Source of the DNA: Chloroflexota bacterium
GTDB lineage: Bacteria; Chloroflexota; Anaerolineae; UBA2200; JACIWT01
DNA length: 33,442 bases
Direction: 5' to 3'
NCBI GenBank assembly: GCA_014360825.1
Contig: JACIWT010000022.1
Span: 1 to 33,442, forward strand
Shown here: positions 1 to 33,442 of the stretch, piece after piece
Layout: each line of letters starts with the position of its first letter
Numbering within the stretch: the stretch's first letter is position 1
The notes under the pieces: model-generated
What the model was told of the DNA's origin: nothing
What the model saw: the letters and a program-made list of their open reading frames with translations, nothing else
The model's database searches: none
Program-made: the position numbers and the translations under genes

Positions 1-1
1 G

Positions 2-175
2 GCGGTGTATTCTCTGATGTTCTTCGGGACTGCGCCTTTCGGGTCATTGCAGGCGGGAACATTGGCTCAGGTGTTCGGTCCCACGGCAGGGGTGGCTGTT
101 GGGGCGGCCATCAGTTTGGCTTTTGCGGTGGGTGTCGCGCTGGCAGTGCCTTCGTTGCGGCAGATGTCGGAGTAG
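2..175 (+). CDS. MFS transporter, C-terminal fragment (5' end outside window)
   Basis: The first 57 codons read open from the window edge to a TAG stop. The peptide is hydrophobic, with a stretch rich in Gly, Ala and Phe followed by a short polar tail ending LRQMSE. It contains a GSLQAGTLAQVFGP-like segment of the kind seen in the last two helices of EntS/MFS_3-type exporters. The start and most of the protein lie outside the window, so substrate and function cannot be judged. The family call rests on hydrophobicity and that one segment. Confidence 0.6.
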   Translation, partial: AVYSLMFFGTAPFGSLQAGTLAQVFGPTAGVAVGAAISLAFAVGVALAVPSLRQMSE

Positions 176-674
176 CCCTCACCCCCTGGGTTAGCGATTG
201 AAATCGCGCCTATGGGACGCTGCGCGCCGGCCGTCCGCCTGCGCGGACGGGTAATTGCGTCCCCGCAGGGGGACGTTTGGCCGAAGGCCCGCGAGGAGCG
301 GTTTCAACCGCCGGCTGGTAGCGGATGTGACGGCTACGTTCTCTCCGTTCTCGGGCAGTTTTACTGCCCGACGAAGCGGGCTTGCGCTGGATGGCTATCA
401 GCGGATTCGGGGAACGCATTGAGCGGGTGGCCCTCACCCCCGGCCTGCGGCCACCCCCTCTCGTTCCCCCTCCCCGTTGACGGGGAGGGTCGGGGTGGGG
501 CGGAGAGGGGGCAGCCGTCGAATGGAATCGCCCGTGTGCGACGGCTGCTTTTGCGCAGCCCGCCGTCGAATGGAATCGCCCGTGTGCGACGGCTACGGTT
601 GGGAAGTCCCTGCGGGACTGGGTATCCTCCCGCGGGTTTACAACCTGCGGGAGGATAGGCTGTTTTCATTCACA
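176..674. repeat. Intergenic region of interspersed repeats
   Basis: I see no credible gene here. The stretch holds several of the window's repeat families. One is a CTCACCCCCGGCCTGCGG...GGGAGGGTCGGGG block around 431-501. Another is two copies of a CCGTCGAATGGAATCGCCCG unit at about 517 and 563. There is also an inverted repeat TCCTCCCGCGGGTTT/AACCTGCGGGAGGA at about 622-657, and a GGATGGCTATCAGCGGATT block at about 390. Open frames across it are made of repeat sequence. Confidence 0.7.
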
Positions 675-703
675 TTGACAACCCGCCACATTCGTGGTAT
701 CCT
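675..703 (+). promoter_or_regulatory. Sigma70-type promoter for the CHAT-STAND gene
   Basis: A perfect -35 box TTGACA (675-680) is separated by 17 bp from TATCCT (698-703). The start codon at 791 lies about 80 bp downstream, and GGAGG at 781-785 precedes it. The promoter sits just after the repeat block. Confidence 0.6.
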
Positions 704-790
704 GGTAGCAGCACGGGTCTGGGGAGCAGAACGGGTTGCCGGCGGAGATCCATTCATCCGCTGCGAAACCGCTGACGGAAGGAGGCTGGG

Positions 791-3460
791 ATGGGTTTCT
801 GGCTGCAGGTCCTGATCCAATTTCTGGGTGGCCTCCTGGTAGTCATCGTGGTGGCCTTGGCCGGGCGGGCTGGCGCGCATTTCATTCGCCAGCGCCGACG
901 GGAGACTGCTCCGCCCGCCGAGGTGCGCCCCCTGCGCCTCCTGGTCGTCCTCAGCCGGCCGCTGCTGGCCTGGTACCGCGTGGACACCAACGAGCAACTG
1001 GTGCCCACCGAGAACCTCTCTGAGGACGAGTGGTACTGGGTGCCGGTCCCGCCGCTGAGTGTAACCCTGAGCCAGGAGACGCTCGAAAGGGCTCTGCGCA
1101 GCACCCGCGCTCCCATTGCCGTGCGCTTCCTGCACCCGCCCACTCTCGCCGCCCTACAGCAGGCCCTCCTCGAAGCAGAAGGTTACGATGCTCTCCTCTT
1201 CGACGGCCACGGCTTGAAGGATGGCACCCTGGCCTTCGAGAGCCCCTACGGTGAAGGGCACCTCGTCTCGCCCGACAAACTGGCCCGCTACCTGCGGGAC
1301 AGCGGCGTGCGCCTGGTCTGCCTGAGCGCCTGTTACTCCGCCCAAACAGCCACCGCCCTGCACAAGGCGGGCATCCCTGCCGTGGTGGGGATGACCCAGA
1401 CTGTGCCTGAGGATGTGGCTGCCCACTTCGTCGCCGCTACCTTCGCTGCCCTGGCCGGAGGGCACGACGTCTGGCGAGCCCTGGAGGAGGGGCGCAAGGC
1501 CATCGCCGCCCGCTTCGGGGCCCAGGCAGAAGAGGAGGTCATCCCCCAACTTTTCGCTCGGCGCTGGCCACCCCTGCGCCTGGCCCGGCCGGGTGTTACG
1601 GGTGAGTACACCGAGTTGGGCACACCGCTGCCCACTCCGGCCCCGTCGTCTGTCGAACTGGTGGGCCGGGAACTGGACACCGTGCTGGTCAACCGGTTAC
1701 TGGTGCATTACCCCCTGGTTACCCTGAGTGGCATCGGCGGGGTGGGCAAGACGAGATTGGCCCAGGCGGTGGCTCGCTGGCACTGGGAGCGGGGCCGCTT
1801 CCCCGGAGGCGTGTTCTGGGTGGACCTGGCCGACGAGCGGGACGGCCGCGCCCTGGCCGATGCCCTGCTGCGAGAACTGCGCATCGCCTATCAGCCCACG
1901 CCCGGTCTGGATGAGGTCGGCCTCTTCCGCGATAAGGTGAGGGTGATTGCCCGACGCCTGGGTCGGTGCGGACAGGGCGGGGACATAGCCCCGCCCCAAG
2001 GACAGGGCGGAGACACCGCTCCGCCCCTACTGGTGCTGGACAATTTCGAGACGGTAGGGGATGAGGACGGGGCCTGGTTGGTGCGAGAATTGTCCTGCAT
2101 CGAGGGGCTGCGCCTGCTGGTTACCTCCCGCCGCCGGATCGGAACTCCCGAGGAGAAGTGGCACGAGGTCTTGCCCCTGGGGGTGAAACCAGCGGTGGAT
2201 CTCTTCGCCGAGCGGGCGGGGCTGACCTTGACGGAGGAAGAGAGGCCTCTGGCGGAGGATATCTGCGAGGAGGTGGACCGCATTCCCCTGGCCATCGAGC
2301 AGGTGGCCCTCCACGCCCGGCAGGGCAAACCCCTGGCGGAGATCCGGGAGGACCTGCGGGAAACCGCCTTCCGCCTGACGGTGGCCGAGAAGTCGGGCTA
2401 CCCCGAGCGGCAGCGGGGGCTGGCCATCTCCTTCCGCTACACCTTCGACCACCTCTCCGAGGACGCCCAGCGCCTGTTCTGCATCCTCTCGCTTTTCCGC
2501 GGCGGCGCGTCGCGGGAGGCGGTAGGGCAAGTTGCCAACTTGCCCTACTGGGACCTGGCCCTGGAGGAGTTGGGCAACTGGAGCCAGGTGCAGGCCGAAC
2601 GCCTGGATGGGATGATCCGCTACACGATGCTGCCCACGGTGGCCGAATACGCCGAACTGCAATGGAAGGAGAGCGGGCCGCGGTTGGGATTGGACGCGAC
2701 GGCCCTGGCCCGTCGCCACGCTGAGTACTTCCTGGCCCTGGCGCGATGGGAGGATGCTTGCCTGGACCCGGTGCGGAGACAAGAAATCCTGAAGGATCCC
2801 CCGCAGTGGCTGGCCGGGGTGCCGCCCGAGGAGCGGGCGCGGGCCCTGATGCAGGGGGCCCTGGCCGCCCTGGAGACCGAGCGAGGCAACCTGTTGGCCG
2901 CTGCGGAGAGAGCATACGAGATGAGCGCTTGGCCCCTGGTGTCGGGCCTGGCCGCGAACCTGGCCCGCTTCTTCGACATTCGCTCCTACTGGGCGGATGG
3001 GGTGCGGGTGGGGGAGTGGGCGGTGGGGGCGGCACGAGAGGCGAAGGACCGGGCCGCCGAGGGCGTAGCCCTGGGCAACCTGGGCAACGTCTACCTGCAG
3101 CAGGGGCGCTGGGGGGAGGCCATCGAGAAGTATGAGCAGGCCTTGCCTATATTCCGGGAGTTGGGGGACCGGCACGGGGAGGGCCAGACGCTGAACAATC
3201 TGGGCATCGTCTACCGGATGCAGGGGCGCTGGGGGGAGGCCATCGCGTGCTACGAGGAGTCCTTGCGCATCAAGCGGGAGCTGGGGGATCGGCACGGGGA
3301 GGGCCAGACGCTGACGAACCTGGGCGTTCTCTACGAGAAGCAGGGCCAGATGGAGAAGGCGGTCGCCCTGTGGCGCGAGGCGCTCACCAAACTGCACCCG
3401 GATTCACCGGAGTATAAGACGGTGGAGGGATGGCTGGCGGCGGATGGCCCTCACCCCTAA
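791..3460 (+). CDS. Membrane-anchored CHAT protease - NB-ARC STAND NTPase - TPR protein
   Basis: 889 aa. Residues 5-25 form one N-terminal membrane helix followed by a basic stretch (RQRRR). Residues 47-260 are a caspase-like CHAT domain with the expected dyad: His140 in DGHG and Cys181 in LSAC. Residues 288-510 are an NB-ARC/STAND ATPase with Walker A GIGGVGKT (314-321), Walker B LLVLD (413-417), an LLVTSR sensor-like segment (442-447) and a RIPLA motif (498-502). Residues 755-870 contain about three TPRs. In the known family, ligand binding to the repeats would drive NTP-dependent assembly and unleash the protease; here that is inference. The N-terminal anchor suggests activity at the inner membrane. 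Residues 392-412 and 578-587 are encoded by interspersed repeats inserted in frame, the first lying just before Walker B. The C-terminal GPHP and the TAA stop come from a CTCACCCCTAACCCC repeat. Start chosen for GGAGG at 781-785. Confidence 0.85.
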   Translation: MGFWLQVLIQFLGGLLVVIVVALAGRAGAHFIRQRRRETAPPAEVRPLRLLVVLSRPLLAWYRVDTNEQLVPTENLSEDEWYWVPVPPLSVTLSQETLERALRSTRAPIAVRFLHPPTLAALQQALLEAEGYDALLFDGHGLKDGTLAFESPYGEGHLVSPDKLARYLRDSGVRLVCLSACYSAQTATALHKAGIPAVVGMTQTVPEDVAAHFVAATFAALAGGHDVWRALEEGRKAIAARFGAQAEEEVIPQLFARRWPPLRLARPGVTGEYTELGTPLPTPAPSSVELVGRELDTVLVNRLLVHYPLVTLSGIGGVGKTRLAQAVARWHWERGRFPGGVFWVDLADERDGRALADALLRELRIAYQPTPGLDEVGLFRDKVRVIARRLGRCGQGGDIAPPQGQGGDTAPPLLVLDNFETVGDEDGAWLVRELSCIEGLRLLVTSRRRIGTPEEKWHEVLPLGVKPAVDLFAERAGLTLTEEERPLAEDICEEVDRIPLAIEQVALHARQGKPLAEIREDLRETAFRLTVAEKSGYPERQRGLAISFRYTFDHLSEDAQRLFCILSLFRGGASREAVGQVANLPYWDLALEELGNWSQVQAERLDGMIRYTMLPTVAEYAELQWKESGPRLGLDATALARRHAEYFLALARWEDACLDPVRRQEILKDPPQWLAGVPPEERARALMQGALAALETERGNLLAAAERAYEMSAWPLVSGLAANLARFFDIRSYWADGVRVGEWAVGAAREAKDRAAEGVALGNLGNVYLQQGRWGEAIEKYEQALPIFRELGDRHGEGQTLNNLGIVYRMQGRWGEAIACYEESLRIKRELGDRHGEGQTLTNLGVLYEKQGQMEKAVALWREALTKLHPDSPEYKTVEGWLAADGPHP
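1964..2026. repeat. Translated GC-rich repeat inside the STAND domain
   Basis: Two near-copies of a GGACAGGGCGGGGAC...CCGCCCC hairpin unit lie head to tail and in frame. They encode a Gly/Asp/Pro-rich insertion (RCGQGGDIAPP then QGQGGDTAPP) immediately before the Walker B strand. The frame is kept on both sides, as the conserved NB-ARC motifs show. Confidence 0.7.
2522..2548. repeat. Translated palindrome (GTAGGGCAAGTTG family) inside the STAND gene
   Basis: A 27-bp element with perfect 13-bp arms (GTAGGGCAAGTTG / CAACTTGCCCTAC) around one central base. It is read in frame as VGQVANLPY (residues 578-586). Related elements occur at 5776-5802, 7800-7826, 12670-12695 (partial), 28920-28946 and 30970-30996. 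Confidence 0.85.
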
Positions 3461-4099
3461 CCCCTCTCCCTCCAGGGAGAGGGGAATGGCAGGGCAGTTG
3501 CCTGGGTAGTACGGTGGGCCAGTAGTAGGGCAGGGCAGGTTTCTATACCTGCGCTGGATGGCTATCAGCGGATAGGTAGCGGATGAACGGATGAGCCCCC
3601 AGACTTCCGAAGTTTCTGAAACTTCGGAAGTCTGAAGTCTGGCGCTATGCTGCAGACCATCCGCTGATAGCCCCGCCGTCGAATGAATCGCCCGTGTGCA
3701 GCGGTTGCGTTTGCGCATCCTCGCCGTCGAATGGAATTCGACGGCTACGGGTAGGAAGTCCCTGCGGGACTGCGGTGGGCGGGGCAGGTACCCATACCTG
3801 CGCTGGATGGCTATCAGCGGATAGGTAGCGGATTAGCGGACGGACCTCACCCCCGGCCTGCGGCCACCCCCTCTCGTTCCCCCTCCCCGTCGACGGGGAG
3901 GGTCGGGGTGGGGCGGAGAGCGGGCAGGGGTGAGGTTGTACCCTACTGCCGTCGGCGGTGCTCCTTGTCTCCCCTTCACCCTGTCTCCCCGTCACTTTCA
4001 CCGCAGGCCATCCGCTCATAGTCTCTCCCCCTCCCCTTGTCACCCCATCCCCCCATCCCCCCATCCCCCCATCTCCCCCTCACCCCATCTCCCCGTCTC
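3461..4099. repeat. Long repeat-filled gap
   Basis: No gene seen. The order is: the end of the CTCACCCCTAACCCC...GGAGAGGGG block; two GGATGGCTATCAGCGGATAGG units (about 3549 and 3803); a 35-bp palindrome CAGACTTCCGAAGTTTC/GAAACTTCGGAAGTCTG (3600-3634); CCGTCGAATG units (about 3675 and 3723); another CCGGCCTGCGGCC...GGGTCGGGG block (about 3850-3915); and a C-rich low-complexity tract of CCCCATCC and CTCCCCGTCTC units from about 4020 to 4110. Confidence 0.7.
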
Positions 4100-4252
4100 C
4101 TAGTCTCCCTTGAGGCGGCGCTCCAGGGCGCGCAGGCGTGGCGCTACCACCGCTCGCTCGTAGCCCAAGAGTCCGAGCAGGGTAACCAGCACCGCGATCA
4201 GCACCTGACGCACGATGGGCCACAGGATCGGCCACAGTTCTTGCCACGACAT
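4100..4252 (-). CDS. Small one-TM protein, holin-like, last gene of the capsid cassette
   Basis: 50 aa. The protein begins MSWQELWPILWPIVRQ, continues into one strongly hydrophobic helix (about residues 15-33), and ends with a basic amphipathic tail (RLRALERRLKGD). The start is the ATG with GGAGG seven bases upstream; longer in-frame starts have no such site. It is the last gene of the minus-strand virus-like operon. A single helix with a charged tail fits a small holin or a membrane-anchoring peptide, but no lysis enzyme lies nearby, so this is only a guess from size and topology. Its TAG stop lies at the edge of a GGAGACGGGGAGATGGGG low-complexity repeat. Confidence 0.6.
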   Translation of the reverse strand: MSWQELWPILWPIVRQVLIAVLVTLLGLLGYERAVVAPRLRALERRLKGD

Positions 4253-4384
4253 ATTCTCACCTCCTTCCTTCGCGCCCACCCACCCCACCCTGACCACCTC
4301 ACCACCTTAGACCTCACCCCTACCCCCTCACCCCCTTCCCCTCTCCGTCAACGGAGAGGGGAAGGGGCAGGAGATGGGGTGAGG
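4253..4384. repeat. Short intergenic repeat (CTCACCCC/GGGGTGAGG family)
   Basis: Between two cassette genes lies a CCTCACCCCTACCCC...GGAGAGGGGAAGGGG inverted-repeat block ending GGGGTGAGG. The neighbouring gene's TAA stop (4385-4387) sits exactly at its edge. Confidence 0.65.
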
Positions 4385-4765
4385 TTATGATTTCAGCGCG
4401 TACCACGCGGCGAAGGTGAACGATGGCGACGTGCCGCCCAACTGGTAGGCCACCCGGAAAAGCGACCCACAGGTGGTCAGCGCCAGCAATTTCTTGCCGG
4501 TGGTGTTATTCCACTGCGTGAAACTGGCCGCCACGAACCAGGTGGTGCCGCCGTCGGGTGAGACCTCGATGTCCACGTCCAGGGTGGGGCTCGTGCCCGA
4601 CACCGCAGTGACGTCCACCATCACCAGCAACTCGTGGGCCCAGTCGCAGGCCACCGCCGCCGATTGCCCATCGGAGGTGCGCGCCGCGCTGGCCAAGAGG
4701 ATCCCATCCTCGGTTACCCCACAGGTGGGGTAGGGGATCCCGTTCTCGTCATACTTCACGCTCAT
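4385..4765 (-). CDS. Beta-rich virion protein, possible head decoration or head-associated protein
   Basis: 126 aa, with no membrane helix or signal peptide. The sequence alternates hydrophobic and polar residues as beta-strands do, and contains a DIEVSPDGGTTWFVA segment. That D.S.DGG.TW pattern is common in beta-sandwich phage structural proteins. It lies directly downstream of the major capsid gene, where decoration or head-completion proteins are usually encoded; its role is inferred from that position. Start chosen for AGGAGG seven bases upstream. That ribosome site is itself the last unit of the adjacent CCTCCTGC minisatellite. The stop TAA abuts a GGGGTGAGG repeat. Confidence 0.6.
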   Translation of the reverse strand: MSVKYDENGIPYPTCGVTEDGILLASAARTSDGQSAAVACDWAHELLVMVDVTAVSGTSPTLDVDIEVSPDGGTTWFVAASFTQWNNTTGKKLLALTTCGSLFRVAYQLGGTSPSFTFAAWYALKS

Positions 4766-4768
4766 CGT

Positions 4769-4860
4769 CTTGCCTCCTGTATCCTGCCTCTTGCATCCTG
4801 CCTCCTGCCTCTTGCATCCTGCCTCCTGCCTCTTGCATCTTGCCCCTTGCCTCTTGCATC
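4769..4860. repeat. Minisatellite (about 21-bp CTCTTGCATCCTGCCTCCTGC units)
   Basis: Imperfect tandem units made of CTTGCATCCTG and CCTCCTGC words fill the whole gap between two cassette genes. Read on the minus strand they contain AGGAGG and ATG words, so the array provides the Shine-Dalgarno site of the downstream gene. It also overlaps the TGA stop of the upstream capsid gene. The same word set recurs at 9331-9519. Confidence 0.85.
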
Positions 4861-5752
4861 ATGAGAGCGGGCGGATGCCCTTGAGCCGGGCCAGGGCCGC
4901 CTTGCGGAAAAGCGCCAGGCCGCAGTACCACTTGATGCGATGTCGCCGGGCGTCCTTGGTCTCCATCGGGCCCACGTCCTCGTGGACGATGCCGCCGTTC
5001 TCCAGACCTATCACCCCGCGCATCATCCCGAACTGGATGAACCAGATGCTGGTGCAATCCGAGGATGTGCCCTGGGTCTCGGTGTTGAGGATGAAGTCGT
5101 CGGCGGCGATGGGGATGCCGTCGTAGGTTTCGATGCGCCGGCCGAAGGCGTTCACGTGGGCTTCCTCCGAGACCCCTGCCGCTCGGCGCAGGGTCTTGAG
5201 TTCGCGCAAGGTGCGCTTGCTCATGCAGATCAGGTCCGGTCGGCCAGGGGCCACCAGGTCGAGGGCTTCGTCGAATTTGGCCAGGGTGAGTTTGGCCCCG
5301 TTGGTGCCCATGCTCACCTCCTGCCCCGCATCCACCAGTTTTGCCAGGCCGTCGAAGGCGTTTTCGTCCTCGGCGGTATCGCCGTAGTAGAAGGTCTCCA
5401 TGAATTTGTGGGCTACCGCTTTGGCTTTGGCAGCGATGACCGCGGCGGTGAGGTCGTTGTGGCTGGCGTAGGTGGCTTGGAGGAAGGCGTCTATGTCGGC
5501 GTTATCGCCCAAGATGGCTAAGGTGGCGGTTACCTGCTCGAAGGTGGGCGCCGACTCGCCCCATTCGGCGTTGGGGGCATGGAATTCGGCGTCGCCCAGG
5601 GTGGCCTCGCGGTTGTATTTGAGCGCTGAGCCGGTGATGGCCATGAAGGGCAGGTAGTCGAAGACGGCGGATTCCTTCACGATGGCCTCGATCACGCCGC
5701 GCAGGAGCAGGTCCTGGGTCAATTTGGCTGCTTCAGTTTTGCTGAGTGGCAT
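4859..5752 (-). CDS. Phage-type major capsid protein (HK97-like)
   Basis: 297 aa. The N-terminal helix (SKTEAAKLTQDLLLRGVIEAIVKES) leads to SAVFDYLPFMAITGSALKYNRE, resembling the N-arm/E-loop entry of HK97-fold major capsid proteins of about 300 aa. The middle has LDLVAPGRPDLICMSKRTLRELKTLRR, typical of the family's A/P-domain junction. The C-terminus contains FGMMRGVIGLENGGIVHEDVG and ends RLKGIRPLS. The large terminase, portal and scaffold-like genes upstream are in the usual head-operon order and support the call. The protein has no obvious cleaved prodomain, so a separate scaffold (5799-6302) makes sense. Start: ATG with AGGAGG five bases before it. An encapsulin-type nanocompartment shares this fold but would not come with a terminase and portal. 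Confidence 0.8.
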   Translation of the reverse strand: MPLSKTEAAKLTQDLLLRGVIEAIVKESAVFDYLPFMAITGSALKYNREATLGDAEFHAPNAEWGESAPTFEQVTATLAILGDNADIDAFLQATYASHNDLTAAVIAAKAKAVAHKFMETFYYGDTAEDENAFDGLAKLVDAGQEVSMGTNGAKLTLAKFDEALDLVAPGRPDLICMSKRTLRELKTLRRAAGVSEEAHVNAFGRRIETYDGIPIAADDFILNTETQGTSSDCTSIWFIQFGMMRGVIGLENGGIVHEDVGPMETKDARRHRIKWYCGLALFRKAALARLKGIRPLS

Positions 5753-5775
5753 TTATACCTCCTTTGTGGATTGCG

Positions 5776-5802
5776 GTAGGACAAATTGCCAATTTGTCCT
5801 AC
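5776..5802. repeat. 27-bp palindrome providing the scaffold gene's stop codon
   Basis: Perfect 13-bp arms GTAGGACAAATTG/CAATTTGTCCTAC around one base. On the minus strand the outer GTAG holds the TAG stop of the scaffold-like gene (5799-5801). The other end is about 24 bp before the capsid start codon. Confidence 0.9.
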
Positions 5803-6302
5803 CGTCTGGATAGGCCGACGGCGATTTTCGCCTCGGGGGAGAGGGCCGAGAGGTCCTCGGCGATGATTTGGCGGGGTGCGCCGCCCAGGGGTGTGGCTTG
5901 CCCCACGATGCGCTCCCGCAGGCTGGCGAAGGCAGATTTTGCCCGCTCCAGGCTGGAGTCCACTTCCTCGATGGTCTGGCCAGCCACCAGGTCGGGCACG
6001 ATGTCGGCGTGGGCGGCGATGACCTGCTGGCGGTAGCGAGCCACGGCGGTGGCGTAGTCCTGGCGGGCGGCGTCGCGCTCGGCGGTGAGGGCTTGGAGCG
6101 TGGCCTGGGCAGCGTCGAGTTCGGCGCGCAGGCGCTCGAGTTCGGACGGTTCATCTTGGGCAGGCACGAGGCCCGCCCCTACATCCTGGGCGGGCACAAG
6201 GCCTGGCCCTACGTCTTGGGTGGGCACAAGACCTGGCACTGCGTCTTGGGCAGGCACGAGGCCTGCCCCTACGTCTTGGGTGGCGGTCGGTTCGGTTTCC
6301 AT
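5799..6302 (-). CDS. Scaffold-like protein with a repeat-derived N-terminus
   Basis: 167 aa, between portal and major capsid, the usual place of a scaffold. Residues 9-48 are four copies of a 10-residue repeat, QDVGAGLVPA and variants, encoded by a 30-bp tandem repeat related to the window's interspersed repeat. Residues about 50-95 are a strong coiled coil (ELERLRAELDAAQATLQAL...). The tail is acidic/hydrophobic and ends AEDLSALSPEAKIAVGLSRR. Phage scaffolds are typically Glu/Ala-rich coiled coils with a small basic tail that contacts the capsid; function here is by position and composition only. No protease motif was seen, so proteolytic maturation would need another source. Start: the ATG eight bases after AGGAGG. 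Its stop TAG belongs to the palindrome at 5776-5802. Confidence 0.6.
   Translation of the reverse strand: METEPTATQDVGAGLVPAQDAVPGLVPTQDVGPGLVPAQDVGAGLVPAQDEPSELERLRAELDAAQATLQALTAERDAARQDYATAVARYRQQVIAAHADIVPDLVAGQTIEEVDSSLERAKSAFASLRERIVGQATPLGGAPRQIIAEDLSALSPEAKIAVGLSRR
6156..6275. repeat. Four 30-bp in-frame tandem repeats
   Basis: Four units of 30 bp, each of the form CTTGGGCAGGCACGAGGCCTGCCCCTACGT with changes. The unit is half of the interspersed GGGCGGGCACAAGGCCCGCCCCTAC element plus a CTTGGG linker. It is translated on the minus strand as QDVGAGLVPA. Confidence 0.85.
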
Positions 6303-6313
6303 AGGTATCACCT

Positions 6314-6485
6314 CCTTTCCGTTGGGCGAAGTATCGCCTCGCCCCTACATTTCCTCGCGCACGCGGTTCATCCCTTCCGTTGGGCGAGGCATCGCCTCGC
6401 CCCTACATTTCCTCGCGCACGCGGTTCATCCCTTCCGTTGGACGAGGCATCGCCTCGCCCCTACGTTTCCTCGCGCACACGGTTC
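6314..6485. repeat. Three 58-bp tandem repeats duplicating the portal gene's 3' end
   Basis: GTTGGGCG/GTTGGACG words recur at 6321, 6379 and 6437, giving a 58-bp period. Each unit holds a GGCGAGGCGATGCCTCGCC hairpin and a CGTGCGCGAGGAA segment. The unit nearest the portal contains the last codons of that gene (VREET, stop). The other two are untranslated copies of that 3' end. They fill the gap before the scaffold gene. Confidence 0.85.
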
Positions 6486-7789
6486 AGCTCGGCCTCTGGG
6501 TCTTTGATGCCGGTGAGGAGGGCGGCGGTGCGGCGGCTGTGGATGCCCGCGCCCACCAGGGCCACCTCTCGCGCGGCCACTTCGCCCTCGTCCTCCGGCA
6601 AGACCGGGCCGAAACTCACTTGGGTGCGCTTGCTGCCATACTCGGCGCCGGTCATGCGCTCCAGCACCGAGAGGATCATCCAGTTGCGCTGGCGTACCAT
6701 CGCCCCCCAGATCAGGCGCTTGACTTCCACCATATCCACCAGGGGGTCGAGTTCCAGGCGCATAGCACGCCAGGCTTCGGCTTTCGATTGTCCCAGGGCA
6801 GCGCGGGGGACGGCGCTCAGGTCGTGGAGGACGCCGAGCAGGAGTTCGATGGAGCGCAGGTGGTATTCGCCCACTGGGCCCAATAGATCCAGCACCTGGG
6901 CCCGCGCCCCCGGCGGGATGTGCCACACTTCCCCCGGCCCCACGCGGATGCCCCGCGAGGAGTCCACGCCCTCCAATAGCACCACCGGGTTCCCCGAGAC
7001 GCGCATCAGCCACATCAGGGTGCTCAGGCGCTCGTTGAGTTGCTGGCAGACCGGGCGGATGATCTCCACATCGGCGCGGCCCCAGAACTCCTTGGGGCGC
7101 TTGAGATTGGGCCAGATGGTGTAGGGCAGGAAGCCGTATGGATTGGGTTGGCGGGAGACCTGCGCGCCGTCGGCGTAGAGGGTGGTGGTCTCGGCGGTCC
7201 AGTCTTCGATGATCTCGACCTCGGCGCTCTGGGCGCGCAACCCGAACCAGTATTCCGCTTCCTCGCCGGCCAGGTGGTAACGCTGGACCACGCGGTACAG
7301 GTCGCGGAAGTTGTCGCCGCGCCACCAGGCCCAGAGGCCCTCCACGCAGACCGGCAACACGCGCACCCGCTGGCGGCGGGGATCCCAGCGGACGGTGTAG
7401 CAGCCATCGCCCAGGACGGCGGCATCCACCGCAGTCTCATAATCGGCGATGTCCAATTGTTCGGTCTCGTAGACATCGTAGAGGGCATCGCGGGCTCGCT
7501 CGGCGCTGGCGAGGGCTTCGGGCATCTCCGCCCAGGGCAGGACACGGAACTCCATCCCGCGCACCAGTTTGGAGGCGGTTACTTCCACCAGGCGTTGGGC
7601 GTAGTTGAAGACTTCGCGCACCTCGTCGGCGCGCTGGCGCGTGGTGCGGGGATGCTGCTGGTAGAGTTCGCCGTTGTAGAAGTCCAGGTTGGCGCGGTAG
7701 CGGGCCATGCGCTCGGCGTCGCGCGAGGTGAGGGCGTCGGAGAGGGTGGAGCCGAACAATTTGCCAGTGAGATCACGCAGGATAGACAT
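6461..7789 (-). CDS. Phage portal protein (SPP1 gp6-like)
   Basis: 442 aa, the usual size for a portal. Near the N-terminus is RYRANLDFYNGELYQQ, followed by FNYAQRLVEVTASKLVRGMEFRV and DYETAVDAAVLGDGCYTVRWD. This matches the wing/clip arrangement of SPP1 gp6-type portals, which form the dodecameric DNA gate at one capsid vertex. It lies between the large terminase and the scaffold/capsid genes, as in most head operons. Start: the ATG at 7787-7789, with AGGAGG four bases upstream; a longer start (MPICPTGG...) would read through the palindrome at 7800-7826. The stop TAG is the GTAG edge of a GGCGAGGC hairpin repeat, and the gene's last codons are present in three tandem copies downstream. Confidence 0.8.
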   Translation of the reverse strand: MSILRDLTGKLFGSTLSDALTSRDAERMARYRANLDFYNGELYQQHPRTTRQRADEVREVFNYAQRLVEVTASKLVRGMEFRVLPWAEMPEALASAERARDALYDVYETEQLDIADYETAVDAAVLGDGCYTVRWDPRRQRVRVLPVCVEGLWAWWRGDNFRDLYRVVQRYHLAGEEAEYWFGLRAQSAEVEIIEDWTAETTTLYADGAQVSRQPNPYGFLPYTIWPNLKRPKEFWGRADVEIIRPVCQQLNERLSTLMWLMRVSGNPVVLLEGVDSSRGIRVGPGEVWHIPPGARAQVLDLLGPVGEYHLRSIELLLGVLHDLSAVPRAALGQSKAEAWRAMRLELDPLVDMVEVKRLIWGAMVRQRNWMILSVLERMTGAEYGSKRTQVSFGPVLPEDEGEVAAREVALVGAGIHSRRTAALLTGIKDPEAELNRVREET

Positions 7790-7799
7790 AGTACCTCCT

Positions 7800-7826
7800 G
7801 TAGGACAAATTGGCAATTTGTCCTAC
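7800..7826. repeat. 27-bp palindrome abutting the portal ribosome site
   Basis: Perfect arms GTAGGACAAATTG/CAATTTGTCCTAC. Its edge touches the AGGAGG ribosome site of the portal gene. A second hairpin repeat (GGGATGCCTCGCCCCTAC, about 7848-7865) supplies the large terminase stop. Confidence 0.85.
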
Positions 7827-7861
7827 TACTACGGATAGGCCGGTTCGGGGATGCCTCGCCC

Positions 7862-9313
7862 CTACTCGCCTACGGCCACCCGGGGCCGCCAGTCCACCTC
7901 ATCCAGCCGGGCGCACAGGGCGGCGCTGACCAGCAGGTCGTCGTGCACCGCCGGGTCGGCGACGCCCCAGCGCATCCGTCGCGCCGGGCCGGGCAGCACC
8001 TCGGCCTGGGCGGCCTGCACCTCACGCCAGAATTGCGCCGTATCGGGCGCACCGTCGTCGGCGTACTCCTTGTAGCGCCCGCTGTCCACCACCGCCAGGA
8101 AGCCCCATCCCAGATCCGATTTGGTGGCCAGGTTGAAGGCGTAGGGTATCACCTGGCGGGGGTAGCGGGCGGTTAGGAAGCCGGAAAGGCCGGCACCAAT
8201 GCCCGTGGCGTCCACCACGATCCAGCGGGGATGCCAGGTCTCCGCCAGGTCGGTCAGGGCGGCGTAGAGGGTCGGTTGGCCGACACCCGTCCAGCGGCGG
8301 CGATCGAGGACGCGGTAGGTGGGCAGGGCAGTGATGCCGGTGGGCGGCTCGACGGCCACGATAGTCAGGGCGGTGGAGTCGCGGCGGACCGGGCCCAGGT
8401 CGGGCAAGCCCAATTGCGTCGGGCGCTGCAGGATGGTCTCGTCGCCGCCGGCCACATCCAGCAGGAACGCCACCATCTGCCCTGGGGCGATGGGTCGGGT
8501 CTGGCGGGGGTGGGTGCCGCGCATCGTCTCCTGGCGCGCTGGCGGGAACATCTGCGCCTCCTGGTCAATTTCCTCCAGGAAATACTGGGTGCGGATCATA
8601 GGGTGCTGACGTCCCAGGCGGGCGATCTCAGCGTTGACATAATCGCGATAGGCGGGAACCTGCGTCGCCACCGCTTCGGCGTCGGCCACGAAGACGCGGC
8701 GGATGCCATCGGCGGCTTCCAGTCGGTGCAGGGCGCGTACCTGGTGCGATAGGAGAGTGTTGGAGGTCCAGGCGGTGCCGTAGAAGACGGTGGTGGCGTT
8801 GGTGGAGGCAGCCATGGGGGCGAATTCCTTATCCCACTTGCTGGGGTCCACGTCCTGGGCCTCGTCGCATTCTAAGAGGAGCGAGGCGGTCTGGCCGACG
8901 ACGTGGGCCTGGGGGTGGGCGGAGAGGAAGTGGACTTGAGCACGCCCGAAGCAGACGATGTGGCCATCCTCGATGGATTGCAGGCTCTGGGGGAAGGCGG
9001 AGAGGCAGTCGCGGAGGCGGCGCAGGCTGATGGCGGCCTGGGGGCGGAAGGTGGGGGCGGCCTTGACGATAGTGGCCCCGGCTACTCGGTGATAGAGGAC
9101 GAGCAGATAGGCCTCCACCTGGGCGCTGAGTTCGTTTTTCCCGGCCTGGCGCGCCATCACGATGGCGAAGGTGAGGCCGCGGCAATGCAAGACGCTGTCT
9201 AAGATGGCCCGCGCCGGTTCGAGTTGGTACGGGCGCAACTCGCGGCCCACCACGTAGCGTGAGAAAGGACGGATGTCGGCCAGGCAACGGAGAAGGGCTT
9301 TTTGCAGTGTCAC
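7862..9313 (-). CDS. Phage terminase, large subunit
   Basis: 483 aa. The N-terminal ATPase has a Walker A-like MARQAGKN (53-60) and Walker B LLLECDEAQD (145-154), followed by a coupling-like FYGTAWTSNT. The C-terminal RNase H-like nuclease has Asp286 in FLLDVAGGDE, Asp368 in WIVVDATGIG and Asp458/459 in VHDDLLVSAAL, the expected acidic triad. This is the motor that cuts and packages DNA into proheads; both activities look intact. Start is GTG at 9313 (TLQKALLRCL); the ribosome site is weak and a minisatellite begins 18 bp upstream. The stop TAG is in a GTAGGGGCGAGGCATCCCC repeat edge. Confidence 0.88.
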   Translation of the reverse strand: MTLQKALLRCLADIRPFSRYVVGRELRPYQLEPARAILDSVLHCRGLTFAIVMARQAGKNELSAQVEAYLLVLYHRVAGATIVKAAPTFRPQAAISLRRLRDCLSAFPQSLQSIEDGHIVCFGRAQVHFLSAHPQAHVVGQTASLLLECDEAQDVDPSKWDKEFAPMAASTNATTVFYGTAWTSNTLLSHQVRALHRLEAADGIRRVFVADAEAVATQVPAYRDYVNAEIARLGRQHPMIRTQYFLEEIDQEAQMFPPARQETMRGTHPRQTRPIAPGQMVAFLLDVAGGDETILQRPTQLGLPDLGPVRRDSTALTIVAVEPPTGITALPTYRVLDRRRWTGVGQPTLYAALTDLAETWHPRWIVVDATGIGAGLSGFLTARYPRQVIPYAFNLATKSDLGWGFLAVVDSGRYKEYADDGAPDTAQFWREVQAAQAEVLPGPARRMRWGVADPAVHDDLLVSAALCARLDEVDWRPRVAVGE

Positions 9314-9330
9314 TTCGCATCACCGTGGAA

Positions 9331-9519
9331 AGGATGCAGGGGGCAGGATGCAAGATGCGGGATGCGGGATGCAGGAGGCGGGATGCAGGAGGCAAGATGC
9401 GGGAGGCAGGATGCGGGATGCGGAGTCTTGCTTCCTGCTTCATGCCTCTTGCCCCTTGCCTCATGCCCCTTGCCCCTTGCCTCATGCCCCTTGCTTCCTG
9501 CTTCTTGCCTCTTGCTTCT
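9331..9519. repeat. Minisatellite forming a long imperfect inverted repeat
   Basis: The left half (about 9331-9423) is GGATGCAGGAGGCAAGATGCGGG-type words. The right half (about 9427-9519) is the complementary CTTGCTTCCTGC/CTTGCCCCTTGCCTCATGCC words. Together they could fold as a hairpin of nearly 190 nt between the two terminase genes. The same words form the minisatellite at 4769-4860. Confidence 0.75.
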
Positions 9520-9665
9520 TTTCTGGGGAGGGCCCTGGAGGGGCAGGACAGGGCCCGGGTTGGAGCGGGGATCGGAAGGGCGGCAGCTCCGACATCCTGC
9601 CGGCAATGCCCCTCTGCCGGGGCCGCCGCGGGTGAAAGGCGTTGAGAGTGTATGGCCATACACCC
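9520..9665. other. Gap between terminase genes, possible truncated small ORF
   Basis: Apart from a GTATGGCCATAC palindrome at about 9649-9660, this stretch has no clear gene. On the minus strand an ATG near 9595 opens MSELPPFRSPLQPGP, which soon runs into the minisatellite as KKQEARSRKQGA and stops. It may be the remains of a small gene overrun by the repeat, but there is no good ribosome site. Confidence 0.35.
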
Positions 9666-10109
9666 CTACAGCGACACGCCCCACTCACTGGCCAGTTCGT
9701 CCAGGGCTGCGCCCAGCCGTTCGGTCAAGCCGTCGTCGGGTTTGCCGGTCAGGTCGCGGCGGGCGCGGATGGCACGCACCAGGCTGTCCACTCCTCGGCG
9801 CAGGAGTTCCAGCGCTCGGGCGGGATCATCTTCGCCGTAGCGCTCGATGACCCGGCGGATGGCCAAACGCAGGAGGGCGATCTCGGCGTCCACGCTTTCG
9901 TCGGCGGTGGCTTTGGCCAGGGCGTCGAGTTCGGCGGCGGTGAAGAGGTCGGCGTAGGGCAAAATGGGTTCTGCCGCAGGGGCACGGCGTGCCGTGCCCC
10001 TACCCTCCATGAGGTGAGGGGTGTGGCTGCGACAGCGAGATGTCCCCCGCATCGCCCAAGCGCGGCAACCGGGCACCTCACAGCGGCGCGATGGTATCCT
10101 CTGGCTCAT
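9666..10109 (-). CDS. Small terminase-like zinc-finger protein
   Basis: 147 aa. The N-terminus has a compact Cys/His motif: Cys10, Cys15, Cys26 and His29 (RRCEVPGCRAW ... SRCRSH). Small zinc-knuckle proteins with this spacing often precede the large terminase in phages. The rest is helical, with AEIALLRLAIRRVIERYGEDD and LLRRGVDSLVRAIRARRDLTG, consistent with a small terminase DNA-recognition subunit; this is inferred from position. Start: the ATG at 10107-10109 with GAGGG four bases before it. An upstream in-frame extension to about 10292 is possible but its composition is not protein-like. Codons 36-45 (GRGTARRAPA) are a palindromic repeat inserted in frame (9976-10003). The TAG stop belongs to a GTAGGGGTGTATGG repeat. 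Confidence 0.6.
   Translation of the reverse strand: MSQRIPSRRCEVPGCRAWAMRGTSRCRSHTPHLMEGRGTARRAPAAEPILPYADLFTAAELDALAKATADESVDAEIALLRLAIRRVIERYGEDDPARALELLRRGVDSLVRAIRARRDLTGKPDDGLTERLGAALDELASEWGVSL
9976..10003. repeat. 28-bp palindrome translated within the small terminase gene
   Basis: On the minus strand the arms are GTAGGGGCACGGC and GCCGTGCCCCTGC around AC. It differs by one base from the element at 20538-20565. Here the frame avoids the TAG and gives GRGTARRAPA. Confidence 0.9.
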
Positions 10110-10374
10110 AGATCCCTCGCGGTGGAGAAACGGCTTTGCCCCGTCCCTCATCTCCGTCTTCTCTGCCGGCGTCAGGACAGGGGAGGGGGCAACCCAGTGG
10201 CGCGGCCATGGCGCTGGCCAAGAGGCAGAGGAGGAGGGCACCAGCGCGGGCGGTGAGGGCGCGCGGCTCCACGTCCCTCTCGGTCGTTTCACCGATGTGA
10301 AGGGAATGCAAACGGCCCGACCGCTGGTCTGGTCGGGCCGTAACGCATGACTGGCTGGCGTGTAGTGAGATCAA
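10078..10374 (-). CDS. Possible leader ORF of the capsid cassette
   Basis: 98 codons from a TTG start that lies six bases after AGGAGG and about 24 bp after the -10 box of a strong promoter, so initiation is plausible. The product begins MISLHASQSC, contains a hydrophobic run (GALLLCLLASAMAAPLG, about residues 46-62), and overlaps the small terminase start by 32 bp. The rest is low-complexity (Arg/Pro/Gly) and resembles no family I know. It could be a real first gene, a regulatory leader peptide, or a chance frame in a 5' leader containing the stem-loop at 10312-10341. Confidence 0.35.
   Translation of the reverse strand: MISLHASQSCVTARPDQRSGRLHSLHIGETTERDVEPRALTARAGALLLCLLASAMAAPLGCPLPCPDAGREDGDEGRGKAVSPPRGIYEPEDTIAPL
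10312..10341. other. Strong stem-loop in the cassette leader
   Basis: A perfect 11-bp stem ACGGCCCGACC/GGTCGGGCCGT with an 8-nt loop begins about 33 nt downstream of the TTG start on the minus strand. There it is followed only by GTTTGC, so it is a poor terminator but could act as an attenuator or a regulatory hairpin. Confidence 0.5.
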
Positions 10375-10385
10375 GGTCCACCTCC

Positions 10386-10426
10386 TATACTGACCATAGT
10401 ATAGCACAAATGTTCTATTTTGTCAA
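10386..10426 (-). promoter_or_regulatory. Strong promoter with embedded palindromic operator, driving the capsid cassette
   Basis: On the minus strand a perfect -35 TTGACA (plus 421-426 of 10 kb, i.e. 10421-10426) is separated by 17 bp from TATACT (10398-10403). The spacer and -10 hold an imperfect 18-bp palindrome of form ATAG-N-ACA-TT-TGT-N-CTAT (10401-10418). It includes GAACATTTGTGC, one base from a Gram-positive-type LexA box (GAAC-N4-GTTC). A second inverted repeat TATACT/AGTATA spans 10386-10403. AGGAGG follows at 10381-10386. A repressor bound here would block the promoter; which one is unknown. Confidence 0.7.
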
Positions 10427-10683
10427 ATCGGAGAAACAGCCCAATTCCTTTGTTAAGGGAGTAGAATGTGGTGATCGTCGCATAAGCGTTGCAAAACGGT
10501 TCAAAACGAGAGGCAGATGAAAAAACTGTAATGAAAATCGTTCCGAAAAAGGTTCAAGGTTACAAAATTTTCACTTTTGTATACCATTTTGAAACTTAAT
10601 ATACATCTTTCTTTCATGTTGCAGTAGTATAAAATGAGTGCAAATTGAGTAGCCGCAGTGACATCGTAGAAGGAGAAACCAAC
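10427..10683 (+). promoter_or_regulatory. AT-rich divergent control region with a promoter for the small gene
   Basis: This stretch is clearly AT-richer than everything around it and carries none of the GC-rich repeats. Words such as GGTTCAAAACG and GGTTCAAGG recur. A possible plus-strand promoter is TTGTAT (10577-10582), 17 bp, then TATACA (10600-10605). AGGAG at 10671-10675 is the ribosome site for the gene at 10684. Such islands often hold regulator sites or the border of an acquired element. Confidence 0.5.
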
Positions 10684-10953
10684 GTGACCCAGATGACCGC
10701 AGTAGCAAGAAGGCGCGGGCTACTCGCCAAGGTGGCGATTGATTTGGAGCGCATGGTGGCCCTCCAGAAGGCGATCGAAATCGAACTGGCTTGTGTGCGA
10801 CGCTGCGGCGAACTGCAGGAGGCTTTTACCAAGGGTTATATCACGGAGCAGGAGTTCCACGAGGAATCGGAACTCGTCAATCAATTGACCGAACTGCGTC
10901 TGGGGCGGCTCGGCATCCAAACCATACGTTCTACTCCAGGGCCGAACCATTGA
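10684..10953 (+). CDS. Small helical protein divergent from the capsid cassette, unknown function
   Basis: 89 aa, GTG start eight bases after AGGAG; an upstream TTG lacks a ribosome site. The protein is almost wholly helical: a basic N-terminus (ARRRGLLAKVAIDLERMVALQKAIEIEL), then EAFTKGYITEQEFHEESELVNQLTEL. The second segment resembles the short GxIT.EEF.. helix pair found at the ends of many small bacterial proteins (SHOCT-like), but I cannot assign a family. It faces away from the virus-like operon across a shared AT-rich control region, as a regulator would. It has no recognisable helix-turn-helix, so that role is only suggested by position. A terminator follows at 11091-11126. Confidence 0.6.
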   Translation: MTQMTAVARRRGLLAKVAIDLERMVALQKAIEIELACVRRCGELQEAFTKGYITEQEFHEESELVNQLTELRLGRLGIQTIRSTPGPNH

Positions 10954-11090
10954 CGCTTCGGGATTGGCAGCGCCCGTCGCGGCTAAGGGCGGGGTCTCGG
11001 CGGGCGCTGACATTCGACGGGGTACAAGCATTCAACCATCCAACACAGCCTCATCGCAGACCCATTGCCGAAAACTCTTGTCCCTCGTCC
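10954..11090. other. Untranslated stretch before terminator
   Basis: About 140 bp between the small gene and its terminator. It holds no repeat of the main families and no plausible ORF. It would be transcribed as a 3' UTR and could hide a small RNA, but I see no recognisable RNA family. Confidence 0.4.
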
Positions 11091-11126
11091 GAGAGAAGGC
11101 TGGCCAATAACCAGCCTTTCTCTTTT
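11091..11126 (+). terminator. Rho-independent terminator
   Basis: GAGAGAAGGCTGG, a short CCAATAA loop, then CCAGCCTTTCTC, form a stem with one bulge, directly followed by TTTTT. It ends the transcript of the small gene at 10684. Confidence 0.8.
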
Positions 11127-11156
11127 TGGGTCGGACAGGTAGAGCAACCTTAGAGC

Positions 11157-11227
11157 AACCTGGCGAAGGTTCTGAACCTTCGCCAGGTTGCACAGACTTC
11201 CGAAGTCTCCGAGACTTCGGAAGTCTG
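11157..11227. repeat. Two adjacent perfect palindromes
   Basis: AACCTGGCGAAGGTT/AACCTTCGCCAGGTT with a 3-nt centre (11157-11189) is followed by CAGACTTCCGAAGTCTC/GAGACTTCGGAAGTCTG with a 1-nt centre (11193-11227). They sit just upstream of a promoter. The second family also occurs at 3600-3634, 12791-12825 and, altered, at about 23362-23392. Confidence 0.85.
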
Positions 11228-11242
11228 TCGTTCATAGCCCAT

Positions 11243-11271
11243 TTGCGTTTTTCACCCCCTTATGATACACT
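11243..11271 (+). promoter_or_regulatory. Promoter for the secreted protein gene
   Basis: TTGCGT, a 17-bp T/C-rich spacer, then TACACT. The arrangement ATTTGC-TTTTTC-CCCCC-TA.ACTCC closely matches that before the lipoprotein gene (13064-13093), suggesting a shared promoter type. Confidence 0.45.
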
Positions 11272-11311
11272 CCGAACACATTGGGTGCACCCAACGAAAG
11301 GAGACCCCAAA

Positions 11312-12673
11312 ATGCGCACCTTAACTCTCGTCGGCATTTGTTTCGCCCTGGCGGTGGCCTTATTCGCCGGGGCCTCTCCGCCGCAGGTGGCGGGCCACTC
11401 CCCTCCGGCTCCACTCCACAGCGTGCACGTTGATCCCTTATCTCCCGCTCACCGGCCTCCATCGGGCCCCGCCTTGCCACCGGCAGTTCCAGGCTCAAGC
11501 ATCGCGACCCAACCTTGGCCCCTCCTCTACCAAGACGATTTCAGCAACCCCGCCAGCGGCTGGCCAGTGGTCACGAGAGAATGCTTTACCACAGCCTACC
11601 AGGCCGGCGAATACGCGGTCAATGTTTTGTGTCCGCGGACGATGGTTCTGTTGGCACTCAACCTTGATGTCACTGACTTCGAGTTCTCCCTGGATGGGCG
11701 CACCACCGTGGCTCAGGCCGATGTAACCTATGGCCAGATATTCCGCGTGGTGGGGATGGGCACCCCGAGCATTGCCTACTACTTATTCGAGGTGTACCCG
11801 CCGGATAAGCAATATGCGGTCTCGCTCTTCCACAACGGTGGATGGACCACCCTGATTGCCTGGACAACCTCGTCTGCCATCAACAGCGGCACTACCAAGA
11901 ACGTGATGCGCGTGGTGGGCGTAGGGTCCCACTTCGATTTGTACATCAATGACCAACAAGTGAACTCTTTCACTGACTCCACCTTGCCCTCTGGCTCCAC
12001 AGGCTTCGCCGCCTTCAACTACCGCGAGTCGGGCACGGCCAACACTGCTTTTGATAACTACAAGTTGTGGGGGGTGCAACTTGGCGGGCCGACGCCTTCG
12101 CCCACGGCCACCCAGACTGTCGGCGCGACGGCCACCGCCACCCAGACTCAGCCGGCGGTGACACCCACCGCGACCCAGACTGTCGGCGCGACGGCCACGG
12201 CGACCCGCACGCCGGGGATGGCCCAAGTGTTCCTGCCCATCATCCGCAAAGGGTTCCCGCTGCCTATTCCCACCCCGACACGAACCCCCACACCCACGCG
12301 CACGCCACAACCCGGCGCGCCCGCCCCCGGTCACTGGGTGGGCACCACCAGTCGCGAGCACCCGATGTCCTTTGATGTCTCCGTGGACTCGACGCAGTGG
12401 TTCAGTTTCACCCTGACTACCGACTGGAGTGCGCCGCAGTACGGGGCGACGGGGACCACCAGGATCACGATCAACGGACCCGGTCCCATCGCAAATGGCC
12501 ATTTCGACTATTCCGGCTCCTTTGCCTTCAGTGGCGATTTCACATCCTCTACCAGCGCCAACGGCACCTACACGTTCACTGGTTATCCGATCGTGATTGG
12601 CTTGCCGGGGCCGCCCTATGTGGCCACATACTATCTGAATCAGTCCGGCACCTGGACGGCGAATAAGCCGTAG
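11312..12673 (+). CDS. Secreted two-domain beta-sandwich protein with Pro/Thr linker
   Basis: 453 aa. A signal peptide (MRTLTLVGICFALAVALFAGAS) is cleaved near residue 22. Residues about 72-256 resemble a LamG/concanavalin-like sandwich: it opens LLYQDDFSNPASGWPV and closes TAFDNYKLWGVQL, as in Chloroflexota surface proteins with a DDFS.P.SGW opening. Residues 260-338 are a Pro/Thr/Ala linker with repeated TPTATQTVGATATAT, containing VFLPIIRKG (306-314), a short hydrophobic/basic motif I associate with exported Chloroflexota proteins. Residues 340-453 are a second beta-rich domain. It probably binds carbohydrate or sits on the cell surface; no catalytic residues were found. Start: AAGGAG eight bases before ATG. 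The TAG stop is the edge of a GTAGGGCAAGTTGCCAACTTG palindrome. Confidence 0.75.
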   Translation: MRTLTLVGICFALAVALFAGASPPQVAGHSPPAPLHSVHVDPLSPAHRPPSGPALPPAVPGSSIATQPWPLLYQDDFSNPASGWPVVTRECFTTAYQAGEYAVNVLCPRTMVLLALNLDVTDFEFSLDGRTTVAQADVTYGQIFRVVGMGTPSIAYYLFEVYPPDKQYAVSLFHNGGWTTLIAWTTSSAINSGTTKNVMRVVGVGSHFDLYINDQQVNSFTDSTLPSGSTGFAAFNYRESGTANTAFDNYKLWGVQLGGPTPSPTATQTVGATATATQTQPAVTPTATQTVGATATATRTPGMAQVFLPIIRKGFPLPIPTPTRTPTPTRTPQPGAPAPGHWVGTTSREHPMSFDVSVDSTQWFSFTLTTDWSAPQYGATGTTRITINGPGPIANGHFDYSGSFAFSGDFTSSTSANGTYTFTGYPIVIGLPGPPYVATYYLNQSGTWTANKP

Positions 12674-13051
12674 GGCAAGTTGCCAACTTGTCGGCTAGAA
12701 ACCTTAAACCTTGCGAAGGTTGTCCAAACCTTCGCAAGGTTTTGTTTCCCATATGCGCGGCAGTATAACTGCCGCTGAACGAGAGGTGTACAGACTTCCG
12801 AAGTCTCCGAGACTTCGGAAGTCTGTGGAAGTCTGTCGGGAATATCGCCGTCTGGAGACGGCTCCCACGTTGTCCTCCAAAAATATCCTCCCGCAGGTTT
12901 CAGAACCTGCGGGAGGATAGACCCACTACGGGTCGCCGCCCTTACGTTCCCCCGCAGTTGCACTGCGGGTCGCCTTAGCAGCCTGGGAGTGCGCGGCAGT
13001 ATAACTGCCGCTGAACGAGGGTGCACGGCAGTATAACTGCCGCTGAACGAG
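12670..13051. repeat. Cluster of palindromic repeats including a terminator-like one
   Basis: In order: GTAGGGCAAGTTGCCAACTTG (12670-12690, holding the upstream stop codon); AACCTTGCGAAGGTT/AACCTTCGCAAGGTT followed by TTGTTT (about 12711-12748), a good rho-independent terminator; a GGCAGTATAACTGCC unit (about 12760); a 35-bp CAGACTTCCG palindrome (12791-12825); CCTCCCGCAGGTTT/AACCTGCGGGAGG (about 12888-12917); and two more GGCAGTATAACTGCC units (about 12993 and 13027). No gene seen. Confidence 0.8.
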
Positions 13052-13063
13052 TTGACCGCCTAT

Positions 13064-13093
13064 TTGCCTTTTTCCAATCCCCCGCAGTATACT
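13064..13093 (+). promoter_or_regulatory. Promoter for the lipoprotein gene
   Basis: TTGCCT (13064-13069), an 18-bp spacer, then a near-consensus TATACT (13088-13093). AAGGAGGA lies just before the GTG start at 13141. Confidence 0.55.
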
Positions 13094-13140
13094 CCAGGTG
13101 CACCTGACGGATAGTTTAAGGTTGGGAGCAAGGAGGAAAT

Positions 13141-14190
13141 GTGAAAGAGAATAAAGTGTTGTGGTTGGTAACAGTCGGGCTGATCCTCTCTTTGGTGGCC
13201 TGCGGCCCAAAGGCAGCGGCACCAGAAGAGAAGCCTAGCCCCACGCCAAAGGTGGTGGTTCCCACCGTACCCCCGCCGACGCCCACGCCCCTCACCCCGC
13301 CGACCGAGGAGATCCCACGGCCAGAGGTGGACCCCAACGCCCTGGCTGGGCTGAACAGTTATCGCTCCCGGTTCACCTGGCGCTGGACCGCCGAGGATGG
13401 CACAGTGGAAGGGATAAACGCGGAGCAAGAGGAGAGGCGCCAGCCCGCGGCCCGACGCATCGTGTTCCGGGAAGAGGGCGGCGCGGGAGCAGGCTGGACG
13501 ATGATTCAGATCGGCGACACCCAGTGGATGGACTTCGGCCAGGGCTGGATGCAATACCAGCAGAAGCCCGAAGACCTGCTCACGTTCGGTCAGGGATTCT
13601 TCGGTTTCGAGGACATCGCTAACACGGTGGATACTTCCACCGATTACCGCTATGTGGGCGTAGAGACCGTCAACGGCATACGCACCCGCCACTACGTCCT
13701 CACCTTCAGCCCGGCGATGATCGCCGCCCTGAGTAAGGGAGAGGTCAGCGATGTCCAGAGCGAGGCCTGGATCGCCGACCAACCCGGCTTGCCGGCGTTC
13801 ACCGCCCGCTACCTCCTGCGGTGGAAGGAGACCCGAGAGGGCAAGAGCGGCAGCGCGGAGTACATCTTCGAGGTCTATGACGTGAATGTTCCCATCTCCA
13901 TCGAGGCGCCGGCGGTCACCACCGGCCTGCCCGAGGATGTGCCGCTCTATCCCAATGCGACGGAATTCTTCGCGATGGAGGGGATGGTCTCGTTCTCGGT
14001 GGCCGACGATGTGGCGACGGTGGCGGATTTCTACCGGGCACGACTGGCCGCCAACGGTTGGAGCAAAGACAGCGACCAAACGTTGGAGGGGACGGTGATG
14101 CAGGGTTGGAGCAAGGCAGGCCGCACCATCCAGGTGATGATCAGCACCAAGGATGGCGGCAGCCAGGTGATGATCACCATCCCGAAGTAG
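13141..14190 (+). CDS. Exported lipoprotein (LppX/LprG-like fold possible)
   Basis: 349 aa. A GTG start with AAGGAGGA upstream opens a lipoprotein signal peptide, with lipobox SLVAC and Cys21 as the lipidated residue. A Pro/Thr spacer (about 30-60) follows. The main domain (about 65-265) has LNSYRSRFTWRW, repeated strands such as RTRHYVLTF and SGSAEYIFEVYDVNVP, and resembles the cone-shaped LppX/LprA-F-G lipoprotein sandwich. A C-terminal domain (about 270-349) reads DVPLYPNATEF and VADFYRARLAANGW, a small alpha/beta module common in exported Chloroflexota proteins. It probably sits on the outer face of the membrane and may bind a hydrophobic ligand; that is inferred from fold resemblance. 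Confidence 0.7.
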   Translation: MKENKVLWLVTVGLILSLVACGPKAAAPEEKPSPTPKVVVPTVPPPTPTPLTPPTEEIPRPEVDPNALAGLNSYRSRFTWRWTAEDGTVEGINAEQEERRQPAARRIVFREEGGAGAGWTMIQIGDTQWMDFGQGWMQYQQKPEDLLTFGQGFFGFEDIANTVDTSTDYRYVGVETVNGIRTRHYVLTFSPAMIAALSKGEVSDVQSEAWIADQPGLPAFTARYLLRWKETREGKSGSAEYIFEVYDVNVPISIEAPAVTTGLPEDVPLYPNATEFFAMEGMVSFSVADDVATVADFYRARLAANGWSKDSDQTLEGTVMQGWSKAGRTIQVMISTKDGGSQVMITIPK

Positions 14191-14196
14191 CGGACC

Positions 14197-14232
14197 AAAC
14201 CTCCCGCAGGTTCTGAACCTGCGGGAGGTTTT
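14197..14232 (+). terminator. Repeat-derived terminator between lipoprotein and Clp genes
   Basis: Perfect 16-bp arms AAACCTCCCGCAGGTT / AACCTGCGGGAGGTTT around CTG, followed by TTCTCC. It belongs to the CCTCCCGCAGGTT family seen at about 622, 12888 and 21488, so this terminator is an interspersed element. Confidence 0.7.
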
Positions 14233-14257
14233 CTCCTCCCGGTGAAAGGGGGTGCGG

Positions 14258-16417
14258 ATGTCGGAGAAGGAGGGAGCATTCCGGGGCCTTACGTTCGGGG
14301 CGCAGCAACTGGTAGAGAACGCTGTGCAGAAGCGACAAGAGGGCAAGCACGCGCAAATGGGCGTGTATCACTGGCTGCTCGCTTTGGTGGAGCGACACGG
14401 GGCGATGGCGGAGGCGATGGCGCAGGGACTGGAGGCAGCATCGCTGCGGCGGCACCTGCGCGAACAGTTGCAGCAGGGCAACGTGGGCAAGTTGCTGGAC
14501 CAGGAGACGGTGTTGCGCCTGGCCAGCGAACGAGCACAGACGCGGTGCAAAGCCCAGGCGGCCGAGCGTGATCTCGCGGCCGTCATCCTCACTGCCGCCG
14601 GCTACACGTTAACCGAGCAGCCAGGTGTTACCACCCCTCCCCCCAGCCTCGAACCCTCGGCTTACCGCCCCCGTGCTGCCCAACCCACGCCCACGTTAGA
14701 GCAGTTCGGACGTGACCTGACCCGCGCGGCCCAGGAAGGCAAATTGAACCCCGTGGTAGGGCGCCAGGAAGAGATCCAACTGGTCATCGAAACCCTCTGT
14801 CGGCGCACGAAGCGTAACCCCGTCCTCGTGGGGCCTGCGGGCGTTGGCAAAACGGCGATTGTGGAGGGGCTGGCGCAGCGGATTGTGAAGGGCGATGTGC
14901 CCGAGGTACTGCGCGGGATACGGGTGTTGGCAGTGCAGCCCTCCACTCTGGTTGCGGGAGCCCATATAGTAGGCGAGTTGGAGAAGCGAGTGAGGGCGCT
15001 GTTAGACGAAGCCCGCCAGGAAGGCATCATCCTGTTCATTGACGAGGTGCACACTGTGATCGGTGTCGGCGGGATGGTCGGCACCGGCGATGTGGCCAGC
15101 CTGCTGAAGCCGGCCCTGGCCCGCGGTGACCTGGCCTGTATCGCCGCCACCACCGATGATGAATACCGCCGCTTCATCGAACCCGACACCGCGTTGGAAC
15201 GACGTTTCCAGCCCATACGGGTGCAGGAACTGACCCCTGAGCAGACGATGGAAGTGCTGACCACCCTAAGCCAGGAGTTCACCCGACTGCGCGGGGTTCA
15301 AATCCACGATGAGGTGCTGACGTGGTTGGTGGACTTCGCCCAGAAGTTCCTGCGCAACCGCTATTTCCCCGACAAAGCGATCGATCTGCTGGAACAGTGC
15401 GTGGCCTACGCCGTCACGCAGGGCAAGGGCACGGTGGAAAGGACGGACGCCGAGACGGTGGCGAAGCGGATGGTGGGGATGCCACTGGCAGTGGGGGCAG
15501 GATTAAGTGCACTGAGAGCGCAATTGTCCGAACGCGCCCTGCTGACGGAAGAGGATGCGGATACGCTTCTGAACCGGCTGGAGGTTACCATGCGGGGTGT
15601 GGACGTGCGCCCGGCCCGTCCGAACGCGGTGGTGCTGCTCATCGGGGACGCCACCGCGAGCAGCGAGGCGTTGGCGGAGACCATCGCCGAGACACTGTTC
15701 GGTGCGGCGGACCGCGTGGTAGCGATAGACTTCGGTCACTTCGTGCACCCCGCCGACGTGACCCTATTGGTTGGCGCGCCACCCGGCTACGTGGGCTACA
15801 GCGATGCATTGCCCATTCACCGCGTGGCGCAGATGCCGTGGTGTGTGGTGCGCTGTGAGAACATCCACCTCTGCCACCCCCAGATACGCGAAGTGCTCAA
15901 GCAGGCGCTTGCAGATGGCTTCCTGACCGACGGGCGCGGCAAGAGGATCTATCTGAGCGACACCATCGTGCTGCTGACTGCCCAGAGCGAATTGAAGGAG
16001 CAGCGCGCGCTCGGGTTCCAGCGGAGGCAAGAGATGGGCGCAGCGAGCATCCGCGAAATAGCCGAGGGGCTTCTGGGCACGGAGTTCGTCGCCCAGTGCG
16101 ACCTGGTGTGCGCCGAAGTGATGACCTCGGACGTGGCACGGCGGCGCTGGCTGGAGAAACATTTCCTGTCCGATCTCTCGGACCGCTATCGCAAGCAAGG
16201 AGTGCATCTGCGCTGGGCGGAGAGCCTCATTGATTGGCTCTTGACTCAGCAGAGCGCCTATGCCAGTCAGCGCGACTGGGAGCGACTGGTGGATGAGCGA
16301 CTCAGCCCTCTCCTCGTCCCGTACCTGTCATCTGCCAGCGAGAAGGAGGTGACATTGCGCATTGTCAAAGGCGAAGGGGATACTATTTCGGTGGAACCGG
16401 AAGAAAGGAGCGATTGA
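14258..16417 (+). CDS. ClpB/ClpC-like AAA+ unfoldase with degenerate second ATPase domain
   Basis: 719 aa. Residues 8-115 form a Clp N-domain. D1 (about 145-405) is intact: GPAGVGKT (192-199), FIDEVH (260-265), and an arginine finger in LERRFQPI (about 315). The usual D1 pore-loop GAKYRGEFE is changed to GAHIVGELE, losing the aromatic residue. The coiled-coil M domain of ClpB is missing. D2 (about 445-690) is recognisable by GAPPGYVGYSDA (506-517) and LADGFLTDGRGKRI. However, its Walker A is GDATASSEA where GPTGVGKTE is expected, its Walker B DE is EN (534-535), and sensor 1 Asn is Gln. So D2 should bind the polypeptide but not hydrolyse ATP. ATG chosen at 14258 with GAAAGGGGG upstream. It is translationally coupled to the next gene, a likely partner. 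Confidence 0.8.
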   Translation: MSEKEGAFRGLTFGAQQLVENAVQKRQEGKHAQMGVYHWLLALVERHGAMAEAMAQGLEAASLRRHLREQLQQGNVGKLLDQETVLRLASERAQTRCKAQAAERDLAAVILTAAGYTLTEQPGVTTPPPSLEPSAYRPRAAQPTPTLEQFGRDLTRAAQEGKLNPVVGRQEEIQLVIETLCRRTKRNPVLVGPAGVGKTAIVEGLAQRIVKGDVPEVLRGIRVLAVQPSTLVAGAHIVGELEKRVRALLDEARQEGIILFIDEVHTVIGVGGMVGTGDVASLLKPALARGDLACIAATTDDEYRRFIEPDTALERRFQPIRVQELTPEQTMEVLTTLSQEFTRLRGVQIHDEVLTWLVDFAQKFLRNRYFPDKAIDLLEQCVAYAVTQGKGTVERTDAETVAKRMVGMPLAVGAGLSALRAQLSERALLTEEDADTLLNRLEVTMRGVDVRPARPNAVVLLIGDATASSEALAETIAETLFGAADRVVAIDFGHFVHPADVTLLVGAPPGYVGYSDALPIHRVAQMPWCVVRCENIHLCHPQIREVLKQALADGFLTDGRGKRIYLSDTIVLLTAQSELKEQRALGFQRRQEMGAASIREIAEGLLGTEFVAQCDLVCAEVMTSDVARRRWLEKHFLSDLSDRYRKQGVHLRWAESLIDWLLTQQSAYASQRDWERLVDERLSPLLVPYLSSASEKEVTLRIVKGEGDTISVEPEERSD

Positions 16418-16419
16418 TC

Positions 16420-16863
16420 ATGGAATTCAAGACCGCAGCACAGAAAGCCTGCTACGAGAAAATCGGGCCATGGGTGAAAGAGTTGTTTGGGGCGTTCTCG
16501 ATGGCGCGCGACGATGCACCCGTGTTCGCCGTTATGAGCGGCTCGGCGATCGCCTATGTGTCGGTGGCCCCGTGGGGCGAAGATGATGCTACCATCACCG
16601 TCCGGGCGTACGTGGTCACTGGCGCGGAACCGACGCAGGATTTGATGCACTATCTGCTACAGAAAAACGACACGATGCGCTTCGGCGCATTTGGAATGGA
16701 CGAGGACAACGATATATTCTTCGAGCACACTATCGTTGGCTCCAGTTGCGACAAGGAGGAACTCAAGGCGTCGGTGATGGCGGTGGTGATGACTGCCGAC
16801 AAGTTCGACGACGAGATCGTGGCTCGTTGGGGTGGTCAGCGCGCCTTCGACCGGATGCGGTAG
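16420..16863 (+). CDS. YbjN / secretion-chaperone-like protein
   Basis: 147 aa. It starts two bases after the Clp-like gene's TGA, with AAGGAG nine bases upstream, so the two are co-transcribed and probably made together. The alpha/beta pattern (SGSAIAYVSVAPWGEDDATITVRAYVVTGAEPTQDLMHYLLQKND, then FGAFGMDEDNDIFFEHTIVG, then ELKASVMAVVMTADKFDDEIV) matches the YbjN/type III secretion chaperone fold, in which a helix packs on a curved sheet and binds a partner peptide. There is no enzyme motif. Inference: it is an adaptor or substrate-delivery factor for the Clp-like protein. The family call is by fold pattern only. Confidence 0.65.
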   Translation: MEFKTAAQKACYEKIGPWVKELFGAFSMARDDAPVFAVMSGSAIAYVSVAPWGEDDATITVRAYVVTGAEPTQDLMHYLLQKNDTMRFGAFGMDEDNDIFFEHTIVGSSCDKEELKASVMAVVMTADKFDDEIVARWGGQRAFDRMR

Positions 16864-16879
16864 GCTGGCGGTCGAGAGT

Positions 16880-17160
16880 GACAGGGAAACAGGGGGACAA
16901 GGAGACAGGGGGACAGGGAGACAGGGGGACAAGGGGACAAGGAGACAAGGAGATGGGGAGCAGTGCTTCTTGTCTCCCCCTCACTCTGGCCGTAGACATC
17001 CGCTGAGCAGCATCGATCGTAGGGGCGGGTTTCCATACCTGTCCCGGATGGCGGTCAACGGATTGAGCGGATGAATGGATGGATGGCGTGGGCATATCCG
17101 CTAATCCGCTATGCCGCAGGCCATCCGCTGAGAGATGTTGTCGGCATGACTTGTCATAAG
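16880..17160. repeat. Purine-rich low-complexity tract and repeats
   Basis: From 16880 to about 16981 runs a decamer-like array of GGGACAAGGAGACAGG units, ending in the complementary TTGTCTCCCCCTCA. It is followed by GGATGGCGGTCAACGGATTGAGCGGATG and CCATCCGCTGAGAG units. These belong to the families seen at 3549, 4008 and 28842. No gene seen. Confidence 0.75.
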
Positions 17161-17175
17161 AAAGGGGTGTTCGAG

Positions 17176-17484
17176 ATGCTCATCGTCCACGTGCACGTAC
17201 ACGTCAAAGCGGAGTACGTCGAAGCCTTCCGCCAGGCCACCGTGGAGAACGCCCGTCACAGCGTGGAGGAGCCTGGCATCGCCCGCTTCGACGTGATCCA
17301 GCAAGAGGATGACCCGACCCGCTTCGTGCTGGTGGAGGTCTATCGCACGGCGGAGGACCCCGCCAAGCACAAGGAAACCGCCCACTACCAGAAATGGCGC
17401 GACACGGTGGCGGAGATGATGGCCGAGCCGCGCACCAGCGTCAAGTACACCAACGTCTTCCCCGCGGATGAGGGGTGGGGCTGA
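17176..17484 (+). CDS. Antibiotic biosynthesis monooxygenase-fold protein (LsrG-like)
   Basis: 102 aa, a typical length for this dimeric ferredoxin-like family. It opens [42 protein letters not shown] and continues [27 protein letters not shown]. The order of the G.ARFDV, F...E.Y...A...HK.T.HY motifs is that of LsrG and YgiN-like proteins, which isomerise phospho-AI-2 or oxidise quinols without a cofactor. Start: the ATG eight bases after AAAGGGG. It is 75 bp upstream of the alcohol dehydrogenase gene on the same strand, with a palindrome between. The pairing suggests a small catabolic unit for an oxidised carbon compound; the true substrate is unknown. Confidence 0.75.
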
Positions 17485-17493
17485 GTGAAACGA

Positions 17494-17546
17494 ACCTTGC
17501 GAAGGTTCCAAACCTTCGCAAGGTTTTGAAAACCTTCAAGGTTTTG
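17494..17546. repeat. Palindrome, possible attenuator between two genes
   Basis: AACCTTGCGAAGGTT/AACCTTCGCAAGGTT with a 3-nt centre, then TTTGAAAACCTTCAAGGTTTT, a second small inverted repeat. The GGAGG ribosome site of the next gene follows directly. Similar to 12711-12748. Confidence 0.75.
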
Positions 17547-17559
17547 GAGGGGTGGGACT

Positions 17560-18747
17560 ATGCATTTCGAGTTCGCCACGGCCACGCGCATTATCTTCGG
17601 GGCGGGCACCCTGCGCGAGGTGGGGCCCATCGCGGCGGGGATGGGGCGCCGGGCTCTGGTGGTGACCGGCCGCAGGACAGAGCGCGCCGCACCGCTCCTC
17701 GCTCTCCTAGCCGAGGCTGGATTTGACATAAGGCGGGAGACCAACAAGGGGCTTAAGCCCCTTGTTGTCTTCCCCGTGGCCGGCGAGCCGACCACAGAGA
17801 TCGTTCGCCAGGGCACCCAATACGCGCGGGAAGCAGGCTGCGACCTGGTCATCGGCTTCGGCGGCGGGAGCGTGCTCGATACCGGCAAAGCCATCGCCGC
17901 CTTACTAACCAATGGCGGCGACCCCCTCGACTACCTGGAGGTGATCGGACGGGGACAACCCCTCACCCAACCCTCCGCGCCCTACATCGCCATCCCCACC
18001 ACCGCCGGCACCGGCTCCGAGGTCACTCGCAACGCGGTGTTAGCCTCGCCCGAGCACCGGGTCAAAGTTAGTCTGCGCAGTCCGCTGATGTTGCCCCGCC
18101 TGGCCCTGGTGGATCCCGAACTCACCTACAGCCTGCCCCCGGATGTCACGGCCAGCACCGGCCTCGATGCCCTCACCCAACTGATCGAGCCGTTTGTCTC
18201 GAACCGCGCCAACCCGATGACCGATGCCGTGTGCCGGGATGGGATGCGCCGCGCGGCGCGCTCGCTTCGCCGGGCCTACGAGCACGGCGACGACACCGCA
18301 GCCCGCGAGGATATGGCGCTGGCCAGTCTATTCGGCGGGTTGGCGCTGGCGAACGCTGGTCTGGGGGCGGCACACGGCTTCGCCGGGCCCATCGGGGGGA
18401 TGTTCCCCGCACCCCACGGCGCGGTGTGCGCGCGCCTCTTGCCCCACGTGATGGCGGTCAACGTGCGCGCACTGCGGGAGCGGCTCCCGGAGGGCGAAGC
18501 GCTGCGCCGCTACGACGAGGTGGCCCGCATCCTCACCGGCAACGCCAAAGCCACTGCCAGCGACGGCGTGGCCTGGGTGCAGGAACTGTGCGGGGCGCTC
18601 AAGGTGCCGCCGCTGTCCTCCTATGGGGTGACGTCCGCCGACCTGCCCGATCTGATCGAGAAAGGACGCGTGGCCAGCAGTATGCGCGGCAACCCGATCC
18701 AACTGACTACCGAGGAGATGCGGGAGATTTTGGAGCGGGCGCTGTAG
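17560..18747 (+). CDS. Iron-type (group III) alcohol dehydrogenase
   Basis: 395 aa, full length for the family. The N-terminal Rossmann-like half has [15 protein letters not shown] (99-113) for NAD(P) and [11 protein letters not shown] (146-156). The C-terminal helical half carries the metal site: Asp203 in TGLDALTQ, His272 in AAHGFAGP and His286 in APHGAVCA. The fourth ligand, usually His in DALTH, is Gln207 here, as in some maleylacetate reductase-like members, so metal choice may differ. It should oxidise or reduce a small alcohol/aldehyde or a related carbonyl. GGAGG precedes the ATG. Residues 61-70 ([10 protein letters not shown]) are encoded by a palindromic repeat inserted in frame between two strands. 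It forms a pair with the LsrG-like gene. Confidence 0.9.
17742..17767. repeat. 26-bp palindrome translated within the alcohol dehydrogenase gene
   Basis: CAACAAGGGGCTT/AAGCCCCTTGTTG, a perfect inverted repeat without spacer, in frame in the N-terminal domain. It belongs to a different family from the GTAG elements. Confidence 0.9.
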
Positions 18748-18767
18748 GTGATGGGGAGACGGGGAGA

Positions 18768-18905
18768 CTGCGTATCTTCGAATTGACAAAGGGGTTTCCC
18801 AGAGAAGAGACGTATTCATTGACCGACCAGATTCGCCGCTCGTCGCGTTCGGCTTGTTCCAACATCGCCGAGGCGTGGCGGAAATGTTGCTATGGAGCAG
18901 AAAAG
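18768..18905 (+). pseudogene. Four-helix-bundle (23S rRNA intervening-sequence) protein fragment
   Basis: About 46 codons read LRIFELTKGFPREETYSLTD, then QIRRSSRSACSNIAEAWRK and CCYGAEK. This is the centre of the four-helix-bundle protein family often encoded inside 23S rRNA intervening sequences: the F.R.E.YSLT.QIRR.S.S...NIAE motif is intact. The start and first helix are replaced by a GGGGAGACGGGGAGAC repeat. The last helices are replaced by a CGGCTATGGAAAGCCGCC... repeat. Both breaks are at repeat edges. No start codon or ribosome site exists, so it is a remnant. Confidence 0.8.
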
Positions 18906-19111
18906 TGCGGCTATGGAAAGCCGCCGCTACAGATGATGCCTCCGACGCCCCGTAGGGGCGGGTCTCCATACCTGCCCTCGGCGGTGGTTAGCACATAGTT
19001 CGTAGGTAAACAGACGCGTTGTTCGTAGGGGCGGGCCTTGTGCCTACCCACAAGGGCACCCACGAGGGGTGCCCCTACCGCCTGCTCTCATCGGCGGCTT
19101 AATCGCACGGA
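18906..19111. repeat. Repeat region before the MFS gene
   Basis: CGTAGGGGCGGGTCTCCATACCTGCCC, then GTAGGGGCGGGCCTTGTGCC and CACGAGGGGTGCCCCTACC units. No gene. Confidence 0.65.
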
Positions 19112-19125
19112 AAGGAAGGTCCACT

Positions 19126-20541
19126 ATGAAACGAATGCGCTGGTACGACTTCATCACTTATAACATCTATTGGCTGGGCTTGAATATGGCCACCGGCAGC
19201 CTGACGCCCATCATCCTGCCCTTCCTGGTGGCGCAATTCGTGGGCGAGGCGGTGAAGGGCACCGCACTGGGCGCGCTGCGCTCGGCGGGGCTGCTCGTGG
19301 CCATCCTCGTCCAGCCGGCAGCCGGGCTGCTCAGCGACCGCAGCACGGCGCGCTGGGGCCGGAGGCGCCCCTATATCTTCGTCGGCACGGTGCTCGACCT
19401 GATCTTCCTGGCCATCATCGGGCTCGCCGGCAACTACTGGCTGCTCTTCGCCGCCGTGCTCCTGCTGCAATTCTCCTCCAACATTGCCCACGGCGCGCTG
19501 CAGGGCATCATCCCCGACCTGGTGCCCGAAGATCAGCGCGGGAGAGCCTCCGGGGTCAAGGCGATGATGGAACTATTGCCCATCATCCTGACCGCTTTCA
19601 CCACTGCCCGGCTGGTGGGGGCGGGCAAAGTGTGGGAGGCCATCCTGGTGGTCATGGGCTCGCTGCTGGTGACTATGCTGATCACCATGCTGGCCGTGCG
19701 CGAAGAACCCCTGCGGGTAGGGGCTCGGCATGCCGAGCCCCTACAGCCTGCCCTGGTGCGGATCGCCTTGCTGACCCTCATCTTCGCCGTGGTAACCACG
19801 GTGTTCGGGGGTCTGGTGGGGCTGGTCGGCAGGATACTGGCGGGCTGGGGAGTGGCGCAACTGGTCGCTGTGGGGTTGGCGGGTCTTGTGGCCATGGCCG
19901 GGGCGATCATCCTGGGGGTGTGGTGGAGCGCGCGGGTGGGCATCGGCGAGGGTGCCCAGAAGTATCCCTCTTTCACCTGGTGGGTGGTCAATCGCCTGCT
20001 CTATCTGGCGGCGGTGGGATCCATCCAGAGTTTCGCCCAATATTTCCTGCAGGACGTGTTGCACGTGCCCAACGCTCCTGCCGCCACCGGCAGCCTGATG
20101 ATGGTGGTGGGCATCTTCACCCTCCTGTCGGCTCTGCCCAGCGGATGGCTCTCGGACAAGTTCGGGCGCAAGCCACTGGTGGCCCTGGCGGGCGTGGTGG
20201 CGGCGGTGGGCACATTCGGGCTATTCTTCGCCCACAACATGGCGCTGGTAACCGTCTGCGGGGTGATCATCGGTCTCTCCGCCGGCATCTTCATGACCGT
20301 GAACTGGGCGCTGGGGACCGACCTGGTGCCCTCCGCCGAGTCGGGGCGGTATTTGGGTGTCTCCAACCTGGCCGGCGCTGGGGCGGGCATCGTCGGGGCG
20401 GGCATCGGCGGCCCTATGGCCGATTTCTTCAACGCTTACCAGAAGGGGCTGGGCTACCTGGTGATCTTCGGCATCTACGGGGCGCTGTTCCTGCTTTCGG
20501 CGGTGATCCTGCTTCGGGTGCGACCGGGCCAGAAAGAGTAG
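19126..20541 (+). CDS. MFS transporter
   Basis: 471 aa with about 12 membrane helices. The loop after helix 2 carries MFS motif A, GLLSDRSTARWGRRRPY, and the second half repeats it as GWLSDKFGRKPLV, so both halves are intact. The opening RWYDFITYNIYWLGLNMATGSLTPIILP resembles SLC45/GPH-like sugar or related carriers, but substrate cannot be set. Start: AAGGAAGG then ATG. Residues 198-206 (VGARHAEPL) in the central cytoplasmic loop come from a 28-bp palindrome inserted in frame. The TAG stop is the edge of another palindrome shared with the convergent CbiR-like gene, which might point to a linked role in corrinoid or sugar metabolism (weak inference). Confidence 0.85.
   Translation: MKRMRWYDFITYNIYWLGLNMATGSLTPIILPFLVAQFVGEAVKGTALGALRSAGLLVAILVQPAAGLLSDRSTARWGRRRPYIFVGTVLDLIFLAIIGLAGNYWLLFAAVLLLQFSSNIAHGALQGIIPDLVPEDQRGRASGVKAMMELLPIILTAFTTARLVGAGKVWEAILVVMGSLLVTMLITMLAVREEPLRVGARHAEPLQPALVRIALLTLIFAVVTTVFGGLVGLVGRILAGWGVAQLVAVGLAGLVAMAGAIILGVWWSARVGIGEGAQKYPSFTWWVVNRLLYLAAVGSIQSFAQYFLQDVLHVPNAPAATGSLMMVVGIFTLLSALPSGWLSDKFGRKPLVALAGVVAAVGTFGLFFAHNMALVTVCGVIIGLSAGIFMTVNWALGTDLVPSAESGRYLGVSNLAGAGAGIVGAGIGGPMADFFNAYQKGLGYLVIFGIYGALFLLSAVILLRVRPGQKE
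19717..19744. repeat. 28-bp perfect palindrome translated within the MFS gene
   Basis: GTAGGGGCTCGGCA/TGCCGAGCCCCTAC, no spacer. It is read as GTA GGG GCT and so avoids the TAG. It codes for part of the loop between helices 6 and 7, a site likely to tolerate insertion. Confidence 0.92.
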
Positions 20542-20565
20542 GGGCACGGCACGCCGTGCCCCTAC
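20538..20565. repeat. 28-bp palindrome providing both convergent stop codons
   Basis: Arms GTAGGGGCACGGC/GCCGTGCCCCTAC around AC. Its left TAG (20539-20541) ends the MFS gene. Its right end, read on the minus strand (20562-20564), ends the CbiR-like gene. The intergenic distance is therefore only 20 bp. It would also form a bidirectional stem, though without a U-tract. Confidence 0.93.
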
Positions 20566-21461
20566 TCGCCGAGCAAGGGGCGGAGGACCTCCAGAGATTG
20601 TTTCGCTTCCTGCACGGTGAGTTCGAAGATCACCGGACCGTTGAATCCGGCCTGGCGTAGGGTGTCCAGGAGGAAGGGCAGCGGTAGGTCGCCCTGGCCC
20701 AGGGGCAGGTGGTCCGCCCGGCGGAAGGTGCCATCGGGTTGGGGGCGGTAGTAGGCGTCGTGCAGGTGCACCTCGGCCAGGCGCGGCAGCGAGCGCCGCA
20801 GCGCCTCCTCGAATTCCACCGCGCCGGGGAACTTGGCCAGGACGTGGCCGGTGTCGAAGCAGATGGAGAGGTCCAGTTCCTCCGCTAGGGCCAGGGTCAG
20901 GTCCAGGGGGAACTCGATGGTCTCGATGGCGATGGCCCGCGTGGGCAACTTCGTCCGGCGGAGCAGTTCCTCGATGCTTTCTTTGGCATTACGGTTGAAC
21001 ATAGAAAGCACCAGGGGTCGGGCGCTATCGGGGATGGCAGCCATGGTGTAGAACTCCGCCGCCAGCGCCCCGGTGGCGTGCAGGACATAGACCTCCGGCT
21101 CCAGGGGGCCCAGGCGTAACACCGCGTCCACCAGCGCCTCCAGCGACCCCTTGCGCACCCACGATACCGGCGTGGACGGCTCCAGCGACCACAGCGGCAG
21201 ATGGACGGTGTAGCCGATGCCGTGTGACTCCCGCAGGTCTGCCAGGCGGCGCAGCGTCGGCAGGCCGAAACTATCGGGGAAGAACACGTTCAGGTCGGTG
21301 TTGAGTTCGATGAGGTTGAAGCCGAGGTCGGCGATGCGCTCGACCAGGACCGCCGCGTCTATGGAGGGCCAGGCGAATTCGGCGGCGCGCTGGCGGGCTA
21401 ACATCGGCATCGCCATCTCGATCATGAGCGATCGTTGTAGCATTTCGATTCCGAAGCGCAT
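20562..21461 (-). CDS. AP-endonuclease-type TIM barrel, CbiR-like (cobamide phosphodiesterase)
   Basis: 299 aa. It has the barrel motifs of the sugar-phosphate isomerase/endonuclease IV family: His87 in YTVHLPL, Glu180 in AIAIETIE, Asp203 and His206 in CFDTGH, His232 and Asp235 in VHLHDAY, DHLPLGQGDLP (250-260), and Glu280 in VIFEL. These would bind two or three divalent metals. The YTVHLPL opening and overall length resemble CbiR, which cleaves cobamides for remodelling, better than xylose isomerase-like relatives; this subfamily call is tentative. ATG chosen with AGGAGG five bases upstream; longer starts run into repeats. The stop comes from the shared palindrome. Confidence 0.65.
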   Translation of the reverse strand: MRFGIEMLQRSLMIEMAMPMLARQRAAEFAWPSIDAAVLVERIADLGFNLIELNTDLNVFFPDSFGLPTLRRLADLRESHGIGYTVHLPLWSLEPSTPVSWVRKGSLEALVDAVLRLGPLEPEVYVLHATGALAAEFYTMAAIPDSARPLVLSMFNRNAKESIEELLRRTKLPTRAIAIETIEFPLDLTLALAEELDLSICFDTGHVLAKFPGAVEFEEALRRSLPRLAEVHLHDAYYRPQPDGTFRRADHLPLGQGDLPLPFLLDTLRQAGFNGPVIFELTVQEAKQSLEVLRPLLGE

Positions 21462-21737
21462 GTTTCCTCCTCTCTGTGTTCCGGTACCCTCCCGCCGGTT
21501 CTGAACCTGCGGGAGGTTCGGCCATTCGTATGGTCGGGTGTAGGGGCGACCCTTGTGGGTGCCCCTGGGCGGGCACAAGGCCCGCCCCTACGGTGAATGC
21601 CCCTGGGCGGGTGTAGGGGCGACCCCTCGTGGTTGCCCCCGGGGCGGGCACCAGGTCCGCCCCTACGGTGGTTGCCCCAGGGCGGGTGTAGGGGCGACCC
21701 TTGTGGTCGCCCTACCGGGCAGGCACCAGGTCCGCCC
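21462..21737. repeat. Repeat region of GTAGGGGCGACCC/GGGCGGGCACAAGGCCC elements
   Basis: A CCTCCCGCCGGTTC/GAACCTGCGGGAGG hairpin near 21488 is followed by four to five copies of the composite element (GTAGGGGCGACCCTTGTGG then GGGCGGGCACAAGG then CCCGCCCCTAC) in spaced array. The TAG stop of the TPR gene is at its far edge. No gene. Confidence 0.75.
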
Positions 21738-23153
21738 CTACAGTTCAATTCCCGATTCTCTCAGCAATTCCTCCACTTTCCCCCGCTCGACGGGGTCCGT
21801 TGTCAGTTCCAGACATTTCCGGAAATCCGCGGCGGCCTTCTTTTCCTTCCCCATCAGGCCATAGATAAGCCCACGACCAAAATAAGCGGAGGGCAGGTCG
21901 GGTTGTAGTTGGATGGCCCGGTTGAAATCAGCGAAGGCCTGGGCGTGGTCACCTTTTTCGACATAGACGCGTCCACGGTTGAAGTAAGCCACGGCGTCAT
22001 CTGGCTGGATCCGGATGGCCTGGGTGAAGTCGGCGAGAGCGCGGTCGGAGTCACCATTGCCCATATAGGAGATCCCACGGGCAAGGTAAGCCTCGGCCAC
22101 GAAGTCCGGCTGGAGGGCAATTACCTGGGTGAGATCAGCGATAGCGGAGTCATAATCACCTTTGGCAGTGTAAGTGAGCCCACGTCCAAGGCAGGCACGA
22201 GCGGTGAGTTCAGGGTGAAGTTTTATGATGGTGTTGAAGTCGGCGATGGCGCGATGGTAGTTCCCTTTGCTCACATAAGCAACTGCGCGGCTGTAGTAAA
22301 AATCGGCCTCTCCGGGCTGGAGTTTGATGGCCCGGGTGAAGTCGGCGATAGCGTGGTCATAGTCCTCCAGATTGGCGTAAGCATCCCCGCGGTTGTAGTA
22401 TGCTTCGGGGTCGTCGGGTTGGAGCCTGATAGCCTGGCTGAAATCGGCAACGGCCTGGTCGTGGTCACCCTTGCTGGCATAGGCCAGCCCGCGGTTGTAA
22501 TAGGCCTCGGCCGAGTCAGGCTGGAGTTGAATAACGCGGCTGAAGTCAGCGATGGCCTGGTCGGGGCTGTCTTTGTCAAGGTAGGCGTTCCCTCGGTTGT
22601 AGTAGGCTTTCGCGAAGTCAGGTTGGAGTTTGATAGCGCGGCTGAAATCAGCGATAGCGCGGTCGCAGTCCCCCATATCGGCGTAGACGAGCCCGCGGTT
22701 GTAATAGGCGCTGGCCAAGTCGGGCCGAAGTTTGATGACCCGGTTGAGGTCGGCGATGGCATGGTCGTAGTCCCCCATGTCGGCGTAGGCGAGCCCGCGG
22801 TTGTGATAGGCGATGGCCAGGTCAGGCTCGAGTTGAATGGCATAGGCGAAATCGGCAAGGGCGCGATCGTAGTTGCCCATGTGGGCATAGGCGCTCCCGC
22901 GGTCGACGTAGATCAAGGCATTGTCGGGTTCTAGTTGGGTGGCTCGATCGTAGTCGGCGATGGCATGCTGGTAGTCGCCCTTGAGGACGTAGGCAATCGC
23001 GCGGTTGATGTATGCCTCCAGGAAGTTGGGTTGGAGTTGGATGGCCCGGGTGAATTCGGTGATGGCACGGCCGTATTTGCCTTTGGTAATATAGGCCAGA
23101 CCGCGGCCGAGTGCTATGGTAAACTTGAGGTAGTTGCGATCCTGTTGCGTCAT
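21738..23153 (-). CDS. Tetratricopeptide repeat protein
   Basis: 471 aa, nearly all TPR: about thirteen 34-residue units of the form AYYNRGLAYADMGDYDHAIADFSRAIKLQPDF. No catalytic domain and no signal peptide or membrane helix were seen, so it is probably a cytoplasmic scaffold for protein binding. Start: ATG with CAGGAG ten bases upstream; a GTG 36 bases earlier is possible. Several neighbouring units are almost identical in DNA, so unit number may vary by slippage or unequal crossover. The TAG stop belongs to a GTAGGGGCGGACC repeat. No partner is evident from the neighbours. Confidence 0.85.
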   Translation of the reverse strand: MTQQDRNYLKFTIALGRGLAYITKGKYGRAITEFTRAIQLQPNFLEAYINRAIAYVLKGDYQHAIADYDRATQLEPDNALIYVDRGSAYAHMGNYDRALADFAYAIQLEPDLAIAYHNRGLAYADMGDYDHAIADLNRVIKLRPDLASAYYNRGLVYADMGDCDRAIADFSRAIKLQPDFAKAYYNRGNAYLDKDSPDQAIADFSRVIQLQPDSAEAYYNRGLAYASKGDHDQAVADFSQAIRLQPDDPEAYYNRGDAYANLEDYDHAIADFTRAIKLQPGEADFYYSRAVAYVSKGNYHRAIADFNTIIKLHPELTARACLGRGLTYTAKGDYDSAIADLTQVIALQPDFVAEAYLARGISYMGNGDSDRALADFTQAIRIQPDDAVAYFNRGRVYVEKGDHAQAFADFNRAIQLQPDLPSAYFGRGLIYGLMGKEKKAAADFRKCLELTTDPVERGKVEELLRESGIEL

Positions 23154-23449
23154 TTGTAATATCTCCTGATGCGATTTTTTATGGTCCACGTAGGGGCGAC
23201 CCGCCGGCCCGCCCCTACTGGGCGGGCATGAGGCCCGCCTCTACCGTGGTTGCCCCTACTGGGCGGGCACAAGGCCCGCCCCTACCGGCTGCCCACGTCA
23301 TCGGGAATTTTACATCGAGAACGCTTCGGGGGCGAAATGCGGATTGCCCTCAATGCCCAAGACCTCCGAGGTCTCGAAGACCTCGGAGGTCTGAAATCTC
23401 TTGCGGGTGCCCCTAGGGCGGGCACAAGGCCCGCCCGTAGGACGCCGGA
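23154..23449. repeat. Repeat region
   Basis: Composite GTAGGGGCGACCC...GGGCGGGCA elements (23191-23290), an altered palindrome GACCTCCGAGGTCT/AGACCTCGGAGGTC (about 23359-23391) and another GGGCGGGCACAAGGCCCGCCC unit. No gene. Confidence 0.7.
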
Positions 23450-24430
23450 TCAGAATCTCACCTGCCGATATCGCGCCCGGCAGGGATGACCCTCGGCGAT
23501 GTCCAGCCACCGTTCGCCTGGGTGCCCCACCAGCGACCACAGCGTCCCGAATTTTTCGATCATACCTGCTCCGTGGGAGCAGACCAGGCCCTGGTGATCC
23601 GCCAAGGCTCGCTTCATTGTTCCAGCGTCTACCAGCCCCGCCCCACTTAACAATTCCCGCAGGCGATTGTAGCGGGGATGGGAGTCCGGCGGCACGAAGC
23701 GCTCCTTTCCCGCCAGCGCTGGACAAACCACGTGATTGGTCATCACCAGCAGGCCGTCTTCGGGATAGCGTACCTCCACTCCTTCCACCGTCGCTTCGGC
23801 GACCGCGGCTTTGCCGAAACGGTCGGCCAGGAGGTAGTTGCGGCTCTGGGCGTGGGGCACGCCTTGGAGGAGCGCCAGCCCTTCCTCCACCGTGGCGCAG
23901 CGATCCAGGAGCAGGCGCACGATGAGCCAGAAGGTCAGCCCCGGCACCAGGCCGGGGAGGAAGGTGGCGGCAATGGCTACGAAAAGGCCGGCTTCATTCA
24001 GCCCATCCTCGCGTCCCACCCAGATATCGCAGTTGCCCAGGCTGGCGTAGCGCCCCTGAGGATAGGTGCAGTAGGTGGTAGCGCCTCCCTTCACCCGATA
24101 GAAGAAGTCGTAGTTTCTCCCCACCAGTGGGCGGCCATCCGCCGTCCGCTCGGGAGCAACCGCCGCCACGCTGCAACTGGGTATGTCCGCCGGCTCAAAG
24201 GGGGCGGTGAGGGTGAGCAGGGCCTCGTAGTCCAGCCCGGCGGCCTCGGCCAGGCCGCGCATCTCGTCCAGCAACTCTGGCGCATATTGTCTCACGATTT
24301 CCTCGCATTGCTTCGCCAGGCGGAGTCTTTTGGGCTCCGGTGGAGCGATAGTGAGCCCGCTCCCTTTCAGGGGCCGGCCCTGTTGATGGCCCATCTCTTC
24401 GTAATTGCCGCGGAGTTTGATGTGATACAT
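23450..24430 (-). CDS. C45-type N-terminal nucleophile hydrolase (acyltransferase/amidase family)
   Basis: 326 aa. The motif PSCSVAAV (84-91) supplies Cys86, followed by GRPLVGRNYDFFY (99-111), both diagnostic of the C45/choloylglycine-type Ntn-hydrolase family (isopenicillin N acyltransferase, acid ceramidase-like). Members often mature by self-cleavage before the Cys; here the N-terminal 85 residues (YEEMGHQQG...) would be the prosegment. A DGLNEAGLFVAIA segment fits the conserved Asn/Gly loop. It would hydrolyse or transfer an acyl-amide bond; substrate unknown. No signal peptide, so probably cytoplasmic. The start ATG has only a weak ribosome site. Confidence 0.75.
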   Translation of the reverse strand: MYHIKLRGNYEEMGHQQGRPLKGSGLTIAPPEPKRLRLAKQCEEIVRQYAPELLDEMRGLAEAAGLDYEALLTLTAPFEPADIPSCSVAAVAPERTADGRPLVGRNYDFFYRVKGGATTYCTYPQGRYASLGNCDIWVGREDGLNEAGLFVAIAATFLPGLVPGLTFWLIVRLLLDRCATVEEGLALLQGVPHAQSRNYLLADRFGKAAVAEATVEGVEVRYPEDGLLVMTNHVVCPALAGKERFVPPDSHPRYNRLRELLSGAGLVDAGTMKRALADHQGLVCSHGAGMIEKFGTLWSLVGHPGERWLDIAEGHPCRARYRQVRF

Positions 24431-24782
24431 TTGGTTTCTCGCTTTCGATTCTTATCCCCTATCTGGGGTGGCGGCATTTCATAGGCGCTGCAAGGGGGCG
24501 GGTATGGAAACCCGCCCGCCACGAATGCGGGCACGTTCGGCCTTGGCGGACGATGTAGGGGCACCCCTTGTGGGTGCCCTGCTGGGCGGGCACGAGGCCC
24601 GCCCCTGCAGTGAATACTCCCGGGCGGGTGTAGGGGCGACCCGCCGGGTCGCCCCTACCGGGCGGGCACAAGGCTTGCCCCTACAGTGATTACACATTGG
24701 CGGACATGGACGGTTCGTTTCATCCCCATCCTCCTTCTCAAACCAAGGCCCTAAGGGTTTCAAACCCTTAGGGCCTGATGGC
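24431..24782. repeat. Repeat region
   Basis: GGGCGGGTATGGAAACCCGCCC hairpin (about 24496-24517), composite GTAGGGGCACCCC...GGGCGGGCA elements (24557-24681) and a palindrome GGCCCTAAGGGTTT/AAACCCTTAGGGCC (about 24747-24776) 4-5 bp from the next gene's stop. No gene. Confidence 0.75.
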
Positions 24783-25838
24783 TTACAGCCGGATCACGTG
24801 GCCGCAGTATTGGCATTTGATGCTGTCCATGCCCCGTAGCACTGGCTGGGTGATCGGGGCACGGCAGTTCGGGCAGCGGTCCGGCGCTGCCTTTGCCTTT
24901 TCCACTGCCGCTTGATCGAGCGGCACGACGCGATCCTGATCGAATTCGCCCGCCTTAGCCCGGCCAATCAGCCCCTGCCACCAATTGCAGTCCTGACCGC
25001 TCAGGTGAAAATGGGCTGTGGGGATTGGTGCTTCGGGGGCGAGGGTCAGTTCAATGTGGTCCTCGTGCCCCAATAGCCCTTTCCTGCTGGCCACCACCTT
25101 CTCGATCTGCCCCAGGGGAACCTCGAACAGCAGTTGCTGCACCTTTTGCTTCTGGGTGGTGATGAAAAGGACTTTCTTGGTGGCGATCTCCTGTTTCTGT
25201 TCGAAGAGAAGGCGCTGATCCGTGAGGTAGAGGACGCCTCGGGGATCGTCTTTGTCGCCCTTGACCCACTTGGCTGAGACAGCCATAATGCCCGCCTCGG
25301 TGGGTAGGAGTTGGAATGTGGCCTCTGCCAGTTGGGCGAGCATCCATTCCACCCGCTGTAGGTGCGTGACGAATTGATTCACCTCGCTCTGGGCGTTGTC
25401 ATACATGCCCCTGATGCTATCCTGGACTGCCTTCACCTTCCCTTCCAGCGTCTCCACTGCTGCCTGGGCTTTCGTCAGGAGGGATTGGGCAGCAGCCGGG
25501 TCGCCAGCGCGATCCACCACCTGCTTTACCTGCGCCTCCACCGTACGCAGGTCCCATTGGAGGGCGGCGGCCTCTTTCTCAATTCGCGCCGACACTTCAC
25601 CGCGCAGGGTCGCCCACTGCTGTGCCAGGCTCTCTGCGGTTCCCTGCAATGCGGTTTCGAAGACGTAGCCTCGAGCGCGAAGTTGTTTCACCCGTTGCCC
25701 CAGCCCGCTGACAGTGGTGGTCAAATCCTCGATTTCATCTCGCAGACGTGTGAGCCGGGCGTCAGATTGGAGGGAATCCAGTTTAGACTGGAGATTGCGA
25801 ATGGCGCTGGCCAATTGATCGGCTGGTTCCTTGGACAT
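24783..25838 (-). CDS. Coiled-coil protein with GRAM/PH-like domain and C-terminal zinc ribbon
   Basis: 351 aa. Residues 1-170 are a long coiled coil (heptads through ARLTRLRDEIEDLTTTV and AQAAVETLEGKVKAV). Residues about 175-290 are beta-rich with GVLYLTDQRLLFEQKQEI and ITLKVEIEKVV-like strands, as in GRAM/bacterial PH domains that bind lipid or protein; this is a pattern match only. Residues 322-345 carry CPNC and CQYC pairs (Cys322, 325, 342, 345) forming a zinc ribbon. No membrane helix. Ribosome site AGGAG nine bases before ATG. Role unknown. The TAA stop lies beside a GGCCCTAAGGG palindrome. Confidence 0.7.
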   Translation of the reverse strand: MSKEPADQLASAIRNLQSKLDSLQSDARLTRLRDEIEDLTTTVSGLGQRVKQLRARGYVFETALQGTAESLAQQWATLRGEVSARIEKEAAALQWDLRTVEAQVKQVVDRAGDPAAAQSLLTKAQAAVETLEGKVKAVQDSIRGMYDNAQSEVNQFVTHLQRVEWMLAQLAEATFQLLPTEAGIMAVSAKWVKGDKDDPRGVLYLTDQRLLFEQKQEIATKKVLFITTQKQKVQQLLFEVPLGQIEKVVASRKGLLGHEDHIELTLAPEAPIPTAHFHLSGQDCNWWQGLIGRAKAGEFDQDRVVPLDQAAVEKAKAAPDRCPNCRAPITQPVLRGMDSIKCQYCGHVIRL

Positions 25839-26124
25839 AGGTTGGGTCTCCTCATTCGGGATATTTACCGGTGGTGCAAGCCACCTGCGGGTAGCATCTT
25901 AACACAGAACCCTGTTTCCTCCAAGCAAAACGTAGGGGGCGGGTATGGAAACCCCGCCCCCACGAATGCGGGTCCGCTCGACCTCGGCGGGCAACGTAGG
26001 GGCACCCCTTGTGGGTGCCCTGCTGGGCGGGCACGAGGCCTGGCCCTACGGTGATTGCACATTGGCGGGCAACGTAGGGGCACCCCTTGTGGGTGCCCCT
26101 ACTGGGCAGGCACGAGGCCCGCCC
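25839..26124. repeat. Repeat region upstream of coiled-coil gene
   Basis: GGGGGCGGGTATGGAAACC..CCGCCCCC hairpin, then two composite GTAGGGGCACCCCTTGTGGGTGCCC + GGGCGGGCACGAGGCC..CCCTAC elements. The histidine kinase stop TAG is at the last edge. No gene. Confidence 0.75.
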
Positions 26125-28314
26125 CTACCGTGGGGTTGCGGCGAGTGCCTCCTGCACCCGCCGCGACAAATCCTCGAGGGTGAAGGGCTTGGCGATGAAA
26201 CCCAACGCCCCTTCATCCAGAAGTTCCTGGACCGCTTTGTCTCGGGCGAACCCAGAGATCAGGAGCACTCTCACGTCGGGCCGGAGCCGCCTCAACTCGC
26301 GGAAAGCCTGGCCGCCTCCCGTAGGCATGTTCATGTCTATGAGCACCAGGTCAATCTCGTCCCGGTGTTGGGCGAAGACCTCGATCCCTTCACGTCCGTC
26401 TTTGGCCAGGAGGACTCGATAGCCGAGATAGCCGAGCATTCTCTCCAGCGTGGCGCGGACCAGTTCCTCATCGTCCATCACCAGAATGGTGCCGCCTCTC
26501 TGTTCCTGGACAACGGCTGGGCTGCTTGTCGGGGCGCTGCGGGGACTGGCCGGAAAACAGATGTCGAATACGGTGCCCTCTCCCACTTTGCTGCGGACGT
26601 CTATGAAGCCGCCATGGTTCTGGACGATGGCGTGGGCGATGTACAACCCCAGGCCAGTGCCGTGCCCCGATTCCTTGGTGGTGAAGAAAGGTTCAAAGAC
26701 ATGGGCCAGGGTTTCGTCATCCATTCCTACGCCGGTATCGGCGACGGAGAGGCAAACGTATGGCCCCGGCGTGACCCCAGCATGGCTCTCGCAAAAAGCC
26801 TGATCCAGCACCACCTCCCGGGTCTCGAGGCGCAGTTCCCCACCCTCTGGCATAGCATCTCGGGCGTTGAGGAACAAGTTGATCAAAACCTGCTCGATCA
26901 GGTTTCGGTCGCCCCGGATGGTGGCCACGGTGGGCTGCAATTGTGTCCGCACCTGGATCCGCTTGTCTATGGATGGTTCCAGGAAGCGGAGCACCGCCCG
27001 GACGCAATCGTTGAGGTCAACCGCCTGGAAATCTAACTTGCCGCGCCGGGCCAGGGCGAGCAGTTGGCCCGTCAACCCGACGGCCTTTTGGGCAGCCTGG
27101 TCTATCAGTTCTAATTCCGGATAGTGCCTGTCACCAGGGGAATGTTGGGCTTTCAGCAGGGAGATGTGGCCGAGGATGCCGCTGAGGATATTGTTGAACT
27201 CGTGGGCCAGGCTGCTAGCCAGGGTACCGATGGTCTCCAATCTCTGGGCGCGGTGGAGTTCCTCTAACAGCCGGGCTCGCTCTTCCTCGGCCTGCCGGCG
27301 GCGATCCAGGCTCTCCCCAATCGTGCGCGCCAAGGAGGTGAATTCGCGAAACTGCAGCGAGGGGGCGACCCACTGGCCGGACTCGCCGAACCGGGCGATG
27401 GCCCGGTTGAGTCGGCGGAGAGGCTGGAGGACCCATAGGTATAGCGCCAGGACACTCAGACCGATTACCAGGAACACGCCAAACGCCACTATGGTGATGG
27501 AAACGGATGCCTCTTTCAGCCAGGGGTCCAGAAATGGCATCGGGATGGTGAATCGGAGCCTCACATCCTCAGCACCGATGCATTCTGGGATAGGCACCTC
27601 GCTCAAGAGGCCGTCTCTGGCTGCCTCAAGGTCGCGAGGATCCTCTGGTTCCGCTGGGGAACCCATCACTACGTGTATCTCTTTCACCCCAGCGAGTTTC
27701 TCGATCAGGGCTTTCTTTTCCCCATCCAAGGCGTCGGCCAGCAGCAGATACCCATTGTACGGCTCCTCGGGAGCACTATCGAGGGCGATCCGGCACGCCG
27801 ATAGCCAGTAGAGTCCCTCATCCGCAGCCACATAGGTGGACATTTGAATTTGGTCTCGCAGGCGCTCCTGGGCGGTCTGGAACACCCGCGCTTGGAGAGG
27901 GATATCCCAGATAACGAAACTGCCGGATTGAAAGATGGGCCTACCGGCAATGTCCAACACGGCGACTCCCTCGATCCTCTGGTCTGTCTCCAGCCACGTT
28001 AGGTTATCCTCAGCCCACTGGGGGTCATGGTTGTTTACATAATCAAACATCTGGTCCCAGATGGCGTAATCCCTGGTCTGATCTTTGAGTTGCGTGGCGA
28101 ACATCTCCAGGCTGGCGCGCAGGCTTTGCTCACGGATGCTCTGCATGTTGGTTACCACGTGGACCGCGCTGTTCAGGTGGGAAGTCAGGTGGGAGTGGAA
28201 GAGCAGGAGCAAGACAAAGGATAGGGCTGCCAGGAGCCAGATGATTCGCCACAGGACGGAGGGAGCGCCGAAGGGATCGAGGCGGGGGTCTCCAGCGAAG
28301 TTGTTGTCTGGCAT
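26125..28314 (-). CDS. Membrane hybrid histidine kinase with CHASE4-like sensor and receiver domain
   Basis: 729 aa. TM1 (about 22-40), a periplasmic CHASE4-like sensor (about 45-265), TM2 (about 270-296), then a HAMP-like linker. The HisKA domain has His371 in SSLAHEFNNILSGI. The HATPase has an N box with Asn483 (FLNARDAMPEGG), G1 DTGVGMD (526-532), F-box EPFFTTK and G2 GHGTGLGLYIAH (550-561). A C-terminal receiver follows, with Asp660 in LIDMNMP and Lys709 in IAKPF. The kinase phosphorylates itself on His371 and relays to Asp660. No separate regulator lies beside it, so the output partner is elsewhere. Start: ATG with GGAGG seven bases upstream. The TAG stop is the edge of a GTAGGGGCGGGCC repeat. 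Confidence 0.88.
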   Translation of the reverse strand: MPDNNFAGDPRLDPFGAPSVLWRIIWLLAALSFVLLLLFHSHLTSHLNSAVHVVTNMQSIREQSLRASLEMFATQLKDQTRDYAIWDQMFDYVNNHDPQWAEDNLTWLETDQRIEGVAVLDIAGRPIFQSGSFVIWDIPLQARVFQTAQERLRDQIQMSTYVAADEGLYWLSACRIALDSAPEEPYNGYLLLADALDGEKKALIEKLAGVKEIHVVMGSPAEPEDPRDLEAARDGLLSEVPIPECIGAEDVRLRFTIPMPFLDPWLKEASVSITIVAFGVFLVIGLSVLALYLWVLQPLRRLNRAIARFGESGQWVAPSLQFREFTSLARTIGESLDRRRQAEEERARLLEELHRAQRLETIGTLASSLAHEFNNILSGILGHISLLKAQHSPGDRHYPELELIDQAAQKAVGLTGQLLALARRGKLDFQAVDLNDCVRAVLRFLEPSIDKRIQVRTQLQPTVATIRGDRNLIEQVLINLFLNARDAMPEGGELRLETREVVLDQAFCESHAGVTPGPYVCLSVADTGVGMDDETLAHVFEPFFTTKESGHGTGLGLYIAHAIVQNHGGFIDVRSKVGEGTVFDICFPASPRSAPTSSPAVVQEQRGGTILVMDDEELVRATLERMLGYLGYRVLLAKDGREGIEVFAQHRDEIDLVLIDMNMPTGGGQAFRELRRLRPDVRVLLISGFARDKAVQELLDEGALGFIAKPFTLEDLSRRVQEALAATPR

Positions 28315-29113
28315 GATCGGACCTCCGGGGCGGCTTAGGTGGGGCGGGTTTGTTCTTGTCTCTACGACCCCGGCCACACAGCGTACTGCAAGCCAATTGT
28401 ACTACAAGCGCTGCGTAGTGTCAATTTCTGTGTGCACGGTGAGGGACTATCGAACTACAGTGGGCGAGCCGCCGGGTCGCCCCAGGGCAGGCTTTATGCC
28501 TGCCCCTACAACCTCACCCCCTGCCCGCTCCGTCGGGCAGCCGGCGACCAAGGTCGCGGCTTCAGGGGCTTTCAGCCGGGCGTCCCCCTGCGGGGACGCC
28601 AACGTCCGTCCGCGCAGGCGGACGGCGGACACCCCAGGTGCCACCAGGCGGACGATTTCAATCGCCCGTAGGGGCAACCCTCGTGGCAGCCCCCGGGGCG
28701 GGTATGGAAACCCGCCCCCGCCGACAGAAGAGTCCCGCAGGGACTTTCCAATAGTAGCCGTCGAATTTTATTCGACGGCGAGACCCAGCAGCCGTACCCG
28801 TCGCACACGGGCGATTCATCCTCCGGCGGGGCTATCAACGGATAGTCTGCGGCATAGCGGATAGGCGGATTGCTACAGAGACCTTCCATGGATCGTCGGG
28901 CGGCTTTCCATAGCCGCCCGTAGGACAAGTTGCCAACTTGTCCTACTCCAAGGGCGCCCCCGGCGGGGACAAAAAGCAATCTGGGGCTGGCACGGGGGGT
29001 ATGGAAACCCGCCCCACGGTTGCTACGTTGAGGCGACCCTCGCGGGTGCCCTATCGGGCAGGCACGAGGCCTGCCCCTACGATGTTATCCCCAGGGCGGG
29101 CGGGGTTGGGGGG
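28315..29113. repeat. Long repeat-filled gap
   Basis: No gene seen. It holds GTAGGGGCAGGC and GGGCGGGTATGGAAACCCGCCC units, the pair CGTCCCCCTGCGGGGACG / GTCCGTCCGCGCAGGCGGAC (about 28580-28630), a GCCGTCGAATTTTATTCGACGGC palindrome (28767-28789), a GGGGCTATCAACGGATAG block, a GTAGGACAAGTTG/CAACTTGTCCTAC palindrome (28920-28946) and GGCACGAGGCC units. It is the largest gap in the right half. Confidence 0.7.
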
Positions 29114-30079
<966 letters not shown>

Positions 30080-30092
30080 CAATTGGTCTCCT

Positions 30093-30956
30093 TTAGAGTT
30101 TGGCCCGTTTCTTTTTCTCCGCCGCTTTCTTGTACTCGTCGTACACGCGCTCGACACTGCTGCGGATGCGCAGTTCCACCGCCTTCCGTTCGCCCTCTGG
30201 GATATGGTAGAAGTCGCGCATTTTCACGTGATCCACGGTCTCGCGCCGCGTGGCGCCAGCCTGGAAGTGTTCGTACACTCGCTCGCGCATGGCGGCGATG
30301 TAAGCGTGCATTTCCTCGATGGCCTCGGGGCCGCAGGGTTCCCCGTGGCCGGGCACGATGATGTCCACTGGCATAGTGTTGCGGATGCGCTCCAGGGCCG
30401 CAAGCCACTGCTCGGTGTTCGCGTGGCCCAGGAAGGGATGTTGGCCGGATACGACCAGGTCACCGCTGAAGAGAACGCGCTCTTGGGGCATATAAACGGC
30501 GATCGTGGCTGGCGTGTGTCCGCCGACGTGCACGATCTGAAACTCCCGGCCGCCCTTGTAAACGGTGAGGGATTCGCCCACAGTCACCTCGGGGAGGACG
30601 ATGCGGATTTTGTGCAGGTCGGTCTCCCAGCCCACGTAGCGCTCTCGGAAATAGCCCAGTTGGCGCTGGAGGTATGCCTCATCGTAGTTCCTCAACTCCC
30701 GCCAGGTGAGTTCGTGGGCGATGGTGATAGCGCGGTAGAAGCAATTGCCCAGGACGTGGTCAATGTGGTAATCGGTGTTAATCAGGTAGGCCAAACGGGA
30801 ATTGGAGCGGCTGGCCACTTCCCCCAGCCAGTCCCAGGCCTCGCGGGGCTGCATTGGGGTGTCAATGAGCACCGCACCCTCGTCGGTGTAAACGAAACTG
30901 ACGTTCGCGCCGTGATATGCGGTTTCCACATAAACGCCATCGGCAATTTCACGCAT
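30093..30956 (-). CDS. Metallo-beta-lactamase-fold hydrolase with altered first ligand
   Basis: 287 aa. The metal motif reads [12 protein letters not shown]: His64, Asp66 and His67 are present, but the first His of HxHxDH is Asp62. The other ligands are His147 (GGHTP), Asp166 (FSGDLVV) and His204 (PGHGEP). The ring is therefore complete except for that change, seen in some subfamilies with altered metal affinity. Substrate unknown: these enzymes hydrolyse esters, lactones, thioesters or phosphodiesters. Start chosen at MREIADGV (30956) with AAGGGGG upstream; a further start reads into the palindrome at 30970-30996. It lies in an AlaX-MBL-MoxR run. Confidence 0.75.
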
Positions 30957-30969
30957 GATGACCCCCTTA

Positions 30970-30996
30970 GTAGGACAAGTTGTCAACTTGTCCTAC
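30970..30996. repeat. 27-bp palindrome providing the AlaX stop codon
   Basis: GTAGGACAAGTTG/CAACTTGTCCTAC around T. The minus-strand TAG at 30993-30995 ends the AlaX gene; the other edge is 14 bp from the hydrolase start. Confidence 0.92.
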
Positions 30997-32183
30997 TGTG
31001 AATGCAAATGTTTCCTGGCGAAAGCCAGGGCCTCCTCTAACCGCTCCGCCGGGAAGCCGCCGCCCTGGGCGATATGCGGCCGCCCTCCGCCCCGGCCACC
31101 GAACCGCTGACAAGTCTCTCGGAGGAGCGCGCCAACGTCCAGGGGCACATCCTCTGCTCGGGCGAACACCAGTTGGGCTTTCTCGCCACGGGTTGCCAGG
31201 AGCGCCACCAGGCCAGGCGTCTGACACAGCCGTAGCGCCAGGTGCTTGATCTCCTCGGCGCTCTTGTCCTCGAAGGCGGCACACACCACCCGCCAATTTC
31301 CGGCGCTCTCGGCGCGGGCCAGCCATTCTGCCGCCTCGTAGTCCAAGAGACGCTGGCGCAATTCCTCCACGGCACGGCGGTTCTCCTTCGCCTCGGCGCT
31401 CAGGCGGGCGATGGCGTCGGCCAGTTCGCGGTCGGCGACGCTGAAGGCATTGGCCAGGGCGTTGATGGTGGCGTTCTTCCACTGGTAGTCGCGCAGTGCC
31501 CGCCAGCCGCACAGGAATTCCACCCGCGACTCGTTGCCCCGCCGCTCCCATTTGCGGATCACGATGGGGCCGACCTCGCCGCTGCGCCGACAGTGGGTGC
31601 CCCCACAAGCCGAGCGGTCGGTGCCCTCTACCTCCACCACGCGCACCGCGCCGCTGACTGCCGGGGGTTTGCGCAGTCCCAGCGTCATCGCCTCTTCCAT
31701 TGACATAATACGAGCGGTTACCGGACGGTCGGCGAAGACCACGGCGTTGGCAGCCTCCTCCACGCGGCGCACCTCTTCGGGCGAGAGGTCGGGTCGGTTC
31801 AGGTCAATGGTGGAGATTTCCTCACCCATGTGGAAGGAGACTGTCTCGGCTCCGAGGAGGTCCAGGAAAGCAGTGGAGAGGATGTGCTGGCCGGTGTGCT
31901 GCTGCATGTGGTCGAAGCGCACGTCATGGTCCACGTGGCCCTTCGCCTCATCGCCCTCCAGTGGGCTGGCCAGGATGTGCACGATGTCGCCTTCTATCTC
32001 CTGCACGTCGAGCACGGGCACGCCGTTGAGCGTCCCGCGGTCGGGCAGTTGACCCCCGGCGTTAGGGTAAAAGGCGGTGCGGTCGAGGATTACGCCGGGC
32101 TGGGAGCCGACCTGGAGGCGGCGCAGGATGCGGGCGGTGAATTCGACCAAGTAAGGGTCGTCGTAATACAGGCGCTCGGTCAC
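30993..32183 (-). CDS. alaX: Alanyl-tRNA editing protein with DHHA1 domain (AlaX-L)
   Basis: 396 aa. It has the AlaRS editing-domain motifs: HTGQH (96-100, His96/His100) and CGGTHC (193-198, Cys193/His197) for zinc. The C-terminal region (about 320-396) includes GGGRPHIAQGGG, typical of DHHA1. The aminoacylation domain is absent, so this is a free-standing protein that hydrolyses mischarged Ser/Gly-tRNA(Ala). GTG start two bases after the upstream gene's TAG, with weak ribosome site, so coupling is likely. The link to the hydrolase and MoxR downstream is only by position. Confidence 0.9.
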   Translation of the reverse strand: MTERLYYDDPYLVEFTARILRRLQVGSQPGVILDRTAFYPNAGGQLPDRGTLNGVPVLDVQEIEGDIVHILASPLEGDEAKGHVDHDVRFDHMQQHTGQHILSTAFLDLLGAETVSFHMGEEISTIDLNRPDLSPEEVRRVEEAANAVVFADRPVTARIMSMEEAMTLGLRKPPAVSGAVRVVEVEGTDRSACGGTHCRRSGEVGPIVIRKWERRGNESRVEFLCGWRALRDYQWKNATINALANAFSVADRELADAIARLSAEAKENRRAVEELRQRLLDYEAAEWLARAESAGNWRVVCAAFEDKSAEEIKHLALRLCQTPGLVALLATRGEKAQLVFARAEDVPLDVGALLRETCQRFGGRGGGRPHIAQGGGFPAERLEEALAFARKHLHSQ

Positions 32184-32185
32184 GG

Positions 32186-32407
32186 CTATTCCCAGGCCAG
32201 CCGGCTCAGTTGTTGAATCAAGCGCAGGACGGTCATCCCCAGGCCGGCTATCTGGCGCGCTTTCAGTGGGCGGGCCTCTGGGGTGGCCTCGCCCTCTGCG
32301 GGCGGCTCGGCAGTGAGGTGGTGGTACACCAGCGCGATTACTGCCCCCGCCAGCGCGCCGATGATCGTCCCGGTGATGAGTAAGCGGTTCTTATCCTTTG
32401 GTTTCAT
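32186..32407 (-). CDS. Small membrane protein, unknown function
   Basis: 73 aa. A basic start (MKPKDKNR) leads to a glycine-rich hydrophobic helix (LLITGTIIGALAGAVIALVYHHL, about 9-30), as in YtxH/DUF-type single-pass proteins. A Glu/Pro-rich linker and a basic amphipathic tail (RQIAGLGMTVLRLIQQLSRLAWE) follow. Start ATG with AGGA upstream. It is the first gene of the AlaX run and is coupled to it by two bases. Function unknown. Confidence 0.6.
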   Translation of the reverse strand: MKPKDKNRLLITGTIIGALAGAVIALVYHHLTAEPPAEGEATPEARPLKARQIAGLGMTVLRLIQQLSRLAWE

Positions 32408-32792
32408 GTTTCTGGTCCTCGTCTGTGATCCCCCGACAGGCCGATGTAGGGGCACCCCTTGTGGGTGCCCTACTGGGCGGGCACAAGGCCCGCCCCTACG
32501 GTGAATGTCCTCGTGGGCGGGCGATGTAGGGGCACCCCTTGTGGGTGCCCTCGTGGGCGGGCACGAGGCCCGCCCCTACGGTGAATGCCCTTGTAGGCGG
32601 GCGATGTAGGGGCACCCCTTGTGGGTGCCCTCGTGGGCGGGCACGAGGCCCGCCCACTACAATGAATGCCCTCGTGGGCGGGCGATGTAGGGGCGACCCA
32701 TGTGGGTGCCCTACTGGGCGGGCACAAGGCCCGCCCCTACGGGCGGGCACAATGTCTGCCCCTACGGGCGGGCCAAGGCCCGCCCCTACTTC
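32408..32792. repeat. 80-bp tandem array upstream of the operon and downstream of hicA
   Basis: GATGTAGG starts units at 32443, 32523, 32603 and 32683, a strict 80-bp period. Each unit holds GTAGGGGCACCCCTTGTGGGTGCCC and GGGCGGGCACGAGGCCCGCCC hairpins and a GTGAATGCCC linker. The last (32635-32740) is nearly identical to 33308-33413. Two further hairpins lead to the hicA stop. Confidence 0.9.
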
Positions 32793-33020
32793 TCATAATA
32801 ATTGAAGAAATCGCTCAACATCCAGACGGGCTTGCTTCAGGATATGGGCGAGAGTGGAACGTTTCACAGGGCGATGGGCAGGGATGGTCAGCTTCAGCAC
32901 CTCGTCTCCGACCCGCTTCTGCAGCCTAATGTGGCTACCACGCTGGCGCACAACTGTCCACCCGTCTCTTTGCAAGGTGCGGATGATTTTGGTGTAAGGC
33001 AGGCTTGGAAGCTTGCTCAC
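32793..33020 (-). CDS. hicA: HicA-type toxin (mRNA interferase)
   Basis: 75 aa, standard for HicA. The double-stranded RNA-binding-like fold opens LPYTKIIRTLQRDGWTVVRQRGSH, with the catalytic His30 in GSHIRL, and ends HRPVKRSTLAHILKQARLDVERFLQLL. HicA cleaves mRNA and blocks translation unless bound by HicB. GTG start, overlapping the hicB stop by four bases (GTGA), so translation is coupled. Gene order is antitoxin then toxin, opposite to classic hicAB but common. Repeats lie six bases beyond its stop. Confidence 0.88.
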   Translation of the reverse strand: MSKLPSLPYTKIIRTLQRDGWTVVRQRGSHIRLQKRVGDEVLKLTIPAHRPVKRSTLAHILKQARLDVERFLQLL

Positions 33021-33220
33021 AACACCAACTCCCGCACCAACACGCCCTCCTCGACAATCCAGTCATCCTCTACTGGCTCAAGATAAAGTTCTATTGCCTC
33101 TCGGATATTCGCCAGCGCTTCATCGATTGTCTCACCTTCGCTGATACAGCCGGGAAGTGAAGGGACGTAGACAGTGTACCCGCCCTCATCACTGGCTTCC
33201 AATACTACCTTGACTTTCAT
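33017..33220 (-). CDS. hicB: HicB-type antitoxin
   Basis: 67 aa. The partial RNase H-like domain opens KVKVVLEASDEGGYTVYVPSLPGCISEGETIDEALANIREAIELYL, the defining HicB motif. There is no clear C-terminal DNA-binding domain in this short form, so autoregulation may depend on another site. Ribosome site AAGGAG nine bases before ATG. It neutralises the HicA encoded next. Confidence 0.88.
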   Translation of the reverse strand: MKVKVVLEASDEGGYTVYVPSLPGCISEGETIDEALANIREAIELYLEPVEDDWIVEEGVLVRELVL

Positions 33221-33442
33221 CGCCTTTTTCTCCTTAAACGATCATGTCTCCTGAGCCGACGAATGCAATATGGCCGATGTAGGGGCGACCCTTGTGGGCG
33301 CCCTACTGGGCGGGCACGAGGCCCGCCCACTACAATGAATGCCCTCGTGGGCGGGCGATGTAGGGGCGACCCATGTGGGTGCCCTACTGGGCGGGCACGA
33401 GGCCCGCCCCTACAGTGAATGCCCTCGTGGGCGGGCGATGTA
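33221..33442. repeat. 80-bp repeat array, continuing to window end
   Basis: Units of the same array start at about 33276, 33357 and 33437 (period about 80-81 bp). 33308-33413 is a near-exact copy of 32635-32740. The array runs off the window. Confidence 0.85.

Follow-up and report, generated by a model that had tools for sequence, protein, structure and literature searches.

Introduction

Double-ring Clp ATPases combine two AAA+ modules, D1 and D2. In ClpA, D2 serves as the principal motor, with D1 in an auxiliary role (PMC9663308). D2 probably has the same role in related two-ring Clp enzymes. In S. aureus ClpC an AGF tripeptide (residues 671-673) tips the loop that docks on ClpP, and its mutation abolishes the interaction (PMC12521514). 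The YbjN proteins are thought to act via protein-protein contacts and not by enzymatic action (PMC5398634), and the TY-Chap families have been proposed to be peptide-binding chaperones (PMC9503650). Among the open-licence literature we found no paper that joins a YbjN protein with a Clp ATPase. We describe here a gene pair that encodes one protein of each kind. The window that was analyzed, a stretch of 33,442 nucleotides from a Chloroflexota bacterium, encodes the Hsp100 protein P0001 and the YbjN-fold protein P0002. The D1 ring of P0001 has intact catalytic motifs, the D2 ring has lost them while it keeps two other motifs and stays under selection, and the pairing of the two genes is invariant in the family.

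Materials and methods

Chloroflexota genomes were searched repeatedly, in passes that overlapped (1,734 genome searches in total), with the D2 region, an Hsp100 profile and a YbjN profile as queries, and species genomes were also scanned with the YbjN profile. In-depth sampling was confined to the Chloroflexota, and many of the genomes are metagenome bins. As canonical controls, 55 Hsp100 loci were fetched in the same way, 53 of them with at least 450 nt downstream.

Results

P0001 consists of a short N-terminal domain followed by two AAA+ modules (Table 1). Pfam Clp_N gives no match in the N-terminal domain of P0001; it is matched in the relatives L041 and L081. An earlier note, made from the sequence alone, had described D1 with intact Walker motifs and D2 with a Walker A of GDATASSEA, the Walker B acids EN and a Gln at sensor 1 next to a kept GAPPGYVGY pore loop, and the motif alignment bears out each of these points. 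The sensor 1 and Arg-finger regions of D1 are intact as well; in D2 the Arg-finger position is changed from NR to AQ and the sensor-2 Arg is still present (SQR for GAR). Loss of the pore-loop Tyr in D1 had also been claimed. This holds for P0001 itself, as compared to the canonical AG(T/A)xYRGxFE, but not without exception in the family, because L144 and L081 have a Tyr one residue later. The M domain is indeed missing: the D1 lid motif is followed by the start of D2 after only 26 residues, whereas this spacing is 148 residues in E. coli ClpB and 85-87 in ClpC-type proteins of Chloroflexota. The AlphaFold model shows a reasonably well-formed D2 apart from two flexible stretches, the pore loop (507-514) and the loop 580-592.

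Two bases separate the stop codon of P0001 from the ATG of P0002. The downstream protein had been called secretion-chaperone-like, a description that fits well with its Pfam matches to TY-Chap1 (PF22551, 3e-20, 72.6 vs a gathering score of 27 bits) and YbjN (PF10722, 1e-10, 41.9 vs 22 bits). Its model (mean pLDDT 94.6) matches structures of the YbjN family and of type III secretion chaperones, the best being 2plg, DR1245, BacA (8q8o), SycH and ExsC with a TM of about 0.55-0.69 of query. The P0002 gene is the sole YbjN-family gene in the window genome. The same genome also encodes a good ClpP, a protein of ClpX size and three large Hsp100 proteins of the ordinary kind.

Table 1. Features of the gene pair, in window coordinates.
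Feature	Position	Strand	Evidence
Hsp100/Clp-type two-ring AAA+ protein P0001, 719 aa	14258..16417	+	ORF, Pfam/NCBIfam matches; model mean pLDDT 81.5; best PDB matches ClpC
Short divergent N-terminal helical domain of P0001, residues 1-118	14258..14611	+	Pfam and model
D1 AAA+ module, residues 146-400, catalytic motifs intact	14693..15457	+	Motif alignment; dN/dS 0.056
D1 Walker A GPAGVGKT	14831..14854	+	Motif alignment
D1 pore loop AGAHIVGELE, aromatic residue absent	14954..14983	+	Motif alignment
D1 Walker B LFIDE	15032..15046	+	Motif alignment
D2 AAA+ module, residues 401-719; dead by sequence, fold predicted intact, purifying selection	15458..16414	+	Alignment, dN/dS, model
D2 Walker A position GDATASSEA, no GKT	15644..15670	+	Motif alignment
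D2 pore loop GAPPGYVGY	15773..15799	+	P-G-Y-x-G invariant in 10/10 dead-D2 proteins
D2 Walker B position VVRCEN, D-E changed to E-N	15845..15862	+	Motif alignment
D2 sensor 1 position, Asn changed to Gln	15983..15985	+	Motif alignment
LGF tripeptide, residues 585-587, at ClpC's ClpP-docking position	16010..16018	+	Profile alignment, motif alignment, model
YbjN/TY-Chap1 protein P0002, 147 aa	16420..16863	+	ORF, Pfam, predicted fold

The earlier note had proposed a profile search for proteins that share the D2 substitutions and a YbjN neighbor, and such proteins exist. Among 13 Chloroflexota relatives of P0001, nine have a dead D2 at 38-92% identity (L037, L038, L039, L046, L080, L117, L143, L144 and L145, with L037, L117 and L143 cut by contig ends), and each of them is paired with a YbjN-fold gene. 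The other four form a sister group: L040, L041 and L042, whose D2 is intact or almost intact (the Walker A of L041 reads GKM, a Thr-to-Met change), and L081, in which D2 decayed separately (GPSDTSKN, VLVHDVDKAH). With the window included, the ten dead-D2 genomes span two classes. In the tree, ten members grouped apart from ClpA, ClpB and ClpC (support 100/99), with 100/100 for the dead clade and 85/80 for the sister group; with midpoint rooting only and the dead clade on a long branch, the exact placement has to be read with care. The placement agrees with the common absence of the M domain and the common partner gene. Judged from these sequences, D2 death was apparently a separate and repeated step that occurred once in the main clade and once in L081. 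The arrangement is rare: a strong YbjN match adjoins the Hsp100 in 9/396 genomes of the class, a count that includes G841, equated with L046 by contig coordinates, and in 4/177 genomes of the second class. The closest relative, L037 (92% identical), was found in a genome of a different family, on a contig of 4.5 kb, and is absent from the two sampled congeners of that genome. This copy could reflect transfer or mis-binning, and its use for dN/dS is independent of this choice.

Across the ten dead-D2 proteins the pattern of loss and retention is sharp. The D2 Walker A Lys and Thr, the Walker B Asp and Glu and the sensor 1 Asn are lost throughout. Two of the proteins (L039, L046) keep the Arg-finger Arg and seven the sensor-2 Arg, whereas the pore loop GY[VI]G is present in all. 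There are 46 invariant D2 columns, including four in the pore loop (P, G, Y, G) and two in the tripeptide described below (G, F). The D1 motifs are intact in all eight dead-D2 proteins that hold D1 sequence. Comparison of the window with L037 yields a dN/dS of 0.092 for D2, next to 0.056 for D1 and 0.064 for YbjN. Thus, D2 is maintained by purifying selection. The earlier note had named local degeneration of D2 as the alternative to a specialized function, and we reject it based on this value and on the ten dead-D2 genomes in two classes. Homologs with an intact D2 but no YbjN gene would have been in line with such a degeneration; relatives with intact D2 do exist at 33-35% identity, yet they also carry a YbjN-fold gene.

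The earlier note had missed one feature, a tripeptide located where ClpC carries its ClpP-docking motif. All ten dead D2s contain (L/I)GF, the GF pair is kept in 14/14 family members, and the family profile aligns xGF with the AGF of S. aureus ClpC. The tripeptide is absent from E. coli ClpB, and ClpA has IGL there. In P0001 the LGF lies inside the loop of low predicted confidence (residues 580-592). The motif speaks for a ClpC-like origin and for a role linked to a protease, and the D2 ring probably docks ClpP, as far as can be judged from this conservation.

The proposed stable coupling to a YbjN-like gene was supported. A YbjN-fold gene lies directly downstream of the Hsp100 gene in 14/14 family members, with intergenic distances from -4 to 29 nt across the 12 pairs that were measured, and no YbjN match was found downstream of the 53 canonical Hsp100 loci. 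Pairwise distances among the Hsp100 proteins correlate with those among the YbjN proteins (r 0.905, 12 pairs), also within the dead clade (r 0.928, eight pairs, Mantel p 0.0004). The pair is almost certainly a real and conserved functional unit. Since the intact-D2 relatives also carry a YbjN-fold gene, the pairing belongs to the whole family, and the sequences are most simply read as a pairing older than D2 death. Alternatively, a partner swap may have taken place, as the YbjN groups of the two subclades are only about 20% identical. Two profiles detected no YbjN relatives in viral contigs, and none were found in plasmids; a viral or plasmid origin of the pair was rejected on these grounds.

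Several further arrangements of YbjN-type genes were observed. Two such genes stand in tandem after the Hsp100 gene of L042 (L042:2716-3639), and in the Thermoflexus MAG of L046 a weak TY-Chap1-like gene below the Pfam cut-off lies also upstream (L046:40-432). Relatives of P0002 with 48-54% identity occur in Leptolyngbya cyanobacteria with no Hsp100 gene nearby (L048:6001-6444, L049:3168-3597). In L122:3388-5214 a TY-Chap1 gene is followed after ~16 nt by the gene of a CbbX/EccA-like AAA+ protein that carries an AAA_lid_6 domain, an arrangement that suggests further AAA+ partners for the TY-chaperones.

Beyond the pair there are no neighbors common to the family, except that the next gene is common to the window and L037. 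In the window, the neighbors are genes for an iron alcohol dehydrogenase and for an ABM monooxygenase. In L041:4015-15001 (G012) the pair lies inside a microcompartment locus with BMC shell, EutN/CcmL, aldehyde dehydrogenase and PduS-like genes, and the same PduS-like gene adjoins the pair in L040:2313-4996 (G079). The remaining pairs are found in unrelated genomic places. Scans of promoters and terminators gave nothing above chance. A 29-base palindrome, CCTCCCGCAGGTTCTGAACCTGCGGGAGG, occurs at window positions 14200-14228, 21488-21516 and 626-654, with none expected by chance, and the first of these copies lies just upstream of the Hsp100 gene. Short tandem repeats are located just downstream of the pair (16880-16953), and the window holds many further arrays. 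On the minus strand, positions 4859-9313 encode a GP7-like major capsid protein, an SPP1-type portal and a 483 aa product without Pfam match, probably a prophage remnant.

The same class commonly encodes a second Hsp100 family of ~740 aa that is a mirror image of P0001. Here, the Walker A and B motifs of D1 are lost and the D1 pore loop is deleted, D2 is intact, and there is no xGF tripeptide. Members are L018, L016 and L030, with L015, L019, L020, L024, L026 and L032 being similar. Three members sampled for the tree group in a separate clade (support 100/100).

Discussion

In our judgment the pair is best explained as a ClpC-related unfoldase that would be driven by D1 alone, with a passive D2 that grips the substrate and probably docks ClpP and with YbjN as dedicated adaptor. 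We propose this tentatively, at a confidence that stays slightly below even; the earlier note had already suggested that one ring would use the ATP and the other hold the substrate, with an adaptor specific to this unfoldase. P0001 would assemble into a hexamer of two stacked rings in which only D1 binds and hydrolyzes ATP. D2 would act as a structural ring without hydrolysis, with Tyr pore loops that line the channel and hold the polypeptide and with a GF loop that docks on ClpP. The D2 ring would follow the movements of D1 as a rigid body, and the outcome would be weak, perhaps regulated substrate feeding and not forceful unfolding. YbjN, having a peptide-binding chaperone fold, may recognize the client and either hand it over or activate the ATPase; control would thereby shift to YbjN from the N domain, which is reduced, and the M domain, which is missing. 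Because D2 is the principal motor in ClpA (PMC9663308), P0001 would reverse the usual division of labor; by the same token, loss of D2 activity may leave the machine weak, which speaks against our explanation. Furthermore, the D2 pore loop may have been kept as a structural relic, xGF is a short motif in a low-confidence loop, and the YbjN partners of the two subclades share only about 20% identity. More doubtful is the wider claim that the family is an undescribed class of Clp protease unfoldases, in which the ClpP-distal D1 would be the sole motor, the ClpP-proximal D2 a permanently passive docked clutch and the YbjN-fold protein an obligate adaptor.

The main rival is a remodeling ATPase that works independently of ClpP, similar to NSF/SNAP, with D1 as the working ring, a D2 that chiefly keeps the hexamer together and a YbjN that presents complexes for disassembly. 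A live ring, a dead ring and a small adaptor resemble NSF, in which D1 engages the substrate and does the work (PMC6160233), and the non-aromatic D1 pore loop and the missing M domain separate P0001 from ClpC. However, the gripping Tyr of NSF sits in the live ring, while here it is in the dead one, and conservation of GF throughout the family has no obvious reason without ClpP contact; we regard this alternative as rather unlikely. Less likely still is a role of YbjN other than that of an adaptor, namely as client, as assembly chaperone or as inhibitor of the Hsp100. In favor of this, genes of class I type III secretion chaperones adjoin that of their single partner (PMC5398634), and the close or overlapping genes suggest coupled production, yet the solo relatives of P0002 in Leptolyngbya suggest that the YbjN protein can act independently of Hsp100. 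One might finally assume a decaying Hsp100 on its way out, with D2 lost by drift. The separate degradation of D2 in L081 and the Thr-to-Met change in L041 make D2 catalysis seem weakly constrained in the family, but the low dN/dS of D2, the occurrence of ten dead-D2 genomes in two classes and the invariant pore and GF motifs render this explanation very improbable.

Whether or not D1 is the only motor of a ClpP-docked unfoldase, as we favor, a dead D2 with kept pore loop and docking motif is a natural test of what each ring contributes, and the widespread but poorly understood YbjN fold gains a concrete candidate partner. By sequence and fold P0002 belongs to the YbjN/DR1245/AmyR and TY-Chap1 chaperones, whose described members are without a reported Clp ATPase partner in the papers found. 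NSF/SNAP shares with the P0001 system one working ring, one non-working ring and a small adaptor, but is unrelated as a system.

Within the Hsp100 proteins, several assignments were rejected. ClpB falls far short (NCBIfam TIGR03346, 385 bits vs a cut-off of 1232; spacing 26 vs 148), and so does ClpV/TssH (TIGR03345, 390 vs 885 bits), although the latter is the best of several weak matches; moreover, no type VI genes were noticed near P0001, and P0001 carries xGF. ClpI of Actinomycetota is likewise a separate double-ring Clp group, some members of which have LGF, but it has intact ATPase modules and an M domain of ClpC length (PMC10149685), in contrast to P0001 with its dead D2 and missing M domain. 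ClpA (TIGR02639, 355 vs 993 bits) resembles the system in lacking a long M domain, in its adjoining adaptor gene, for ClpS, and in its ClpP-docking motif IGL. In ClpA, however, both rings are active with D2 as main motor, and the adaptor gene lies upstream and encodes another fold. The family described here is set apart from ClpA, ClpB and ClpC by the absent M domain together with an adjoining downstream YbjN-fold gene.

The earlier note's verdict of neither ClpB nor ClpC stands as far as canonical membership is concerned, but the nearest relative is ClpC, as both best match and docking motif indicate. Profile comparison with solved structures gives 692 bits for ClpC and 639 or less for ClpB, and the top Foldseek matches of the P0001 model are ClpC. 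Like ClpC, which works with adaptors such as MecA and with ClpP, P0001 has two AAA+ modules, GYVG in D2 and an xGF at the same position (LGF, 585-587). Unlike ClpC, it has no M domain (spacing 26 vs 85-87), no Tyr in the D1 pore loop and a D2 ATPase that is dead by sequence, having lost sensor 1 and both Walker motifs, so that a canonical ClpC was rejected; a short N domain and a YbjN-fold partner complete the difference.
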